Part shown: piece by piece, positions 1 through 64,000 of the stretch
Position numbering within the stretch: position 1 is the stretch's first letter
Layout of the letters: each line of letters begins with the position of its first letter
Origin: an uncultured Bacteriovoracaceae bacterium
GTDB lineage: Bacteria; Bdellovibrionota; Bacteriovoracia; Bacteriovoracales; Bacteriovoracaceae
Assembly (NCBI GenBank): GCA_937931205.1
Contig: CALHBF010000005.1
Location: 248,001 to 312,000 of the forward strand
DNA length: 64,000 bases
Reading direction: 5' to 3'
Translations under genes and position numbers: made by a program
The notes under the pieces: generated by a model
Seen by the model: the letters and a program-made list of their open reading frames with translations, nothing else
Told to the model about the DNA's origin: nothing
The model's database searches: none

Positions 1-25
1 CCCATAGTTTGGAGCTCTCAAAGAG

Positions 26-42
26 TGTCTAGACTTTAGACA
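26..42 (+). promoter_or_regulatory. TGTCTA-N5-TAGACA inverted repeat, copy 1
   Basis: The 17-bp site has perfect 6-bp arms around GACTT and lies 23 nt before the ATG of the first gene, an exported small protein. Three related sites occur at 48053-48069, 53019-53035 and 53743-53759, each upstream of an exported-protein gene. Read toward the downstream gene, all four begin with TGTCTA. A transcription-factor operator is the simplest inference; no cognate regulator is identified. Confidence 0.5.
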
Positions 43-65
43 GGTGACTAAACGAGGAGGGAGAG

Positions 66-422
66 ATGCAATACTTTATCCTGGGTCTAGGCCTTCTAAG
101 CTTTAATGCCCATGCCTATCTCTATACTGAACAATCGAGAACTTATCTCTCGGATGTAGAATGTCTTGAATCTCTTCCTAGTGAAATTGAATGTAAGCGT
201 GTGCGCGATGATCTGCTGTTATGCCAGTCTGAGTTTGAAGCTTTGATGAAGCATGGTGGGGTGAAGACTTTGAATATAAAGATGTATGAAGAGATTCCTG
301 TTGATAATAAACTCTTCAGGCCTTTGACGGATAAGATTAATGAATTATGGGTCGGTGTGAAGGTGAAGAGTCACGTAAAAGAGAGAGTTAAAAGAGTTGA
401 AGCCTTGAGCATGTGCCAATAA
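66..422 (+). CDS. Small exported cysteine-containing protein, unknown function
   Basis: This 118-residue protein starts with a short hydrophobic segment ending in AHA at about residue 17, which looks like a signal peptidase I site, so export to the periplasm or outside is inferred. The mature part has four cysteines (about residues 33, 43, 53 and 117), compatible with two disulfides. A strong Shine-Dalgarno (GAGGAGGG) precedes the ATG. The gene stands alone, has the TGTCTA inverted repeat 23 nt upstream and ends at a bidirectional terminator. I do not recognise the family. The ORF is well supported by start signals and terminator. Confidence 0.75.
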   Translation: MQYFILGLGLLSFNAHAYLYTEQSRTYLSDVECLESLPSEIECKRVRDDLLLCQSEFEALMKHGGVKTLNIKMYEEIPVDNKLFRPLTDKINELWVGVKVKSHVKERVKRVEALSMCQ

Positions 423-449
423 AAAAAGGGAGCCGAAGCTCCCTTTTTT
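422..449. terminator. Bidirectional intrinsic terminator
   Basis: The stem GGGAGC / GCTCCC with a CGAA tetraloop is flanked by six A on the left and six T on the right. It can therefore terminate both converging genes (ends at 422 and 453). Confidence 0.9.
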
Positions 450-452
450 ATC

Positions 453-2033
453 TTATAGACTGAACTGGCTACTGCAGTTCGCATTCAGGAAATTCACAAG
501 TTTTTTGTCATCATTGTACTTAAATTTAGGATTGTCATTTGTTCCTCCCCAGACTTTGTCTTTAGGAAGGGTGCAGGTTTTTCCTTTCTGGGTGATGACT
601 ACGTTACCAACTCCATTACGAGGATCGACTCCGCGACCGTCAACTCTCAGACTGATACCTTCGCCCACATAGTTGTTTGCAAACTTTCTTTGGAAGCGAT
701 TAGGGTTCGTATCGATTGGCTCTTCTTTAAAAGCACCTTTCTTAACAAGTTTTGTTTTTGCATCAAAGATCACCATTTCACCCGTTGGAAGGGTCACGTG
801 AACTTCGTTTCCTTTTGTTTCCGCACGAGGAATCTCTTTTCTTGGAATGAGCACCACAACAGATTCCATCAGGTGCGAGAGTGTGCCTGGAGTTGGTTCA
901 TCAGTAAAATGAAGGTAAGTTTCGTTAACGGCGTTATCATCACTTATAAAGTCCCATACACGAGTCGTTGGTGTGCCATTAACCATTTTGGCCATGGATG
1001 TTGGGCCGTACATTCTCACTCGAACACCACGGCTGTATTCATTACCTTTTCTATCAGTATAAGTAAGTGTTTCAAAGTTTGGATCAAGAGAGCGAGCAAC
1101 GGAGCTATAGCTTTCAGCACGTGCATCTGTTCTCTCAAGTGGCTGTGTTGTATCACACATAATCATCCCGGCCTGGTTGGCCTGCGATGTGATCTTATTG
1201 GCCTCTTCAACTGTCTTAATGAAGTCATCATTTACTTTGGGATCTTCCTCTTTCTTTCCACCAATATAGACATCAGGCTTTTTTACCGGCGGGACTTCTG
1301 CGCGAGGAGGTGTCACCGGTGGCTTTGGTGGAGTCGGAGGAGTTATAGGAGGAGTAGGTGCGTTCTCTTTTTTAGGAGGAGTAGGAGCTTTGTTCTCAGT
1401 CTTTCCTGTTTGTGGAACTCCTGCAGCTTTAATATCGGCCAGCACTTGTAATAAACGCTTACACATACCCGTTCCAGCTTGCTTACTGTCTGAACAAGTT
1501 GTTTCAGCAAAATTCATCACTTCAAAAAGTTCGCCTTGCTTACCTTTTGCTTCAATCTCACTCACTACATCTTTGAACGTTCTTTTTGATTCAGCGAATT
1601 TATTAGCACAATTAGTGAAGGCGAGTGACCTTTGTGAGCTGGTCGAAGTAGGAACACAAAATCCACCACCAAAGAGCATTGGCTGACATTGCAATTCATT
1701 GCTCTTACATCCACCGGTTTCATATCCTGGATTATACCTAACAGGAGAAGAGCAGAGTCCTCCGACTCTTTTACTTGGCCAGCCGGCATACACACAGTTC
1801 ATACCAGTATTAGCATAAGCATTCGTGATAAATTGCAGTTCAAAGCGGGATGAAGTTAAAGTGGAAAGAGGTTCTTTGACGGTGACATTATATTCTTCAT
1901 AAAATTCCAGATAGCTATCTATCAGAGCAGCTTTTTGATCACTCGATAAATGTTTCCAGTTCTCTTGTCCAACACCTGCAAATGCAAGTGAAGAGAAGAG
2001 TGTGATGGCCAAACCTAATAACAGCTTTTTCAT
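453..2033 (-). CDS. Exported protein with proline-rich linker, unknown function
   Basis: A 526-residue protein with a clear signal peptide (MKKLLLG..., cleavage after AFA near residue 19). A cysteine-containing N-terminal half (to about residue 205) is followed by a Pro/Thr/Lys-rich linker at about 210-255 made of TPP- and PTPP-like units. A C-terminal globular half follows, ending with two cysteines. This two-domain architecture suggests a periplasmic or surface protein whose domains are separated by an extended spacer. The start is supported by GGGG before the ATG. A CCGATAAG element sits 20 nt upstream, inside a small hairpin. I recognise no family or catalytic motif. The start and export are well supported; the function is unknown. 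Confidence 0.8.
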   Translation of the reverse strand: MKKLLLGLAITLFSSLAFAGVGQENWKHLSSDQKAALIDSYLEFYEEYNVTVKEPLSTLTSSRFELQFITNAYANTGMNCVYAGWPSKRVGGLCSSPVRYNPGYETGGCKSNELQCQPMLFGGGFCVPTSTSSQRSLAFTNCANKFAESKRTFKDVVSEIEAKGKQGELFEVMNFAETTCSDSKQAGTGMCKRLLQVLADIKAAGVPQTGKTENKAPTPPKKENAPTPPITPPTPPKPPVTPPRAEVPPVKKPDVYIGGKKEEDPKVNDDFIKTVEEANKITSQANQAGMIMCDTTQPLERTDARAESYSSVARSLDPNFETLTYTDRKGNEYSRGVRVRMYGPTSMAKMVNGTPTTRVWDFISDDNAVNETYLHFTDEPTPGTLSHLMESVVVLIPRKEIPRAETKGNEVHVTLPTGEMVIFDAKTKLVKKGAFKEEPIDTNPNRFQRKFANNYVGEGISLRVDGRGVDPRNGVGNVVITQKGKTCTLPKDKVWGGTNDNPKFKYNDDKKLVNFLNANCSSQFSL

Positions 2034-2053
2034 ATTTTACCCCATTCCAGAGG

Positions 2054-2061
2054 CTTATCGG
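2054..2061 (-). promoter_or_regulatory. CCGATAAG element (sigma-28-like -10)
   Basis: CCGATAAG on the minus strand lies 20 nt before the ATG at 2033 and forms one arm of the hairpin ATCGG-TTTT-CCGAT. The same octamer points at the starts of three other genes in the window. It resembles the GCCGATAA -10 box used by FliA, but the -35 match (CAAGCTTT) is poor, so the call is tentative. Confidence 0.3.
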
Positions 2062-2091
2062 AAAACCGATTAAAAAGCTTGAGTTTGGAAT

Positions 2092-3387
2092 TTAGGGCGA
2101 AGCTAAATATCTGGATTTAGATTCATCAGGCACAAAGCTTTTAATGAAACTGTAGGGATAGATGCTTCGTTGGATTTGTGTCAGATCAACTGTTGAATCA
2201 ATGAGGGCCTGAGGAGCATGATGATTGAGTGCGATCTGTGAGTAACAAAAAATTTTAATCACTTCACCCTTATCTTTATATATCTTTCCTACAAAGTGGG
2301 CGAATTGCAGGAGCATATCAGGATGTCCTTTCATCTTTTCAAATTGCCTGACAGTCAAATACTGATAGGGGTTAATGATAAATCTTTTGCCATTATTTTT
2401 TTCTCCCACAAAAGAGATTTCTCCGCTTTTGGTTCTTAACATCATTCTCCAAGAAAATTGATGGGCCTCTTCTGACCAGCTGGCATCATGAGGATAAAGA
2501 AAATGTCTGAAGGGAAGAAATATGTGAATCAGTACATATAAAGTGAGTACAGAAAATCCAATTTTATTTAACTTAAATAGCTCCATTCTTCCTTGAAGAT
2601 TTATCTGATAAAAGGGCATCTTTTTTAACCAAGGCATAGAAAAGAAAAGAGAGCTCAGAAAGAGACAAAACCATGGGAAGCTTGCAAGACCAAACATAAA
2701 GACATTAGAAATATGGAAGAGTGCCGCAATGATAAAGGCAGGAATTCTTGTTTTGGGAATGATTAAAAAGAAAACAATCAATAGATCAAAGAGAGCTCCA
2801 CCCCAGCTGAAAAAAAGAGGCGCCCATTTTTGTGAGTAGAAGTCCTCAAAGAGGTGATTATCTCTTTGAGAGAGAAATATATCCATAGGTGTGCCGTGAA
2901 GCCAGTCGCTGTTGAGCTTTGCGACTCCTCCAAAAAAATAAACGATAAAAACATGAAAGAGTACAAGCCACAGCATCCAGCGAGGATGAGTCGGAGTGAC
3001 TTCTTTCTCACCTAATGGAAGTACCATCAGCCAGAAGAGCATCAAGGAGTAGAGATAAGCGTGATTAATATACTCGCTCATCTCGCTTAAAAATAAATGG
3101 GTGAAGGAGAGAAAAAGAAGTGTAGAGCTTAGGCGATAGTATTTACCGAAAAGAACCAGTAGGGCGCAGACAATGATGACCCCATACTGAAGATATATGC
3201 CCCAGAGAGGAAATGGAGTGATGAAGGTCGTTAACAGGTAGGAGAAGTGCATTTGAGGAGCAGAATATTCGTGAATTTTTCCAATCATGATGCCGTTGAT
3301 GATTTCAAAGATGAGCATCAGGCAGGTGAAAAATTTAAAGAAGAGAAGGCGACTGCTATCAATGGGGGTATTTAGATAGTTTCTCAT
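2092..3387 (-). CDS. HTTM-domain (gamma-carboxylase-like) membrane protein
   Basis: A 431-residue polytopic membrane protein with many hydrophobic helices through about residue 290, then a soluble C-terminal region. The segment around residues 150-170 (YFFGGVAKLNSDWL) matches the characteristic 'AKLNSDWL' signature of the HTTM family, which includes vertebrate vitamin K-dependent gamma-glutamyl carboxylase. Bacterial members are widespread but mostly of unknown substrate; some may modify lipids or proteins at the inner membrane. It begins MRNYLN from an ATG at 3387. The downstream gene at 453-2033 has its own promoter-like element, so co-transcription is uncertain. Family assignment is fairly secure; enzymatic activity is not shown. 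Confidence 0.75.
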   Translation of the reverse strand: MRNYLNTPIDSSRLLFFKFFTCLMLIFEIINGIMIGKIHEYSAPQMHFSYLLTTFITPFPLWGIYLQYGVIIVCALLVLFGKYYRLSSTLLFLSFTHLFLSEMSEYINHAYLYSLMLFWLMVLPLGEKEVTPTHPRWMLWLVLFHVFIVYFFGGVAKLNSDWLHGTPMDIFLSQRDNHLFEDFYSQKWAPLFFSWGGALFDLLIVFFLIIPKTRIPAFIIAALFHISNVFMFGLASFPWFCLFLSSLFFSMPWLKKMPFYQINLQGRMELFKLNKIGFSVLTLYVLIHIFLPFRHFLYPHDASWSEEAHQFSWRMMLRTKSGEISFVGEKNNGKRFIINPYQYLTVRQFEKMKGHPDMLLQFAHFVGKIYKDKGEVIKIFCYSQIALNHHAPQALIDSTVDLTQIQRSIYPYSFIKSFVPDESKSRYLASP

Positions 3388-3433
3388 GTGGCAACGTTAA
3401 CTAAAATTGCGGGTGTTGACTCCTTTAGTGTGG

Positions 3434-3468
3434 CCAAAAAAAAAGGCCACTCTTATCGAGTAGCCTTG
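3434..3468 (-). terminator. Intrinsic terminator of the gene at 3495-4304
   Basis: On the minus strand the stem AAGGCTACTC / GAGTGGCCTT (one G-U pair) has a 5-nt loop and is followed by a run of nine T. Confidence 0.85.
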
Positions 3469-3494
3469 GTTAATTAAAGAATGAAAATTGAAGC

Positions 3495-4304
3495 TTATTT
3501 AAGGCCGTAACTTCTCACTTGACCCTTACCAGTTACGTGGATTGTGTCGTTACGCTCAAAAGAAGCGCGCCAGTTATTCATCTGGTACTTAATAGCTACT
3601 AGTGCACCAGCTACTGGGTTTGCACGTGAACCGTGGTTCATAATTCCGCTTAGGCTCATTGTTGCAGTGAAGTCCCAACCATGAGTTGTTTTAACGTACT
3701 TCGGAACAATCATTACGTTTGAAAGATATTGTCCAGCTCCGTTATAAGATCCACCGTAAGAGTAGATAAGAGTGTAATCAAAACGAACAACCTCAGTTCC
3801 TGCACCGTTTTTAATTCGAGCAGTAAAGTTTCTTTCTTCAGGAATCCCGAAACCTTCTAGATCGAATGGATCTACATATTCATTTGTTCCTGGAACTTTT
3901 GGAACTACGCTGATTGCTTCATATTTTGTTGTGTTTGAAGGCTTACCTTTCTTCACAAGTTCATATATCGCTTCACCAAGAGCAACGAATTCTTTAGCTG
4001 TAGAAATAACTTGTCTTGTTCTCTCGACACCAGATGGTTTTGGAGCACCTGGAGCTGCACTTGGAACACCTGGAGTAGAAGGAATGCTCGGAGGAACCAT
4101 TGTTCCGCCAGGACCATTTCCTACTGAAGGAATTGTTGGAGAAGGAAGAGTAGGGATAAAAGGCATTGAATCATTTGTAACAACCTCTTCAATAGTAATT
4201 GAACCGATTGAAGATTCTAAAATCGCTTTTGCTTGTTCTGATTCAATTTCAGCAAATGCAGAAGACGTGATGAGTAATGCTGTAAGAGATAGGATTTTCT
4301 TCAT
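3495..4304 (-). CDS. Exported protein with Pro-rich N-terminal spacer, unknown
   Basis: A 269-residue protein. An in-frame ATG at 4352 exists, but the true start is the ATG at 4304: it has a CAGGGGG Shine-Dalgarno and begins a typical signal peptide (MKKILSL..., cleavage after AFA). The mature N-terminus carries a Pro/Gly/Ser-rich low-complexity stretch (about residues 45-95). A folded C-terminal part of about 170 residues, probably beta-rich, follows, with many aromatic and glycine residues and no cysteines. This echoes the layout of the exported protein at 453-2033, although I see no sequence similarity. It is single-gene, with a strong terminator of its own. Function is unknown. Confidence 0.78.
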   Translation of the reverse strand: MKKILSLTALLITSSAFAEIESEQAKAILESSIGSITIEEVVTNDSMPFIPTLPSPTIPSVGNGPGGTMVPPSIPSTPGVPSAAPGAPKPSGVERTRQVISTAKEFVALGEAIYELVKKGKPSNTTKYEAISVVPKVPGTNEYVDPFDLEGFGIPEERNFTARIKNGAGTEVVRFDYTLIYSYGGSYNGAGQYLSNVMIVPKYVKTTHGWDFTATMSLSGIMNHGSRANPVAGALVAIKYQMNNWRASFERNDTIHVTGKGQVRSYGLK

Positions 4305-4419
4305 TCTTCCCCCTGGAGGTTGGCTTTGATTGCTAAGCCTTATACTCGTCAAATGCCTGAAGGGTCAATAAGTTAACCCTTCTTAGTGCATTTTTTACAG
4401 AGGTCAGAGAGTTCCTAAC

Positions 4420-5397
4420 TTATTGATTATGGGTAATTAAAAAAGCCCTATGAATATTTGACTGGTGAAAATCCATTGGAATAGTCCATTGGCTGATCTC
4501 TTTGACTTTATAATTCTCCAAAATCACAGGGTGTAATTCGAATCTCTTTTTATTAGTAGAAAAATAGAGTTCACCCTGTGGGGCAAGAAGTCTCATGCAG
4601 TTTCTCACAAGGATGGCGTGATCTTCTTGAATATCAAGATCTTCATCCATTCTCTTAGAGTTTGAAAAACTAGGAGGATCAAGCAGGATCAGATCAAAAA
4701 GTTCATTTTCTTCATGAAGTTTTTCGACCGATTTAAGACAATCTTCTTGAAGAAAACGGTGTTTTTTATAATCGAGTTGATTCTCTTTAAAGTTTTCTAC
4801 TGCCCAATCAAGATAGGTTCCTGACATATCAATCGAGATGACTTGTTTTGCTCCACCGAAGGCGCTGGCAACACTCAGTGAGCCTGTGTAGCAGAAAAGG
4901 TTTAGCACACGTTTATCTTTTGCCAGTCCATTGATAAGCTTTTTTCTAAGAGGACGATGATCAAGAAAAAGCCCTGAGTCCAGATATCTTTCAAGATTAA
5001 CTAAGAAAGTAAGTGGTCCTTCTTTAATGGTAAAAAAGTTATCAGACGCTGAGTTGTACGCCTGATATTGTTGGATACCTTTTTGGCGCTCACGTGTTTT
5101 AAAAAATTGTTTCTCGCTGGGAATCCCAAAAACTTGAGTGATTGCATTTTGGATTTGTTCTGTGTGCTCATCACGTAAGTGAACTTCTTCATCGTTAAGA
5201 CGTTTGCCCTGTTCAGAAATCAAGGCATGATCTTTGTAGATATCAATCAAATAGGGGATCTGTGGCAGATCTTTTTGATAAATGCGGTAAGCTTCAATAT
5301 GCTCCGAATTAATAAAATTTTTCAATTTCTTCTGATTTTTTTTCAGACGGTTAACGAGAGATTCATAATCATTTAAGTTCACGAGCTTGCCTTTCAT
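4420..5397 (-). CDS. rlmK: RlmK-like 23S rRNA (guanine-N7) methyltransferase
   Basis: A 325-residue class I SAM-dependent methyltransferase. It matches the C-terminal half (RlmK) of E. coli RlmKL: 'YLDSGLFLDHRPLR' precedes the fold, motif I is NLFCYTGSLSV, the acidic ribose-binding end is 'SIDMSGTYLDWA', and motif IV is DPPSFSNSKRM. RlmK makes m7G2069 in 23S rRNA. Here the domain stands alone, without the RlmL m2G-forming half; the first ~85 residues are a family-specific N-terminal extension. It is divergent from clpS with a 46-bp intergenic region. Alternative: another member of the RlmI/RlmK group with a different target base. Methyltransferase identity is secure; the exact site is inferred. 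Confidence 0.82.
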   Translation of the reverse strand: MKGKLVNLNDYESLVNRLKKNQKKLKNFINSEHIEAYRIYQKDLPQIPYLIDIYKDHALISEQGKRLNDEEVHLRDEHTEQIQNAITQVFGIPSEKQFFKTRERQKGIQQYQAYNSASDNFFTIKEGPLTFLVNLERYLDSGLFLDHRPLRKKLINGLAKDKRVLNLFCYTGSLSVASAFGGAKQVISIDMSGTYLDWAVENFKENQLDYKKHRFLQEDCLKSVEKLHEENELFDLILLDPPSFSNSKRMDEDLDIQEDHAILVRNCMRLLAPQGELYFSTNKKRFELHPVILENYKVKEISQWTIPMDFHQSNIHRAFLITHNQ

Positions 5398-5443
5398 AAG
5401 GATTTATTGCATTCTCCTATTATATACACGGGCCAGAGAGAAT

Positions 5444-5758
5444 ATGTCTTCACAAACCGAAAATGACGGCAATGTTGCAACCAAATCAAGGAGCGAGGTC
5501 AAAAGACCCCGCCGATATTATGTACTTATGCATAATGATGATTATACGACGATGGAGTTTGTGATTTTGGTGTTGGAGAAATTCTTTGGGCACGATCCTG
5601 ACGAAGCATACCGCATTATGTTGGAAGTTCATCACAAGGGAAGTGCAGTGTGCGGTATCTTTACATATGAAGTAGCTGAATCTAAGGTGGCCAAAGTAAT
5701 CAAGTATGCCAAAGATAATGGCCATCCCCTAAAATGCTCCCTTGAACCTGAAGAATAA
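5444..5758 (+). CDS. clpS: ClpS, ATP-dependent Clp protease adaptor
   Basis: A 104-residue adaptor that binds N-degron substrates and the ClpA N-domain, handing them to ClpAP. The family core is clear: YYVLMHNDDYTTMEFV (the N-end-rule pocket and ClpA contact), then 'VHHKGSAVCGIFTYEVAESK'-type sequence. An upstream in-frame ATG exists at 5387, but MSSQTEN at 5444 gives the normal ClpS length and an unstructured N-terminal tail of about 20 residues. It lies 68 bp before clpA, the usual clpS-clpA operon. Confidence 0.95.
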   Translation: MSSQTENDGNVATKSRSEVKRPRRYYVLMHNDDYTTMEFVILVLEKFFGHDPDEAYRIMLEVHHKGSAVCGIFTYEVAESKVAKVIKYAKDNGHPLKCSLEPEE

Positions 5759-5826
5759 ATTTTGACCCTTGCCATTATCAAAATCGAACTCATCTTAACT
5801 ATAATGAAAGTCATGAGGATATCGAT

Positions 5827-8175
5827 ATGATTAGCCAAAAATTAGAACAAATACTTAACAAGGCCATTAAAAGGGCCAATGAGAAGAAACACGAGTTCCT
5901 TACCTTGGAAAGCGTTCTCCTCGCAATGCTGGAAGACGAAGCAGTCTATGGAGTGTTGATGGAGAGTGGTGCCAACATTGAGGACTTGAAGCATGATCTG
6001 GTCGATTTCTTAAATGAGGATTCAAATTTCTCATTGCTGACTGACGAAGAGATCACTGAACTGAATAAAAAACAGTTCGGAAATGAGCAACTTCGAGATG
6101 TGGCAAAAGAAAATGGGATTCTTTATCAGCCAGAAATTTCGCTGAGCCTTCAGCGTGTTATTCAAAGAGCCGCCATTCACATTCAAAGCTCTGGAAAAAA
6201 ATCTATTCAGGCCATCAACCTTCTGGTGGCAATGTTCAGTGAAAAAGAATCTCATGCTACTTACTTCTTGGAGCGCCAAGGAGTGAGTCGTATCGACATT
6301 GTGGAAAAAATTTCCCATGGTGCTGATAGACCTCTGACAAGTGAGCAAGAAGATGTGAACGTAGGGCAGGAAAACGGAAATGGTGAAACATTCCGACGTG
6401 AAGAAAAATATGAAAAGGCCTTAAGTGAATACACCACCAATCTCAATGATCTGGCCCGTGCTGGAAAAATTGATCCCATTGTTGGGCGTGAAAATGAAAT
6501 TCACCGTATTATTCAAATTCTTTGCCGTAGAAGAAAAAATAACCCAATCCTAGTAGGAGACGCCGGTGTTGGTAAAACGGCCATCGCTGAAGGTCTTGCT
6601 AAGGCCATTGTGGAAAAGAAAGTTCCAGAAGCTCTCGCCACTACAACAGTTTACTCACTTGATATGGCCTCACTTCTTGCCGGAACAAAATTTCGTGGGG
6701 ACTTTGAGGAGCGATTAAAGCTGGTTCTTGGGGCCCTTGAGAAAAAAAATGAGACAACAGGATCGATTCTTTTCATCGATGAGATCCACACGATTATCGG
6801 TGCAGGAGCAACTAGTGGAGGAAGCTTAGATGCTTCAAACCTACTTAAGCCTGCATTATCACGTGGTCAAATCCGTTGTATGGGGTCAACAACTTTTGAA
6901 GAATACAGAAAGTATTTTGAAAAAGATCAGGCCTTAAACCGTCGTTTCCAAAAAGTTGATGTCCTTGAACCAAGTGTTGATGATGCCATTAAGATTGTTC
7001 AGGGAATTAAACCGAAATTTGAGGAACACCACAAAGTGACTTATCCGGATGAAGTGATTTCAGCGGTAGTCTCCCTTGCTCAAAAGCATATCGCAGAAAG
7101 AAAACTCCCTGATAAGGCCATTGATGTGATCGATGAAGTTGGTTCATATATCAGACTTTCCCCAGATAGAGAGATCGGCGCAGTTGTGACGATGGATGAT
7201 ATTGAGAAAGTCATCGCCCAGATTGCAAGAATCCCGCAGAAATCTATTTCGTTGAACGAAAAAGAGAAATTAAAGAATCTTGATCGAGATTTGAAAATGA
7301 TGATCTATGGTCAGGATGGAGCAGTAGAAAAAGTGGCAAACTCACTGATTCTTTCTCGTTCAGGTCTTGGTCATCAAAATAAACCAATCGCCAGCTTCCT
7401 TTTCACTGGACCTACTGGTGTTGGTAAAACTGAACTTGCCAAACAACTGGCACATATTATGGGCATTAATTTCGTGCGAATTGATATGTCTGAGTTTATG
7501 GAAAAGCACACAGTATCTAAATTAATCGGAGCTCCTCCGGGTTATGTGGGCTTTGAAGAGGGCGGTGTTTTAACAGATGCTATCCATAAGAATCCTTATT
7601 CAGTTCTCCTGCTGGATGAGATTGAGAAGGCCCATCCAGAGGTTTTCAACATTCTCTTACAGGTAATGGATAACGGAGCACTGACAGATTCTAATGGCAG
7701 AACAAGTGATTTTAGAAATGTGATCCTGATAATGACATCAAATGCGGGCGCAAAAGAGATGGAATCAGGTTCAATTGGCCTTGGTGGAAGTCGCGGAGGG
7801 GAAATAAATTCCTCCAAAAGAGACCAGGCCCTAAAAAATATTTTCACCCCAGAATTCCGAAATCGATTGGATGCTATAATAACCTTTAACAAGCTTGCCT
7901 TGAGCAATATCGAGAAGGTTGTTGGCAAGTTTTTGATGGAGCTTGAGCACCAGCTGACGGAGAAAAAGGTGGAGCTTGAAGTCTCTGATGCCGCCCGTGA
8001 ATGGCTAGGTCGTCATGGTTATGATGAGAAGCTAGGAGCACGTCCTATCATTCGTATCATAGACGAAAAAATCAAACGACCGCTGGCCCACGAAATACTT
8101 TTTGGACGACTTGAAAAAGGTGGAAGAGTCGTCATCGATGTAAAAAATAATGAATTAGATTTCACTTTTCACTAA
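5827..8175 (+). CDS. clpA: ClpA, AAA+ unfoldase of ClpAP
   Basis: A 782-residue, two-ring AAA+ unfoldase that feeds substrates to ClpP. The N-terminal repeat domain (about 1-145) is followed by the first nucleotide-binding domain, with Walker A GDAGVGKT near 244-251 and FIDEIH near 316-321. The second has GPTGVGKT near 528-535 and [12 protein letters not shown]. No ClpB-type long coiled-coil middle domain is present, which separates it from ClpB. The downstream partner clpP is not in the window. It ends at a strong hairpin terminator, closing the clpSA operon. Length and all motifs are normal. Confidence 0.96.
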
Positions 8176-8196
8176 ACTTCTTTTTTCAATATACCG

Positions 8197-8235
8197 ATCT
8201 CATGCATGAATGTTTAAATGATCCATGCATGAGAT
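8197..8235 (+). terminator. Intrinsic terminator after clpA
   Basis: The perfect 12-bp arms ATCTCATGCATG and CATGCATGAGAT enclose a 15-nt loop and run into TTTTT. The stem is unusually long and entirely Watson-Crick, so it could also form a cruciform. Confidence 0.8.
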
Positions 8236-8386
8236 TTTTCCGATCAAAACTCCGCGCATGAATCTTCACATTGCATTTAGCTTGAACAAAATTTGTATTT
8301 TTTGTTTGCGTTAAGTGAAATTTGTGATTAAGCTAAAATTAAGAAAGGTCAATATTATTTAACCAACTATTTCCTGGGAGGAAATT

Positions 8387-8641
8387 ATGGCTAAGAAAGC
8401 AACAAAAAAAGTAGCAGCTAAGAAAGCTCCAGCTGCAAAGAAAGCAACAAAGAAAGTAGCAAAGAAAGCTACAGCTAAGAAAGCTACAAAAAAAGTAGCT
8501 AAGAAAGCTCCAGCTAAGAAAGCTACAAAAAAAGTAGCAAAGAAAGCTACAGCTAAGAAAGCTACTAAAAAAGTAGCAAAGAAAGCTACAGCTAAGAAAG
8601 CTACTAAAAAAGTAGCAGCTAAGAAAGTTGCTGCTAAGTAA
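8387..8641 (+). CDS. Lys/Ala-rich histone H1-like repeat protein
   Basis: An 84-residue protein made almost only of Lys, Ala, Thr, Val and Pro, similar in composition to bacterial histone H1-like proteins (HctB, AlgP C-terminal tail). After residue 25 it consists of four tandem copies of the 13-residue unit KKATAKKATKKVA (one copy with P for T), then AKKVAAK. Strong positive charge argues for DNA or RNA binding and nucleoid compaction, a role expected in a cell with a condensed dispersal stage. GGGAGG precedes the ATG and a strong terminator follows, so it is a well-expressed monocistronic gene. Repeat number may vary between strains. Confidence 0.85.
   Translation: MAKKATKKVAAKKAPAAKKATKKVAKKATAKKATKKVAKKAPAKKATKKVAKKATAKKATKKVAKKATAKKATKKVAAKKVAAK
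8462..8617 (+). repeat. Four tandem 39-bp repeats inside the H1-like gene
   Basis: The DNA encoding the four KKAxAKKATKKVA units is nearly identical between units (AAGAAAGCTACAGCTAAG-type), so copy-number change by slippage or recombination would stay in frame. Confidence 0.85.
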
Positions 8642-8649
8642 TTTGTCTT

Positions 8650-8679
8650 AAAAAGCCCTCGCAAGAGGGCTTTTTTTTT
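8650..8679 (+). terminator. Intrinsic terminator of the H1-like gene
   Basis: The stem AGCCCTC / GAGGGCT with a GCAA tetraloop is followed by a run of nine T. Confidence 0.92.
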
Positions 8680-8734
8680 GCCCTATCGCTAAAATCTCAT
8701 CTTCTTCTGTTCCAAATCCTGCTAATATCAGCGT

Positions 8735-9319
8735 ATGAAATATCTAAATCAGCTTTTTTTTAAAGGTCTCATCGTTATTCTTCCCATAACGCTCACTTTC
8801 TATCTGCTTTTTCACATGAGTGTGCAGATGGAGACGTTCTTTGGTGACCTATTGGCAAAAATAGTGGGCAAGGAGCTTTATGTTCCAGGCCTTGGGATCA
8901 TCACAACTATCGCAATCGTTATCCTTGTTGGCTTTTTGGTGAATAACTACTTCACCGGAAGATTTTTCCACTGGTTCAATTCTTTTCTAGAAAGAGTTCC
9001 GCTAATCAAGATTATCTATAATCCACTAAAGGATCTGATGGCCTTGATTCCTGGTGGAAGCAAAGGAAAAGAAAATCAACGTGTGGTTCTGGTTCCACTT
9101 CCGGGTCTTGGTGTAAAAACTCTGGGTCTTGTGACAAGAGAAGAGCTGGAAGAAATCAATAATCAGGAATTGATTACGGTGTATATCCCATTAAGTTACA
9201 TGTTGGGTGGACTGACAGTACTTGTTCCCAAGGATTCTGTGGAGAAAGTGGATATGCCAGTAGATCAAGCGCTCAAGCTTGCGGTTACTGCATGGATTAA
9301 AGCTCCGCCGAAGAATTAG
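8735..9319 (+). CDS. DUF502 family inner-membrane protein
   Basis: A 194-residue protein with two N-terminal transmembrane segments (about residues 9-28 and 50-72). The conserved DUF502 pattern follows: VPLIKIIYNPLKDL near 90, then a soluble domain with VVLVPLPGLGVKTLGLVT and 'TVYIPLSYMLGGLTVLVP'. DUF502 proteins occur across Proteobacteria and plants (COV1-like) and have no firmly assigned biochemical role. The gene lies between the H1-like gene terminator and a convergent dCMP deaminase, with which it shares 4 bp at the stop codons. Family assignment is secure. Confidence 0.85.
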   Translation: MKYLNQLFFKGLIVILPITLTFYLLFHMSVQMETFFGDLLAKIVGKELYVPGLGIITTIAIVILVGFLVNNYFTGRFFHWFNSFLERVPLIKIIYNPLKDLMALIPGGSKGKENQRVVLVPLPGLGVKTLGLVTREELEEINNQELITVYIPLSYMLGGLTVLVPKDSVEKVDMPVDQALKLAVTAWIKAPPKN

Positions 9320-9840
9320 TTCATCGAACTAAGATATTGGTGGAGATCGTCTAGGATAGATTGATTGATCTTGAGTTCGCGATACTTCACCCCAGAGAGA
9401 TCGAGAATTTTCTTAGAAACCTCGTTTTCTACTGAGCCTTGGTATTTATCTGAAAGATAAACCACTTCCTTCACTTTCACCGTTGCCAGCATCTTAGCGC
9501 ATTCATGACAGGGAAAGAGAGTTACGTAGCAGCGTGAGTTTTCCAGACTGGCCTTGGCGTGAAGAATAGCATTGGCCTCGGAATGAACAACATAAGCATA
9601 TTTTTGAAGATCCAAAGGAACTGAGCGATCATTTCCCCAAGGAAGTCTTGATTCATCCACACCGGCCACTAATCCGTTGTAACCCATAGAAAGCTGGTGA
9701 TTATTGTCATCAACAAAAACACAGCCAACTTTGGTATTAGGGTCTTTGGAGCGGAAAGATGCCATCATGGCCTGAAGCATGAAGTATTCGTCCCAATTGA
9801 TGTGGGCCTTGACGGGAACAAAGTTAACCTTGGAATTCAT
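9316..9840 (-). CDS. dCMP / cytidine-type deaminase
   Basis: A 174-residue zinc-dependent deaminase of the deoxycytidylate deaminase (ComEB/DCTD) family. It shows the zinc and catalytic motif HSEANAI (His ligand plus proton-shuttle Glu) and PCHECAK (two Cys ligands). 'DPNTKVGCVFVDD' and 'SMGYNGLVAGVDE' upstream are typical of dCMP deaminases rather than CDA or TadA. It would make dUMP for thymidylate synthesis. Its 3' end overlaps DUF502 by 4 bp, and it is divergent from the rhodanese-like gene. Residues for activity are all present. Confidence 0.88.
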   Translation of the reverse strand: MNSKVNFVPVKAHINWDEYFMLQAMMASFRSKDPNTKVGCVFVDDNNHQLSMGYNGLVAGVDESRLPWGNDRSVPLDLQKYAYVVHSEANAILHAKASLENSRCYVTLFPCHECAKMLATVKVKEVVYLSDKYQGSVENEVSKKILDLSGVKYRELKINQSILDDLHQYLSSMN

Positions 9841-9936
9841 GACTCGAAAACCTCTTTGGGAGCATTTTTAGCTCAACATTTTAAGCTGTTCGCAGTATCT
9901 TTGAAGGGTCTAAAACTGTCAATCAAGGTGAAAATG

Positions 9937-10251
9937 ATGAAATACGAAATTCCTCGCGAAGCTTTTAAACAACGTCTTGAAAATAGATTAAATTTTGTTT
10001 TCGTAGACCTTCAATCTGGAAATTCTTCAGTGAATTTCGAAAACGTTGAAAAACTAAGCTACGGCCCGGGTTTTAAAGATGCATTTTCTGCAAAATTTCC
10101 AAATAAATCTCAGAACGTGATTCTTTATACAATGAATGGTGATGGAGTTCCGGCTAAAGCTGCTCAGGATTTATCTGAAGCGGGTTACCAGTTCGTTTAT
10201 TTCTACAATGGCTCAAAAGAAGATTCGATCCTAGACAAAGGTCTGAACTAA
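9937..10251 (+). CDS. Rhodanese-like protein lacking the catalytic cysteine
   Basis: A 104-residue protein. The upstream in-frame start at 9697 runs antisense through the deaminase; ATG 9937, with AAGG 8 nt before it, gives a compact protein. The C-terminal half follows the rhodanese pattern (NVILYTMNGDGVPAKAAQDL, then GYQFVYFYNGS), but the position that normally carries the persulfide Cys is Thr/Met, and the protein has no Cys at all. It therefore cannot be a sulfurtransferase of the usual kind; a structural or binding role is inferred. It is monocistronic with a terminator. Family call is moderate, since similarity is only to the pattern. Confidence 0.6.
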   Translation: MKYEIPREAFKQRLENRLNFVFVDLQSGNSSVNFENVEKLSYGPGFKDAFSAKFPNKSQNVILYTMNGDGVPAKAAQDLSEAGYQFVYFYNGSKEDSILDKGLN

Positions 10252-10253
10252 TA

Positions 10254-10281
10254 AAAAAAGCCCCGAATTCGGGGCTTTTTT
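10254..10281. terminator. Bidirectional terminator
   Basis: AAAAAAGCCCCG and CGGGGCTTTTTT meet around AATT. It lies between the convergent ends at 10251 and 10304 and can serve both genes. Confidence 0.9.
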
Positions 10282-10303
10282 ATTTCTGTTTCTTGTACTT
10301 CTC

Positions 10304-10615
10304 TTACCAACCAATAAAGTGACAACCTAGATTGTACGCAGAGTTCACAAATGGTGCTCCTACTGCGAATAAGTTTACTGGAAAAGCTGCTCCAGCAGGA
10401 ATGATGACATTATGGAATGGAAGAACTTGGTGTCCATAAGCTTTGAATCCATCGATTTGACCAGAACAAGCAATTGGGCGGTATGTATTATTGATGATTT
10501 CAACAGTAATTCTTCCAGGAAGAGTAACAACTCTTGAAGGTGGAGTGAAAACATAAGCAAAAGCTGAGAAAGAGAGAAGCATGGTAGCGATTACCGCTAA
10601 TAGTCTTAATTTCAT
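10304..10615 (-). CDS. Small exported protein, unknown
   Basis: A 103-residue protein with a signal peptide (MKLRLLAVIATMLL..., cleavage after AFA near residue 20). The mature protein is about 80 residues, rich in Val, Pro, Asn and aromatic residues, with two cysteines (PIACSGQ and LGCHFIGW) that probably form one disulfide. The pattern suggests a small beta-sandwich. A GAGGTGA Shine-Dalgarno supports the start. It has no obvious operon partner and I do not recognise the family. Confidence 0.75.
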   Translation of the reverse strand: MKLRLLAVIATMLLSFSAFAYVFTPPSRVVTLPGRITVEIINNTYRPIACSGQIDGFKAYGHQVLPFHNVIIPAGAAFPVNLFAVGAPFVNSAYNLGCHFIGW

Positions 10616-10744
10616 AAGTTCACCTCATTAAAAAATTCCCTTCTAATTAATGAAGCTTTTACAAGTGGTCAACCAAAGACTCATGACAATCCTTCTCGAT
10701 CGCGGTAAACCTTTAAATATTAAGACTTTAGTCTGGAGATCATT

Positions 10745-12190
10745 ATGGTAATTCCTTCACACTTTCCTGATACCCCAAAGCATCTTTGGTCATACTTCCA
10801 TCAAATCACCCAACTTCCGCGCCCTTCAAAGAATGAAGGAAAAGTGCGTGAGTTTATTGTCGCTGAGGCGTCACGTCTTGGTTTTAAAACTCATGTGGAT
10901 GGCGTGGGTAACGTCATCGTTTATGTTCCGGCCACAGCTGGTTATGAAAATCATGAGACAGTGATTATTCAGAATCACATGGATATGGTGACTGATGCTG
11001 TTCCATCAAAAAAAATTAATTTCAACACTGATCCTATCACTACCATGAGAGATGGTGATTGGATTAAGGCAGAAGGCACAACTCTTGGTGCTGATAACGG
11101 TATTGGCTGTGCTGCTGCACTTGCTATTATGCTGGAAAAAAATATTGCTCACCCGCCGCTTGAATTACTTTTCACTATTGATGAAGAAACTGGTCTTCAT
11201 GGGGCGTGGGGAGTTGAGGCAGATAAGCTTCAAGGTAAGAAAATGCTCAACCTTGATACAGAAGAGTGGGGAAGTTTTTATATTGGCTGTGCCGGTGGAA
11301 TTGATTACGAATTCAATCATACTTTTAAATATGTTCCAGCAATTCTGAATGGGAAAAGCTATAAGCTGGTTGTGGGCGGTTTTGTTGGCGGCCACTCTGG
11401 TGTTGATATCCATGAACAACGCGGAAATGCTGTTCGATTCTTAATGGAGTGGTTATCAAAGCTTGATGGCATGGAGCTCGCTGAATGGCGAGGTGGTAAG
11501 GCCCATAATATTATTCCTCGTGATGCTTTTGCCCTTGTTCGTCTTGCAAATACTGCTGATGCTCTGAAAGTAGGGGAAGAGATCAAAGCACGTTGGCTTA
11601 ACTTTTTACCAGAAAACGATCAGAAAATTTTCGTGAAAATTGAAGAAGTTGATCAGGAATTATCTCAAGTGATGAGTGCTGCTGATGCTAAAAAAGTGGT
11701 ATCATTCATGCTCGCTTTCCCCCATGGTGCTCATAAAATGGATCTTGCGACGGGAAGAAAACTGGTTTCTCTCTCGAATAACCAGGCCGTGAGCCTCCTG
11801 GTTCGTGGTCAGTTCTATCTTCAATCATCTCTGCGCTTCTTCGATAGAGGCGAGTGTGTGACACTGGAAAATCAAATTCAAGGTTTAGCCTATGGATTTG
11901 GTTTTGATTTCAAAAAGAACGGAGAATATCCAAGCTGGAAACCAGTAAAAAACAATGAACTTTTGAAGCTTGCGACTGAGTCTTATGAAAAATTGTATCA
12001 GCAACCTGCTAAAGTGACTGCTATTCACGCAGGACTTGAGTGTGGAATTTTAAGAGATAAAATCGGCCCAATCGATGCTGTTTCTTTTGGACCAACAATT
12101 ACTGGGGCCCATTCGCCTGATGAGCGAGTAAATGTTCCAACAGTTGAAAAATTTTGGTATTTATTTATAGATATTCTAAAAAACCTATAA
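10745..12190 (+). CDS. pepD: PepD-type aminoacyl-histidine dipeptidase
   Basis: A 481-residue M20-family metallopeptidase that cleaves Xaa-His and other dipeptides in the cytosol. Di-zinc and catalytic motifs are present in order: QNHMDMVTDA (His ligand and Asp), GADNGIG (bridging Asp), DEETGLHG (catalytic Glu and ligand Glu), LNLDTEE (Asp ligand) and a C-terminal GAHSPDERV (His ligand). An inserted lid/dimerisation domain occupies about residues 205-390, beginning VGGHSGVDIHEQRGNA. Length matches E. coli PepD (485). A TGGAGA Shine-Dalgarno precedes the ATG. The next gene starts 16 nt downstream, so the two are probably co-transcribed. Confidence 0.93.
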   Translation: MVIPSHFPDTPKHLWSYFHQITQLPRPSKNEGKVREFIVAEASRLGFKTHVDGVGNVIVYVPATAGYENHETVIIQNHMDMVTDAVPSKKINFNTDPITTMRDGDWIKAEGTTLGADNGIGCAAALAIMLEKNIAHPPLELLFTIDEETGLHGAWGVEADKLQGKKMLNLDTEEWGSFYIGCAGGIDYEFNHTFKYVPAILNGKSYKLVVGGFVGGHSGVDIHEQRGNAVRFLMEWLSKLDGMELAEWRGGKAHNIIPRDAFALVRLANTADALKVGEEIKARWLNFLPENDQKIFVKIEEVDQELSQVMSAADAKKVVSFMLAFPHGAHKMDLATGRKLVSLSNNQAVSLLVRGQFYLQSSLRFFDRGECVTLENQIQGLAYGFGFDFKKNGEYPSWKPVKNNELLKLATESYEKLYQQPAKVTAIHAGLECGILRDKIGPIDAVSFGPTITGAHSPDERVNVPTVEKFWYLFIDILKNL

Positions 12191-12206
12191 TTTGAGGAGC
12201 CTCATC

Positions 12207-12551
12207 ATGTCTTATGAAATTTACAATATTATTCACCTGACTTCGATCATTATCCTCTTCACAGGTATGGCGATTTCATTCTTCGGTCTTAACTCTAAGC
12301 TTATTAAGATTCTTACTGGAATTGCTACTCTTATGACTCTGGTAGGAGGAATGGGATTGATGGCAAGACTAGGTGTTAGTCATACTGAAGGCTGGCCTCT
12401 TTGGATTAAAGTGAAAATGTGCATTTGGTTTATTGTTGGTATCGGTGGAGCAATCGTATCGAAGCGTTTTCCAAAGTATGGAAGACCAGCTTACTTCCTA
12501 AGTGTTCTTCTCTTTATCGTAGCTGCTTCAGCGGCAACTTATAAATTCTAA
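12207..12551 (+). CDS. Four-helix membrane protein, unknown
   Basis: A 114-residue hydrophobic protein with about four transmembrane helices and no large soluble part. The start ATG at 12207 is preceded by GAGGAG. It resembles small SirB- or CopD-like integral membrane proteins in topology, and has a conserved-looking ARLGVSHTEGWPLWIKVKM turn between helices 2 and 3. I cannot assign a function. It follows pepD by 16 nt and is ended by a terminator, so it is the second gene of a two-gene unit. Confidence 0.65.
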   Translation: MSYEIYNIIHLTSIIILFTGMAISFFGLNSKLIKILTGIATLMTLVGGMGLMARLGVSHTEGWPLWIKVKMCIWFIVGIGGAIVSKRFPKYGRPAYFLSVLLFIVAASAATYKF

Positions 12552-12566
12552 TTTTTCTCAAAGATT

Positions 12567-12590
12567 GGCGGCTTTATGCCGCCTTTTTTC
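12567..12590 (+). terminator. Intrinsic terminator of the pepD unit
   Basis: GGCGGC / GCCGCC with a TTTAT loop is followed by TTTTTT. Confidence 0.9.
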
Positions 12591-12624
12591 TTTTCAAATC
12601 ATGGTGAGATATCCACAATAAAGT

Positions 12625-12852
12625 ATGGTTATCATTCACGGAATACTTCAACTTTATATCTATATTATCATTATTGACGTTATCATGAGCTATTTCCCTC
12701 AGGTGCGTTCTCAGGTTTGGGCACAAAAACTACATCAGGTTGCCGACGTCAGTTTGAGACCGATTAGAGAAATGATGCCTGCGAATCTTCCTTTTGATAT
12801 TTCGCCGATGATTGTGATTATCGTGATTCAAATTTTAATGTCGCTATTCTAA
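12625..12852 (+). CDS. YggT family membrane protein
   Basis: A 75-residue protein with two transmembrane helices and the YggT signature: IIDVIMSYFPQVR, then a short loop 'PIREMMPANLPFDISPMIVIIVIQIL', corresponding to the usual 'PiR..iP..ggiDlSPii' consensus. YggT proteins are linked to osmotic tolerance, membrane-protein organisation and, in Gram-positives, cell division; the molecular role is unsettled. The gene lies 12 bp before the next gene, and they are likely co-transcribed. No clear Shine-Dalgarno is visible. Confidence 0.82.
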   Translation: MVIIHGILQLYIYIIIIDVIMSYFPQVRSQVWAQKLHQVADVSLRPIREMMPANLPFDISPMIVIIVIQILMSLF

Positions 12853-12864
12853 GGAAAAGAAATC

Positions 12865-13671
12865 ATGGATGATATCGAACTCCTCCTTAAAGAGACTTAC
12901 AGACACTTTGAAAAAAACTTCGCTGCCATTGAAGAACTGGAAGAGGTGACTGAAGAGTCAATCGTCTCAGAAGTTAATGCAGAAATTCCGGCAACCCCAG
13001 GACTTTTGTACCATATCCAGAAAAATAAAGGTGTCTTTGTTCTCAGATTAATGAAATCCAGCAATCTAAGAACTGATTTCACTAATGTGACGGAGAGTCC
13101 TGAGAGTTATCCGAGTCTGCGTCTGATTAATGGCAATGAAGTGATTACTCCAAAGTTTTTCATGATGGATAATATTCTTCAGGCCGAGGTTATTACTGAC
13201 CATCTTCATAACCGCCGTTTCCCGGTAAATGAAGAACTCATGTGTAGTATTTCTGACCCAGGATTTAGCTGGTGGTTAAAACCGCAGGATCAGGGCTTCC
13301 AGATTTGTTTCTCAACTTCCCTAGGACTAGATGATCGCTGTATCAAGCTCGGGCCGCTAGGGGATCAAAGTCTTGCCATCAGAAATTTTAGAAAACTTGA
13401 GCATTTGATTACCAGTGCAGGTCTGTCACTTGATGTAACTAATGAAATTGGTCGAGTCAGTTTTAAAGATCCAGGTGCTTTTTTATCTGAAGAACTCAAA
13501 GACTTATTTGAATTAGGGATCGTAGGTGAAGGACTTTTTGGTTTGTTTAAGATGCTGGCCCGCCGTCATAAAAATCATCATGAACTTGAGGGGTCATGGC
13601 TCTATCTTCAAGAGCTGGCCAGTGTGAGACGATTCTGGATTCAGGTCCAGTACGACCTGTCTCAGTGTTGA
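12865..13671 (+). CDS. Uncharacterised soluble protein
   Basis: A 268-residue protein without signal peptide or transmembrane segment. The N-terminal ~40 residues are acidic and probably helical (EELEEVTEESIVSEV). The rest is mixed alpha/beta with no motif I recognise. The ATG is preceded by AAGGAAAAG. It follows YggT closely and overlaps the convergent 80-residue gene by 10 bp. Coding potential is supported by start spacing and consistent codon use; function unknown. Confidence 0.7.
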   Translation: MDDIELLLKETYRHFEKNFAAIEELEEVTEESIVSEVNAEIPATPGLLYHIQKNKGVFVLRLMKSSNLRTDFTNVTESPESYPSLRLINGNEVITPKFFMMDNILQAEVITDHLHNRRFPVNEELMCSISDPGFSWWLKPQDQGFQICFSTSLGLDDRCIKLGPLGDQSLAIRNFRKLEHLITSAGLSLDVTNEIGRVSFKDPGAFLSEELKDLFELGIVGEGLFGLFKMLARRHKNHHELEGSWLYLQELASVRRFWIQVQYDLSQC

Positions 13672-13904
13672 GGACGAGTATTCTTATCCTCATATTTAGC
13701 CGCTAAATAACCAGTAATGATCAATTGCGCTAACATTCCTAGTTCTTCTTCGTCAGAAATTCCGTAGAACTTCTCAATATGCTGAACAAATACGTCTAGC
13801 TCTTCATCATTTAAATACGTCTCAGTTAACTTCATCATATCTTCTGATTCCATGTTATCTAGGGAAAGGAAGAAGTTATTTAAAATATTGATCTTTTCGC
13901 TCAT
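13662..13904 (-). CDS. Small acidic protein, unknown
   Basis: An 80-residue, strongly acidic, predicted all-helical protein (MSEKINILNNFFLSLDNMES...). It has no signal peptide and no cysteines. The C-terminus is Lys/Arg-tipped. It overlaps the end of the convergent 268-residue gene by 10 bp and is divergent from the DEAD-box helicase gene. It could be a small regulatory or adaptor protein, but nothing in the sequence proves that. Confidence 0.6.
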   Translation of the reverse strand: MSEKINILNNFFLSLDNMESEDMMKLTETYLNDEELDVFVQHIEKFYGISDEEELGMLAQLIITGYLAAKYEDKNTRPQH

Positions 13905-14192
13905 TTGATGCCCTTTTGACTGTCGATATTCGCCTATTTTACGGCAGTTTCTTTGAATGGAAAGAATAATATAGGTCAGTAAGTTTTACCTGATCTTAAG
14001 ACTTGTTTTACATTTGATAATCTCTTGTGTTAGATAGGCTGTAGTCGTTATTTGCCTTGCCCACCCGGATCTTAATTGTCTATCAGGTCTAAGTGGTCAC
14101 CAGGGTTTGTTTTGAGACCTTTACTGATGACCGTGTCTCACCACATTCAAAATGCGCATATATTACCTTATTTCTCTAAAGGAGAAACACGC

Positions 14193-15977
14193 ATGTCTTT
14201 TGTCGAACTAGGACTCAAAGAGTCTTCACTCAAAGCTATTACTCAAATGGGCTTTGAAAATCCTTCCGAAATCCAAACTCAAGCTATTCCAGTATTAATG
14301 GGTGGGGATGTCGATTTTATTGGCCAAGCACAAACAGGTTCAGGGAAAACAGCTGCTTTTGTACTTCCACTTCTTGAAAAAATTGATCTTAAATCGCCGG
14401 CACTTCAGGCGCTTATTCTTGCTCCAACTCGTGAGCTTGCTAACCAGATTAACGAAGAAATTCAAAAGCTTTCAGCATTTGAACCTTGTAAATCAATGTC
14501 AGTATATGGCGGAACGAGTGTTGGTCTACAAATCAAAGATTTTAAAGCTAAAAAACCACAAATTGTTGTTGGTACTCCAGGACGAGTGATGGATCTTATT
14601 GATCGTGGCGTTCTTAAATTCCATGATACAAAGTTTGTTGTTCTTGATGAAGCTGATGAAATGCTTGATATGGGGTTCTTTGACGATGTTACAGCGATTA
14701 TCGCAGACATTCCTGAAAAGAGAATCTGGATGTTCTCTGCAACTCTACCTGGTCCAATTGCTGACCTCGTAAATAGAGAGTTCTCAAATCCTGTAACTGT
14801 TCGTGTAACGAAGAAAGTTCTTACTGCTGATTCAGTTGAGCAACTGGCAGTTGTTGTACGTCGTGGAGATGCTACTGAAGCTCTTTGCCGTTATATGGAT
14901 TTTGCTAATGAAATGTACGCAATTATTTTCACTCGTACAAAAATCGGAGCAAAAGAACTTACTGATGAGCTAAATGCTCGCGGTTACCCAACAGATTCTC
15001 TACACGGAGATATGGATCAAGCTTCTCGTGATATGACGATGAAAAAGTTCAAAGAGAAGAAGATTAACCTTCTTGTTTGTACTGACGTTGCTGCACGCGG
15101 AATTGATGTAAACAACCTTACTCACGTAATTAACTTTGGTCTTCCTCAAGATAACGAGTCATACGTTCACCGTATTGGTCGTACAGGTCGTGGTGGTTCT
15201 AAAGGGATTTCTCTTTCAATCATCGAGCCAAATGAGCAGGGAAGAGTTGGTCAAATTGAGCGTATTACAAAAGCGAAAATTGAAAGAATCACTCTGCCTC
15301 GAGTAGATGAGATTCGCGAGAAGATCCTTGAGAAATCAATGGTTCGTTTTAACCAAAACATTGCTTCTTTCCATGATGAAGAAGTTCTTCATTTTGATGC
15401 TTTCAAAGAAAAATTCGAAAACCTTGATAAGGAAGATCTTGTTAAAGGGATCTACGGATTTATGTTTGAGAACACACTAAAAAGATACCAAAAAGCTTAC
15501 GATATCGACGTGGCCCCTCGTGGTCAAAACGGTGATCGTGGTGCTCGCGGTGTTCGTGCTACTTCAGGGATGCAAAGATTCTTCATTAACCTTGGTAAAA
15601 TGGATGGTATCAACCCTGGTGACCTTCTTAAATTTGTGGCCGGAACAACTAATATCTCAGGTCGTGAGATTGGTCGTATTGATACAAAAGAGAAGTTCTC
15701 ATTCATTGAAGCTCCAGTTGACTTAATTGATACAGTGATGAGTCTACAAGGTCAGATGTACGGAAATCGTCGTGTGAGTGTTGAGCTTGCTGAATCAGCA
15801 GGTCCTCGTAATGGCGGCGGATTCGGTGGTGGAGATCGCGGTGGATACCGTGGTGGACGCGGCGGTGGCGGAGGCTTCCGTGGTGGACGCGGTGGAGATC
15901 GCGGCGGTTTCGGCGGAGATCGTGGTGGTTTCGGTGGTGAACGTAGCGATCGCGGAAATAGCAGATCACGTTACTAA
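14193..15977 (+). CDS. deaD: DEAD-box RNA helicase, DeaD/CsdA type
   Basis: A 594-residue ATP-dependent RNA helicase for ribosome assembly and mRNA remodelling, often cold-induced. Motifs: Q motif (FENPSEIQTQAIP), AQTGSGKT, PTRELA, TPGRVMDL, DEADEML, SAT, ARGIDV, HRIGRTGRGG. An RNA-binding DbpA-like domain lies near 465-540 and a tail of Arg-Gly-rich repeats (GGDRGGYRGGRGG...) fills the last ~45 residues, a non-specific RNA-binding module. The start is set by AAGGAGA before ATG 14193; the longer in-frame extension from 14076 has no ribosome site. The 288-bp gap upstream leaves room for a long 5' leader, as in csdA of other bacteria (inference). Confidence 0.93.
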   Translation: MSFVELGLKESSLKAITQMGFENPSEIQTQAIPVLMGGDVDFIGQAQTGSGKTAAFVLPLLEKIDLKSPALQALILAPTRELANQINEEIQKLSAFEPCKSMSVYGGTSVGLQIKDFKAKKPQIVVGTPGRVMDLIDRGVLKFHDTKFVVLDEADEMLDMGFFDDVTAIIADIPEKRIWMFSATLPGPIADLVNREFSNPVTVRVTKKVLTADSVEQLAVVVRRGDATEALCRYMDFANEMYAIIFTRTKIGAKELTDELNARGYPTDSLHGDMDQASRDMTMKKFKEKKINLLVCTDVAARGIDVNNLTHVINFGLPQDNESYVHRIGRTGRGGSKGISLSIIEPNEQGRVGQIERITKAKIERITLPRVDEIREKILEKSMVRFNQNIASFHDEEVLHFDAFKEKFENLDKEDLVKGIYGFMFENTLKRYQKAYDIDVAPRGQNGDRGARGVRATSGMQRFFINLGKMDGINPGDLLKFVAGTTNISGREIGRIDTKEKFSFIEAPVDLIDTVMSLQGQMYGNRRVSVELAESAGPRNGGGFGGGDRGGYRGGRGGGGGFRGGRGGDRGGFGGDRGGFGGERSDRGNSRSRY

Positions 15978-16010
15978 GGAAAAATCTTCTTTTATATTAA
16001 GTAGTTGTAA

Positions 16011-16067
16011 GCACTAACTGACCATGTTAAATTGTTACTACACAACAACGCATGGTGCAGTTAGTGC
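16011..16067. repeat. Long two-tier inverted repeat
   Basis: Arms 16011-16026 (GCACTAACTGACCATG) and 16051-16067 pair over 16 bp with a single bulged G. Inside the loop a second stem TTGTT / AACAA encloses 7 nt. No T-run follows, so it is not a standard terminator. It fills most of the gap between the helicase gene and the FtsB-like gene. Confidence 0.7.
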
Positions 16068-16082
16068 CCCATAAAATACAGG

Positions 16083-16718
16083 ATGTATTTGGTGGAATTT
16101 AGAGCCCCGGACGAATTTGAAGAAGTTGAATCTCCTTTTGCGACCAGACCTTTGCCTGCCGCTCGTAAAACTCAACGCCTAAGAAATAAAAAAAACGTTT
16201 TTAACCGCCCATTCTCAGCGGAACCGACAGTCGCACCAACTGTTATCGAAACTGTTACCACTCGTAAATCAATTGGATATGCCGATCAGGCCGAACTTTT
16301 AGAGAGTCGCGAGAGTGAACTCGATGAAACTCCGATCGATTATTTAGAGCCTAAAGTCGAAAAGAAACCTGCTCGCATTAAGCCACGTCCTGCTAAAAAA
16401 AATCTTCCTAAACTGACTCTGCTTCCCAAAATGGCTTGGGGTGTGATCGGTCTTCTTGTTCTTCGTCTGATTTGTATGGATAGAGGAGTGTATGATTATT
16501 ATGCGACTCAGAATGCGATCTCAGAGAAAAACCAAGAGTTGAATAATTTGTCTCGTGAAAATGAGAATATTCAGGCCGAAGTTTCTCGCATTCACCTTGA
16601 TGGAAATTATCAGCGTCAACTTGCTAAAGAACATTTAGGAGTGATTGCTGCTGACGAATTTCTTATTCTTTTTGCTCAGGACACTGAAGATAAAGAAAGA
16701 GATCTAAATTTCCTATAA
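16083..16718 (+). CDS. FtsB/DivIC-like septum formation initiator
   Basis: A 211-residue bitopic protein. The first ~115 residues are charged and probably disordered (Pro/Lys/Arg/Glu-rich). A transmembrane helix follows at about 119-136, then a coiled coil (about 140-175, NAISEKNQELNNLSRENENI). The end 'YQRQLAKEHLGVIAADEFLILFA' matches the family pattern of arrest at 'ARexLGmv.pgE'. FtsB/DivIC links early and late divisome proteins in the periplasm. The cytoplasmic extension is far longer than the few residues of E. coli FtsB. The ATG at 16083 has only a weak ribosome site. It overlaps the convergent DUF192 gene by 6 bp. Confidence 0.72.
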   Translation: MYLVEFRAPDEFEEVESPFATRPLPAARKTQRLRNKKNVFNRPFSAEPTVAPTVIETVTTRKSIGYADQAELLESRESELDETPIDYLEPKVEKKPARIKPRPAKKNLPKLTLLPKMAWGVIGLLVLRLICMDRGVYDYYATQNAISEKNQELNNLSRENENIQAEVSRIHLDGNYQRQLAKEHLGVIAADEFLILFAQDTEDKERDLNFL

Positions 16719-17198
16719 AGCTGGCAGCACTTTTTTTAGTTCTTCCGAATACTCAATTTTGAGCTGATCACCGATTTGAATTTCTTTGGCAATCGGTGAG
16801 TCTGCTCTCATTTCTAACACATGCCATGACCAAACTGCTCGGGCCCGCGGAATAAGGTGGGATTGATTTCTTCCTTGGTGATGTTTAAGTTTTCTGATGA
16901 TATCCAATACGCGAAAATTCCCATCGAGATAAAATAAGTCGAGGTCAAAGTAAGTATCAGGCATCCAAAACTGTCTGACCCCTCCCTCTGGATAATAAAA
17001 AAGCATACCTTCATTATCAGCAAACTGATCATCCTGAATTCCCGAGAGCCCTTGTTCTTGTTCCATTAGACTGATCGCAAAATGGGTTTTGATCGTTTTG
17101 CCTTGTGCTGTTGTAATCACGGCCTTTTGATGAGGAAGAGAGGAGCTCTGACAGCCAATGAGAATGAAAAGTATTAAAAAAGGCAGTAATTTTCTCAT
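16713..17198 (-). CDS. DUF192 family lipoprotein
   Basis: A 161-residue protein with a lipobox (LIGC, Cys16), so it is probably anchored to a membrane facing the periplasm. The DUF192 core follows: 'LMEQEQGLSGIQ', 'GMLFYYPEGGVRQFWMPDTYFDLDLFYLD' (the usual 'MLFvf......fWMknt.ipLDilFld') and a C-terminal 'VLEMRADSP...IGDQLKI'. DUF192 proteins are small, exported beta-fold proteins without a known enzymatic function. Domain assignment is secure. Confidence 0.86.
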   Translation of the reverse strand: MRKLLPFLILFILIGCQSSSLPHQKAVITTAQGKTIKTHFAISLMEQEQGLSGIQDDQFADNEGMLFYYPEGGVRQFWMPDTYFDLDLFYLDGNFRVLDIIRKLKHHQGRNQSHLIPRARAVWSWHVLEMRADSPIAKEIQIGDQLKIEYSEELKKVLPAL

Positions 17199-17268
17199 GA
17201 AGATTCACCGTGATTAAGGTATGATTTTTTTCAAGTTTAATACTAGCAAAAAGCCAGGGAGCGAGTAA

Positions 17269-19050
17269 ATGTTAAAACTAGAAGGTTCGATGCGCACACA
17301 CCATTGTGGTGAGCTAAGAGAATCAGATATCGGTAAAACCGTCACTCTTTGCGGGTGGATGAATAAATATAGAAACCTGGGAAGTCTGCACTTTATTGAT
17401 CTTCGCGATAAATACGGTGTGACACAACTTGGATTTGAAAAATTCAGTGGTGATATCAATCTCCTTCGCACGTTTTCTCTTGAGTCAGCTCTGATTGCGA
17501 CAGGTGTTGTAACAGCTCGTCCTGATAGTGCTCAAAATAAAAATATGGATACAGGGATGGTAGAAGTTCAAGTAACTTCAATTCGTGCTCTGGCCATTGC
17601 AGAAGAAGTTCCTTTCCTTCCGCACGGAATGGTAGGAGCAACGGAAGATCTTCGTTTGAAGTATCGCTACCTTGATCTTCGTTCAAAAAAACTTCAGGAC
17701 ATTCTTGCTCTTAGATCAAAGGCAACTCGTGCTGCTCGTTCTGCTCTTTATGACCTTGATTTCGTAGAAGTGGAAACTCCCATCCTGTATAAAACAACTC
17801 CTGAAGGTGCTCGTGATTATATCGTTCCTTCACGTGTTCACCCTGGAAAAGTTTATGCTCTTCCTCAGTCGCCACAAACATTGAAGCAACTTTTGATGAT
17901 TGCTAACACTGATAAGTATTTCCAAATTTGTCGCTGTTTCCGTGATGAGGATCTTCGTGCTGACAGACAGCCAGAGTTTACTCAAATCGATATCGAAGTA
18001 TCATTTCCGACGCTTGAGTATATGAAAAATCTTGCCACCCATATGGTGAAAAGAATTTTTAATATGCCTGAAAATTTTGCGATGAAATCAATTTCATATG
18101 ATGAAGTGATGCGTGACTATGGTTCAGATAAACCAGATGTTCGTTTTGCTCTTAAGCATATGAATGTGACCTCACTCTTTGCAGGTTCAGGTTTTGCAAC
18201 ATTCGCTGATGTTGCTGCTGCCCAAGGTTTAGTGAAGGCGATCTTTATTCCAACTTCAATGGGAACTCTTGCTCGTAAAGATATTGATGGTCTTGTTGAG
18301 ATCGTTAAGCCTTACGGAGGTAAGGGTGTTGCTTGGTTTAAAGTTGAAGCTGGCGCAGTATCTGGTGGTATTTCTAAATTCATCACTCCTGAAATTCTAA
18401 GCGGACTCATCAATCTTTCAGTAGAGAAGGGTGATGGACTTTGGTTATTCTGTGCAGATAAGAATGAGTTTGTCACTCATGACTGTGCTGATGCTCTTAG
18501 ACGTCACTTTGGTAAAACCCTTAATCTTATCAACCAAGATGAATACGCTTTCCTATGGGTTTATGACTTTCCACTTTTTGATTACGACAAAGAAACAAAT
18601 ACATTGGCAGCTAAGCACCATCCATTTACTCGTCCTAAGGATGAAGACGTTGAGCTTTTCTTCTCTGATGATAAAGCAAAGATCGGTCAGGCAAAAGCTT
18701 ATGCATACGATATCGTTTGTAATGGATATGAGATTGGTGGTGGATCAATGCGTATCTTTGATAACAAACAACAATCACAAATGTTTAAACTTCTAGGATT
18801 TACTCCAGAAGAAGCTCAAGCTCAGTTCGGATTCTTTGTTGAAGCTCTTAAATACGGAACACCTCCGCATGCAGGTATGGCATTCGGCCTTGATCGTGTG
18901 ATCATGCTTCTTGCTAAGACTGATTCTATTCGTGATGTAATTGCATTCCCGAAAACAGCTTCGGCAACAGATCTTATGGCCCAATCTCCATCAGCTCCTG
19001 CGAAAGCACAAACTGATGAGCTAGGATTTGGTTGGTTGAAAAAAGACTAA
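17269..19050 (+). CDS. aspS: Aspartyl-tRNA synthetase
   Basis: A 593-residue class IIb aminoacyl-tRNA synthetase of the bacterial type. It has an N-terminal OB anticodon-binding domain (about 1-105, GWMNKYRNLGSLHFIDLRD). Motif 2 is near 224 (FRDEDLRADRQPEF), the bacterial GAD insertion domain follows at about 285-410, and motif 3 is near 536 (GMAFGLDRVIML). 'QSPQTLKQLLM' binds the aspartyl-adenylate. GGGAG supports the start at 17269; another Met lies 7 codons later. It shares 4 bp with the convergent RDD gene at its stop. Whether it is discriminating or charges tRNA-Asn too cannot be decided here. Confidence 0.96.
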   Translation: MLKLEGSMRTHHCGELRESDIGKTVTLCGWMNKYRNLGSLHFIDLRDKYGVTQLGFEKFSGDINLLRTFSLESALIATGVVTARPDSAQNKNMDTGMVEVQVTSIRALAIAEEVPFLPHGMVGATEDLRLKYRYLDLRSKKLQDILALRSKATRAARSALYDLDFVEVETPILYKTTPEGARDYIVPSRVHPGKVYALPQSPQTLKQLLMIANTDKYFQICRCFRDEDLRADRQPEFTQIDIEVSFPTLEYMKNLATHMVKRIFNMPENFAMKSISYDEVMRDYGSDKPDVRFALKHMNVTSLFAGSGFATFADVAAAQGLVKAIFIPTSMGTLARKDIDGLVEIVKPYGGKGVAWFKVEAGAVSGGISKFITPEILSGLINLSVEKGDGLWLFCADKNEFVTHDCADALRRHFGKTLNLINQDEYAFLWVYDFPLFDYDKETNTLAAKHHPFTRPKDEDVELFFSDDKAKIGQAKAYAYDIVCNGYEIGGGSMRIFDNKQQSQMFKLLGFTPEEAQAQFGFFVEALKYGTPPHAGMAFGLDRVIMLLAKTDSIRDVIAFPKTASATDLMAQSPSAPAKAQTDELGFGWLKKD

Positions 19051-19598
19051 GCTGCAATTTGATAATCTTCGACTTGTTCCTCATGCTCTCTTCTTTGTAA
19101 GAGGGCATGAAGATCAACTTTCTCGTCACGAATCTCTACTAAATTCTCATAACGATAATCAATCTTCTCAAAGCTATTTTTGATAAGTGGATAAAGCAGA
19201 CCAAAAGAGCAAACAGTTAAAGTTAGTTTGCATGCCATAGACAGTTCACGGCCTTCAAATTCTTTGTGTGAAACTCTTCTTTTTGTTAGTCGCATTCCTA
19301 AGCTCATACCATCACAAGAATGAATACTGATGAGGTAGTAGGCCAGGGTGAGCAGTGGAAAAACTGAAAGCTCCAGTGCCTGGGGATAATTCAGTACATA
19401 CTTACTGGAGAGAGTTTGCAAAATGCCGTTGAGGCCAACGCTTGTTATTTGCGTGATGAGAGCACTTAAAGTGAGAAGAGCTAGTTGATCTACCGCCAAT
19501 GCTATGATGTTTTGAGCATGCTTTATTTTTTTCTCTTGAGGCGCCAGATAGGCAGCAGGAATTTTTTGAGAGAAAAGAGCAAAAGGGATTAGATTCAT
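19047..19598 (-). CDS. RDD-like membrane protein, translationally gated
   Basis: A 183-residue protein with about three hydrophobic segments (roughly 30-55, 75-92, 122-140). It resembles RDD-family proteins: 'NIIALAVDQLALLTLSALI' matches the 'R..A..iD.lll' helix, and 'DGMSLGMRLTKRRV' matches 'gqTlGkrllgirVv'. RDD proteins are inner-membrane proteins, some acting as Na+/H+ antiporters. It starts 49 nt after the mutS stop. AGGAGAC precedes the ATG, but both the Shine-Dalgarno and the ATG lie in one arm of a perfect 14-bp hairpin. Family call is moderate because the sequence is divergent. Confidence 0.62.
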   Translation of the reverse strand: MNLIPFALFSQKIPAAYLAPQEKKIKHAQNIIALAVDQLALLTLSALITQITSVGLNGILQTLSSKYVLNYPQALELSVFPLLTLAYYLISIHSCDGMSLGMRLTKRRVSHKEFEGRELSMACKLTLTVCSFGLLYPLIKNSFEKIDYRYENLVEIRDEKVDLHALLQRREHEEQVEDYQIAA

Positions 19599-19641
19599 AA
19601 AGTCTCCTGACTCTCTTTTCGTCAGAATCAGGAGACTTTAT
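19597..19641 (-). promoter_or_regulatory. Hairpin sequestering the ribosome site of the RDD-like gene
   Basis: The arms 19628-19641 and 19597-19610 are perfect complements over 14 bp with a 17-nt loop. In the minus-strand RNA the 3' arm contains the Shine-Dalgarno AGGAG and the AU of the start codon. The 5' arm starts only 6 nt after the mutS stop codon. Ribosomes terminating on mutS would open it, so translational coupling is the inferred function. Confidence 0.65.
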
Positions 19642-19647
19642 TAGAAA

Positions 19648-22338
19648 TTAAAGAAGTTCTTGTAGCTTTGCTAAAGTATTAAGGGCATCAAGTGGGGTCA
19701 TTTTCATGATATCAAGGTCTTGAACCTCTTTCTCAAGCTTTAGCAGATGAGGAGGGATGGGTTTTTCTACCACTTCAGCGGCCCCAAAGAAGCTCAATTG
19801 CCCGCGTGGGTTAACAGGAACTTCCTCATCCAGTTTGTTAGTGAGATTTGAGAGCACTTCACGGGATGTGGTCTGTTTTTCTTCCAAGTTATGAAGAAGT
19901 TCACGGCTTCGTCTCAGTACTGACTGCGGAAGTCCTGCCAGTTCGGCCACATGAATACCAAAACTCTGAGTTGCTCCTTGTTCAATAAGCTCATACATAA
20001 ACTGCACTTTGCCATTTTTCTGCTCAGTTCGAACAGTGAAGTTCTTTGCCTGTGGCAGAGACTCTACGAGGTCTATGAGTTCATGGTAGTGAGTGGCAAA
20101 AAGTGTAATTGGTTTAAGGTTATGAACAAAGTGTTCAACCAGTGCCCAAGCAATAGAGAGACCGTCATAAGTTGAAGTTCCACGTCCAATCTCATCTAAG
20201 ATAATGAGTGAACGCTCACTTGAGTGGCGAAGGATTTCTGCTGTCTCACTCATCTCCACCATAAAGGTCGATTGGCCGCGGATAATATCATCGCTGGCAC
20301 CAAGACGAGAGAAGAGATAGTCACAAACACCAAGAGTGGCACTTGTCGCTGGTACATAACAGCCAAGTTGAGCAAGATACTGAATGATGGCAACTTCTCT
20401 CATTACAGTTGTTTTACCGGCCATGTTCGGACCGGTAATGAGACCGAAGTAACATTTTGAATCTAAGTGAATATCGTGAGTAATAAAGCTCTCAGTAATA
20501 TTGGCCTTAATAAGAGGGTGCCATGAACCTTTGATAGAAATGATTTTCTCATCACGAAGCTCAGGTCGAACAAAATTCTCTTGAAGGCTTACCCATGCGA
20601 GAGACGAAAATACATCAATCTGAGCAAGACGTTTGGCGATATCAAGAACAAGGAAAGAGTGATCAGCAATCTGGCGACAGATGGCCTCAAAGATTTCTTT
20701 CTCAAGTTTTACCAGTTTATCAAGAGCACTTGTGACATCTTTTTCAAAATCTTCAAGTTCACGAGTCACGTATCTCTCGTTGTTCACAAGAGTCTGTCTT
20801 CTCATAAATTCTTTAGGAACTTTCGAGAGGTGAGAGTTGGAGACTTCAATAAAGTAGCCAGAAATATTGTTGTGTTTGATTTTTAAATTACCGATACCCG
20901 TGTCAGCACGATACTTGGCTTCAAGCTTTAAAATTTCGTCACTGGCCGAATCAGAGAGTTTCGCTAAGCGATCGCGCTCTTTGCTTGCTCCTGGCTTAAT
21001 AAGGTTACCCTTATCTTGATGGGCCCCCATCTCATCTGAGATTGTTGCAAAGATTTCACGGCTTAAATTAGTTAGGAACTCTTCATCTTTTTTTGGAAGT
21101 GCAGAGAAGAAAGCATACTTATTTTTAACAAGTTCTTCTTGAATATCGCGATAGATATCCATGGCGCGAGCAAAATTTAAAAGATCTCCCGCCACTGTTT
21201 TATTCGTTGAGATTTTGGCCATGATGCGATCAATATCACGAACGTCGTCTAGTTTTGACCTGAGGTCTTTAATAAGAGCAGGATTTGAGATCAATGAGCT
21301 CGTAAGATTTAATCTCTTCTCAATTGCATCCTTACTTGCCAATGGAGTCTGAAAGAAATGTTTCAGATGACGAGAACCCATGCTTGTTTTGGTTTTATCC
21401 ATGAAGCCAAGAAGGGACTGCATCTCAGTCTCTTTTGATCTAGGGAAAATCTCCAGACCTCTGAGAGTGGCATAAGTCACTTTCATTGATTCATCATTAT
21501 TCACAATTCTAAAAGGACGAAGGTGGGTCACTTTCTCAATCGTTTGAGTTGAAGTCACATAATAGCTGACCGCCCCAAGAGGAGAGAGAATCTCTGCATT
21601 CTGAGAGATGATTCCGTCACGCTGATAGCTTGGAATAAGTTTTTGAATATAGAATCCAGAATGTTTTTCTTGGAAAAATTCTAGAGATAAGTGAGTCTTT
21701 AAAGCATCCAAATGAAGAAGGGTATCTTCAAGTATAGGATAACCGTCCCATTGCCCAAGGTAAGTGATGAACTCCTTTGGACGAGTCATCATCAAACGCT
21801 CGCAAAGATCATCCATCGTTTTGAAGTTCACACCGTAAAAATCTCCGGTAGTGAAATCAAGAAGCACTAACAGAAAACCTTTCTCAGTTTTCGTTGCACT
21901 AGCGATAAATTTATTTTCAGTATGTGTTCCCTTATCTAGATCATAAGGCATACCTGGGGACACAATTTGTGTTACAGCACGTTTTACAATTCCCTTTGCG
22001 GCCTTTGGATCTTCAACTTGATCACAAATAACCACTTTTTTACCTAGGCTTGAAATGCGATCAACGTAAGCTGCGGCTGCGTGATGGGGAATACCGGCCA
22101 TGGGAATCGGGTGCTCACCTAATTTTCCACGGACAGTAAGAGAGATGTTTAATAGCTTGGCCGCCATTCGGGCATCTTCAAAAAACATTTCATAGAAGTC
22201 TCCCATCCTAAAAAGGAGAAGATTATCTGGGTGCTGTTTTTTGACGTGGTAGTATTGCTCCATCATAGGAGTGAGCTTCACTCCAAGATTCACGAGGGTC
22301 TCAAGTGTCATTGATTCTGGAACTATTTGATTTTGCAT
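19648..22338 (-). CDS. mutS: DNA mismatch repair protein MutS
   Basis: About 896 residues. The mismatch-recognition domain carries the GDFYEMF Phe-X-Glu motif that stacks on the mispair. Connector, core and clamp domains follow, then the ATPase with Walker A GPNMAGKTTVMRE near residue 636, LIILDEIGRGTSTYDG and FATHYHEL. A helix-turn-helix dimerisation end and a short tail complete it. Full-length and intact. The ATG at 22338 is preferred; a GTG 9 nt upstream and a later ATG (MTLETL) are alternatives because no strong Shine-Dalgarno is visible. Downstream it is followed by the RDD-like gene behind a hairpin. Confidence 0.96.
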   Translation of the reverse strand: MQNQIVPESMTLETLVNLGVKLTPMMEQYYHVKKQHPDNLLLFRMGDFYEMFFEDARMAAKLLNISLTVRGKLGEHPIPMAGIPHHAAAAYVDRISSLGKKVVICDQVEDPKAAKGIVKRAVTQIVSPGMPYDLDKGTHTENKFIASATKTEKGFLLVLLDFTTGDFYGVNFKTMDDLCERLMMTRPKEFITYLGQWDGYPILEDTLLHLDALKTHLSLEFFQEKHSGFYIQKLIPSYQRDGIISQNAEILSPLGAVSYYVTSTQTIEKVTHLRPFRIVNNDESMKVTYATLRGLEIFPRSKETEMQSLLGFMDKTKTSMGSRHLKHFFQTPLASKDAIEKRLNLTSSLISNPALIKDLRSKLDDVRDIDRIMAKISTNKTVAGDLLNFARAMDIYRDIQEELVKNKYAFFSALPKKDEEFLTNLSREIFATISDEMGAHQDKGNLIKPGASKERDRLAKLSDSASDEILKLEAKYRADTGIGNLKIKHNNISGYFIEVSNSHLSKVPKEFMRRQTLVNNERYVTRELEDFEKDVTSALDKLVKLEKEIFEAICRQIADHSFLVLDIAKRLAQIDVFSSLAWVSLQENFVRPELRDEKIISIKGSWHPLIKANITESFITHDIHLDSKCYFGLITGPNMAGKTTVMREVAIIQYLAQLGCYVPATSATLGVCDYLFSRLGASDDIIRGQSTFMVEMSETAEILRHSSERSLIILDEIGRGTSTYDGLSIAWALVEHFVHNLKPITLFATHYHELIDLVESLPQAKNFTVRTEQKNGKVQFMYELIEQGATQSFGIHVAELAGLPQSVLRRSRELLHNLEEKQTTSREVLSNLTNKLDEEVPVNPRGQLSFFGAAEVVEKPIPPHLLKLEKEVQDLDIMKMTPLDALNTLAKLQELL

Positions 22339-22451
22339 GGTAAGCACTCTATCAAAGGGGGACTATAATCGTCATCTAATTTCCTCTTTCACTCTGGGAA
22401 AGCTCAGACTTTAACTATCTGAATTCATGACAAAAAGGTATAATCATATTC

Positions 22452-23444
22452 ATGAAATTTAGAGATCCCAAATCAATAATTGTTATTTCCCTCTATGCGC
22501 TGATAAATGCAGCGGTTATTTTCATTGGTCTTAAGGATGTTCCCACTTCTTTGGTGGAAAGAAAAAATGCTGCACCTATTGCTCCTGAGTACACCAGAGT
22601 TGAGAATCTAGAATATTTTAATATTAAAGAATCACTTCCTGTTTTAAGTCTCAAAGCAGAGGAGATGAAATCCCTTGGTGAGGAGAGAGCAGACTTTTTA
22701 TCTCCCTTTGGGATCTATCACTACTCAGATAAAAAGAAGTCTCTAAAGTATCAGGCCAATGAAGCTTTTTATCAGAAGAGCGAAGGCTCTTTGAAACTTA
22801 TAGGAGATGTGAAATTAGCTGATGAGATGGGAGAGTATGAGGGGATTGAACTCACTTATTTCCTGCAAAAAGATTTCATTCAAGGAGTTGGTGGAGTGAG
22901 GTTTGATGGTGTTGATCCACAAACACAGGATAAGTTTTTTATCGTGGCCGATAAAATTGAAGCATATCCCAAAAAACAGATTTCAGAATTTGCTGGCTCG
23001 GTTAATGGAAAACTCACTCCGAAAAAGAAGTTCCAGACGCCAATGACATTTCGTTCGGAATATCTACGTCTCACTAAAAATCAGTCTCTGGCCGAGTTGT
23101 GGGGAGGTGTTCGAATTGATCGAGGCAATTACCTAATAACAGGTGGAAACGCCGAACTCTTTTTTCAGAACTATAATAAAAGTCTCAAGTATTTTGTCTT
23201 AAATGACGATGTGAAAGTAACTGAAACTTTGCGCACTCCCGAGGGAGTAGTGGAAAGGCGGTCTTTTTCTGAAAGTTTAGAGGGATTTGGAAGCGATAAA
23301 AAAATGGTGCTTTCAGGTGCTCCTCGAGTTGAACAGGGAAAAGACATTATCAAGGGCTATCGCATCACCATCAGAGAGAATGCTGAGTTGATCGAAGTCG
23401 ATGATGCAATGTCTGATGTTCAAGTAAAACGAAAGAAAAACTAA
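22452..23444 (+). CDS. lptC: LptC-LptA-like LPS transport protein (apparent fusion)
   Basis: A 330-residue protein with one N-terminal transmembrane helix (about 10-26) and a long periplasmic region. Residues about 50-190 fit the LptC beta-jellyroll. About 195-320 look like a second OstA/LptA-type jellyroll ('FRSEYLRLTKNQSLAELWGG', 'MVLSGAPRVEQGKDIIKG', the last being the LptA 'm..l.g.p.v.qg.n.i.G' pattern). It is directly followed by lptB, and there is no separate lptA between them. LptC ties the LptBFG transporter to the periplasmic LptA bridge. The fusion is inferred from length, order and motif; E. coli LptC is only 191 residues. Confidence 0.8.
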   Translation: MKFRDPKSIIVISLYALINAAVIFIGLKDVPTSLVERKNAAPIAPEYTRVENLEYFNIKESLPVLSLKAEEMKSLGEERADFLSPFGIYHYSDKKKSLKYQANEAFYQKSEGSLKLIGDVKLADEMGEYEGIELTYFLQKDFIQGVGGVRFDGVDPQTQDKFFIVADKIEAYPKKQISEFAGSVNGKLTPKKKFQTPMTFRSEYLRLTKNQSLAELWGGVRIDRGNYLITGGNAELFFQNYNKSLKYFVLNDDVKVTETLRTPEGVVERRSFSESLEGFGSDKKMVLSGAPRVEQGKDIIKGYRITIRENAELIEVDDAMSDVQVKRKKN

Positions 23445-23455
23445 AGGATCGCTAA

Positions 23456-24181
23456 ATGAACGCAAGCTTCCATGCGCGAGAGTTGAAAAAAACGTATAAC
23501 GGTAGACAGGTTGTTAAAAGTGTCAGCCTGGATGTTGAAAGAGGTGAAGTTGTTGGTCTCTTGGGACCGAACGGAGCTGGAAAGACAACATCGTTTTATA
23601 TGATGGTAGGACTGGTTAAAACTGATAACGGAATGATCTCACTTGATCAGGAAAATATCACCGAAGATCCACTTCATATAAGAGCTAAAAAAGGTATTGG
23701 CTATCTTCCACAAGAGGCCAGTGTTTTTAGAGAGCTCACCGTAGAAGAAAATATTTTTTCTGTTTTGGAGATTCGAGATATCTCCGAGAAGGAAAAAGAA
23801 AACGCTCTTGAAAACTTGATCACTGACTTTGGTTTATCTCATATCAGAAAATCCAAAGGAAGAGAGCTTTCAGGAGGGGAAAGAAGAAGAGTGGAGATAG
23901 CAAGATCACTCGCTTTAGACCCAAAGTTTGTTCTTTTAGATGAACCGTTTGCTGGAGTTGATCCCTTAGCAGTAAGTGACATCCAGCAGATTATTAGAAG
24001 GCTTAAGCACAAAAATATTGGCGTGCTTATTACAGATCACAACGTAAGAGAAACTCTTGGGATTGTTGATCGGGCCTATATTATGAGTCAGGGTGAGCTT
24101 CTAGTGAGCGGTACTCCTGAGGAGATCATCAATAACGAGATCGCCCGTAAGTTTTACTTAGGGGAAGAATTTAAGATGTAA
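23456..24181 (+). CDS. lptB: LptB, LPS export ABC ATPase
   Basis: A 241-residue ABC ATPase that powers lipopolysaccharide extraction from the inner membrane. Motifs: Walker A GPNGAGKTTSFYMMVG, Q-loop 'GYLPQEASVFREL', signature LSGGERRRVEIARSLA, Walker B FVLLDEPFAGVDPLAV, and the H-loop ITDHNVRETL. These are classic LptB sequences, and the order lptC-lptB-rpoN-hpf is the standard one. It starts 11 nt after lptC and ends 10 nt before rpoN. Confidence 0.96.
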   Translation: MNASFHARELKKTYNGRQVVKSVSLDVERGEVVGLLGPNGAGKTTSFYMMVGLVKTDNGMISLDQENITEDPLHIRAKKGIGYLPQEASVFRELTVEENIFSVLEIRDISEKEKENALENLITDFGLSHIRKSKGRELSGGERRRVEIARSLALDPKFVLLDEPFAGVDPLAVSDIQQIIRRLKHKNIGVLITDHNVRETLGIVDRAYIMSQGELLVSGTPEEIINNEIARKFYLGEEFKM

Positions 24182-24191
24182 GGGGTTAGAC

Positions 24192-25646
24192 ATGGCGATA
24201 AAAATGAATCAGGGGCTGAGGCAGACGCAAAGCTTAATGATCACGCCACAACTTCAACAGGCCATCAAACTGTTGACGTTGACCCATCTTGAGATGACTA
24301 CACTGATCTCTCAAGAAATGGTCGAAAATCCCATGTTAGAAGAAATTGATGGCGAGATGGATGCTGCAAGTGCGAGCACTGAATCTAGAGAAGATTTTGA
24401 ATCTCAAGAAGCAACATCGGATAACTTTTCAGGTCCAGAATTAATTGAAGGCTCTCGCGATAATTTTGATTGGGAGTCTTATTCAGAATCATTCAATAAT
24501 ACATCTTCGACTCCTAATATGAAGGAGAGTGTTTCCAGCGAAGATGGCCCTAACTACGAAAATATGGTCTCGAAGGGTCAGTCACTGCAAGAGCATCTTG
24601 AGTGGCAACTTCGTATGGAAAACCTATCTGACATCGAATTAAAACTTGCGCTAGATATTCTTGGTAACATCAGTGATGAAGGGTATCTGGAATTAAGCTT
24701 TGAAGAAATTTTGGCAAGCTATCCGAATATGGATAAAGATCAGGCCCTAGGCATTCTGGGTCTTATTCAGCACCTTGATCCGGTTGGTTGCGGTTCACAC
24801 ACTCTAGAAGAATGTTTAGGTGTTCAAGTGAGGATGCTTCCTGAGAGAAGTCCGTTAGCAGAGCTTATTATTCAGCGCAGTCTTAAAGATCTTGAAAAGA
24901 AAGATTACGTCAAAATTTCAAAAGAATTTGGTGTTAGCAAAGACAAGGTTAAGGATGCAGAGCTTGTGATCATGAGCTTAAATCCGAAACCTGGCCGTCT
25001 TGTTTCAAGTGAAGAAACTCAATACGTCGTTCCTGATATTTTTGTGGCCGATGTTGGTGGAGAGTTTGTTGTACAAGTTAACGATGAAGGTGTTCCAAGA
25101 CTTCGTGTCTCAAATCTCTATAAATCTTTGATGAGAACTTCTGAAAACAACGCGGAAGCAAAAGAGTTTGTTCAAGATAAGCTTCGTTCAGCTCTGTGGT
25201 TAATCAAGTCAATCGAGAACCGTCAGAAGACTATTTATAAAGTTGCCGAGTCGATTGTTCGCACTCAGCAGGAATTTTTTAAAAAGGGTCCGGCTTTTCT
25301 TAAGCCGATGATCCTAAAAGATATTGCTAACGAAATTGGCATGCATGAATCGACTGTGTCGCGAGTGACAACTAACAAATACATGCACACTCCTATTGGA
25401 ACTTTTGAGTTGAAGTATTTCTTCAATGCAGGGATCGGTGGGAAGAATGGCGGTATTGATATTGCCGGTGAGACATTGAAGCTAAAAATCAAAGAAATGA
25501 TCAGCAACGAAGATCCGAAAAGGCCGCTGTCTGACCAAAAAATCTCTGAGCTTCTTTCAACCAAAGATATCATTGTTGCGCGTAGAACAGTTGCTAAATA
25601 TCGTGAAATGATGAGCATTGCTCCGTCATCGAAAAGAAAAAAATAG
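24192..25646 (+). CDS. rpoN: RNA polymerase sigma-54 factor
   Basis: A 484-residue sigma-54. Region I at the start (LRQTQSLMITPQLQQAIKLL) contacts activators, an acidic region II spans about 50-120, and the core-binding domain follows. The helix-turn-helix lies around 380-400 (MHESTVSRVTTNKYM) and the RpoN box is ARRTVAKYRE at 463-472, which reads the -24 element. It starts from ATG with an AAGGGG ribosome site. It implies enhancer-dependent promoters in this organism. Next downstream is hpf. Confidence 0.96.
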   Translation: MAIKMNQGLRQTQSLMITPQLQQAIKLLTLTHLEMTTLISQEMVENPMLEEIDGEMDAASASTESREDFESQEATSDNFSGPELIEGSRDNFDWESYSESFNNTSSTPNMKESVSSEDGPNYENMVSKGQSLQEHLEWQLRMENLSDIELKLALDILGNISDEGYLELSFEEILASYPNMDKDQALGILGLIQHLDPVGCGSHTLEECLGVQVRMLPERSPLAELIIQRSLKDLEKKDYVKISKEFGVSKDKVKDAELVIMSLNPKPGRLVSSEETQYVVPDIFVADVGGEFVVQVNDEGVPRLRVSNLYKSLMRTSENNAEAKEFVQDKLRSALWLIKSIENRQKTIYKVAESIVRTQQEFFKKGPAFLKPMILKDIANEIGMHESTVSRVTTNKYMHTPIGTFELKYFFNAGIGGKNGGIDIAGETLKLKIKEMISNEDPKRPLSDQKISELLSTKDIIVARRTVAKYREMMSIAPSSKRKK

Positions 25647-25730
25647 GAGGCCCGTTGCATGACGTAGAAGAATGAGAACCCGCAAATTGAGATTGAGTAT
25701 TAGTTATTTTAAATTAGAGGCACGTACATT

Positions 25731-26111
25731 ATGAAATTAAAAATCTCTTTCAAACAACTTAAGCACACAGAATCCCTTGATGAGCGTATCAAAGAAAAAT
25801 CCGAACGATTTAATAAGTACTTTCAAGCGAATATTGATGTGCAATGGGTTTGTTGGGTTCATGATGACAAACATTGGGCAGAAGTAAAAGTAATCGGCCC
25901 ACGTTTTGAGTTTTTTGCCAAGGCCTGTGCAGATAATATGTACAAGTCACTTGATCTGGTTGTTGAAAAAATTGAACGTCAATTTGAAAAACAAAAAGAC
26001 ATGTATAAGAAGCATAAAGATAAGTATCAATCACATAAATATCAAGAAATGTTCAGGCAGATTCGTGATGAAGAAGAAGCTTCTTTTGAACTCGAAGAGA
26101 AATCTGCTTAA
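25731..26111 (+). CDS. hpf: Ribosome hibernation promoting factor, short form
   Basis: A 126-residue HPF/YfiA-family protein (MKLKISFKQLKHTESLDERIKEK) of the beta-alpha-beta-beta-beta-alpha fold that sits in the 30S decoding centre and silences idle ribosomes. It lacks the C-terminal dimerisation domain of long HPF, but has a charged tail of about 30 residues rich in Lys and Glu. The location after rpoN is conserved across Proteobacteria. GAGG lies upstream of the ATG. A terminator follows. Confidence 0.9.
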   Translation: MKLKISFKQLKHTESLDERIKEKSERFNKYFQANIDVQWVCWVHDDKHWAEVKVIGPRFEFFAKACADNMYKSLDLVVEKIERQFEKQKDMYKKHKDKYQSHKYQEMFRQIRDEEEASFELEEKSA

Positions 26112-26150
26112 TAATAAATATTCTTACAATCTTCACTATTCATCGATAGG

Positions 26151-26177
26151 AAAACGCCCGGTTCTCGGGCGTTTTTT
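26151..26177 (+). terminator. Intrinsic terminator after hpf
   Basis: AAAACGCCCG / CGGGCGTTTT with a GTTCT loop is followed by further T; it closes the lpt-rpoN-hpf unit. Confidence 0.92.
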
Positions 26178-26261
26178 TATTCAGGGTTGATCTAAAGTCA
26201 CGACCCTCATAAGATATAACAGTACAGTTACTGGCGATACTCGGCGTAATAAAGGATTATT

Positions 26262-27904
26262 ATGTTTTTCCAAAGTCCCCCAGATTTCGGTCAACCATTT
26301 GAAGATGATCATCTTCTGATCTCCTTACTTCATAGATATATCCCTCAAGAACATCTTTCTTTCATTTTAGCTGATCTCAAAAAGTTTGGATCAAGAGTGA
26401 AAAATGAAATGGAGTCACTTGCCAAGAAAGCTGAAAGCAGTCCTCCTGTACATGTTCCCTACGATCCTTGGGGAAAGAGAATTGATGAAATTCGGGTCAG
26501 TGATGCTTGGCAGAGAATGCATGAAATTGCCGCCGAAGAGGGGATCGTCGCCATTGGGTATGAAAGAAAGTTCTCTGAATTTTCTCGTTTTTATCAGTTT
26601 GCCAAACTCTATCTTTTTCACCCATCGTCGGCCATTTACTCATGTCCATTAGCAATGACTGATGGAGCAGCAAGAGTGATTGAATTGATGGGGACAAAAG
26701 ATTTAAAATCACAGGCCTTCAAACATCTCACGTCCCGTGATCCGAATCGTTTCTGGACTTCTGGACAGTGGATGACAGAGAAGACTGGTGGCTCTGATGT
26801 GAGTGGAACTCAGACAGTTGCTAAAGTTGAAGGTGAGATTTATCGCTTATCTGGGATTAAGTGGTTTACCTCTGCTACTACTTCTGAAATGGCCATGACT
26901 CTGGCCAAAATTGAGGGTGAAGATAAATTGTCTCTATTTTGTGTGAAACTTCGTGATGAGGAAGGAAACTTGCAAAACATTGAGATCAATCGTCTCAAGG
27001 ACAAGTTAGGAACAAAGGCATTACCGACGGCAGAACTGACCTTGAAAGGAACTCCCGCCACGTTGATTGGAGAGAGAGGCAAGGGTGTGAAGAACATCGC
27101 CAATCTCTTTAATGTGACTCGTATTTATAATGCTTGCTGTGCTGTTGGATATATGAAGAGAGCATTAGCGCTCTCAATTGATTATTCTAAAAAACGCAAG
27201 GCCTTTGGTAAAACTTTGAATGAGCACGGGCTGCATGTTCATACTTTGAGTCAGCTGCAACTGGCCTATGAAGCTTCGATGCATCTCACTTTTCATACAG
27301 CTTATCTTTTAGGTCGGAGTGAGTTGAATAAGAACTCTGATACGGAAGAGAGAGTTTTGAGACTTCTCATTCCTTTGATAAAACTTTATACCGCCAAGAT
27401 GGGAGTTCAGATTATTTCTGAAGTGGTAGAGTCTTTTGGGGGGCTGGTTACATTGAGGATACTGGCATTCCTCAGATCCTTCGAAATGCTCAAGTTTTGG
27501 CCATTTGGGAAGGAACGACCAATGTACTTTCACTTGATGTTATACGTGCGATCTTAAGAGAAGATGCTTGGAGTGCCTTTGAGATTGATATTAATGCTCG
27601 CCTGAATCAATTGATTGAGCCTCAATTTGATCTCTTAAAAAAAGTCATCAGCACTTCTTTGCAAGAGATAGATCAATACTTACAAGTGACTGCAGGTGAA
27701 GATTTACAAACAGGTGCGCGCGAACTGGCGATGACTCTGGCGCGTGTTTATGGGGCAACTCTTTTAATTGAACAAGCACGTTGGGACAAAACTCAAAGAT
27801 CGCTCATCGTGGCCGAGAAGTTCATCCACTCCGGAATCTGTGTGCTTCATGATTCAGATGCCTCTGATCGAGTAAACGAAGCCCTCATCGTCTTCGGCAA
27901 ATAA
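26262..27904 (+). pseudogene. Acyl-CoA dehydrogenase family gene with one frameshift
   Basis: The two reading frames (26262-27557 and the -1 frame to 27904) together encode an acyl-CoA dehydrogenase-like flavoprotein of the AidB/FadE-related group. It has 'AMTDGAARVIEL', the FAD/substrate segment 'GQWMTEKTGGSDVSGTQTVA', and after the break 'GYIEDTGIPQILRNAQVLAIWEGTTNVLSLDV', the family's C-terminal signature. The frame is lost at a run of six G (27438-27443); one extra G would restore FGG-AGY and a 547-residue protein. Options: sequencing error, genuine recent pseudogene, phase variation or slippage in the G tract. A strong ribosome site (AAGGA) remains and no other lesion is seen. Confidence 0.85.
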
Positions 27905-27912
27905 CCCAAAGA

Positions 27913-27937
27913 CCAAAAGGTACGGCATACTTTTTGG
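27913..27937. repeat. Palindromic repeat, copy 1 (GGTACGGCATACC family)
   Basis: CCAAAAGGTA-CGGCA-TACTTTTTGG, with a single G-U pair. It sits between the convergent ends at 27904 and 27950 and could act as a bidirectional terminator. Near-identical copies are at 29372-29398 and 29699-29725. Confidence 0.8.
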
Positions 27938-27949
27938 CCTTAAGATCTG

Positions 27950-29257
27950 TTATTGGAATGGACAGTGTTGGAATACGGTTGGAGGGAAACCTCTCGTTGC
28001 AAGTTCACGGCATGTATCTGGTAGTTTACGACCTTTGAGATGAAAATTTCGAATTACTCGCAAAATGGCCGGTGAATGAGAACTCTGTGGGTTTAGCCTA
28101 AATTCGAGATTCAAAAATTGTTTTCCATCTGACCCCATAAATGAACAAAGACTTGATGAAGGACTCTGAATACTTAAAGCAATCGCGTCTGCATGATCTT
28201 CCTCTGTCGTGAGAAAGTCTTTTTTAAACTTGGTCTTTTTGATATCAGGAACAGTCACTCCCTGCTTTTTTACACACTCACGTTGCTCTAAAAATTTCTT
28301 CTTACTGCTTGAGCTGACTTCTGATGAGTTCATAAAATTACTGATGATATGACCGATTTCATGAGCAACTATTGTTTCACTCGCTTCCTCATGGGAGCAG
28401 CTAAATGGCGACATGTTGAGTGTGCTTTGTTTATTTGAAGGATCATATCTCACGGAATCAGTAATCAGTGGCTGAGGACCTTTACTAAGACTTGAATTGC
28501 AGTTGATCGCATTGACGTGAGTTTTAATTTTATTAGCAAATGAAACCATTGATTCAATATCATTTCCTTTCATTGGATTTCCATCGAGATTATGGGCCCC
28601 ATAATCAAAACTTGATGTTTCAAGCCCCTTAAACTCAATTCTCACCCTCTCGGCAAGATGCTGACGAAGTTTCCTAGCAGAGTCAGGAGATAGCTTTGAA
28701 ATATAGGCCTTATCAATTTTCTCAAGAGCATCGTGATAAAGTTTTTCTCGCGGCTGTTGTTGATTTATCAGATTAATGACTTCGTAAGCTCGACAGTTGG
28801 CCGCAATATCAGGCAATTGATCTTTCTTCTCTTTAACGAGGGCATCCACCTTGGACTTGAGAGGGTAGAGTTTTAACAGTTCCTGGGCTTGGTATGATTT
28901 GAGCTCACTGGCCGGAACTTTTCCACTTTTGAGATCAAAAATTTTTTGATCAATCGCTGCTGCATTTTTTTGCATGAGCGACAGATAACTATTGAGCTTT
29001 TGTGGAATAGCATCAATCTTTTTAACTTCCTCAGGTTTGAGTATCTGGCGGTAGTTACTGGCGGTAACAACAGAAACATTCTTTTTATGAGCTCCGCAAA
29101 CTTCCTGGGCACATTGTGAGGCAATATCATTATCACTCATGCTTTTGCATCTGGGGTCAATTTCTCCCAGATGATCAAGCCCTTTAATGAGATTTCCTAA
29201 TTCATCAACTGAGCCCCAGATTAAGGAATGAAAAAACAGAACAAAAGTAAAAAGCAC
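27950..29257 (-). CDS. Exported HEXXH zinc-peptidase-like protein
   Basis: A 435-residue protein beginning with a GTG (ribosome site GGGA 9 nt upstream) and a signal-peptide-like hydrophobic start (LFTFVLFFHSLIWG). The zinc-peptidase motif HEIGH lies at 299-303 inside an amphipathic helix, and EEDHADA near 352-358 could give the third ligand, as in gluzincin-like families. The first ~250 residues are mostly helical with several cysteines (37, 49, 54, 155). I place it as a probable secreted or periplasmic metalloprotease of no recognised family. It is flanked on both sides by copies of the GGTACGGCATACC palindrome. Confidence 0.7.
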   Translation of the reverse strand: MLFTFVLFFHSLIWGSVDELGNLIKGLDHLGEIDPRCKSMSDNDIASQCAQEVCGAHKKNVSVVTASNYRQILKPEEVKKIDAIPQKLNSYLSLMQKNAAAIDQKIFDLKSGKVPASELKSYQAQELLKLYPLKSKVDALVKEKKDQLPDIAANCRAYEVINLINQQQPREKLYHDALEKIDKAYISKLSPDSARKLRQHLAERVRIEFKGLETSSFDYGAHNLDGNPMKGNDIESMVSFANKIKTHVNAINCNSSLSKGPQPLITDSVRYDPSNKQSTLNMSPFSCSHEEASETIVAHEIGHIISNFMNSSEVSSSSKKKFLEQRECVKKQGVTVPDIKKTKFKKDFLTTEEDHADAIALSIQSPSSSLCSFMGSDGKQFLNLEFRLNPQSSHSPAILRVIRNFHLKGRKLPDTCRELATRGFPPTVFQHCPFQ

Positions 29258-29371
29258 GAAAGATTCCCTTTTAAAATTGATCGCATAAAACCATCTCTAT
29301 TTTATCAAACACTGGCAGATGAATAAAAAAGGTAGAAATTTCCCAGCTCTTTGCCAAAAGGTGCCAAAAGT

Positions 29372-29398
29372 GCCAAAAGGTACGGCATACCTTTTGGC
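29372..29398. repeat. Palindromic repeat, copy 2
   Basis: Perfect 11-bp arms GCCAAAAGGTA and TACCTTTTGGC with a CGGCA loop. It is preceded directly by two partial units GCCAAAAG at 29353-29360 and 29363-29370, as if the left arm had been duplicated. Confidence 0.85.
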
Positions 29399-29698
29399 TT
29401 TCCATATAAGAAAATAAAAAAACGAGGTTGTTTTTAAAGAGGATATTGAGTGGTTAATGATTTAAGAGAGAGGCTTTCGTGAGATTCCATTAGACGCCCA
29501 ATGGATGGGCGCCCTTCTAAGGAGTTTCATGAAGAGATAGTGAGGGTACTTTCCTTAGTTATTTTTATCTTACAGCTTGCTGTTATGATCAAAATACTCT
29601 GGTAGTTTTAGGGAGGGGTCACAAGCTCCTCCCACCTAACTTTTCTCTCTTTCATTCTAACCAAAAAAAATGATCGAACGCAAGCGCCAAAAAGAAGC

Positions 29699-29725
29699 GC
29701 CAAAAGGTACGGCATACCTTTTGGC
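29699..29725. repeat. Palindromic repeat, copy 3
   Basis: Identical over 27 bp to the copy at 29372-29398. It is preceded by GCGCCAAAA at 29684-29692 and is followed directly by a second hairpin, just before the cobalamin riboswitch. Confidence 0.85.
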
Positions 29726-29749
29726 TTTTTGGCATTGTGTTGCCAAAAA
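29726..29749. repeat. Hairpin TTTTTGGCA / TGCCAAAAA
   Basis: Perfect 9-bp arms with a TTGTGT loop, abutting palindrome copy 3. Its arms are related to the GCCAAAAG half of the palindrome, so it may be a derived copy. Confidence 0.7.
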
Positions 29750-29761
29750 TGGTGCAACTGT

Positions 29762-29866
29762 GTAGATTCAAATGAAATGGAATACGGAAACTAGTGAGAA
29801 TCTAGTACTGTCCCGCAACTGTAATTAAGTGAAGAGCTTAGAGTCAGATACGTTTTCCATATTTAA
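29762..29866 (+). promoter_or_regulatory. Cobalamin (B12) riboswitch
   Basis: The hallmark elements are present in order: AAATGGAATACGG, then GTGAGAATC, then the B12-box core CTGTCCCGCAACTGTAA, and 'GAGTCAGATACG' (the AGYCAGRATAC element). It ends about 30 nt before the ATG of a TonB-dependent receptor. A CCCGCGG segment overlaps the receptor's ribosome site (GCGGAGG), so translational control by adenosyl- or methylcobalamin is inferred. Ends are approximate. Confidence 0.93.
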
Positions 29867-29893
29867 ACTTTAGTCCCATCCCGCGGAGGATTT

Positions 29894-31678
29894 ATGGTGC
29901 TGGCCCTCGTATTATGCTCTTTTATTTCCCAAGCATTTGCTCAAGAGGAACTTGACTCTATTGAGGTTGTTACGACCAAAGACGCCAGTGATTTTTTTAG
30001 TGGCTCAGTAGATATCGTGACCAAAGAAGAAATCAAGCAGACTGGCTATTCGGATATTACGCAAATCCTCTCTCAGATCCCTGGAGTTACTACCAACAAC
30101 AATGGTGGTTTTGGAACTCGCACGAGTCTTTTCATCAGAGGGGCTGAAGCACGCCATACTGGTTTTAGTATTGATGGCCTCAGGCTCAATGACCCTTCCA
30201 ATACTGATCGTCAATTTGATGGAGCCTTTCTCAACCCACTGATCTTTCAAGAAGTTAAAATTTACAAGGGACCACAATCAATATTCTATGGTCCAGATGC
30301 CATGGCAGGACTTGTTGAGTTTGTGACCGATAAGGGCACTGGTAAGAATGGAAATGAATTTCTTGTTGGTGGAGGAAGTTTTGATACTTATCGGGCGATG
30401 GTTTCGCAAAGTTGGGGGACTCAGAATCATAAAGGGAAGGTGAGTGCTTCTACCTTCAAAACAAATGGAATCTCCCGATTGAATAAAAAAAGATTCGATG
30501 CGACTGAGCGAGATGGAAGTGTTACTCATCAAGTGGTGAGTTCTTCAACTCATCGTTTTGAAAAGTTTAATACTGATCTTCTTCTTGGTTATAACTTTGG
30601 TAAAAGCGAGTTGGATGATTTATCTCGAGACTCCAAAAAAGATCAATCTATTACTCATCAGCTTTTTCTTCAGCAGAAAACGAGTGTGCGTCTTAATGCC
30701 AAAGATTCACTCAATATTCGAACCGGTGTGAATCGATATCACCGCGAGATTCAGATGTCTTCGGGGGATAATCACTATGTGGGAAATACCGGACAAGTTG
30801 ATTTATTTTGGGATCGTCGAACGACAAATCTTCATACGCTTTTAGGTTTAAGTCTAGATGATGAAAAGTTTGAAATTGATCGAAGTCAGAAGAAAAATAA
30901 TACACTTGCTTCAACTTATCTGACTCAGAAGTGGAGTCAAGATATCTATGAATTCTCCTATGGTGTGCGCTACGATCGTCACCAACGCTTTGGTGATCTC
31001 CTCACGTATTCAGTTTCTCCAGCAGTAAACCTTGGAGAACTTCGATTAGATTATATTTATGCCACCGGATTTAAAGCCCCAAGTCTTTATCAGTTGTACG
31101 CTCCCGAAATGTGGGGAGCTCCCGTCGGGAATAAAAAACTAGATTCAGAGAGAAGCTATTCTCACTCAGTGAATGCCAGTTACCCCATTGCCGGAGGTGA
31201 ATTCAATCTGAGTTTCTTTAACAATAAGTACGATGACCTTATTACTTGGACGATGACTCAAGGATATTTGAATCAACAGAAGTTTTCGGTTAGAGGAGTT
31301 GAATCTAGTTTCAAACTCACTCTTGATAAATTCACCATGCGACCATTTCTGACAGTACAAGATTTTAGAGATAACGAGACGGCCATTTTAAGACGCCCAA
31401 GAAATATCTGGGGAGCAGATCTGGCCTATCAGATGAATGCAAGACTTTCTACTTGGGGCAGATGGGAGTATCGATCAGCAAGTCGCGATTTCAACACAAC
31501 TGGTGGAGTCACCAAGATCAATGGTTATGAGAAAGTTGATATGGGTGTGACTTATCAGTTGAATCAGCAGCAGTTCTCGATCAAAGTGATGAACATCTTT
31601 GACCGAGAGTATGAGCAGCTTTATGGATTTAATACTCAGCCACGAAGTTTCATGGTTGAATGGGGCGGAAAAATTTAA
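29894..31678 (+). CDS. btuB: BtuB-like TonB-dependent cobalamin receptor
   Basis: A 594-residue outer-membrane receptor. The signal peptide ends QAFA at about residue 16, and a TonB box-like segment (DSIEVVTT) follows. The plug domain spans about 30-140 ('DITQILSQIPGVTTNNNGG', 'FIRGAEARHTGFSIDGLRLNDPS', 'IYKGPQSIFYGPDAMAGLVEF'), then a 22-strand barrel. Size matches E. coli BtuB (614). The cobalamin riboswitch directly upstream identifies the ligand as B12 or a cobamide. No btuCDF or other B12 genes are adjacent. TonB supplies energy from the inner membrane. The ribosome site is GCGGAGG. Confidence 0.92.
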   Translation: MVLALVLCSFISQAFAQEELDSIEVVTTKDASDFFSGSVDIVTKEEIKQTGYSDITQILSQIPGVTTNNNGGFGTRTSLFIRGAEARHTGFSIDGLRLNDPSNTDRQFDGAFLNPLIFQEVKIYKGPQSIFYGPDAMAGLVEFVTDKGTGKNGNEFLVGGGSFDTYRAMVSQSWGTQNHKGKVSASTFKTNGISRLNKKRFDATERDGSVTHQVVSSSTHRFEKFNTDLLLGYNFGKSELDDLSRDSKKDQSITHQLFLQQKTSVRLNAKDSLNIRTGVNRYHREIQMSSGDNHYVGNTGQVDLFWDRRTTNLHTLLGLSLDDEKFEIDRSQKKNNTLASTYLTQKWSQDIYEFSYGVRYDRHQRFGDLLTYSVSPAVNLGELRLDYIYATGFKAPSLYQLYAPEMWGAPVGNKKLDSERSYSHSVNASYPIAGGEFNLSFFNNKYDDLITWTMTQGYLNQQKFSVRGVESSFKLTLDKFTMRPFLTVQDFRDNETAILRRPRNIWGADLAYQMNARLSTWGRWEYRSASRDFNTTGGVTKINGYEKVDMGVTYQLNQQQFSIKVMNIFDREYEQLYGFNTQPRSFMVEWGGKI

Positions 31679-31689
31679 TCCGCCCTTTA

Positions 31690-31920
31690 TTATCTTCCTG
31701 TTCTTGAACAAGAAACCATTCTTTTATCCGACTGGCAAAACCACATAGCATTTTCACATGCTTCCACGGAGTGAATCCCTGCACCTTGAAACGTGAAGGC
31801 TAAGCCTTGAGCATCGTGGCCTGTGACAAAGCAAACCTTAATTCCATCTCGTGGTAAAAGGCCTGAGAAAGAACTTTGCGCCATAAGTAAGCTTGCAAGT
31901 ACCAGAATCATTTTTGTCAT
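31690..31920 (-). CDS. Small exported cysteine-rich protein, unknown
   Basis: A 76-residue protein with a signal peptide (MTKMILVLASLLMAQSSFS) and a mature part of about 56 residues holding four cysteines (VCFV, EACEN, WFCQS, VSCSR). Two disulfides are likely, giving a compact secreted or periplasmic miniprotein. A strong ribosome site (AGGGGGA) precedes the ATG. It converges on btuB with an 11-bp gap and is divergent from the HTH regulator gene. Family unknown. Confidence 0.72.
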   Translation of the reverse strand: MTKMILVLASLLMAQSSFSGLLPRDGIKVCFVTGHDAQGLAFTFQGAGIHSVEACENAMWFCQSDKRMVSCSRTGR

Positions 31921-32016
31921 GTTGTCCCCCTTGGTACATCTTATTTATCTTTTCTTGACCTTTTTAACGATAATAAAGTAAAAAAGGTCAAAAGATGACC
32001 CTCGAGGCGGTGAAAG

Positions 32017-32736
32017 TTGTCCCTAGAACTTCTTAAAATTCAAAATGCCATAAAACATCTGATGAAGACGAAGCACTTCTCCTATGCCGATTTAGGTCTT
32101 CAGCTAGGTGCATCTGTCGCCACCATAAAACGCCGACTCAATGGCAATGATATCTCGATTGAGCAATTGCAAGAAATTGCTCTGGCACTTGATTCAAATT
32201 TTTATGAAATAGTTGAGATCAGCAAGCAGCAAGAGAATAAGGTCTATGAGTTTAGCCTTAAGCAAGAAGAGCTACTCGCTCAAAATTTTCTTCATATGAT
32301 GGTGTTTCGACATCTGTTGATGAAAAAAACTTTTAAGGAAGTTTGCAGTCAACTCACTATCACAGAGGGGAATCTAAGAAAAGTTTTGCGAAAATTAGAA
32401 GATACTAAACTTATCAAATTAATGCCGAAGGATCGCATCACTTTGTTAGCTAATTTCCCATTTAAATGGATTCCTAATGGTCCACTTGAGAAGAGTTATG
32501 AGGAAATAATCTTGGAGAAAATTCTTCAACAGTTAAAACGTGGTGTTAGTGATGGAATGTGCAAAAAATTTGAAATTGCTTTGAGTGATGAATTTCATCA
32601 GGCCTTTTGTGCTGATCTGGAAAAGGTTTATCAGAAGTATAAGAATTTATCACAAGCGCATATGACTTCTTTGACTAGTGATAAAGAGATTTCATCTGGA
32701 GTTCTTTTCGTGGATCGGTTTTCTTGCTGGGAGTAG
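32017..32736 (+). CDS. XRE-type HTH transcriptional regulator
   Basis: A 239-residue protein starting at TTG after a GAGG ribosome site. Residues about 8-60 form a lambda-repressor-type helix-turn-helix (FSYADLGLQLGASVATIKRRLNG...SIEQLQEIALAL). The C-terminal part (about 75-150) carries a second winged-helix-like segment (FKEVCSQLTITEGNLRKVLRKLEDTKLI). This order recalls the DUF4423/TIGR02147 group of regulators common in Bdellovibrionota and Fibrobacteres, though shorter; that link is tentative. It lies next to the small cysteine-rich protein and btuB, which may or may not be targets. Confidence 0.75.
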   Translation: MSLELLKIQNAIKHLMKTKHFSYADLGLQLGASVATIKRRLNGNDISIEQLQEIALALDSNFYEIVEISKQQENKVYEFSLKQEELLAQNFLHMMVFRHLLMKKTFKEVCSQLTITEGNLRKVLRKLEDTKLIKLMPKDRITLLANFPFKWIPNGPLEKSYEEIILEKILQQLKRGVSDGMCKKFEIALSDEFHQAFCADLEKVYQKYKNLSQAHMTSLTSDKEISSGVLFVDRFSCWE

Positions 32737-32739
32737 AAA

Positions 32740-33045
32740 TTAAAATTTAGCTTCAACTAAATTCGCATTATCCATCAAAATAAATGTCCCTTCCTGCTTT
32801 TTGTAGGAATTGATCATTGGCACTAATCTCTTAAAATGCTCGGTTGCACAGTGAGCATCGAGGGCTTCTCTAGATGGCCATTCCTCTATAAAAATAAAGT
32901 GGCCAGGATCTTTCTGATCAACAAAAAGATCATAAGTGATACAGTCTTTTTCTTGTTTTGTTTTCTCTACAAGCTCTTTGTAAAAAGGAAGGACAGTTGA
33001 AATAGCTTCTTCTTTAATGAAGTCTTGGGCGATTACTTTTAACAT
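32740..33045 (-). CDS. ABM/YgiN family monooxygenase-like protein
   Basis: A 101-residue ferredoxin-like dimeric alpha/beta-barrel protein of the antibiotic biosynthesis monooxygenase family. It has the usual layout: 'LPFYKELVEKTKQEKDCITYDLFVDQKDPGHFIFIEEWPSREALDAHCATEHFKRL' matches 'a..sr.EpGclrYel..d..dp..fvl.E.W.d.eAl.aH..t.hf'. Members are quinol monooxygenases or of unknown role. Its ATG overlaps the stop of the upstream gene (TAATG), so the two are translationally coupled. Confidence 0.88.
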   Translation of the reverse strand: MLKVIAQDFIKEEAISTVLPFYKELVEKTKQEKDCITYDLFVDQKDPGHFIFIEEWPSREALDAHCATEHFKRLVPMINSYKKQEGTFILMDNANLVEAKF

Positions 33046-33329
33046 TAATCCTCTTTCTTAAAACAACAAGACCCACCATAATCACCTTCATGCTCATCAA
33101 TTTCTTCGATAAGCGAATCTTTGTAATCTTTGATCTGTTCTTCCGAAAGGCCAAGGGAGTGGGAAAGAGTATCGGATAGAGTAGGGTGATTGATACTGAT
33201 ATCAAGTCCCATCTCTTCTAGGCTTCCTGCCAGCGCGTAGGCGGCATCTAATTGATCCAGGTCAAACTCCTGCATAACTGAGCCAGAGTTCGTCTCTATC
33301 ACTTGAATTTTTAACTTTTCTTTCACCAT
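33045..33329 (-). CDS. Small acidic protein coupled to the ABM gene, unknown
   Basis: A 94-residue protein if the ATG at 33329 (MVKEKLKIQ) is used; a longer in-frame start at 33380 would overlap the divergent gene. The middle is helical ('DQLDAAYALAGSLEEMGLDISI'). The tail is acidic and ends in GGSCCFKKED, a vicinal Cys-Cys that could bind metal or form a disulfide. The stop overlaps the ABM start by 1 nt. I do not recognise the family; the operon suggests a shared redox or stress role (inference). Confidence 0.65.
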   Translation of the reverse strand: MVKEKLKIQVIETNSGSVMQEFDLDQLDAAYALAGSLEEMGLDISINHPTLSDTLSHSLGLSEEQIKDYKDSLIEEIDEHEGDYGGSCCFKKED

Positions 33330-33378
33330 GGCCCAATGGTAGAAAGCTTTGGTCTTGATGTCAAAGGAAGTACCTCCC

Positions 33379-33714
33379 ATGGGTCTGATTTTTTGGATTG
33401 ATGAAAATACGTTTGCTACTTCTTTGCTGGAGAAAGCCCTGAAATCTCAAGGGATGGAGTTTTATACAGTCGCTGATGCTCGTGATTTTGCTTACTTAAT
33501 CAATGATCTCAAACCTGCCTTCGTTGTCGTGGATTCAGCTACCGCACTAAAAAATATTGAGGCCTTTAGGAAGCAATATGAGGAGACAGAGAGGTTTTCT
33601 GGCTCTCCTGTGGTCATTTTAGGGGATGCTGAGCCTTTCTCATTTATAACCAATTCAATTCGCAAACTTGAGCGTCCGTTTGATCCTTTTAAACTTAAAG
33701 ATTTCTTTAGATAA
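33379..33714 (+). CDS. Single-domain receiver-like protein
   Basis: A 111-residue protein with the pattern of a response-regulator receiver domain: 'IFWIDENTFA' (acidic pair D-E), 'PAFVVVDSAT' (phospho-acceptor-like Asp), 'VVILGDAE' and 'RPFDPFKLKDF'. The last is the usual 'KPFd...L' with Arg in place of the conserved Lys, so it may be an atypical or inactive receiver. ATG 33379 has AAGGAAG upstream; an earlier in-frame start at 33349 lacks it. No kinase is adjacent. It is divergent from the small acidic protein gene, 49 bp apart. Confidence 0.65.
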   Translation: MGLIFWIDENTFATSLLEKALKSQGMEFYTVADARDFAYLINDLKPAFVVVDSATALKNIEAFRKQYEETERFSGSPVVILGDAEPFSFITNSIRKLERPFDPFKLKDFFR

Positions 33715-33726
33715 AACTAAACATTG

Positions 33727-33734
33727 CCGATAAG
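33727..33734 (+). promoter_or_regulatory. CCGATAAG element (sigma-28-like -10)
   Basis: GCCGATAAG lies 7 nt before the ATG of a 30-codon ORF and forms the stem CCGAT-AAGA-ATCGG. No good -35 is visible. If used as a promoter it would give an almost leaderless transcript. Confidence 0.25.
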
Positions 33735-33741
33735 AATCGGT

Positions 33742-33834
33742 ATGAAAAAAGATAAAATACTAGTCTCGACGGGGTTGATCTTAGGAATTCTGGTCTTCGC
33801 TCTTACTATTTATTTTAGAAGTGGTGCTTTCTAG
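33742..33834 (+). CDS. Putative 30-residue single-pass membrane microprotein
   Basis: The ORF encodes a Lys-rich start (MKKDKIL), a hydrophobic helix of about 18 residues and a short end (FRSGAF). It overlaps the C-terminal end of the DnaA domain I gene in antisense. There is no clear ribosome site, only a GAATCGG hairpin. Coding status is a guess based on the classic microprotein pattern. Confidence 0.3.
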   Translation: MKKDKILVSTGLILGILVFALTIYFRSGAF

Positions 33835-34212
33835 CACTTCTTGCTTGGCCACTTGAGGCTTGCGCTCGCTTTGAGAAATAAAGAAACTACTCAATCTCTT
33901 ATCAATCACAGTTAACAAAACATCCACAAGCTCATGATAGTGAGTGTGAATCCATTGAGCTGCAAAGTGATTGGGAACTTCCAGCATAAGTACGTTGTGA
34001 GAGATGTTCAGAGGCTTAACACTTTTGAACCATTGATGATGAATCTCAGGTCCAAGAATGTCACAGAGCTGATCAGACAGAATCGACCATACATAAGAGG
34101 CCTTAACAACAGGATTAGCGAAGTTAAGATTCTTCTCAGTAAGTCGTGACTGTTTGCCAAGCCATCTATTCTTCAGGCTGGATTTTTTTTTGATCACTCT
34201 GGTTTTCTTCAT
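33781..34212 (-). CDS. Stand-alone DnaA domain I-like protein
   Basis: About 143 residues from ATG 34212; an in-frame TTG at 34287 would add 25 residues. A basic Lys/Arg-rich start is followed by a region matching DnaA N-terminal domain I: 'SYVWSILSDQLCDILGPEIHHQWFKSVKPLNISHNVLMLEVPNHFAAQWIHTHYHELV' parallels 'W...L..L...ls...f..Wl..l.....dn.L.l.aPN.Fv.dWi...Y'. There is no AAA+ ATPase and no DNA-binding domain IV. In DnaA this domain self-associates and binds DnaB and regulators, so this protein may modulate initiation (inference). It follows hflX by 50 bp on the same strand. Confidence 0.72.
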   Translation of the reverse strand: MKKTRVIKKKSSLKNRWLGKQSRLTEKNLNFANPVVKASYVWSILSDQLCDILGPEIHHQWFKSVKPLNISHNVLMLEVPNHFAAQWIHTHYHELVDVLLTVIDKRLSSFFISQSERKPQVAKQEVLESTTSKINSKSEDQNS

Positions 34213-34262
34213 AGGGACGAAAAGCTTATTGATTTTTCTGCGTACACACAAGCTCTTTTTCT

Positions 34263-35594
34263 TCAATTTTGAGAATTTTGCTCCCAATGTTTCGATTCAT
34301 CTGGTGCGAGAATATAATTACTTAAACCCAGACTCTTAAAAATGAAATCTGGGATACGAATTCGATAAAAAATCCCTTGCTCATGACTAGTCATCTTAAT
34401 GATATTGGCATTCGCGCGAAGTTTAGAATGAGAATCTCCATCTTGATAAGGAATGAAAAGATCGTAGTGATCTTGTTGGGCCAAAAAGAAATTGATGATG
34501 TGATTTCTCACATTCTTAATGTCATCTTCATCGTAGCTTGAGATCAAGAAAGAATCTGGATAATTTCTCATGATGATTCTTGCTCTCATCGGATCATTTA
34601 AAAGATCTTTCTTATTAAAAACAATAAGCTGTTTTTTATCCGCCAGCCCTAATTCTCCTAAAACTTCTTGAGTAACCTTAAGATGTTTTTGGTAGTTGGC
34701 ATCCGAAATATCACAAACAATCACTAAAAGATCAGCTTCTTTGGCCGATTCGAGAGTTGTTTTAAAACCCTCAATCAAAGTATTCGGAAGATTTGAGATA
34801 AATCCCACCGTATCAATCATAATCATCGGTGGTTTAGAATCAGGGTTCAGTGTTCTGAATGTTGAATCAAGAGTGGCAAAGAGCTTATTCTCTTCAAGCA
34901 CATTCACTCGACAAAGTCGGTTCATCAAAGATGATTTCCCGGCGTTGGTGTAACCCACAAGGGCAGCTGTTACGGCATGGTTTTGACGTTTCTTACGTTG
35001 TTGCTCACGAGTGCGCTCAACATCACCAAGTTGCTTCTTGTAGAACTCGATACGTTCACGAACCATACGACGGTCAAGCTCAAGTTGCTGCTCTCCCTCT
35101 CCACCAACTGTTCTTCCGCCCCCTCGCTGCTTTGAGAAGTGACCCCACATAGAAGTCAGACGAGGAAGAAGATATTGCAGGCGAGAGATCTCAATTTGAA
35201 TCTTGGCCTCTTTAGTTCTTGCATGATGAGCGAAAATTTCAAGAATGATGGTGTTACGATCAACCACTTCAAGCCCAGTAATCTTTTTGATGTTACGAAC
35301 CTGAGAAGCGGTTAACTCAAAATCAAAAACCAGTAGATTTGAGCCCTCATCATGGGCAAATTCAGCAATCTCTTTTAATTTACCTTCTCCCAGCATGGTA
35401 GAGGGATCAATACTCTTTCGATTCTGAACATATTCTTCGCCATCCACAATTCCCAGTGTACGTAGAAGCTCACGCAGCTCTTTTAAAGAATTATTTGTCT
35501 CAAGATCAGTGGCGTGATGCTCAAAGCGCTCACAAACGATCGAGACTAATGAGGCCTTTTGCCCCAGCGGTAATTTATATTCATCAATATTCAT
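34263..35594 (-). CDS. hflX: HflX, ribosome-associated GTPase
   Basis: A 443-residue GTPase of the OBG-HflX group that splits stalled 70S ribosomes. The N-terminal glycine-rich HflX domain (DPSTMLGEGKLKEIAEFA) is followed by the helical linker 'ISRLQYLLPRLTSMWGHFSKQRGGG'. The G domain has G1 GYTNAGKSSL, G3 DTVGFI and G4 FNKKD. The start ATG overlaps the end of panC by 4 nt, so it is the last coupled gene of the CoA operon. All motifs are present. Confidence 0.94.
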   Translation of the reverse strand: MNIDEYKLPLGQKASLVSIVCERFEHHATDLETNNSLKELRELLRTLGIVDGEEYVQNRKSIDPSTMLGEGKLKEIAEFAHDEGSNLLVFDFELTASQVRNIKKITGLEVVDRNTIILEIFAHHARTKEAKIQIEISRLQYLLPRLTSMWGHFSKQRGGGRTVGGEGEQQLELDRRMVRERIEFYKKQLGDVERTREQQRKKRQNHAVTAALVGYTNAGKSSLMNRLCRVNVLEENKLFATLDSTFRTLNPDSKPPMIMIDTVGFISNLPNTLIEGFKTTLESAKEADLLVIVCDISDANYQKHLKVTQEVLGELGLADKKQLIVFNKKDLLNDPMRARIIMRNYPDSFLISSYDEDDIKNVRNHIINFFLAQQDHYDLFIPYQDGDSHSKLRANANIIKMTSHEQGIFYRIRIPDFIFKSLGLSNYILAPDESKHWEQNSQN

Positions 35595-36439
35595 TGAATC
35601 TCCACTTGAATATTATCAAGAAGGCGAGTGGTACCCATGCGATAAACAGCAAGGATGGTAATTTGTTGTGAAGATTTCAGGTCTTCACTTAGACTGAGAT
35701 AATCCCTCATGGTGAGGTAATCCCAGTTTTTATCTTCTAATTTTGTTCTAATATAATCTTGAGCAAGAGCAAGATTTGCTTTTTTGCCAGCAATGATTTT
35801 CTTTATCTCATTAAGAGTATTAATGATCATTAAGGCATCTTGTTTTTGCTTATCAGACAGATATTGATTGCGACTCGAAAGTGCCAAACCTTCAGTTGAG
35901 CGTTTAATCGGCATTCCTACAATCTCAATATCCAGCTTTTCCTGTTGAACCATTTTTTTTATCACGGCCCATTGTTGATAATCTTTAAGACCAAAATAGG
36001 CCTTAGTTGGCTTTACCAGATCAAAGAGGCGATAAACAACTGTCGTCACTCCATCAAAGTGTCCTGGACGGATACTTCCTTCCAAGATTTCAGTAATGCC
36101 TGTCACTTTTATCGTTTTACTAAATCCATGATAAACTTCATCAGGAGTTTGTGGAGCAAATACGACAACTTGTTTATGGGTATGTTTTTTTACTTCTGCT
36201 TCGATGAGATCCAGATCATTTTGTAAGGTGCGTGGATACTTATCAAAATCCTCAGTGGGACCAAATTGTTTAGGATTAACAAAAATAGAAAAATAAACGA
36301 TATCAAAATCGCTTAAGGCCTGACTCAAGAGAGAGATGTGACCCTGATGAAGATTTCCCATCGTTGGGACAAACCCTACGTGTCCGTGAGCTTGGCGAGT
36401 TTTATGGAGTTCTTCTTGTGTTCGACAAACCTGTATCAT
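35591..36439 (-). CDS. panC: Pantothenate synthetase
   Basis: A 282-residue ATP-dependent ligase joining pantoate and beta-alanine. Signature VPTMGNLHQGHISLL (the HIGH-like ATP site) lies near residue 25; 'FVNPKQFGPTEDFDKYPRTL', 'YFGLKDYQQWAVIKKMV' and 'LALSSRNQYLS' follow in order. The start is within 1 nt of the coaBC stop and the end overlaps hflX by 4 nt, so translation is coupled at both sides. Length is normal. Confidence 0.95.
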   Translation of the reverse strand: MIQVCRTQEELHKTRQAHGHVGFVPTMGNLHQGHISLLSQALSDFDIVYFSIFVNPKQFGPTEDFDKYPRTLQNDLDLIEAEVKKHTHKQVVVFAPQTPDEVYHGFSKTIKVTGITEILEGSIRPGHFDGVTTVVYRLFDLVKPTKAYFGLKDYQQWAVIKKMVQQEKLDIEIVGMPIKRSTEGLALSSRNQYLSDKQKQDALMIINTLNEIKKIIAGKKANLALAQDYIRTKLEDKNWDYLTMRDYLSLSEDLKSSQQITILAVYRMGTTRLLDNIQVEIQ

Positions 36440-37659
36440 TATTTTCCTTCAAACCAAGAAACAAGTTTAAGACCAACTTCTTTTTTAGTAAGAGCAAAAG
36501 GACCTTTGATTTCTTTTGTTGTGACAAAAAAGTAGTTTCCATTTTCGGTTTGGAAGCCTTCGACTTTGTCACTGCCTACAAGACCATTGGCCACTTTATT
36601 GCCAACCATCAGGTCTACTGGCTTTCTGTTCATCTTTTCTTGAAAAACTTCAGGAGTTGTTTGCGTTTCAGCGGCAAAGCTGACGACTTTTTGATTGCTG
36701 TTTTTAAGAGCTAGAATCTCTTTTAAAATATCAGCAGCCTGGTGATATTCCAGAGCAGTTGTCATTGATTCTTTTTTTATTTTTTCACTGGCCACATCAA
36801 ACTCAATATCGGCAATCGCTCCAGTAGAGATATAAAGATCAGCTTGAGGGAAAAGAGCTACCGCATGATCTCGCATTTTTTGAGTTGTTGGGGCCCGATA
36901 CAGATTAAAGTTGGGATGAAGAGTAAGGTTATTCACCTCACTTGTGCACTGATGTCCAGCAAGCACACTGACTTCAAACCCCGCTGCCAAAAATTCACGG
37001 GCCACACTGATTCCCATTTTGCCGCTGGAAGGATTCGTGAGAAACCTCACTGGATCAAGAGGAGCAGCTGTTGCCCCAGCAGTAATGATGACTTTTTTTC
37101 CCGAGTTTTTGCCGGGATTAAGCGTATTAATAATATCTACTACAGCTGCGACTTCAGGGAATTTCCCTTCTCCGATATCACCACAGGCAAGAAGACCTGA
37201 GGCAGGATTGATAAGAGCAGTGGTTGCATTGGTGATTTCTTGAATGTTCTTTTTTGTCTTCTCGTTATTCCACATCTGCGTATTCATCGCTGGATAGAGC
37301 TGGGTAGGAAGACTGCCACGGGCAATAAAAATGCTCGCAAGAAGATCGTTCGTTATCCCAAGATTTAAGCGAGAAAGAGTATTGGCCGAAAGGGGAGCGA
37401 TAATCAGTTTGTCGGCCCATTTTACAAGCTCAATATGCAGAACATTCTGACCACGAGATAATTTGGTAAGATTAAAATCATCTGTTGGTAGATAAACTTC
37501 ACTTGCGCCAAGATAGCGGTAAGTTTGAGGTTTTACAAACTCCAAAGCACCTTGTGTTAAAACAACTTTGACTTCATGTCCTTCTTTAACAAGAGCACGA
37601 GTGATATCAAAAGTTTTATAGGCAGCAATTGAGCCTGTTACTCCAAGAATTAATTTCAT
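36439..37659 (-). CDS. coaBC: CoaBC, phosphopantothenoylcysteine synthetase/decarboxylase
   Basis: A 406-residue bifunctional enzyme. The N-terminal flavin-dependent decarboxylase CoaC (about 1-180) shows GVTGSIAAYK, the active-site His in 'HIELVKWADKLIIAPLSANT', PAMN and the reductive Cys in 'LLACGDIGEGK'. The C-terminal CoaB synthetase (about 185-406) begins KKVIITAGATAAPLDPVRF with 'NPSSGKMG'. It overlaps coaX by 4 nt and panC by 1 nt. Confidence 0.95.
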   Translation of the reverse strand: MKLILGVTGSIAAYKTFDITRALVKEGHEVKVVLTQGALEFVKPQTYRYLGASEVYLPTDDFNLTKLSRGQNVLHIELVKWADKLIIAPLSANTLSRLNLGITNDLLASIFIARGSLPTQLYPAMNTQMWNNEKTKKNIQEITNATTALINPASGLLACGDIGEGKFPEVAAVVDIINTLNPGKNSGKKVIITAGATAAPLDPVRFLTNPSSGKMGISVAREFLAAGFEVSVLAGHQCTSEVNNLTLHPNFNLYRAPTTQKMRDHAVALFPQADLYISTGAIADIEFDVASEKIKKESMTTALEYHQAADILKEILALKNSNQKVVSFAAETQTTPEVFQEKMNRKPVDLMVGNKVANGLVGSDKVEGFQTENGNYFFVTTKEIKGPFALTKKEVGLKLVSWFEGK

Positions 37660-38396
37660 GAGATTTCCACCTGAGTGCTCATCCAGTGAACGAGTGCACG
37701 ATGAATCAAATGTGGTTTATGAAGAACTTCACATTTTTGTGTTTTACTCCACTCATCCCAAATTTGATTTCTACCTCCGCTGATGATGATAGTTTCAATA
37801 TTAAAGTCAGCAATTAACTTTTCTCCCAGAAGAAAAAAAGCATGGTAGCCGCCGATCATGGCATCTTCGGTGTTATGAGGAAACGCAAATGGTGTTTTCT
37901 CTTTGACATCAAAAACCTTTAAATTCTGAGCATTCTGAAAAGTTCCCAGATAACTTTGAACAGATGGAATAATGTATCCACCTTGAAATCCGGCAGGTGT
38001 TACCACGTCAATCGTCAGATAAGTTCCAGCATCAATGATGAGAGTGGGTTTCTGTATATTTTTATAGGCCCAAAAGCTGGAGATCAGGCGATCCTCTCCA
38101 AGAAGTTTTGTGTAGTTCACCGGCATACCGGCAAAACGCTCTCCACGCCAATAATCCCTCACACGAGTGAGAAGATAGCCCTGTGATTGGAGCTCAAACA
38201 ATTCAGTGTCGTAATTTTTTACTTCACTTAAAACCAATTGAGCATTGTGAGGAGAGAAATGAAGTTGCTCGGCTGTTTCTTTAAATTCTTTTAGTTTGCA
38301 AACTTTGACTAATTCCCAAGTCTGATTTCTTTTTTTGAAAAAACCAGCGTGTGGATTTGAGTTACCAAAATCAAGACTGATAAGACCGTGTTCCAT
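37656..38396 (-). CDS. coaX: Type III pantothenate kinase
   Basis: A 246-residue ASKHA-fold kinase making 4'-phosphopantothenate. It has a phosphate-binding start LISLDFGNSNPHAGFF, a central 'LIIDAGTYLTIDVV' (the type III D-x-GTx-T-x-D pattern) and 'GGYIIPSVQSYL'. Type III kinases are not inhibited by CoA, unlike CoaA. The start overlaps the panB stop by 1 nt (TAATG) and the end overlaps coaBC by 4 nt. Confidence 0.93.
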   Translation of the reverse strand: MEHGLISLDFGNSNPHAGFFKKRNQTWELVKVCKLKEFKETAEQLHFSPHNAQLVLSEVKNYDTELFELQSQGYLLTRVRDYWRGERFAGMPVNYTKLLGEDRLISSFWAYKNIQKPTLIIDAGTYLTIDVVTPAGFQGGYIIPSVQSYLGTFQNAQNLKVFDVKEKTPFAFPHNTEDAMIGGYHAFFLLGEKLIADFNIETIIISGGRNQIWDEWSKTQKCEVLHKPHLIHRALVHWMSTQVEIS

Positions 38397-39157
38397 TATT
38401 TTCTCTGATCATTTAAATAAGTTTGAATAAGTTCTTTTTTCATTTCAAAAAGATCGGCTACAGGTGTGCAGAATTTAGGGGGACGATTAGGTCCAAGTTT
38501 TAAAAGATCATTGATCACTAAAACTTGTCCGTCAGTCCCACTACCTGCACCAATACCGATTGTAGGAATGGAAATGGCCTTAGTAATTTTTTGTGCAACT
38601 TCTTTTTCCACCATTTCAAGAACTACTGCGAAAGCTCCAGCGGCTTCTAGGGCCTGGGCTTCTTTGATAAGTCTTGCTGCAGAATCTTCATTCTTTCCAT
38701 GCACATAATATCCACCTAGCTGGTGAACTGACTGTGGAGTTAGTCCAATATGCCCCATCACGGGAATTCCATTTTGGGTAAGGCGTTCAATGAGTTGTAG
38801 TTGATAAGGATAGGCCCCTTCAAGTTTCAAGGCTTGAGCTCTTGTTTTTTGAAAAAGAGTTGAAGCATTCTTAACACCTGAAGCAAGAGTGCTATAAGTC
38901 GCAAAAGGCATATCAAGGATTAAAAATTTATCAGGGGCTCCACGGCGAACCGCACTCCCAAAGACAATCATGTCTTCAAGAGTTACCTCAACCGTAGTTT
39001 CATAACCGAGCATGACGTTGCCAAGACTATCACCCACAAGGATCATATCCAGATCAGTCTCATTGAGCATCTGAGCGGTCTGATAATCGTAGCAAGTAAG
39101 CATCTGTAGATTTTTATTTTTAGATTGTCTGATATCTCTCAGTGTTAATGCTTTCAC
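38396..39157 (-). CDS. panB: Ketopantoate hydroxymethyltransferase
   Basis: A 253-residue TIM-barrel enzyme using methylene-THF to convert alpha-ketoisovalerate to ketopantoate. It carries LTCYDYQTAQM, 'VGDSLGNVMLGYETTVEVTLEDM' (Mg-binding Asp), 'LEGAYPYQLQLIERL', 'VMGHIGLTPQ' and 'GIGAGSGTDGQVLV'. The start is GTG 39157, with AAGGAG 5 nt upstream; it forms a GTGA overlap with the stop of the KARI-like gene. A longer frame from 39211 has no ribosome site. Confidence 0.95.
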   Translation of the reverse strand: MKALTLRDIRQSKNKNLQMLTCYDYQTAQMLNETDLDMILVGDSLGNVMLGYETTVEVTLEDMIVFGSAVRRGAPDKFLILDMPFATYSTLASGVKNASTLFQKTRAQALKLEGAYPYQLQLIERLTQNGIPVMGHIGLTPQSVHQLGGYYVHGKNEDSAARLIKEAQALEAAGAFAVVLEMVEKEVAQKITKAISIPTIGIGAGSGTDGQVLVINDLLKLGPNRPPKFCTPVADLFEMKKELIQTYLNDQRK

Positions 39158-40077
39158 TTTGACTCCTTCTGAACTAATTGATGTGCTTTCATCAGTCCGG
39201 AATTGGCCCAACGTGAAGAAATAGTTTTACGTAAAACTTCAAGATTGGTGTTTTTAATTTCTGTATCAAATTGATTGTTTTCAATCTCGGTGTAAAGGTC
39301 GCGAAGTTTGGCCTTCAAGTCTGGAGTCACTAATTTTTGAAACCCTTTCTCAGATCCAATCAACGCATTAGGGCTGATAAGGTCAAAAAACTTTTGTGGC
39401 CCAATATCAACCATTGTCTTCACAATAAGTTTTAATTCATACCAACATTCAAAATAGGCAAGCTCCGGTTCGATACCCTTGGCAATGAGTTGATCATACA
39501 TCTCGCTTGCCATGTAAGGGATCATGGAACAAAGAATTCCTTGTTCGCTAAAAAGATCAGCGCGAGTTTCATGCTCGAAGGTTGCTTTGTAAGGCCCAAG
39601 GTTTAGACCTAGTCCCTTGGAAATTTCTAGAATAGCTTTGGTATCCAGTTCAGGTGCAGAACTATATTCAACGGAATAAACTCCGCCTAAATCGCCACCT
39701 GACTCAAACTGGGCACGAAGCTCACTACCGATAGACTTTGGTGCTAAAAGCAAGTGAGTAAAATCTGGATAGAGCTTTTCAAGCTTATGAGTCAGTACCG
39801 AGTAGCCATGGGCATAGATAACTTTGGCCTGATCTGGCAGAGAGCTTTTAAAGCTTTTAAAAAAATCTTGGTGAGTATGATCCGGAGTAAGAAGACAGAA
39901 ATAATCTCCTTGAAGTTTTTCTTCCAAGTATTGAATAGAAAAACCAAGGTCTGTGACCCCTTTGATGCTAGAGCTATTTTTTCTCAGGGCCACCGTGACT
40001 TTAAAGTTTGAATCCCTTAAGTTGAGTGCCCAGGATTTTGCCTGGTTGCCGAAGCCAATGATTGTTATCTGCATCAT
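39154..40077 (-). CDS. KARI-family reductase, probable ketopantoate reductase
   Basis: About 307 residues (an upstream in-frame ATG at 40116 adds 13). It belongs to the ketol-acid reductoisomerase family: Rossmann start 'IIGFGNQAKSWALNLRDS', the AHG catalytic His, 'LAPKSIGSELRAQFESGGDLGG', 'TFEHETRADLFSEQGILC' (the DxxxE magnesium ligands), and 'AYFECWYELKLIVK' in place of the usual AYFE-x-HELKLIVD. The usual Gly-ser-qG-hA loop is altered. As the first gene of an operon with panB, coaX, coaBC and panC, which has no panE, it most likely reduces ketopantoate to pantoate, a side activity known for IlvC. A role in branched-chain amino acids is the alternative. Confidence 0.78.
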   Translation of the reverse strand: MMQITIIGFGNQAKSWALNLRDSNFKVTVALRKNSSSIKGVTDLGFSIQYLEEKLQGDYFCLLTPDHTHQDFFKSFKSSLPDQAKVIYAHGYSVLTHKLEKLYPDFTHLLLAPKSIGSELRAQFESGGDLGGVYSVEYSSAPELDTKAILEISKGLGLNLGPYKATFEHETRADLFSEQGILCSMIPYMASEMYDQLIAKGIEPELAYFECWYELKLIVKTMVDIGPQKFFDLISPNALIGSEKGFQKLVTPDLKAKLRDLYTEIENNQFDTEIKNTNLEVLRKTISSRWANSGLMKAHQLVQKESK

Positions 40078-40155
40078 AAAAATTTCTAGGTTAATCTTAG
40101 GGTGCAAAGTTATCATGATCTCTAGAGGGTAGCCAACTCTAAAGGAGGATGTTTG

Positions 40156-40920
40156 GTGCAGACAAATCGATCTTTTTTGTATGGGGAATCAGTCTTTACC
40201 ACCGCACGTGTAAGGAATGATAAGATTTTGTTTTTAGCAGATCATATCCAGCGTCTTTTAGAGGGGGCAAACTTCTTTTGGGGGCCTTTTAAAAGTCTTG
40301 AGTTGGATCTTTTAGCGCAAAAGATTCTCTCTCAGTTACCTGCTCAAAAATGGCAGGATGGGGTAAGGATAACTCTCAGCTATGATGACCAACTGAGGCA
40401 AATGTTGAGAACGAAATTTGATCCAGATAAAATTATGATTGATTTTCTTCATTTCCCTTGTGGTCTTAAGCAAAGGGCCAAATTGAAGTCTTTTGAAGTG
40501 GAAGATGAGCAGCATCTTTTTCCTTCTTTCCTGAAGTCTAGTCGTCGAACTTTTCAGACTATTCTCATGAATAGAACTCAGAGGTTATCTGAAGATGAAA
40601 GTCTTCTTTTTTGTGGCCCTGATCAGAATGTTTTTGAAAGTTCCTGGGCCAATATTTTTGCGATCAAAGACAATGTTCTCTATACTCCTCCTGTCGGTGG
40701 AAGTGTTTTAGATGGAATTATGAGGAAAAAGATTCTAAAAGAATCTGATGTGAGAGTTGAGGATTTTAGACTGGGTTGGTTAAAAACCTGCGATTTTGTT
40801 TTCCTCTCCAATGCTCTTTGGGGAATAATTCCTGTTGAGAAAATCGATGGGACTCATTTCAATCAACCCACTACAAGTTTTGCTAATTTAGAGAAGGCGA
40901 TTTATGACAAAGAAGTTTGA
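40156..40920 (+). CDS. Class IV aminotransferase-fold PLP enzyme (PabC-like)
   Basis: A 254-residue fold-type IV PLP enzyme, as in 4-amino-4-deoxychorismate lyase, branched-chain and D-amino-acid aminotransferases. It has 'RSFLYGESVFTTARVRNDKILFLADHIQRL' at the start, a probable PLP-binding Lys in 'PSFLKSSRRTFQ', and 'NVFESSWANIFAIKDNVLYTPP..GSVLDGIMRKKIL', matching 'v.Eg..sNif.v.dg.l.TP...giL.GitR'. The start is probably GTG 40156, 7 nt after GGAGG; TTG 40153 is also in frame. The next gene, yacG, overlaps it by 17 bp. Lyase versus transaminase cannot be decided from the sequence. Confidence 0.82.
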   Translation: MQTNRSFLYGESVFTTARVRNDKILFLADHIQRLLEGANFFWGPFKSLELDLLAQKILSQLPAQKWQDGVRITLSYDDQLRQMLRTKFDPDKIMIDFLHFPCGLKQRAKLKSFEVEDEQHLFPSFLKSSRRTFQTILMNRTQRLSEDESLLFCGPDQNVFESSWANIFAIKDNVLYTPPVGGSVLDGIMRKKILKESDVRVEDFRLGWLKTCDFVFLSNALWGIIPVEKIDGTHFNQPTTSFANLEKAIYDKEV

Positions 40921-41119
40921 GGTCAAGTGTCCCACTTGTTCCAAATCTTTCCCCTATTATGAAAGTAATTTTAGACCATTTTGTAGCGAAAAATGCCGAC
41001 TGCTTGATTTAGGACAGTGGTTGAGTGAATCTTATGGTATCCCTGCACAAAAAATTTCTGAAGAAGAAATGGGACAATTGCAACAAGTGATCATTAATGA
41101 CGAAGATGAATATAAGTAA
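40904..41119 (+). CDS. yacG: YacG, zinc-finger DNA gyrase inhibitor
   Basis: A 71-residue zinc protein: CPTCSKSF, then FCSEKCRLLDLGQWLSESYGIP, the standard YacG four-Cys finger and the 'DLG.W..e.Y.Ip' helix. YacG binds GyrB and blocks supercoiling. It lies inside a gene cluster with 17- and 23-bp overlaps on either side, so expression is coupled to the class IV enzyme and the phosphatase. Confidence 0.93.
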   Translation: MTKKFEVKCPTCSKSFPYYESNFRPFCSEKCRLLDLGQWLSESYGIPAQKISEEEMGQLQQVIINDEDEYK

Positions 41120-41906
41120 AACGCACAAACTCGTTGAAGAATGGGCCTGGGAGTGCGGAGAAATTCTCAATAAAGAACTTCGAAAATCTCTGAAAAGACC
41201 TCTCAAAATTGTTGATAAAGGTAAATTCGGTCTGGCCACAGAAGCGGATCTTAAGAGTGAAGCTCATGTGATAGGAAAAATTAAAAAGCATTTTCCTGAT
41301 CATCAAATTTTATCGGAAGAGGATTCCTTTAATACGGGTCTAGAGAGGGGATTTCGAGAGGGCGAGTATCTTTGGTTAATTGATCCTCTTGATGGAACGA
41401 ATAATTTTTATAATAAACTCCCTTTCTTTTGTGTGAGCTTAGCACTTTATTTTGAAGGGAAACCTTTGATTGGTGTTGTCTATAACCCTGTTAGCGGTGA
41501 GTTGTTTAGCGCCCAAGTGGGGAAGGGCTCTTTTTACACCCGCCTCATTGGTGATCAGAAAATCAGAGTAAAATTGTCGCCTCAAAAAGAAAAAAATTTG
41601 CGTGAATGTCTCCTTTCGGCCAACACCAGAAAGCTAGCACCCCAGACACTAGATAATTTTGCTCAATTAAGGGCCATGCGCCGAATGGGTTCTGCTGCTC
41701 TGGAGCTTTGTTATGTGGCCGCCGGATTACTGGACGGTTATTGGGAAAAAGGGTTAAAACCTTGGGATATGGCCGCTGCCGCTCTCATTTGTCAGGAAGC
41801 TGGGGCAATGATTACTCAGCAGAATGGGGAAGCCTTTGATCCTTTTGCAAAAACAGTGCTGGCTAGTCAGGCTTTTATCTATGAAGAGATTCGCAAGCTC
41901 ATTTGA
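41097..41906 (+). CDS. Inositol monophosphatase family protein
   Basis: A 269-residue Mg-dependent phosphatase. Motif ILSEED (Glu ligand), then WLIDPLDGTNNFYNKLPFF (both Asp ligands and the DGT loop), and the late 'KPWDMAAAALICQEAGA' are intact. Substrates in the family include inositol-1-phosphate, fructose bisphosphate, PAP and histidinol phosphate; which one cannot be said. The 5' end overlaps yacG by 23 bp. Confidence 0.9.
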   Translation: MTKMNISKTHKLVEEWAWECGEILNKELRKSLKRPLKIVDKGKFGLATEADLKSEAHVIGKIKKHFPDHQILSEEDSFNTGLERGFREGEYLWLIDPLDGTNNFYNKLPFFCVSLALYFEGKPLIGVVYNPVSGELFSAQVGKGSFYTRLIGDQKIRVKLSPQKEKNLRECLLSANTRKLAPQTLDNFAQLRAMRRMGSAALELCYVAAGLLDGYWEKGLKPWDMAAAALICQEAGAMITQQNGEAFDPFAKTVLASQAFIYEEIRKLI

Positions 41907-42014
41907 GTGTAAAAAAGTTCTTGTTTTGACAAGGATCGACTAGGATAAGATAATATTTTTATTAGGTAGGATGCTCAAAAAGTCTTGGGCCTTCATGATC
42001 CATGGAGGGGTTGT

Positions 42015-42962
42015 GTGGATGTACTAATTAATTACTTAGATAAGTTTGGACCTGAATTGCTTGTGATTCAATTCGGCTTCCTTGTTATTCTATCTACACT
42101 CTTTCTTTGGCTCTGGTTTTCTAACAGACGCAAGTATCACAACCTCAAACACGTTATTCCTGCCAACGTTGTTAAAAACTATCTAGATTCTATTATTCAA
42201 AACTCAACCTCTCTAAAATCATCTCTTTTTAGAGGAGGCGGACTTGATTTTGATCATATCCCTTCGGTGAAGCCTCTTGGCGAATTGGGTGGAGATGATC
42301 ATGTTGCACTTTCAGGTGCCCCATCGGCGAAAGTTATGGAAGAGCTGGCAGAGAAAAAAGCATTGATTGCGGCCCTTGAAGCTCAATTGCAAAGTGCTAA
42401 ATCAGGTGCTGCTGAATTTGAAACAAAAGCAAAGTCTCATCATCGCGACCTTACAGTTGCTCTTGAAAAGATCTCTGAACTAGAAGCTCAATTGCAAAAT
42501 AATGGGCCTGCACAACCCGCTTCAGGCAATGATGCTAAATTGAAGGCTGAGCTTGCAATCGTCACTAAAGAGCGTGATGAATTACTTGAAAGATTGAAAG
42601 AATTTGAAGTGATTGCTGATGATCTTGCGAATTTAAAACGTCTTCAGCAGGAAAATGAGCAGTTGAAAAAATCTCTGGGTGCTGGCGCTGGCGCAAGCGC
42701 CAAAGAAGCAGCGGCTCCGACCGCGGCAAAAGCTGAAGTAAGTGAATTGCTTGAAGAAGTTTCTGAAGCAGTTGTTGATAGCGAGCCTACTGATACTTCG
42801 GCCCTAGAAGAGTTCTTATCTGCGGAGGAAATGACTCCAGAAGAAAAAGAAATGCTAGAGGCGATGCAGGCTGAAGTGTCTGCAAGTTCTGAAGAGAAAA
42901 AAGAGGATAAGCCTCTTGCTAATGATGATCTATTATCTGAATTTGAAAAGATGTTGGGTTAA
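42015..42962 (+). CDS. Membrane-anchored coiled-coil protein, unknown
   Basis: A 315-residue protein. The start is GTG 42015, 5 nt after GGAGGGG. A single transmembrane helix lies at about residues 14-36 (LVIQFGFLVILSTLFLWLW). A basic segment follows, then a coiled coil at roughly 105-220 with heptad-like Leu/Ala repeats ('KALIAALEAQLQSAKSG', 'KISELEAQLQNNG'). An Ala-rich spacer and a strongly acidic C-terminal region complete it. The topology suggests an inner-membrane protein with a long cytoplasmic coil, perhaps structural. It is 3 nt before the HEAT-like gene, in one operon. Confidence 0.7.
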   Translation: MDVLINYLDKFGPELLVIQFGFLVILSTLFLWLWFSNRRKYHNLKHVIPANVVKNYLDSIIQNSTSLKSSLFRGGGLDFDHIPSVKPLGELGGDDHVALSGAPSAKVMEELAEKKALIAALEAQLQSAKSGAAEFETKAKSHHRDLTVALEKISELEAQLQNNGPAQPASGNDAKLKAELAIVTKERDELLERLKEFEVIADDLANLKRLQQENEQLKKSLGAGAGASAKEAAAPTAAKAEVSELLEEVSEAVVDSEPTDTSALEEFLSAEEMTPEEKEMLEAMQAEVSASSEEKKEDKPLANDDLLSEFEKMLG

Positions 42963-42965
42963 TTC

Positions 42966-43760
42966 ATGAAAATTGTTTCTTCTATTATTCTTCTAAGTGT
43001 TCTTTCAACCTCGGCGATTGCAGCTGTTAATAAAGCAGCTCCGCAAAATCAAACTAAAAAAATGACACTGCAAAAATCAGATGTCATTGAATTAAGTAAA
43101 TTCGAGTCGATGTTCTCATTAGATCCAAAGACTCCTGGCCTTCACATTTCAATGAAAAAGACTGCTCTTGCTTATAAAGAGAAGTCGGTGCCGACACTGA
43201 TTAAAGTGATGAAAGATGAGAAGTATCCTGATCCTAATCGCTGGCAAGCAACAATGCTTTTAGCGCAGGTGATGGGGAAGAAGTCTTCGGCCTTTATTGC
43301 CAAATACTCTGAACATCCAAATTGGATGATGAGACTTGCCTCATTAAAAGCATTGATGGGATTAAGACAAGATTCTTATATCTCTGTTTATTCTCGTGCC
43401 CTCAAAGACTCATCTTTGATTGTTCGTCTTCAGGCCCTGGATAATATCTCTCAGATGAAAATCAAAACTCTTGCTCCCGAAGTTTGGCAGATGATGTATG
43501 ACCAAAGTAACTATGCTGGGGATATCGGGCAAAGAAAAAGAACATCAATTGTTAAAAGTATCATCAGAACACTTGGGGATCTTGAATACAATAAGGCAAC
43601 ACCAGTTCTGGCCAAGCTTATTCAAAAAGATAAGTATCACGATCTTATGGATGATCTGGATTATTCATTGGAGAAAATGACTAAGAAAACTTCTCCGAAC
43701 TCAAAGCTTGAGAGAAGAAAATTCTGGGCAAGCCACACACAAGAAATTAAAAGTCTTTAA
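42966..43760 (+). CDS. Exported HEAT-repeat-like protein
   Basis: A 264-residue protein with a signal peptide (MKIVSSIILLSVLSTSAIA). The mature part is built of paired helices resembling HEAT repeats: 'YKEKSVPTLIKVMKDEKYPDPNRWQATMLL', 'NWMMRLASLKALMGL', 'SSLIVRLQALDNISQMKI', 'NKATPVLAKLIQKD'. Such repeats make a protein-binding solenoid, here in the periplasm. It is co-transcribed with the coiled-coil membrane protein, so the two may work together. A terminator follows. Confidence 0.75.
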   Translation: MKIVSSIILLSVLSTSAIAAVNKAAPQNQTKKMTLQKSDVIELSKFESMFSLDPKTPGLHISMKKTALAYKEKSVPTLIKVMKDEKYPDPNRWQATMLLAQVMGKKSSAFIAKYSEHPNWMMRLASLKALMGLRQDSYISVYSRALKDSSLIVRLQALDNISQMKIKTLAPEVWQMMYDQSNYAGDIGQRKRTSIVKSIIRTLGDLEYNKATPVLAKLIQKDKYHDLMDDLDYSLEKMTKKTSPNSKLERRKFWASHTQEIKSL

Positions 43761-43763
43761 ATA

Positions 43764-43791
43764 AAAAAGCCCCTCGATGAGGGGCTTTTTT
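43764..43791. terminator. Bidirectional terminator
   Basis: AAAAAGCCCCTC / GAGGGGCTTTTT around a GAT loop; it separates the convergent genes ending at 43760 and 43797. Confidence 0.92.
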
Positions 43792-43796
43792 TATGT

Positions 43797-44318
43797 TTAA
43801 AATTCAGCGTTCTGTAGTTGTTCTTTTTCGCGTGCTTTATCAATTTCTTTGAGCTTGTTATCAATAGCGATGAGACGTGAAATGCGGTAGAGGAGAGTTT
43901 TCTCAGCAATACCGTCTGCAGGAGCTTCTTTCCAGCCTTGGAGAAAGTCTTGTTCCAATAATTGTCTTTTGTAGATGATCACTTTGGAAACTTCCCGTCC
44001 ATAACGGTAGCCTTTCACCACGTTAACGACCAGCTTATACTTGGCAGCTTTTACAGTATCGGATGAACCAAAAGCATCAGCAAAGTTCACTTCCATCGTA
44101 TTATCCATCCAGCGAGTTTTAATAAAGCCCGCTTCCTGGTTTTGTTGAGCGATATCATATCTTCGCATCACTTGAATGACGGCCTGCCATGTTTGGTTAT
44201 AGTCAGCGCGGTAAATGCGTGAGGGAATTTCCATCTCTTCGGTAATTTGTCGAAATTTCTCGTAATTGGCACAAGAACTAAAAAATAAGAAAAAAACGAT
44301 GAGATGATAAAATTTCAT
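43797..44318 (-). CDS. Lipoprotein, unknown (helix-grip-like)
   Basis: A 173-residue protein with a lipobox (FSSC, Cys16). The early 'YNQTWQAVIQVMRRYDIAQQNQEAGFIKTRW' has the helix-then-strand pattern seen in DUF3568/BamC-like periplasmic domains, but homology is not proved. The C-terminal ~35 residues are helical and charged (KEIDKAREKEQLQ). A divergent promoter region with kdsD lies upstream. An outer-membrane periplasm-facing lipoprotein is inferred. Confidence 0.65.
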   Translation of the reverse strand: MKFYHLIVFFLFFSSCANYEKFRQITEEMEIPSRIYRADYNQTWQAVIQVMRRYDIAQQNQEAGFIKTRWMDNTMEVNFADAFGSSDTVKAAKYKLVVNVVKGYRYGREVSKVIIYKRQLLEQDFLQGWKEAPADGIAEKTLLYRISRLIAIDNKLKEIDKAREKEQLQNAEF

Positions 44319-44367
44319 AATTATTATGGTATCAATGAATGAGTAATTTGCAATCAGTAGGATTATT

Positions 44368-45360
44368 ATGGATTATCAAAAGATTTTGACCCAAGTTCTT
44401 ATCACTGAATCGGAAGCTTTAAAGCTTGCTGCCCAGAGGGTTACCCCTGAGGTTTCCCTGCAATTAGTGAAGCTTTTTGAAATGCTGACCCAGACTGGGG
44501 GGAACCTCATTATCTCAGGCGTAGGTAAATCAGGTCTGATTGCTCAAAAAATTGCGGCCACTTTCTCATCATTAGGGCTCCCGTCTTTTTTCCTGCATCC
44601 TACAGAGGCCATGCACGGAGATTTGGGGCGAGTTACAAAGTCCGATGCTGTTGTCCTTATTTCAAAATCAGGAACCACGGAAGAGCTTTTAAGCATGCTT
44701 CCTTATGTGAATATTCCCGAAGCTCGTATTATTGCTCTCGTTGGTAATGTGAATTCACCGATTGCCAAAAAGTCTGGGATTGTTCTGGACGCTTCTGTGG
44801 AAAAAGAGGCCTGTATCAATGATCTGGCGCCAACAACGTCTACCACTGTGGCACTGGCCCTTGGAGATGCAATGGCCGTTCTTTACGAAAGTGCGCTAGG
44901 GGTTTCAAAAGAAAAATTTGCGATTAACCATCCGGCAGGGCTTCTTGGAAAGTCTCTTTCATTAACAGTAACTCAGCTTATGATTTCGCTCAATGAATGT
45001 CCTGCAGTGACAAGTCATGCGACTCTGCAAGATGCCATCATTGCTATGACTCAGAAACCGATCGGGATGTGTGCTGTAGTAGATGGGGAAGAGTTTAAAG
45101 GAATCCTCGTAGAGGGAGATATTCGTCGAGCATTTTCAAAATGCCAGGATGCTATCACCAGACCTATTACTGAGTTTATGACGAAAAATCCAGTTACCGT
45201 TCCTTCACATATTCTGGCCTTTGATGCGCTTAAGATTATGGAGAACCCTCAGAAACAAATCACTGTTGTTCCGGTAACAACAGATGGAAAGTTTGCTGGA
45301 GTTCTACGTCTCCATGATCTTTTTAAAGCAGGATTTAATTCCTCTCTTGCCACCAAATAA
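44368..45360 (+). CDS. kdsD: Arabinose-5-phosphate isomerase (KdsD/KpsF type)
   Basis: A 330-residue SIS-domain sugar isomerase making D-arabinose 5-phosphate, the first step to Kdo for lipopolysaccharide. The SIS domain (about 35-180) carries 'IISGVGKSGLIAQKIAATFSSLG' and 'FFLHPTEAMHGDLG'. The active-site region 'LISKSGTTEE' and 'INDLAPTTSTTVALALGDAMAV' follow. Two CBS domains fill about 205-325. Its 3' end overlaps the convergent lnt gene by 26 bp. Together with lnt and lptCB it shows a full LPS-bearing envelope. Confidence 0.93.
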   Translation: MDYQKILTQVLITESEALKLAAQRVTPEVSLQLVKLFEMLTQTGGNLIISGVGKSGLIAQKIAATFSSLGLPSFFLHPTEAMHGDLGRVTKSDAVVLISKSGTTEELLSMLPYVNIPEARIIALVGNVNSPIAKKSGIVLDASVEKEACINDLAPTTSTTVALALGDAMAVLYESALGVSKEKFAINHPAGLLGKSLSLTVTQLMISLNECPAVTSHATLQDAIIAMTQKPIGMCAVVDGEEFKGILVEGDIRRAFSKCQDAITRPITEFMTKNPVTVPSHILAFDALKIMENPQKQITVVPVTTDGKFAGVLRLHDLFKAGFNSSLATK

Positions 45361-46858
45361 CTAGACCCATCAAGAGTGTCACCACCAAAAATGGTATGAC
45401 ACCGTAACGCTGATAAATCGTATTTTGTGCCGGAGGAAGTGGAATGACTTCCTCCAGTGCCTTCTTCTCGCCGATAAGTAATCTTTTCGATTCACTTCCA
45501 TCTGGATAAATAACGGAAGTCACTCCCGTATTAGTACTTCTGATTATCGGCATTGCAAATTCTAAGGCACGCCATTTGCTTAAGAATAAATGTTGATAAG
45601 GCTCGGCAGTTCTACCATACCAAGAGTCATTGGAGTGGTTCACAATGAACTGATTGTTTCCATGCTCATTTAAAAGTTTTCTCATGAACTCTGATTCAAG
45701 AATTTCATAACAAATAGGAGTAACGAAACGTGCACCATTTCGTATTTCCATTTTTTCTGTTCCTTCTCCTCTGGCAAACAAAGCAATCGCAGGAATCATT
45801 TCTACAATGCTCTGGTTGAAAGGGCCAAAGGGAAGAGTTTCACCAAAGGGAATCAAAATATTTTTGTAATAAGATGACTTCAGCTGATTGTTTGAGAAGA
45901 GAAGACTTGAGTTATAGATCTGCTCAAAAGAAGTGTAATCAGGATTTCTGACATAACCTCCAATAAGAATTTCGGCATTCGTCTCTTCCATAATGTCGTT
46001 AAAGATTTTAGGAAGGTACTTTTGATCTTTTGCAAACTCATTAGGATAGGCCGTTTCAGGCCAGATAATAAGATCAGGCTTAAACTCAGGGTTGGCCGTA
46101 CTTAGGTCTTGATAGCTTTCAATGATGGAAGATAAAGAGTTTTCATCTCCTTGTTCACTGCTGACTTTCAAGAAGTTTCCGATATTGGCCTGAACAATTC
46201 GAACACGAAGTGTCTGGTTACTTTGGGGAGCTTTAATTGGAGTGAGGGTATTTATCAGAATGAAGACGACAAAAGCAATCCATGGGAAATAGTAGAGACG
46301 TCTGTCCCTGATCTGTTCCACAATTTCAAGACTGATCCAATAGGTGAAAAAGCTAAAGATGATGACGCCAAAAACGGGAGCAAGTCCAATGTAAGGTGCT
46401 AGATGAAGCCAAGGAGACCCGACAAAAGAAGGAAACTGCTGCTGAACTAAGCGCTCAAGCAGGGAAAGAATCACAGCACTTAAAAAGAGACCAAAAGAAC
46501 TTCCCCATTGAAAGCGAGGACGCCATTTAAGCCAAAGAGCGTAGACCCACCAGTGAGGTTGAAGAATGAAGGTAAAGAAAAGAGAGATAATCAGGGAGAT
46601 AAAATAGGGGAGTTCACCAAACTCTTGCAGAGTGTGAGGAATCCAGTAGTAACCAGTAAGGTTTAACCCTAGATTAAAAGCAAGAATTGCCAGCAAGTAG
46701 CTGCGAAGAGAACTGAGTCTTCGAAGAGAGTAGAGATGAAGTGGAAGAGCAATAAAAAGGAGAGGAAACCAGCCATCCCCTAAAAAAGAAGGGTAAGAGA
46801 GCGCATAAAGGCTTCCGGCGATTAAACTAAAAACAAAAGAGATGAGTATTGATTTCAT
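45335..46858 (-). CDS. lnt: Apolipoprotein N-acyltransferase
   Basis: A 507-residue inner-membrane enzyme that adds the third acyl chain to lipoproteins. Seven or eight transmembrane helices cover about 1-205. The nitrilase-like domain has the catalytic triad Glu268 (IIWPETAYP), Lys332 and Cys383 (TPICYEILES), and a final membrane helix lies at the C-terminus. The several lipoproteins in this window are expected substrates. Length is typical. The 3' end overlaps kdsD antisense. Confidence 0.94.
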   Translation of the reverse strand: MKSILISFVFSLIAGSLYALSYPSFLGDGWFPLLFIALPLHLYSLRRLSSLRSYLLAILAFNLGLNLTGYYWIPHTLQEFGELPYFISLIISLFFTFILQPHWWVYALWLKWRPRFQWGSSFGLFLSAVILSLLERLVQQQFPSFVGSPWLHLAPYIGLAPVFGVIIFSFFTYWISLEIVEQIRDRRLYYFPWIAFVVFILINTLTPIKAPQSNQTLRVRIVQANIGNFLKVSSEQGDENSLSSIIESYQDLSTANPEFKPDLIIWPETAYPNEFAKDQKYLPKIFNDIMEETNAEILIGGYVRNPDYTSFEQIYNSSLLFSNNQLKSSYYKNILIPFGETLPFGPFNQSIVEMIPAIALFARGEGTEKMEIRNGARFVTPICYEILESEFMRKLLNEHGNNQFIVNHSNDSWYGRTAEPYQHLFLSKWRALEFAMPIIRSTNTGVTSVIYPDGSESKRLLIGEKKALEEVIPLPPAQNTIYQRYGVIPFLVVTLLMGLVIWWQERN

Positions 46859-46879
46859 CTCTTTATTGTAGAGAAGATT

Positions 46880-47911
46880 TTAGCGGTTAGCTACTGAACG
46901 CTTAGGGCGGGCAGTAATTTTTCCATCCACTTCAGCGGCTAGAGTTAATGCTCTTGCAGCGTCAAGTTTACCAGCTCCAAGGATCTTACCTTCAAAGTTA
47001 GGAACACGGCTTGATGAGCTTAGAACAATATTTTTGATCTGATCGTATTTCATGTGTGGATACTGAGATTTAATCAGAGCAGCGACACCAGAAACGAAAG
47101 CTGTTGCTTGGCTTGTTCCTGTCATATAGGCCGCGCCACTACCAGGGATGGCAGAACGGATTCTATGTCCAGGAGCTGCGATATCTACTGATTTTTTACC
47201 GAAGTTTGAGCTTGGGATGATATTGAGCATGTCATCATAAGCACCGACAGTAATGATATTTGAGAGTCCGTAAGAAGCTGGGAAGTAAGCGTTCTTCTTT
47301 TCATCAATATTTGATTTCTCATTTCCGGCAGCTGCGATTACAAGAATACCTTTTCTTTCAGCTTCTTTGAGAATTTTTAATTCTTCAGGGCTAGATTCAG
47401 GTCCACCACCAGAGTAGTTGATGATATCAACATTGTTTTCCACAGCGTAACGAAGTGCCTTAATAGTCGCCGCAAGATTGGCCTGACCACTGGCCGCAGG
47501 ATTGTAATATTTAAGAGCTAGAATTTTAACTTCAGGGAAAACTGATTTTACGATTCCGGCCACATGAGTTCCATGTCCATGCTGGTCAAAAGGAGTTTGT
47601 GTTTCTTTACCGGTAGAGTAATCAATTCCAAAATTGCTTTTACCCGCAGCACCTTTAAGAACATGGATATTGTCTTTAAGGAACGGATGATCAATTTGAA
47701 TACCAGTATCAATAACAGCAACAACGATTTCTTGATTCTTCTTAAATTTTTTCCATGTATCAGCAAGATTAATGTTCGCAGTAGTTTTCTCAGGATCAAC
47801 ACCCCAGCTGGCGAAACGAGACATCAGCATTTCTGGTGTATAGTTTTGAGCAAGCACACCTTGTGCAGCAAATGCTAAAACTAGAATAAATGAATGAATA
47901 GCCTTTCTCAT
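46880..47911 (-). CDS. Secreted subtilisin-like serine protease
   Basis: A 343-residue S8 protease with a signal peptide (MRKAIHSFILVLAFAAQGVLA). The catalytic triad is complete: Asp68 (VAVIDTGIQ), His113 (HGHGTHVAG) and Ser267 (YMTGTSQATAF), with the oxyanion Asn197 (AAAGN). Between the signal peptide and the core there are only about 40 residues, too short for a classical I9 prodomain. Two promoter-like elements are upstream: CCGATAAG at 47947-47954 and a TGTCTA inverted repeat at 48053-48069. In a predator such an enzyme could attack prey proteins (inference). Confidence 0.93.
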   Translation of the reverse strand: MRKAIHSFILVLAFAAQGVLAQNYTPEMLMSRFASWGVDPEKTTANINLADTWKKFKKNQEIVVAVIDTGIQIDHPFLKDNIHVLKGAAGKSNFGIDYSTGKETQTPFDQHGHGTHVAGIVKSVFPEVKILALKYYNPAASGQANLAATIKALRYAVENNVDIINYSGGGPESSPEELKILKEAERKGILVIAAAGNEKSNIDEKKNAYFPASYGLSNIITVGAYDDMLNIIPSSNFGKKSVDIAAPGHRIRSAIPGSGAAYMTGTSQATAFVSGVAALIKSQYPHMKYDQIKNIVLSSSSRVPNFEGKILGAGKLDAARALTLAAEVDGKITARPKRSVANR

Positions 47912-47946
47912 CTCGTCATTTCCTTACCACATAAAAAGCCAATAGA

Positions 47947-47954
47947 CTTATCGG
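47947..47954 (-). promoter_or_regulatory. CCGATAAG element upstream of subtilase
   Basis: The octamer on the minus strand lies 35 nt before the subtilase ATG, a reasonable distance for a -10 box. The -35 region shows no FliA-like TAAA, so the call is weak. Confidence 0.3.
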
Positions 47955-48052
47955 ATAATTCCTACAGAAACAAAGAGAGCAATTGTCTTGCCAAGTAAAA
48001 TAATTGAAATTCAGTAGTTTAAGAGGAGAGTAGTGTTAGCAGCAGAGGCGGG

Positions 48053-48069
48053 TGTCTAAGTTTTAGACA
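48053..48069 (-). promoter_or_regulatory. TGTCTA-N5-TAGACA inverted repeat, copy 2
   Basis: Perfect 6-bp arms. It lies directly after the dksA terminator T-run and 141 nt before the subtilase ATG. On the minus strand it reads TGTCTAAAACTTAGACA. Confidence 0.55.
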
Positions 48070-48098
48070 AAAAAAACCCCTCAGAGTCTGAGGGGTTA
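48069..48098 (-). terminator. Intrinsic terminator of dksA
   Basis: On the minus strand AACCCCTCA / TGAGGGGTT with a 5-nt loop is followed by a run of T (eight A on the plus strand). Confidence 0.92.
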
Positions 48099-48106
48099 GT
48101 TAATGA

Positions 48107-48478
48107 TTATGCCATTTTCGACATTTGCGCTTGTTCTCTTTCACGCTCTTCAGCATGTTCTAAGCACAGATCTGTCCAAGGTTGATTCTCGAGACGTTTG
48201 AGAGAAATTTCCTCATCACATTCGTCACAATGCCCGTAATGTCCGCTTTCTACTCTTTCTAAGGCCATATCGATCAGGCGCAGCTTCGCCAGTTCACGAT
48301 CTCTCATAGTGCAGCTAATCTGCTGATGAATCATAGACGAGGCAAGATCAGTTTCATCAGATCTATCTTCCTCTGCTACATGCAGATCTTCGGACCTATT
48401 GATAAGTCCTACGCTCATAATCTGGGCCCTTTGCTTGAGGAGCAAGCCTTTAAAATAGTCCAGTTTCTTTTTATCCAT
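48107..48478 (-). CDS. dksA: DksA/TraR family RNA polymerase regulator
   Basis: A 123-residue protein. The coiled coil carries the tip motif D41-E-T-D44-L-A46 (DxxDxA), which reaches into the polymerase secondary channel. The C-terminal zinc finger has Cys84, Cys87, Cys105 and His108, i.e. the fourth ligand is His instead of Cys, within the pattern YGHCDECDEEIS. DksA works with ppGpp to set rRNA and stress transcription. It is monocistronic with a strong terminator. A CCGATAAG element is 86 nt upstream. Confidence 0.9.
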   Translation of the reverse strand: MDKKKLDYFKGLLLKQRAQIMSVGLINRSEDLHVAEEDRSDETDLASSMIHQQISCTMRDRELAKLRLIDMALERVESGHYGHCDECDEEISLKRLENQPWTDLCLEHAEEREREQAQMSKMA

Positions 48479-48564
48479 TTGTCCCCCTCATGAATCTAAT
48501 GAGACACTCCCTGTCTTATACCTTCTATTGTAGATTGAGGTAGGAGAGCACTCAACTGATCCGA

Positions 48565-48572
48565 CTTATCGG
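48565..48572 (-). promoter_or_regulatory. CCGATAAG element upstream of dksA
   Basis: The minus strand reads TGCCGATAAG, an exact FliA-type GCCGATAA, 86 nt before the dksA ATG. The expected -35 position reads TAGTTTTT (5 of 8 to TAAAGTTT). Confidence 0.35.
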
Positions 48573-48630
48573 CACATTTTACCAAAAAACTAACATAACC
48601 TTGCATCTAAAGTGAAAAAGCCTTGAGATT

Positions 48631-48658
48631 TTGACAAACTTCACGCCCCATCTATAGA
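48631..48658 (+). promoter_or_regulatory. Sigma-70-type promoter
   Basis: A perfect -35 TTGACA (48631-48636), a 16-bp spacer and TATAGA (48653-48658) lie about 40 nt before the start of the trypsin-like lipoprotein gene. Confidence 0.65.
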
Positions 48659-48697
48659 GTAAAAGACTACATTATTATTAGAACTCAGTAGGTTACG

Positions 48698-50077
48698 TTG
48701 CTTAGCATTAGAAACGTGGGAACCAATCTGACCAAAAATATTGATTTGGGAAGAAAGATTCTCTACAGAACGTTTATTGGGCTCTCTTTTATCGCTCTCG
48801 CCTCGTGCGGGAAGAAGGTAGAAGACGGCAATAAAGGTTCCGGCTCGCAAAGATACGACATCCCTGTTTCCAGTGATCTGGATCAGACTCTACAGGAGCA
48901 GCAACTGAGCTGTGAGCCTGGAAGTGTCTGTCCTAATTATATGGGACTAGTGAATGTCGTTGAGAAAGGTAAGATCAGATCTTGCACGGGGTTTCTTGTA
49001 GCGCGCGATATAATGGCCACTTCTGCCAGCTGCCTTCCTTCTATTCTTCGTCTTGCTGAGCAAGACTGCTCAAAAGATGTTCATTTTTATTTTGCTGGAA
49101 TGACTAGCCGTGAAAAGACGGTAAGGGTTGCTTGTAAAAAAGTACTGGGTTCAAGTGATCTTAAAGGATCTAGTCCCGTTCGCTGGCGAGATGATGTGGC
49201 CTATCTGAAAATTGATGGGGACATGCTTTATAGGCGAAATCTTTATTTCTCAAGGCAGGGATTTGAAGATCAGAAAACTTACCAGGCATGGTACGTCTCT
49301 AAGGTCGATGATAAGACCTTCTTTATTAAAAAGAATACCTGCAAGAACATTCAAGCAAGTTATATCAATCCATTCGCAAGCTCTATCTCATCTCCCAATA
49401 TTCTTCTTTCTGACTGTGAACTTGATGCAAGCGCATCAGGAGCACCTCTATTAGATAAAAGAGGACAGGTGCGTGGAGTTGTTTCAAACCCAATGGATAA
49501 TCAAATCGCTGACTATTTATCTAAAACAGGGTTGCTTGCTAAGCCTCTAAGTAAGATTTATCACGGAACAAGCTTTGCCTGTGCTCCTACTATTTATGAT
49601 TCTCAAGTTCTAGATGAAGTAGAGTGTCTTAAAGATATGAGTCAATTGACTCTGGATGAAGAGCGCTTCAAGCTTCTTAACCCAAGAGATTTCTTTGATA
49701 GATCCATTCCTGATCTTGAAAAAATGGTAAACAAACTTTCAAACTATCTCTTCTTTAAAGTAAGACTCTTTGGGGAAGGGGACGAGAAACAGATGGGTTT
49801 TGAGCCCGTGTGTTTTAGACCTCTGAAAGATTGGATCAATAACGTTGAGAATACTTCTGCTCTTGTTACTGATTTTACTTTTCCTACTTACAAAGTAAAA
49901 AAAGCTCTCGATTCATATGGAAGATTAATTGCTAATGTGAGTAATGATGAGAAGCCGATTAAGTATCACATTCAATTTAATGTGAGGAACTTAAAGCGAT
50001 ACGCGAATTCCAAAGTGTTCTTCTGGAATGACGTTTTTAACACGAATTATCCGCGTATCACTGAAAGTTGTATCTAA
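48698..50077 (+). CDS. Trypsin-fold lipoprotein with degenerate catalytic triad
   Basis: A 459-residue protein starting at TTG. A hydrophobic segment ends in LASC (Cys37), a lipobox, so membrane anchoring is inferred. Residues about 80-280 follow the chymotrypsin fold: 'SCTGFLVARDIMATSASC' aligns with 'CtGfli...vlTAaHC', so the catalytic His is replaced by Ser111. 'WRDDVAYLKI' keeps the Asp (about 166), and 'DASASGAPLLD' keeps the Ser (about 247) but loses the preceding Asp. It is therefore probably an inactive protease used for binding. The last ~170 residues are of unknown fold. It ends exactly where convergent mltG ends. Confidence 0.75.
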   Translation: MLSIRNVGTNLTKNIDLGRKILYRTFIGLSFIALASCGKKVEDGNKGSGSQRYDIPVSSDLDQTLQEQQLSCEPGSVCPNYMGLVNVVEKGKIRSCTGFLVARDIMATSASCLPSILRLAEQDCSKDVHFYFAGMTSREKTVRVACKKVLGSSDLKGSSPVRWRDDVAYLKIDGDMLYRRNLYFSRQGFEDQKTYQAWYVSKVDDKTFFIKKNTCKNIQASYINPFASSISSPNILLSDCELDASASGAPLLDKRGQVRGVVSNPMDNQIADYLSKTGLLAKPLSKIYHGTSFACAPTIYDSQVLDEVECLKDMSQLTLDEERFKLLNPRDFFDRSIPDLEKMVNKLSNYLFFKVRLFGEGDEKQMGFEPVCFRPLKDWINNVENTSALVTDFTFPTYKVKKALDSYGRLIANVSNDEKPIKYHIQFNVRNLKRYANSKVFFWNDVFNTNYPRITESCI

Positions 50078-51106
50078 TTACTGTTTTAATTCTCTCCAGC
50101 TCTTCCCAGTTCTTGCCTTAGAGTTTTTCTGAAAGTCTGAAACGGCCTTATCATGATCTTTATAGGTTTCGCTAAAGACATGTGTTCCATCATTCTTTGA
50201 AACGAAATAAAGGAATTTATTCTCTTCAGGGTTTAGCACCGCCACAATGGCCTCAAGGCTAGGATTAGCAATTGGTCCTTTAGGAAGTGCAGGGACTTTA
50301 TAAGTGTTGTAAGGTGTCGGTTCTAATAAATCTTTCTTTCTAATATTCCCGTCATATCTCTCCCAGATACCATAAATAGTTGTTGGGTCAGATTGCAGTC
50401 TCATTTTCTTCTTCAAACGATTAGTGAAAACCCCAGCAATCGTTGGCCTTTCAAATTTTGCACCTGTTTCTTTCTCTACCATTGAAGCAAGAATAATCAC
50501 TTCATGTTTATTTAAGAAAGGGTGATTGAATTCGATTCCTTGAACTTTTTTGTGGAACTGTCCCACCATTCCTCTAATTACTGTTGTCGCTTTAGAATTT
50601 GGTGCAAAATGATATGTTTCAGGGAAAAGATAACCTTCAACACTTTCACCTGGAATATCCATCTCTGCCAACAGAGTCGTATCTCTGGCCGCTAAAATAA
50701 ATTCTTCCTCGGAAGTGATTCCTTGTGCTGCCACAATTTTTGCAACCTCATACATATTCTTTCCTTCTGGAATAGTGAATACTTTAAGGTTCGGCTGTCC
50801 ATAGATGAGAGTATTGAGCACATCCGCCATTTTTGATCCAGATTTGATCGTAAAGTCCCCGGCACGAAGTTTTGTTAAAACTTTTTTATACTTGGCCATG
50901 TAATGGAAGAGGCGTGTGTTGTTAATAATTTTTTGATCGTAGAGTCTTTGATTTACTTTGCCGAAAGTATCACCATTGTGAACCGTGAAGATCACGTCCT
51001 CACCACTATATGGTTGATTAAGGAGAATGGTGACATGAACTCCGACGAGAAGTAATGCCATGAGGGGGGCAAGAATAAATGAAAAGAGTAAAGTTTTTTT
51101 TACCAT
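50078..51106 (-). CDS. mltG: Endolytic murein transglycosylase MltG
   Basis: A 342-residue bitopic protein with one transmembrane helix (about 7-29), a LysM-like region and the YceG/MltG domain. The catalytic Glu is E211 in ASMVEKETG, with 'EGYLFPETYHF', 'LQSDPTTIYG', 'YNTYKVPALPKGPIANPS' and 'YFVSKNDGTHVFS' as the family landmarks. It cuts nascent glycan strands to end peptidoglycan polymerisation. ruvX is 42 bp upstream on the same strand, and the usual YceG-YqgF neighbourhood is kept. Confidence 0.95.
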   Translation of the reverse strand: MVKKTLLFSFILAPLMALLLVGVHVTILLNQPYSGEDVIFTVHNGDTFGKVNQRLYDQKIINNTRLFHYMAKYKKVLTKLRAGDFTIKSGSKMADVLNTLIYGQPNLKVFTIPEGKNMYEVAKIVAAQGITSEEEFILAARDTTLLAEMDIPGESVEGYLFPETYHFAPNSKATTVIRGMVGQFHKKVQGIEFNHPFLNKHEVIILASMVEKETGAKFERPTIAGVFTNRLKKKMRLQSDPTTIYGIWERYDGNIRKKDLLEPTPYNTYKVPALPKGPIANPSLEAIVAVLNPEENKFLYFVSKNDGTHVFSETYKDHDKAVSDFQKNSKARTGKSWRELKQ

Positions 51107-51148
51107 GAGTACGCTCTCAATTTTAATAATATAAAAATAGAATAAAGA

Positions 51149-51622
51149 TTATAACTTGAACTGGGCCTTGTTGCGTCGAATAAAATCCTCTAAAATAATA
51201 CTGGCACTTACAGCATCGATTTGAGTCAGATCTACAGTGAAATTATAGCGGGGAGAATTCTTCATACGCTCAGTAGCTTCAAAAGTGGAGAGTGTTTCAT
51301 CCTGCTCGCAGACTTCCAAACTAAATTGCTCGCTTACCCAGTTAAGAAACTGACGTGCACGCTCAGTTGATTTCGTCTCTTTTCCATCAGTCAAACGAGG
51401 CAGGCCGATAACAATAATATCGGTGCATTCGTCATCAATAACTTGTTTGAGTTCACGACGTACGATCTCCAGGCCTTTGTTGATAATTCTTCCGTAGGGA
51501 GTAGGAAAAGGATCGCGGTTCACACAATAAGTCGCAAGCCCGATAACTTTTTCACCAAAATCGATGGCGAGAATATTTTTGAGATTGAGTGGGTGCTCTA
51601 CTGGTACGTGGAATTCATTCAT
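51149..51622 (-). CDS. ruvX: RuvX/YqgF family putative pre-16S rRNA nuclease
   Basis: A 157-residue RNase H-fold protein: 'LAIDFGEKVIGLA' (first Asp of the active site), 'IIVIGLPRLTDGKETKSTERARQF', 'EQDETLSTFEA' (Glu) and 'QIDAVSASIILEDFI' (last Asp). The family processes the 5' end of 16S rRNA and was earlier proposed as a Holliday resolvase. It starts 21 nt after the DUF4105 gene ends, with mltG next downstream. Confidence 0.92.
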   Translation of the reverse strand: MNEFHVPVEHPLNLKNILAIDFGEKVIGLATYCVNRDPFPTPYGRIINKGLEIVRRELKQVIDDECTDIIVIGLPRLTDGKETKSTERARQFLNWVSEQFSLEVCEQDETLSTFEATERMKNSPRYNFTVDLTQIDAVSASIILEDFIRRNKAQFKL

Positions 51623-51643
51623 AGGCCCACTGTAACAGAGTTT

Positions 51644-52939
51644 TTAAATCTTGATAAGACTAAAGACTTGCTCTTCTCCATCTTCATGGAGAACGAACCT
51701 GAAATTGTCCTTAAGAATGAGCTGTCCTTCCTTGATCTGACCGACTTCTTCTCCTAGGAGAGTGATCGTTTTAGCATTTATTTCAAATTGCAGTGGAGTA
51801 CTGACCTTTTGAGTTCCTGCCTGCTCAGTTTTAATAGCATTAGCAGAAAAATGAATCTTATTATTTTTCAAAGTTAATTTGTATTTGCCTTCATTGATAT
51901 GAAGTCCCTGAACTCTGATTAGGTCCCATTTTTGAAATTCACGGTGAGCAAGATAGAGTCTCTGTTCATCATTATTTTCTTTAAGACGAAAGCTGATGAT
52001 ATTGAGTTGTTCCTCTTTTTTTAGATTTTGTTCCAGTTTATTAAAGTTTCTGAAACACTCTAGCGAGTGACAACGCTGATATTGAAGAGGAGAAAGATTC
52101 GTCACACTAAAAGCATCATCAATATCAAATTTCAATTCATTCAAATAAGAACTGATTCCTTTAATTTGATTAAAGCTCAGCTCTTCTTTATTAATATAAA
52201 TGTAGGCAAGTTCTTGAGTGCTGAACTTTTGAATCAGCTCCTCAGTTTTCATAGCAGGTAATTGAATTTCAGAAATTTTCTTCTCTAGAAGGGAAGGATT
52301 CTTCATTACTAGCTCTGGATAAATGGTAAGGTTGTTCTTTCTAAGCCAGTTATGAACTCTTGTTGGCACAATGGCCTGTTTATCATCAACAGTAAGACCA
52401 GCTTCAATGAGGAATTTTGAAATAACTCCCACGCAATTATTCTTAGTAAAAGTGTAATTCTTGAGCTTCTCAGGATTTTTCACATATTCAAAAGTAATAT
52501 CCAAGAAATGGTCTAATTGTTTCTTATCTAAGTTAAGAACATATCGACGAAGATCACGGCTTTCAACTTGAGTATATCTGCTCCAGTACTCATGAAGAGT
52601 CATGACTTCAGGTAAAATGGGATAACCGCCAAATACACCTTTAACGAGAGATAATTTTTCAGTATCAGAAAGGGCACCGAAGCTGATGACAATATCATTG
52701 GCCCATAGACCGTCTTTATCTACAAAGCGAAGCAGGGCATGACCAAAACGGCTGGCCATATTGTTGGCACGATCAGCTACGATGATCTCAAGACCCGTAA
52801 TCTCAGATCTTTGAGCAAAAAGAAATTCAGCACGAGTTTTATGAATATGAATGAACTGTTCTAGATCTTTTTTAAATTCATCTTGGTTAGCAAGTGCTGC
52901 TTGAGAAAAAAGAATTAAAAAAGAAAGAATCCATTTCAT
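51644..52939 (-). CDS. Exported DUF4105 family protein
   Basis: A 431-residue protein with a signal peptide (MKWILSFLILFSQAALA). The ATG at 52939, with GGGGTG upstream, is preferred over the GTG at 52945. The DUF4105 region (about 50-180) shows 'MASRFGHALLRFVD' and, later, 'YTFTKNNCVGV', a His and a Cys that are thought to be a papain-like/NlpC-like active-site pair in this family. The C-terminal ~150 residues are beta-rich and unassigned. Upstream is copy 3 of the TGTCTA inverted repeat. It may be envelope-acting hydrolase (inference). Confidence 0.82.
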   Translation of the reverse strand: MKWILSFLILFSQAALANQDEFKKDLEQFIHIHKTRAEFLFAQRSEITGLEIIVADRANNMASRFGHALLRFVDKDGLWANDIVISFGALSDTEKLSLVKGVFGGYPILPEVMTLHEYWSRYTQVESRDLRRYVLNLDKKQLDHFLDITFEYVKNPEKLKNYTFTKNNCVGVISKFLIEAGLTVDDKQAIVPTRVHNWLRKNNLTIYPELVMKNPSLLEKKISEIQLPAMKTEELIQKFSTQELAYIYINKEELSFNQIKGISSYLNELKFDIDDAFSVTNLSPLQYQRCHSLECFRNFNKLEQNLKKEEQLNIISFRLKENNDEQRLYLAHREFQKWDLIRVQGLHINEGKYKLTLKNNKIHFSANAIKTEQAGTQKVSTPLQFEINAKTITLLGEEVGQIKEGQLILKDNFRFVLHEDGEEQVFSLIKI

Positions 52940-53018
52940 AAACACCCCAATGATTGATGAAATGATTTTAACTGAGAATAGGGTGTGTGTAGGAAGCGAG
53001 AGTAAAAAGAACAGGGGG

Positions 53019-53035
53019 TGTTTAAATTTTAGACA
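53019..53035 (-). promoter_or_regulatory. TGTCTA-N5-TAAACA inverted repeat, copy 3
   Basis: On the minus strand TGTCTAAAATTTAAACA, one mismatch between the arms, 79 nt before the DUF4105 ATG at 52939. It touches a 13-bp perfect hairpin (53034-53076). Confidence 0.55.
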
Positions 53036-53076
53036 CCGAGCTGACTAAACTGGGGGAAGAGTGAGTCAGCTCGGTG
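53034..53076. repeat. 13-bp perfect inverted repeat
   Basis: CACCGAGCTGACT and AGTCAGCTCGGTG enclose 17 nt. It follows the stop at 53091 of the minus-strand gene. A T-run is lacking, so it is a weak terminator candidate, possibly Rho-assisted or mRNA-protecting. Confidence 0.7.
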
Positions 53077-53090
53077 AAAAACGTTATTTA

Positions 53091-53651
53091 TTAGCGTCTT
53101 AGAGCAAGTTCATCCATTGCTACTTTCAGAATCCCTTGAGCTGAAAGCATTGTCTCTTCAGACTCACAATACAACCCTTGAGCATCCTGTGACTTAATTG
53201 TTTCAGCAAGATCTCTTAAAGAAACTGATGTTGAAATTTCATTGGTTACAGCAACCATGGCCTTTTGAAGAGTTGGACCATTACCGACTTGAGCTTCTTT
53301 AAGAAGAGAAAGTCCATCTTGAATCGTTGCCTGAGTAGACAATAGCTTTTTAGTGCTATCAGAGAGTCTAAAGTCGATATAGAATTCAGAGATCTTAGCA
53401 CTTGAGTAAGATACCGCCGTCACTCCTGTTACAAGTAAGAAAGGGTTCGCCGTTACAGTTGAAACACCTGTTAATCCAATAGAAGAAGAGGCACTTGATA
53501 GAATTGCTGTTTCTTGGGCCGCACGGTTTGCATTTGTTTCTGCCACTTTCGCTTTTACTTCAGTTAATTTTTGAGAATAAGCATCATAACAGCTAGCAAA
53601 AGCTTGAGATGAAAGAAGAAGTGAAGTGGCGATAATTGTGTGTAGTTTCAT
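53091..53651 (-). CDS. Exported alanine/serine-rich helical protein, unknown
   Basis: A 186-residue protein. Start MKLHTII at ATG 53651, with GGGGAG 7 nt upstream; an in-frame TTG at 53666 is unlikely. A signal peptide ends QAFA at about residue 18. The mature part is helical, with two cysteines (ASCYDAY and LYCESEE). A hydrophobic, Ala/Ser/Val-rich middle (about 47-80) might be a membrane segment or a buried hairpin. Copy 4 of the TGTCTA repeat is 91 nt upstream. Unknown family. Confidence 0.72.
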   Translation of the reverse strand: MKLHTIIATSLLLSSQAFASCYDAYSQKLTEVKAKVAETNANRAAQETAILSSASSSIGLTGVSTVTANPFLLVTGVTAVSYSSAKISEFYIDFRLSDSTKKLLSTQATIQDGLSLLKEAQVGNGPTLQKAMVAVTNEISTSVSLRDLAETIKSQDAQGLYCESEETMLSAQGILKVAMDELALRR

Positions 53652-53742
53652 ATGCGGTCTCCCCAAAAAAGTAGTGATCGTTTTGAGTCATTATAGCGAA
53701 AAAGGGGAAGCAGAATATCTGAGTTGAAAAAAATACGATGGC

Positions 53743-53759
53743 CGTTTAAATTTTAGACA
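53743..53759 (-). promoter_or_regulatory. TGTCTA-N5-TAAACG inverted repeat, copy 4
   Basis: On the minus strand TGTCTAAAATTTAAACG; the left half matches the other copies exactly, the right half has two changes. It overlaps the last codons of dinB and lies 91 nt before the exported-protein ATG at 53651. Confidence 0.45.
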
Positions 53760-54817
53760 CATTTCAAGTTAGGGAAGGGGAAAGAGAGCTGAGCATCTTC
53801 ATGATGGGTTTCAGTCGAATAGAGTTTTACACCCACTCCTAGCAGACGAACGTCCCTAGGATCTTCTGCAAATCTTTCTTCAAAAAGATCAAAAAAGTTT
53901 TGATCTTCAACAGGAAGGTTTCTCTCAATAGTAGTTGATTTGAAGTCACTATACTTAATCTTGACGTGAATGTTTTTAATTTTTCTGTCTGTATAGCGTT
54001 TAAGGTCATCTTTAAGTTCAGTGATAAGTTTTACCATCTGGGTTTTCATCTCTAATGGAGAAGTAAGGTCGTTAAGAAACGTTCGCTCAACCCCAACTGA
54101 TTTTCGCTCATACTCAGTCTGAACTTCCCGATAATCAATGCCACGACAATAAAGATAGAGGCTATCGCCAAATTTTCCACAGATCTGATGAAGTTCGTCT
54201 AAGGATAGTCTTTGCAGATCTTCACAAGTTTTAAGGTTAAAAGAGAGGAGTCGTTCATTAAGAACTCGACCAACTCCTCCAATCCTTTTAAGTTCAATCT
54301 TCTTGATGAATTCGCTGACTTGATGAGGGGCAACTGTAAACTGGCCATTGGGCTTATTATAGTCACTGGCAATTTTGGCCAAAAGTTTATTAGGAGCGAT
54401 GCCGGCAGACGCTGTTAGTTTTGTTTTTTCAAAAATTTCATTTCTAATTTTTTGAGCGAGAAGAGTCGCCGAGTTTCCACACTCAACAGAATTGGTTACA
54501 TCTAAATAGGCTTCATCAATAGAAACCTGCTCGATAAGGTCAGCATATTTTTCAACGATAGCGAAAACTTCCTGACTGGCCTCGCGATATTTAGAGTGAT
54601 GGCCTTGAATAAACTTAATATGAGGACATAGTTTTTTGACCTGAACAGTGGACATGGCCGAGCGAACCCCAAACTCCCGGGCCTTATAGTTACAGGTAGA
54701 GATAACTCCACGCTTCCCGCCACCGATGGCAATAGGGATATTTTTAAGCTCAGGACGTTCTCTTATTTCAACAGAAGCGAAGAAAGCGTCCATATCTAGA
54801 TGAATGATTTTTCTCAC
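53753..54817 (-). CDS. dinB: DNA polymerase IV
   Basis: A 354-residue Y-family translesion polymerase. Palm motifs HLDMDAFFASVE (first Asp) and SIDEAYLDVT (Asp-Glu pair) are intact. 'IGGGKRGVISTCNYKAREFGVRSAMS' is the fingers region. A helix-hairpin-helix thumb (about 180-205, 'LKRIGGVGRVLNERLLSF') and a C-terminal little-finger domain follow. No typical beta-clamp peptide is sure; the end QLSFPF could serve. Normal length. Its promoter region faces a short ORF and rho. Confidence 0.95.
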   Translation of the reverse strand: MRKIIHLDMDAFFASVEIRERPELKNIPIAIGGGKRGVISTCNYKAREFGVRSAMSTVQVKKLCPHIKFIQGHHSKYREASQEVFAIVEKYADLIEQVSIDEAYLDVTNSVECGNSATLLAQKIRNEIFEKTKLTASAGIAPNKLLAKIASDYNKPNGQFTVAPHQVSEFIKKIELKRIGGVGRVLNERLLSFNLKTCEDLQRLSLDELHQICGKFGDSLYLYCRGIDYREVQTEYERKSVGVERTFLNDLTSPLEMKTQMVKLITELKDDLKRYTDRKIKNIHVKIKYSDFKSTTIERNLPVEDQNFFDLFEERFAEDPRDVRLLGVGVKLYSTETHHEDAQLSFPFPNLKCV

Positions 54818-54870
54818 AAAACAATATTACGGAAAAAATACGGAAAAAGCAAAAGGGAAGGTTTGCCCCC

Positions 54871-55029
54871 ATAAAAAAAGTCAATTTACCACCGCAACCA
54901 CTTGAAAATACGTCTAAAAGTGCGAAACAAAAAATTGACTTCTATGAGTTTCAAGATAAGATAAACAAGTATCAAGAAAATTACCGTCGTCAAATTTCGA
55001 AATTGAAATCCCAAAATAATTTAACTTAA
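54871..55029 (+). CDS. 52-codon ORF with apparent AUA start
   Basis: The frame reads [11 protein letters not shown]... followed by a charged, helical 35-residue segment ([19 protein letters not shown]). It looks coding in amino-acid composition. No ATG, GTG or TTG lies before it in the open frame (open from 54808). ATA 54871 has AGGGAAGG 9 nt upstream. It lies 55 bp before rho. Alternative: a decayed gene whose start was lost. Confidence 0.4.
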
Positions 55030-55084
55030 TGAAAAATCGACAAATACAAATCAACCTATAATCATTTTATCCGCTGGAGTCCAA

Positions 55085-56332
55085 ATGCATTTAAGCGCCT
55101 TGCGTGAATTAGACATCGAAGAATTAACCAAACTCGCTGAAGAAGCTCAGATTGAAAACGCCGCCGGTCTTAAGAAGCATGAACTTATCTTCGCCCTTCT
55201 TACAAAAAAAGCTAAAGACAATGAAGAAATTTTTGGAGATGGGGTTTTAGAAATCCTTCCTGATGGTTTCGGTTTCCTTCGTTCACCTTCTTATAACTAC
55301 CTTCCTGGTGCGGATGATATCTACGTTTCACCTTCTCAAATCCGCCGTTTCGGTCTTAGAACAGGGGATACAATTGAAGGTCAAATTCGTACTCCTAAAG
55401 AGGGTGAGAGATATTTCGCTCTCCTTAAAGTGAGCCATATTAACTTCCGTGATCCGGAAACTCATCGCTCAACTGTGCTTTTCGATAACCTTACTCCGCT
55501 TTATCCTCAACAAAAAATCAACCTTGAGTCTAAACCAACAAATTACTCTACTCGAGTGATTGATATGTTTGTTCCCCAAGGTTTTGGTCAACGTTGTCTT
55601 ATCGTAGCTCCACCAAAAGCTGGTAAAACAATGCTTATGCAAGATATCGCTAACGCGATCTCTGATAATCACCCTAAAGCGAAACTTATCGTACTTCTTA
55701 TTGACGAGCGTCCAGAGGAAGTTACAGATATGAAGAGAAACGTGCGCGCAGAAGTAGTTTCTTCAACTTTCGATGAGCCTGCAACTCGTCACGTTCAAGT
55801 GGCAGAGATGGTTATTGAGAAAGCAAAACGTCTTGTAGAAGCAAAACAAGATGTGGTTATCCTTCTGGATTCAATCACTCGTCTTGCTCGTGCTTACAAC
55901 ACAGTTGTTCCACCATCTGGTAAGATCCTTTCTGGTGGTGTGGATTCAAACGCACTTCATAAGCCTAAGCGTTTCTTCGGTGCCGCTCGTAATATCGAGA
56001 ACGGTGGATCTCTTACAATTATTGCTACAGCACTTATCGATACAGGTTCAAGAATGGATGAAGTTATCTTTGAGGAATTCAAAGGTACGGGTAACTCTGA
56101 AATTCAACTTGATCGTAAACTTATGGAAAAGCGTATCTTCCCTTGTCTTGATATCAATAAATCAAGCACTCGTAAGGAAGACCTCCTTATGCAGGATAAA
56201 GATCTTCAACGTGTATTCGTTCTTCGCCGTGTACTAAACCCAATGAACACTATGGATTCTATGGAGTTTATCCTTGAGCGTATGAAAGATACTAAAACGA
56301 ACCTCGACTTCCTTGATAAGATGAACGGCTAA
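55085..56332 (+). CDS. rho: Transcription termination factor Rho
   Basis: A 415-residue hexameric RNA helicase. It has the N-terminal helical bundle and cold-shock-like RNA-binding domain (about 1-125, '[37 protein letters not shown]'). The ATPase carries Walker [13 protein letters not shown], '[13 protein letters not shown]' and '[14 protein letters not shown]', and the Q/R loops '[20 protein letters not shown]'. No large insertion is seen. GGAG lies 9 nt before the ATG. The stop overlaps the DUF1385 start by 1 nt. Confidence 0.97.
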
Positions 56333-57456
56333 TGAATAAAACTTTTAAACGAATTTCACTCCTTCTTGCCAAACAATATACCTCGATCGGTGGTCAGGCC
56401 GTTATTGAGGGAGTGATGATGAGATCTCCTAACGCTTTTGTAGTAGCGGTAAGAAAGCCGGATGGAAGCATTCGTCTGCGCCGTGATCAATGGTATGGAC
56501 TTTCAAAAAGATTAAACTTTTTGAAAAAACCATTCCTGCGTGGGATTCTCATGCTCGTTGAAACCATGGCCAATGGAGTAGTGTCTCTGAACTATTCCGC
56601 CAACATTGCTATGGAAGAAGAAGAAAAGGCAAAGGCCCTTAAGAAAGGAAAAACACTAGAAGAGTTTGAAGAGGCGCAAAAGAAAAAAGAGAAAGTGAGC
56701 ATCGCTACTTTTTTAACGATGGCCGTATCTTTTGCTTTTGGTATCGGTCTTTTTGTTTTCCTTCCCCATATGGCCGCTTACGGCATCGGAGACCTTTTAG
56801 GTCTTAACTGGACACTAGATAGCTTTGGCTTTCATGTGGTCGATGGAGCAGTTAAAGCTTTCATCTTCATTGGTTATATTTGGGGTATATCTTTTATGAA
56901 AGATGTATACCGTGTTTTCCAATATCACGGTGCTGAACATAAATCGATTGCCACCTTTGAAGCAGGTATGGATCTGACAGTTGAGAATGCTCGTAAGTTT
57001 TCAACTCTTCATCCTCGCTGTGGAACTAGCTTTGTCTTTTTCCTTATCCTCGTTTCCATCATTCTTTTTTCTGCTGTTTTCACTATCATTCCTATCGGAA
57101 CGAATCTTCCTCCGCTTCTTCGTCATGTCGTTGCTGTTCTTTTTAAAGTGGCCTTGATGTTACCTGTAGCTGGTATCAGCTATGAGTTAATCAAAGTTGC
57201 TGGAAAGTGCTCAACTGCTTGGTGGGCCAAGATGATGTCTGCTCCAGGTATGTTGTTACAGAAACTAACGACAAAAGAGCCAGATGATTCTCAGCTTGAA
57301 ATCGCTCTCTCAAGTATCAAAGCGGTACTTATCTTAGAAGAGAAGTACAATCTGAAAGATGCTTCAGGCAAAGTGATTCAATTGGAAGAAATTGATATCA
57401 AAGGTATTGGCGAGATGGAACAGACCAATTCAACACTTACAGAATTTTTAGAGTAA
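56332..57456 (+). CDS. DUF1385 (YqhQ-like) membrane protein
   Basis: A 374-residue integral membrane protein: 'SIGGQAVIEGVMMRSPNAFVVAVRKPDGSI' at the start is the DUF1385 signature, and 'YHGAEHKSIATFEAG' with 'HPRCGTSFVFFLILVS' are the conserved His/Cys segments. Four or so transmembrane helices (about 125-145, 175-190, 230-255, 262-280). The family is often next to prfA, as here (15-bp gap). Function unknown; metal binding at the His-Glu-His and Cys segments is plausible. Confidence 0.87.
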   Translation: MNKTFKRISLLLAKQYTSIGGQAVIEGVMMRSPNAFVVAVRKPDGSIRLRRDQWYGLSKRLNFLKKPFLRGILMLVETMANGVVSLNYSANIAMEEEEKAKALKKGKTLEEFEEAQKKKEKVSIATFLTMAVSFAFGIGLFVFLPHMAAYGIGDLLGLNWTLDSFGFHVVDGAVKAFIFIGYIWGISFMKDVYRVFQYHGAEHKSIATFEAGMDLTVENARKFSTLHPRCGTSFVFFLILVSIILFSAVFTIIPIGTNLPPLLRHVVAVLFKVALMLPVAGISYELIKVAGKCSTAWWAKMMSAPGMLLQKLTTKEPDDSQLEIALSSIKAVLILEEKYNLKDASGKVIQLEEIDIKGIGEMEQTNSTLTEFLE

Positions 57457-57471
57457 ATATAAGGACATTTT

Positions 57472-58542
57472 GTGTTTCACAAATTAGACGCAGTTGTTAG
57501 GCGATTCGATACCCTTACGGAAAGATTGGGGGATCCCACTCTTTATGATCGTGCTAAAGAACTTAGAGAAACAAATACAGAAAGATCAAATCTTGAGCCA
57601 ATCGTTTTAAAATACAAAGAGTATAAAAAAACTGTCGCCGACATTGAGGGTAATAAAGACATTATCCACAATGAGAAAGATGAAGATATGAGAGAGCTTG
57701 CTAAAGAAGAGCTTTCTGAACTTGAGAAAAGCCTGCCCATTATTGAGCAGGAATTAAAATTGTTACTTCTACCCAAAGACCCTAATGACGACAGAAACGT
57801 TATTATTGAAATCCGCGCAGGAGCGGGTGGTGATGAAGCTGGGATTTTTGTAGGGGACGTTTGGAGAATGTATAAAAACTATTTCAATGCCAAAGGTTGG
57901 CGTGCTGAAGTTGTTTCTATTTCAGAAGGAGATGTGGGGATTAAGGAATTAATTGCCAACGTTTCTGGAGATAAAGTTTATTCAAAAATGAAGTATGAGT
58001 CTGGGGTTCATCGTGTACAGCGAGTTCCAGCAACTGAGACCCAAGGGCGTGTTCATACCTCAACAATTACCGTGGCGATTATGCCAGAAGCCGATGAAGT
58101 TGATGATGTTGTTTTAGATATGAATGAAATCCGTATTGATATCTATCGTTCAGGTGGTGCCGGTGGACAGTCAGTAAACACTGCTGACTCCGCTGTACGA
58201 CTTACTCACATGCCTACAGGTATTGTGATTGCGATGCAGGATGAGCGAAGCCAGTTAAAGAATAAAGATAAGGCTTTTAAAATTTTAAAAACAAAGATTT
58301 ATGATCTACGAGTTCAAGAAGCTCAGGCCAAGGAAGCGGCCACTCGTAAAGGACTAGTAGGAACAGGAGATAGATCTGAGAGGATCAGAACTTACAACTA
58401 TCCTCAGGGTCGTATTTCTGATCACCGAATTAACTTCACCATTTATAACCTTCCTAATTTTATGAACGGGGATATTGATGAAGTTATTGATGCTCTGATT
58501 GCTCACAACCAGGCCATTCTTCTTCAGGGAGCTGAAGAATAA
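57472..58542 (+). CDS. prfA: Peptide chain release factor 1
   Basis: A 356-residue class I release factor for UAA/UAG. 'IEIRAGAGGDEAGIF' is domain 1/2; the stop-recognition region holds 'PATETQGRVHTSTITVA' (the P-A-T tripeptide, so RF1 not RF2). The catalytic GGQ is in 'SGGAGGQSVNTADSAVRL'. GTG start after AAGGA. The UAA stop overlaps the proposed AUA start of prmC. Confidence 0.96.
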   Translation: MFHKLDAVVRRFDTLTERLGDPTLYDRAKELRETNTERSNLEPIVLKYKEYKKTVADIEGNKDIIHNEKDEDMRELAKEELSELEKSLPIIEQELKLLLLPKDPNDDRNVIIEIRAGAGGDEAGIFVGDVWRMYKNYFNAKGWRAEVVSISEGDVGIKELIANVSGDKVYSKMKYESGVHRVQRVPATETQGRVHTSTITVAIMPEADEVDDVVLDMNEIRIDIYRSGGAGGQSVNTADSAVRLTHMPTGIVIAMQDERSQLKNKDKAFKILKTKIYDLRVQEAQAKEAATRKGLVGTGDRSERIRTYNYPQGRISDHRINFTIYNLPNFMNGDIDEVIDALIAHNQAILLQGAEE

Positions 58543-59396
58543 AAACGCTAAGAGATCTTTGGACCGAAATTTTTAATCAGGACAGTGAGACCCTCGGGTT
58601 TCATTATCCTGGATTGAATAAGGCCCGCTTCTTAAAAGAAGTTGAAGATCTTCTGATTAAGCGCTCAAAGAATCCCGCCATTGAATTAGATGATTCTGAA
58701 TACTCGGTTCCCAATAAACTTCTTATTGATATGAAAAATGACTTCTTAAGAGGAGTTCCATTCTCATATTTATTAGAGATGAGTGAGTTCTACGAGAATC
58801 AATTTTATGTCACTCCTGATGTCTTAATTCCTAGGAGTGAGACGGAGCAACTTGTTGATCTCATCATTCAAGAAAATAAGGAAAGTGTAGATCGTATTCT
58901 TGATGTGGGAATTGGAAGTGGGGTTATTATTTTAAGTCTTCTTTCCAAGGGAACTGCAAAATCTGGTCTGGGTGTTGATATTTCAACAAAGGCCATTGAT
59001 GTAGCAATGATCAATGCGAGAAGATTGAGGCTTCTCGATCGAGTAGAGTTTCGTATTTCTGATAGACTTACCAGTGTTGAAGGGGAGTTTGATATAGTCG
59101 TATCTAATCCACCTTACATTCGAGCCAGTGCTCATTATGAAATGGTTCATCAACAGGTAAGAACACATGAGCCTCATCTGGCCCTCTTCTTAGATGATGA
59201 TGCTTATGAAAACTGGTTTAAAACTTTCTTTACACAGGTGTTCAATCATTTAAATGCTAATGGGAAATTCTATATGGAAGGTCACGAACTTGAGGTAGAG
59301 CATCAAGGAAAAATGCTAGCGGCATGCGGCTTCAAAAATATCAGAGTTCTCAAAGATCTTCATGGATCTCCTCGTTTTCTTTCGGCCCAAAAATAA
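58539..59396 (+). CDS. prmC: PrmC, release-factor glutamine methyltransferase, AUA start proposed
   Basis: A 285-residue enzyme that methylates the GGQ glutamine of RF1 and RF2. The methyltransferase domain has 'VLIPRSETEQLVDLI', SAM motif 'ILDVGIGSGVIILSL' and the NPPY catalytic loop (VVSNPPYIRAS). A TTG at 58614 would give 260 residues, but the frame upstream is clearly coding (KTLRDLWTEIF..., the start of the PrmC N-terminal domain). The first possible codon after the upstream stop with a ribosome site (AGGGAG, 7-nt gap) is ATA 58539, overlapping the prfA stop as ATAA. No ATG, GTG or TTG is available between. Function is secure; the start is inferred. Confidence 0.88.
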   Translation: MKTLRDLWTEIFNQDSETLGFHYPGLNKARFLKEVEDLLIKRSKNPAIELDDSEYSVPNKLLIDMKNDFLRGVPFSYLLEMSEFYENQFYVTPDVLIPRSETEQLVDLIIQENKESVDRILDVGIGSGVIILSLLSKGTAKSGLGVDISTKAIDVAMINARRLRLLDRVEFRISDRLTSVEGEFDIVVSNPPYIRASAHYEMVHQQVRTHEPHLALFLDDDAYENWFKTFFTQVFNHLNANGKFYMEGHELEVEHQGKMLAACGFKNIRVLKDLHGSPRFLSAQK

Positions 59397-59786
59397 CTAA
59401 ATCAATTCTTTAATTTTATATTTTTCTAATTCTTTAATGAAGGACATAGAAGCTCCCGAGAGCATCTTTTTGAGACGGCACTGAGGACTTAGCGTACAGG
59501 TATTCGTTTCACGATTAAAACATTCCACAATATCCATATCTTCAATTTTTTTCACCAGCTCACCAACTGTGGTATCAGCAAACTTTGGATTAAACTCGAT
59601 TCCACCTTTTGGGCCAGAGACCGAAGTCACGTAGCCTAACTCGGAGAGTTTATTCACGGCCACGCTCAAATGATTTTTAGAAATTTGATAGGTGTCTGCG
59701 ATTTCTTGAATTTTTGATTTTCCAGGATGCGTCTGTAGGTAAATCAAAACCCTGAGACAAAAATCAGTTTTAGTAGTTAAGCGCAT
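59397..59786 (-). CDS. nsrR: Rrf2-family NO sensor, NsrR-like
   Basis: A 129-residue winged-helix regulator. 'MRLTTKTDFCLRVLIYLQTHP' and the HTH 'KIQEIADTYQISKNHLSVAVNKLSELGYV' are typical, with the wing 'SGPKGGIEF'. Three cysteines at 89, 97 and 103 lie where NsrR holds its NO-sensitive iron-sulfur cluster. ATG 59786 is better than the earlier in-frame start at 59801. It is divergent from norB, so it probably represses norB until NO destroys the cluster. The gene ends exactly at the prmC end. Confidence 0.88.
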   Translation of the reverse strand: MRLTTKTDFCLRVLIYLQTHPGKSKIQEIADTYQISKNHLSVAVNKLSELGYVTSVSGPKGGIEFNPKFADTTVGELVKKIEDMDIVECFNRETNTCTLSPQCRLKKMLSGASMSFIKELEKYKIKELI

Positions 59787-59812
59787 AAATAGTCCTTGCA
59801 ATAAATCCTACA

Positions 59813-59841
59813 TTGGTATATTTAAAATGTATTGATATAAA
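59813..59841 (+). promoter_or_regulatory. norB promoter with NsrR-like half-site
   Basis: TTGGTA, a 17-bp spacer and TATAAA lie 28 nt before the norB ATG. The spacer contains AAAATGTATTG (59824-59834), 9 of 11 to the NsrR half-site AAGATGYATTT, and TACATT / AATGTA arms (59809-59831) surround the -35. Repression by occlusion is inferred. Confidence 0.6.
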
Positions 59842-59869
59842 AAATATATATTAAATATTGAGGTTAACT

Positions 59870-62143
59870 ATGCGTAAGTACTGGTGGCTGTTAGTAGGGG
59901 TTCTCATACTAACATTCTCGATTTTAGGTTTTTTTGGACGTGAGGTGTACCGACAGGCCCCTCCTTTGTACTCGGTTATGAAGACAAGTGATGGGAGAGT
60001 GCTTTATAGCAAAGAGGATATCCTGACTGGGCAGACTGTCTGGCAATCAATCGGCGGTCAACAAATTGGTTCTATCTGGGGGCATGGTGCTTATCAAGCG
60101 CCGGATTGGACAGCTGACTGGCTTCACCGTGAGTTAGTTCATTATCAAGAAGTGTACTCACATGAGAATTTTAGCAAAGAATTCTCGCAAACCAATGCTG
60201 ATGAAAAATCAAAAATAAAAAATGAAATGCTCAAAGATTATCGAGAAGCTCAACTTGTTAATGATGAGTTGATCATTTCAGATACTCGCTTTAAAGCTTT
60301 TGAACTGACTAAAGAATATTATCTTAAACTCTTTGGAGATGATGCTGGTTTAAAACCAACTCGTGTGGCCTATGCCATTCATGAGAATGTACTACCTTCG
60401 CTTGAGCGCAGAGAAAAGATGATGAGTTTTTTTCATTGGTCGACTTGGGCAGCATCTGCCAATCGTCCGGGTGAGAAGCATACTTATACCAACAACTGGC
60501 CTCATGAACCTCTGATTGACAACAATCCAACATCAGAAAATATTTTCTGGTCAATCATCTCAGTTATTCTTTTGATTGCCGCAATTGGATTTCTTGTTTG
60601 GTTCTACTCATTTAAAAAAGAAGATGATTTAGAAACAAACCTTCCTAGCATTGATCCTTTAAAGAATTTTAAACTCACTCCTTCGATGAAGGCCTTGTGG
60701 AAATATTGGGGAGTGGTGATTGTTTTATTGGTCGCACAAATCGGATTGGGTGGAATTCTTGCTCACTACACAGTAGAGGGACAGGATTTTTATGGTTTCC
60801 CACTCTCTGAGTATTTACCATATTCAGTGGCAAGAACATGGCATATTCAAATTGCTCTCTTCTGGATTGCCACCTCATTCTTAGCAGCAGGTCTTTTCTT
60901 AGGGCCAATTGTTAACGGTGGAAAAGATCCCAAGTTCCAACTCTTCGGTGTGAACTTCTTATTTATCGCTCTTCTTATTGTGGTATTCGGATCTTTGACT
61001 GGAGAGTTATTGGCCGCGAAACAATTCTTCACTAACCTTGATATGAGTTTCTGGTTTGGACATCAAGGATATGAATATGTCGATCTTGGACGTTTCTGGC
61101 AGATTCTTCTTCTTGTCGGTCTTGGTCTTTGGTTAACTCTCATGCTTCGTTGTGTGGTTCCTGCTCTTCGAAAAACAGATGATTCAAAAGATCTTCTTCT
61201 TCTTTTTACTGCTTCAACTGTGGCCATTGGTCTCTTTTATGGTGGTGGTCTTTTCTACGGAGCAAGAACGCATATCAGTATCATGGAGTTTTGGCGTTGG
61301 TGGGTGGTTCACCTTTGGGTAGAAGGCTTCTTTGAAGTATTCGCAACTGTCGCCATTGCTTTTATTTTTGTCTCACTTGGTCTTATTAAACCACGTTCAG
61401 CATCGAAGGCTTCGCTTCTTTCAACTTCTATTTTCCTTCTCGGAGGGATTCCTGGAACTTTTCACCACCTTTATTTCAGTGGAACACCAACTTCAATTAG
61501 TGCGATTGGGGCCTGTTTCTCTGCTTTAGAAGTGGTGCCTCTTGTTCTGGTGGGATTTGAAGCATTCCATACATACCGTGTGCAACATCTGACTTCATGG
61601 ACAAGTCGTTATAAGTGGCCGATCACTTTCTTTGTGGGAGTTGCTTTCTGGAACTTGGTAGGTGCGGGAGTTTTTGGATTCCTTATTAATCCACCGATCG
61701 CTCTTTATTATCTTCAGGGTTTGAACACAACCGCTGTCCACGCTCATGGAGCAACTTTTGGAGTGTACGGATTATTATCTTTAGGCCTGGTGATTTTCAT
61801 TGTTCAAACAAGTTTTAGTAAAAGTGATTGGAATGAGAAATTAATGAACGTTGCTTTCTGGGGATTAAATCTTGGTCTTGGATTGATGATTGTGATGAGT
61901 TTACTTCCAATTGGTTTGATCCAATTTAAGGCCGCTCTCAGCGAAGGCCTTTGGTATGCCAGAGGAAGTGAAGTGATGCAAAGTCCACTTATTCAAAACC
62001 TTCGTTGGTTAAGATCAGTTGGAGATATCATTTTTGCTATCGGTGCTTTGAGCTTTGCTCTCGCAGTTATTGATCGAGTAGGTCTTTATAAATTTAATAA
62101 AGTTGAAATGGAGATTGAAAATGATGAAGTCGCTTCCCTCTAA
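59870..62143 (+). CDS. norB: Quinol-dependent nitric oxide reductase (NorB/NorZ)
   Basis: A 757-residue single-subunit quinol NO reductase, reducing NO to N2O in the inner membrane. The N-terminal helix and periplasmic domain (about 1-215, 'GQTVWQSIGGQQIGSIWGHGAYQAPDW') are a NorC-like extension without haem c. Then about 12 helices with the haem/non-haem iron His residues ('YSVARTWHIQIALFWIATSF', 'MEFWRWWVVHLWVEGFFEVFA', 'GGIPGTFHHLYFSG', 'TAVHAHGATFGVYG'). The start is ATG 59870 after GAGG; TTG 59858 is discarded. It detoxifies NO, or allows anaerobic use. Confidence 0.95.
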   Translation: MRKYWWLLVGVLILTFSILGFFGREVYRQAPPLYSVMKTSDGRVLYSKEDILTGQTVWQSIGGQQIGSIWGHGAYQAPDWTADWLHRELVHYQEVYSHENFSKEFSQTNADEKSKIKNEMLKDYREAQLVNDELIISDTRFKAFELTKEYYLKLFGDDAGLKPTRVAYAIHENVLPSLERREKMMSFFHWSTWAASANRPGEKHTYTNNWPHEPLIDNNPTSENIFWSIISVILLIAAIGFLVWFYSFKKEDDLETNLPSIDPLKNFKLTPSMKALWKYWGVVIVLLVAQIGLGGILAHYTVEGQDFYGFPLSEYLPYSVARTWHIQIALFWIATSFLAAGLFLGPIVNGGKDPKFQLFGVNFLFIALLIVVFGSLTGELLAAKQFFTNLDMSFWFGHQGYEYVDLGRFWQILLLVGLGLWLTLMLRCVVPALRKTDDSKDLLLLFTASTVAIGLFYGGGLFYGARTHISIMEFWRWWVVHLWVEGFFEVFATVAIAFIFVSLGLIKPRSASKASLLSTSIFLLGGIPGTFHHLYFSGTPTSISAIGACFSALEVVPLVLVGFEAFHTYRVQHLTSWTSRYKWPITFFVGVAFWNLVGAGVFGFLINPPIALYYLQGLNTTAVHAHGATFGVYGLLSLGLVIFIVQTSFSKSDWNEKLMNVAFWGLNLGLGLMIVMSLLPIGLIQFKAALSEGLWYARGSEVMQSPLIQNLRWLRSVGDIIFAIGALSFALAVIDRVGLYKFNKVEMEIENDEVASL

Positions 62144-62390
62144 TGTTGTTGGCTACAAGAGAACAGATATCTTTGATGAGGTATCTGTTCCTAAAGCTCT
62201 TCTTAATGAACATCGAACACTTCCCAATGTATGGGGCAAGATTGTCGTTATCGAAGGCAATTTAACTTACATCATAGGCGAAGAGGAATATGGATTAGCA
62301 AATGGAAAACCTGGGGTTGTTGAACCTCAGGTCATTCATAAAGTTCGTCCTGAAGGTAAGGTTCGGTTTTATGTCGAATTCTATAAGTAG
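62121..62390 (+). CDS. DUF1971 family small protein
   Basis: An 89-residue protein with the DUF1971 (TehB-N-like) pattern: 'PKALLNEHRTLPNVWGKIVVIEGNLTYII' and 'GVVEPQVIHKVRPEGKVRFYVEFY', a small cupin-like beta fold. Members are common beside NO-responsive genes and in TehB; function is unknown. GGAG lies 7 nt before ATG 62121. It overlaps norB by 23 bp and the globin gene by 20 bp, so it is translationally coupled. Confidence 0.85.
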   Translation: MMKSLPSNVVGYKRTDIFDEVSVPKALLNEHRTLPNVWGKIVVIEGNLTYIIGEEEYGLANGKPGVVEPQVIHKVRPEGKVRFYVEFYK

Positions 62391-62787
62391 TTACGGATCA
62401 GCTGACAGTTCTTATCGAGCTGCCGGTGGGGAAGAGGGGCTGCGATCACTTTGTCGTGATTTTTATGAGTTGATGGATATTCTTCCAGAGACTCAAAAAA
62501 TTCGAGAGATGCATAAAGATGACCTGACGGTTATGATTGATAAGCTTACTCTTTTCTTATCCATGTGGCTGGGCGGGCCAAAGACCTATCAGGAAAAATA
62601 TCATTTTGTTGGTATGCCTGCTGCCCACCAGCATCTCATTATTTTGGAAGAGGAAAGAGATGCTTGGTTAACATGCATGGATCAGGCGCTTGAGAAGCAG
62701 CCCTTCGCAGATGATTTTAAGCAATATCTTCGAAAACAATTTCGATTTCCCGCAGAAATGATTTATCGAACATCAAGATTTCAATAG
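62371..62787 (+). CDS. Group II truncated haemoglobin
   Basis: A 138-residue 2-over-2 globin. 'YRAAGGEEGLRSLCRDFYELMD', 'IREMHKDDLTVMIDKLTLFLSMWLGGPKTYQEKY', and 'AAHQHLIILEEERDAWLTCMDQAL' are the family landmarks, with a proximal His in the AAHQH stretch. Start ATG 62371 fits the usual length. Globins of this type bind O2 or NO and can act as NO dioxygenases. The last gene of the NO module. Confidence 0.88.
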   Translation: MSNSISSYGSADSSYRAAGGEEGLRSLCRDFYELMDILPETQKIREMHKDDLTVMIDKLTLFLSMWLGGPKTYQEKYHFVGMPAAHQHLIILEEERDAWLTCMDQALEKQPFADDFKQYLRKQFRFPAEMIYRTSRFQ

Positions 62788-62847
62788 TCAGTAGTCAGAA
62801 TCATGGGACTTCTTTAGAATGAATTGAAACTCTTTCTAGGAAGTTCC

Positions 62848-64000
62848 ATGGATAAACTACTCATTTCTGGCCCGTGTATTCTTAAAGGCGAAGTTGCTAT
62901 CTCTTCAGCGAAGAACGCAACACTTCCCATCTTGTGTGCCAGCATCCTTTCTCCTCATGCTATTCATTTTGATTCTCTGCCTGAACTGGCGGATGTAAAA
63001 ACGATTACCAAAATTCTTCAAAGTCTAGGAGTCGCAAGCTCTACTGAAAAGAACATCACAACTTTTGATGCTTCAAATATTACCAGTCAACATGCTGATT
63101 ACTCTCTCGTAAAAACGATGAGGGCTTCGGTTCTGGTATTGGGACCTCTTCTTGCTCGTTTTAAAACAGCATCTGTTTCGCTACCTGGTGGATGTGCCAT
63201 TGGAGCACGACCTGTTGATATCCATCTTTTAGGAATGGAAAAACTGGGTGCCAAAATTGAAATTGAAAATGGTTATATCAAAGCATCTACTGAAGGATTG
63301 AAGGGAGCCCATATTGTTCTTCCATTCCCAAGTGTAGGTGCTACTGAGAATATTATGATGGCCGCTGTTTTAGCTGAAGGAACAACTGTTCTTGAGAATG
63401 CGGCGAGAGAGCCAGAGATTGATGATCTTGCTGATTTCCTTATTGCTCAAGGAGCAAAAATCTCAGGACATGGAACTTCAACCATTACGATTCAAGGAAT
63501 CCAGTTGGCCGAGATTAAACCACTAAGCTCTCCTTATCGAGTGATTGGAGATCGTATTGAGGCAGCAACATTTATTATTGCCGCTCTCATGACTGGTGGA
63601 GATGTTGTCGTGAAGGGCTTCAATCCTGTTCATCTTTCTTTTGTTTTAGATATTTTAAAAGAGATGAATGCCAAGCTAGAAATTGGAAATGATTTTGTTC
63701 ATGTGAAGCCTTCTAAGAATTTAAAAGGTGCTCAAATCGAAACAGCTCCTTTCCCAGGTTTTCCAACGGATGTGCAAGCGCAAATGATGGCCCTGATGAG
63801 CATTGTTGATGGTGGCTCAGTTGTAACTGAATCTATCTTTGAGAATCGCTTCATGCACGTTCCTGAAATGGCCCGCATGGGAACTAAGATAGCTCTTAAG
63901 GCCAGTTCAGCTTTTATTGAAGGTGTGAAGGAATTAAGTGCAGCTCCGGTAATGTGTACAGATCTTCGTGCTTCTGCGGCACTTGTTCTTTGTTCATTAG
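62848..64000 (+). CDS. murA: MurA, UDP-GlcNAc enolpyruvyl transferase (3' end outside)
   Basis: The first 384 codons of the enzyme that begins peptidoglycan precursor synthesis; the window ends before the stop. 'GEVAISSAKNATLPILCASIL' is the N-terminal signature, and the reactive Cys is in 'LPGGCAIGARPVD', the site alkylated by fosfomycin. The AGGAAG ribosome site lies 5 nt before ATG 62848. Domain order is normal as far as it can be seen. Confidence 0.96.
   Translation, partial: MDKLLISGPCILKGEVAISSAKNATLPILCASILSPHAIHFDSLPELADVKTITKILQSLGVASSTEKNITTFDASNITSQHADYSLVKTMRASVLVLGPLLARFKTASVSLPGGCAIGARPVDIHLLGMEKLGAKIEIENGYIKASTEGLKGAHIVLPFPSVGATENIMMAAVLAEGTTVLENAAREPEIDDLADFLIAQGAKISGHGTSTITIQGIQLAEIKPLSSPYRVIGDRIEAATFIIAALMTGGDVVVKGFNPVHLSFVLDILKEMNAKLEIGNDFVHVKPSKNLKGAQIETAPFPGFPTDVQAQMMALMSIVDGGSVVTESIFENRFMHVPEMARMGTKIALKASSAFIEGVKELSAAPVMCTDLRASAALVLCSL

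What the first reader, a model, noticed from the sequence alone, without database searches (positions are those of the whole stretch)
53019..53759. A four-copy 17-bp motif upstream of exported-protein genes: an undescribed regulon?
Read toward the downstream gene the four sites are TGTCTAGACTTTAGACA (26-42), TGTCTAAAACTTAGACA (48053-48069), TGTCTAAAATTTAAACA (53019-53035) and TGTCTAAAATTTAAACG (53743-53759). Twelve of 17 positions are invariant. Every site precedes a gene whose product has a signal peptide: a small Cys protein, a subtilase, a DUF4105 protein and an unknown exported protein. Each keeps the same orientation, with the conserved TGTCTA half farthest from the gene. A 12-position match is expected well under once by chance in this window. 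A transcription factor or unusual promoter element controlling secreted proteins is the natural reading, interesting in a probable predator. Distances to the ATG (23 to 141 nt) vary, which weakens a fixed promoter-element model.
Basis: partly seen in the sequence, partly recalled or inferred. Interest (0 to 1): 0.8.

Follow-up and report, generated by a model that had tools for sequence, protein, structure and literature searches.

The report
DNA switch site for exported proteins
A short mirror-symmetric DNA site, repeated through the genomes of a family of bacteria related to the predator Bdellovibrio, sits mostly just upstream of genes for proteins that leave the cell, so one regulator probably switches on a whole set of exported enzymes together.

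Summary
The four sites belong to a genome-wide inverted repeat, TGTCTA-N5-TAGACA: 15 exact copies in this genome, 463 in 129 genomes of its family, against 28 for the reversed control. Most sites lie about 58-125 nt upstream of a signal-peptide or lipoprotein gene: in the own genome 24 of 28 testable sites by a strict rule (28 by eye); gene-wise 26 of 34 against 83 of 310 other genes (p 2e-8). Two promoter classes follow the site at fixed, helically phased distances: sigma54 boxes, mainly 57-63 nt on, or a second dyad TTGAA-N5-TTCAA, then 28-29 nt to a TATAAT box. In the window, 48053 is the first class; 53743 and probably 53019 are the second; 26 fits neither. About half the sites fit neither by my rules. 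Best reading: the site of an NtrC/FleQ-type enhancer-binding protein that activates an exported-hydrolase regulon. The leading candidate is a FleQ-like response regulator beside an mla operon; its identity is unproven and some evidence is against it.

The parts
26..42 (.). Dyad TGTCTAGACTTTAGACA, exact match to TGTCTA-N5-TAGACA, 23 nt before ATG at 66; outlier in distance, no promoter of either class recognised downstream
66..422 (+). Gene of a 118-aa exported protein with 4 Cys (MQYFILGLGLLSFNAHAY...), no Pfam family
   Evidence: signal peptide judged by eye, the script rules did not call it (no positive residue)
48053..48069 (.). Dyad, exact match; lies just after the terminator-like hairpin of the upstream gene
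47978..47993 (-). Sigma54 -24/-12 promoter TGGCAAGACAATTGCT, 59 nt after the dyad (the commonest distance)
46880..47911 (-). Exported subtilase (Peptidase_S8), start 141 nt from the dyad
53019..53035 (.). Dyad with 1 mismatch (TGTCTAAAATTTAAACA read toward the gene)
52965..52970 (-). Probable -10 box TAAAAT, 48 nt after the dyad (class A position); no TTCAA element found
   Evidence: sequence read directly
51644..52939 (-).
53743..53759 (.). Dyad with 2 mismatches (TGTCTAAAATTTAAACG read toward the gene); overlaps the stop codon of the ORF 53753-54817
53724..53728 (-). TTCAA element (right half of the second dyad), 14 nt after the dyad
53690..53695 (-). -10 box TATAAT, 47 nt after the dyad, 28 nt after TTCAA
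53091..53651 (-). Exported 186-aa protein of unknown family, start 91 nt from the dyad

Best explanation
The 17-bp dyad TGTCTA-N5-TAGACA is the DNA-binding site of one dimeric transcription regulator that controls a regulon made mostly of exported proteins (proteases, phosphatases, an L,D-transpeptidase, an esterase, lipoproteins and many small unknown proteins) in this family (Bacteriovoracaceae by record titles). The regulator is most likely an enhancer-binding protein of the NtrC/FleQ kind (Fis-type HTH). At about a third of the sites it sits at phased distances from a sigma54 promoter and would activate it by its ATPase. At others it sits about 2 or 3 helical turns upstream of a second dyad and a housekeeping-type TATAAT box, where it would act without sigma54, as FleQ does in Pseudomonas. 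Shown: the dyad, its spacing, its link to exported genes, its conservation, the two phased promoter architectures. Inferred: that it is bound, that it activates, that the binder is an enhancer-binding protein. Weakest step: that the binder is the FleQ-like response regulator at contig C5:7562-9067 (locus L150).
For: Dyad and spacer. Family conservation: 114 of 129 genomes with at least one exact site, 463 sites, reversed control 28 (control summed by hand). Exported-gene link: own genome 26 of 34 genes downstream of a site have a strict signal peptide against 83 of 310 others, odds ratio 8.9, p 1.9e-8; four site sets pooled 128 of 201 against 195 of 629, p 2.4e-16. Wrong-spacer control in the own genome: of 17, 9 lie inside genes and 2 of 6 testable ones precede a called signal peptide. 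Sigma54 (hand-made score from the recalled consensus): 13 or more in 21 of 105 site-gene pairs, shuffles mean 0.8, maximum 3 (two entries of the 105 are duplicates in kind, L039 = window 26 and two L022 sites before one promoter); in 219 pairs 51 hits forward against 12 on the reverse strand. Offsets between 30 and 95 (43 hits): 38-43 (11), 49-54 (4), 57-63 (19), 68-70 (4), and 32, 74, 79, 87, 88; best period near 9.5 bp, Rayleigh p about 1e-6, about 1e-4 for the 24 outside the main group; periods were scanned, so uncorrected. Class A: exact TTCAA at 12-15 nt in 14 of 120 sigma54-free pairs, 0-6 in every other 4-nt bin; TTCAA to -10 gap of 28 or 29 nt in 21 co-occurrences, 0-5 at each other gap; strong -10 at 44-51 in 18 of 103 against shuffled mean 7.4, maximum 15 of 500. 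DNA not RNA: 8 of 40 one-mismatch sites keep the RNA pair, as 6 of 36 possible changes would. I saw no second shared dyad in the sigma54 class (by eye), so the dyad itself is the natural enhancer. Candidate L150: HTH alone best matches FleQ in the PDB (2.8e-7; next a Fis-like protein 4.2e-5, ZraR 1.9e-3), full length FleQ 3.5e-95 with ZraR close behind at 5.6e-94; 15 genomes of genera in which no genome has it average 0.8 exact sites, 109 genomes with it 4.0 (p 6e-6).
Against: No binding or expression data. Of 142 sites with a called signal-peptide gene only 42 have a phased sigma54 box and 30 a strong -10 at class A distances. With one mismatch allowed the TTCAA element is only weakly localised: 30 of 103 at 12-17 against 7-22 in other 6-nt windows. 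Enhancer-binding proteins normally act only with sigma54, so class A needs a FleQ-like second mode or another binder. Against L150: its recognition helix is conserved outside the family in genomes with 0 as well as with 3-6 sites; 8 of the 15 family genomes with 0 exact sites have it (G030, G032, G034, G067, G076, G105, G123, and G011 in part); five genomes without it have 3-5 sites (G092, G099, G014, G117, G111, all under 90% complete); no site within 2 mismatches lies before its own gene; no NCBIfam equivalog model reaches its cut-off. G+C content of the compared genera was not controlled, and the same co-occurrence test was not run for the other enhancer-binding proteins except L152.
Confidence: 0.6

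Rival explanations
1. The dyad is bound by a non-enhancer-binding regulator (LysR-, CRP- or XRE-like) that helps activate housekeeping promoters from about -68 and only modulates the sigma54 ones, whose true activator binds elsewhere.
For: In class A the dyad centre is near -68 and a second dyad TTGAA-N5-TTCAA near -48, close to the geometry of a LysR recruitment site and activation site (recalled; distances); helical phasing alone does not prove an enhancer-binding protein.
Against: In the sigma54 class I saw no other shared dyad (by eye), and sigma54 needs an enhancer-binding protein; tandem dyads 32-33 bp apart and a 6-5-6 dyad resemble NtrC-type sites (recalled).
Confidence: 0.27
2. Two related regulators with near-identical dyads: one drives the sigma54 promoters, the other the TATAAT class (overlaps in part with the other explanations).
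For: Two promoter classes; the 1-mismatch sites with a TTGACA half have no phased sigma54 box (compared by eye).
Against: The same core and spacer are found in both classes across genomes; both classes precede exported genes.
Confidence: 0.2
3. The motif is an RNA element (5' UTR hairpin) of exported-protein mRNAs.
For: The perfect dyad can fold as a 6- or 7-bp stem (2 of 4 window sites).
Against: One-mismatch sites break the stem about as often as chance; fold energies are no better than shuffles for 4 of 4 window sites; where a promoter is recognised the site lies upstream of the predicted start.
Confidence: 0.03
4. Chance: an AT-rich palindrome that falls in gene spacers, which often precede exported genes.
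For: Exported genes are common here: 27% (83 of 310, strict) to 39% (135 of 350, crude) of the other genes in the own-genome loci.
Against: Spacer 5 has 16 of 33 exact dyads; 463 against 28 family-wide; the wrong-spacer control does not show the link.
Confidence: 0.01

Closest known systems
[quoted passage not shown]
   Same: One protein used at sigma54 promoters and at sigma70 promoters; inverted-repeat box with GTC/GAC outer letters; often more than one box per promoter (passages of PMC10723142). The candidate's Fis and AAA+ domains have FleQ as best match among solved structures.
   Different: FleQ box is GTCAAT-N2-ATTGAC, 14 bp, and a ChIP-seq study could not confirm it as a robust consensus (PMC6120874, passages); here GTCTA-N5-TAGAC. 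The candidate has a true receiver domain (PF00072), not the FleQ domain PF06490, and the regulon is exported proteins.
NtrC-type upstream activating sequences
   Same: 17-bp dyad with 6-bp arms and 5-bp spacer, upstream of -24/-12 promoters, tandem sites about 32 bp apart (all recalled for E. coli glnA)
   Different: Sequence; housekeeping-type promoters in the same regulon.
GlrR (QseF) sites TGTC-N10-GACA (recalled)
   Same: Outer half-sites TGTC/GACA, enhancer-binding protein
   Different: Spacer one base longer; GlrR controls glmY and rpoE (recalled).
FliA attack-phase regulon of Bdellovibrio bacteriovorus (PMC3627812, passages)
   Same: A broad set of genes including proteases and surface anchors in a predator
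   Different: That is a sigma28 -35/-10 motif TTAAG-N16-CCGATA in 92 of 140 promoters; the authors found no strong motif in the rest.

Membership tests
Enhancer (UAS) of a sigma54 activator | Dyad upstream of a sigma54 -24/-12 promoter | tested here: met
   51 forward hits against 12 reverse in 219 pairs; 42 of 142 sites with a signal-peptide gene, so about two thirds lack one
Enhancer (UAS) of a sigma54 activator | Helical phasing with the promoter | tested here: met
   Offset groups near 41, 50, 59, 69; Rayleigh best at 9.5 bp, weaker at 10.5
Enhancer (UAS) of a sigma54 activator | Bound by an NtrC-family AAA+ protein | not testable with these tools
   Ten such proteins are clearly encoded; binding cannot be tested
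FleQ family (candidate regulator L150) | AAA+ domain with GAFTGA and Fis-type HTH closest to FleQ | tested here: met
   PDB best hits FleQ for HTH and full length, ZraR nearly as good for full length; GAFTGA read
FleQ family (candidate regulator L150) | N-terminal FleQ domain PF06490 | tested here: not met
   Pfam finds Response_reg PF00072 instead
FleQ family (candidate regulator L150) | FleQ box GTCAAT-N2-ATTGAC | tested here: not met
   Spacer and inner letters differ
FleQ family (candidate regulator L150) | Binding of c-di-GMP and of FleN | not tested
   -
LysR-type operator | T-N11-A dyad near -65 with a second site near -42 (recalled) | tested here: inconclusive
   Dyad contains T-N11-A and class A geometry is close, class B does not fit; no LysR protein was searched for
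Structured RNA element | Compensatory or wobble pairs kept | tested here: not met
   8 of 40 kept, 6 of 36 expected

The most novel reading that the evidence does not exclude
One FleQ-like response regulator, encoded between metK and the mla lipid-transport operon, is the master switch of the exported-enzyme arsenal of this family of Bdellovibrio-like bacteria, reading a single operator at both sigma54 and housekeeping promoters and phased to each; the regulon has been kept and rewired gene by gene across the family.
Probability: 0.3. Interest if true: 0.8.

Novelty: new variant of a known kind. Interest (0 to 1): 0.63.

Why it matters
How predatory bacteria of this group time the making of their secreted enzymes is poorly known; in the Bdellovibrio study whose passages I read, the one broad motif is that of FliA and a third of the attack-phase promoters had none (PMC3627812). 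Here a regulon defined by cell location rather than pathway is visible from sequence, with exact coordinates for mutation and with a prediction of the sigma factor used at many of its genes. It would make the timing question directly testable, and it offers a likely second case, outside Pseudomonas, of one operator serving sigma54 and housekeeping promoters.

Tried and rejected
Regulator candidates. TIGR02147 family: no match in the own genome, but the control genomes did not ring either, so absence is not shown. Enhancer-binding protein at C19:4940-6313 (L152): in 7 chosen genomes its presence matched motif presence, but over 368 genomes it fails: G007 (9 exact sites), G006 (10), G001, G054, G077 have no close copy, and its neighbours in two relatives have sigma54 boxes without the dyad. 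Enhancer-binding protein at C19 beside lspA-lgt-like genes (L151): attractive neighbourhood, but it seems present where the motif is at background (inferred from best scores, not tested on its own). L155 and L156 had no best-hit partner among the loci held from the 7 genomes.

RNA element: rejected.

Literature. Motif strings TGTCTA/TAGACA with palindrome (56 papers, 20 listed) and TGTCTAAA/TTTAGACA (47 papers, 12 listed): nothing about these bacteria among those listed. FleQ with its full box as one string: 0 papers; no such regulon in the listed titles and abstract starts; one search matched 5,688 papers of which 12 were listed. Passages only of PMC10723142, PMC6120874 and PMC3627812 were read; all others were seen as listings.

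Signal-peptide calls were made by two home-made rules because no predictor is on hand; the crude one of 350 other own-genome genes and the strict one misses clear cases, so counts are given for both and by eye (by eye was not blind). The sigma54 score is a hand-made weight table from the recalled consensus.

Full report
What was checked first. Read as double-stranded DNA they are inverted repeats, TGTCTA-N5-TAGACA. The window is bases 248001-312000 of contig C5 of a 3.08-Mb draft genome in 30 contigs. A named-genome search with one of its proteins gives five close records at 73-79% identity, three titled Bacteriovoracaceae, one Bdellovibrionales and one only Proteobacteria; the family name used here rests on these titles. 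Predation itself was not tested.

The motif is real. In the own genome GTCTA-N(k)-TAGAC with k 0-20 occurs 33 times, 16 at k=5. TGTCTA-N5-TAGACA occurs 15 times exactly and 19 more times with one mismatch; at two mismatches chance takes over (the reversed control is then more frequent, 204 against 107). In the order, which the tool shows as one family with 48 genera, 114 of 129 genomes have an exact site, 463 sites in all, control 28 (sums and by hand). Outside this family the phylum has it unevenly.

The link to exported proteins. Genes were called from ORFs and signal peptides by two simple rules. Own genome, exact plus one mismatch: 34 sites, of which 28 are intergenic with a complete gene within 250 nt downstream; 24 of 28 have a strict signal peptide or lipobox, and the four misses (L026, L039, L045, L050) look exported by eye. 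Gene-wise 26 of 34 against 83 of 310. G104: 28 of 38 sites; G004: 18 of 26; other relatives: 45 of 65 (strict). By the crude rule 88 of 103 exact and 47 of 53 one-mismatch sites. Two subsets show no enrichment under the strict rule: one-mismatch sites of G004 (7 of 14 genes, p 0.57) and exact sites of G104 (9 of 21 genes, p 0.45); by the crude rule 12 of 13 of the latter sites have a signal-peptide gene, gene-wise p 0.07. Of 69 exact sites from other relatives, 55 have a crude-rule signal-peptide gene; of the 14 that do not, four look exported by eye (L060, L167, L174, L206) and ten do not. Non-exported targets seen in two genomes are AurF-like proteins (L121, L142). Wrong-spacer dyads of the own genome: 9 of 17 inside genes, 2 of 6 testable ones before a called signal peptide; the one further k=5 dyad (L038) again precedes an exported protein. 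Distance to the start codon for 30 exact sites with a single signal-peptide gene (own, G104, G004): median 88, 5th to 95th percentile 58-125.

What the proteins are. Pfam was run on 30 of the 34 own-genome target entries (of the four left out one is a duplicate of a window gene, one a near-copy of a scanned protein and two are short): two subtilases, two trypsins, an M48 peptidase, a YkuD L,D-transpeptidase, a PHB-depolymerase-type esterase, a PAP2 and an APP1 phosphatase, an Lnb_N protein, a DUF2959 lipoprotein, an RCC1-repeat lipoprotein; 18 of 30 have no family. At divergent sites both genes were counted as targets, though one may be a bystander.

Promoter architecture. Aligning sites toward their genes showed -24/-12 boxes downstream of many. 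Scored: 21 of 105 pairs at 13 or more, shuffles mean 0.8 and at most 3. With relatives, 219 pairs: 51 hits forward, 12 reverse. Their distances from the site end (43 between 30 and 95) fall at 38-43 (11), 49-54 (4), 57-63 (19), 68-70 (4) and singly at 32, 74, 79, 87, 88. In pairs without a sigma54 box a second element appears: exact TTCAA starting 12-15 nt after the site (14 of 120, at most 6 in any other 4-nt bin), better read as a dyad TTGAA-N5-TTCAA, with a TATAAT-like box 28 or 29 nt further on (21 co-occurrences against 0-5 at every other gap); a second group has the same unit about 11 nt farther away. Centre to centre the two dyads are about 20 or 31 bp apart, 2 or 3 turns. With one mismatch allowed TTCAA is only weakly localised (30 of 103 at 12-17, other windows 7-22). 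The -10 excess at 44-51 is 18 of 103 against 7.4 shuffled. Of 142 sites with a signal-peptide gene, 42 have a phased sigma54 box and 30 a strong -10 at the class A distances; the other half fit neither by these rules. In the window 48053 is class B, 53743 is a textbook class A, 53019 has TAAAAT at the class A distance, and 26 fits neither.

Mechanism. A dyad phased to sigma54 promoters, with no other shared dyad seen (by eye), is most simply an enhancer for an AAA+ activator. Tandem dyads 32-33 bp apart occur in the own genome and G004. That the same dyad serves TATAAT promoters recalls FleQ, which uses sigma54 at flagellar and sigma70 at biofilm promoters (PMC10723142, passages). Ten clear enhancer-binding proteins were found. 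L152 was tested and rejected. L150 (C5:7562-9067; receiver, AAA+ with GAFTGA, Fis domain) has FleQ as nearest solved structure for the HTH alone (2.8e-7) and, just ahead of ZraR, for the full length (3.5e-95 against 5.6e-94), sits between metK and an mla operon, a few kb from flagellar genes (metK and flagellar names by eye), and its absence goes with few sites: 15 genomes of genera in which no genome has it average 0.8 exact sites, 109 genomes with it 4.0 (p 6e-6); among genomes at least 90% complete 1.0 (6) against 4.0 (71), p 0.005. Against it: its recognition helix is the same in other families in genomes with 0 sites and with 3-6, and 8 of the 15 family genomes without an exact site have it. 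I give L150 about one chance in three.

What would change my mind is listed under each explanation. The strong part of this report is the regulon; the weak part is the name of its regulator.

Noticed in passing
L182, L184, L185 (G007), site at 1401: Three copies of a transposon (Tnp_DNA_bind transposase, tested on the L184 copy) begin 35, 35 and 36 nt from three different dyads with unrelated sequence between, in two cases on the side away from the exported gene; it looks like insertion targeted beside the dyad. Only dyad-bearing loci were held, so total copy number is unknown.
   Followed up: partly
L137, L194 (G004, G010): The dyad lies in frame in the N-terminus of a homologous ORF that looks exported, giving the peptide CLKFRQ or CLTFRQ; perhaps the true start is downstream.
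   Followed up: no
L041, L052 (own), L085, L105 (G104): A repeated family of 243-293-aa proteins with a shared N-terminus (by eye) behind a dyad plus a strong sigma54 promoter in these four cases; no Pfam family for the one scanned.
   Followed up: no
L216, L222 (G004, G010), beside the L152-type regulator: CsbD-like and DUF1328-like small genes (names recalled) have sigma54 boxes and, by eye, a different inverted repeat (GTGTGG...CCACAC), perhaps the site of that regulator.
   Followed up: no
L151 (own C19:127761-131258): An NtrC-type response regulator directly upstream of genes that look like lspA and lgt (lipoprotein maturation; names by eye).
   Followed up: partly
window 48070-48097: A strong terminator-like hairpin (CCCTCAGACTCTGAGGG then a T-run) ends immediately beside the dyad at 48053; some other sites also directly follow a terminator-like hairpin or a stop codon.
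   Followed up: no
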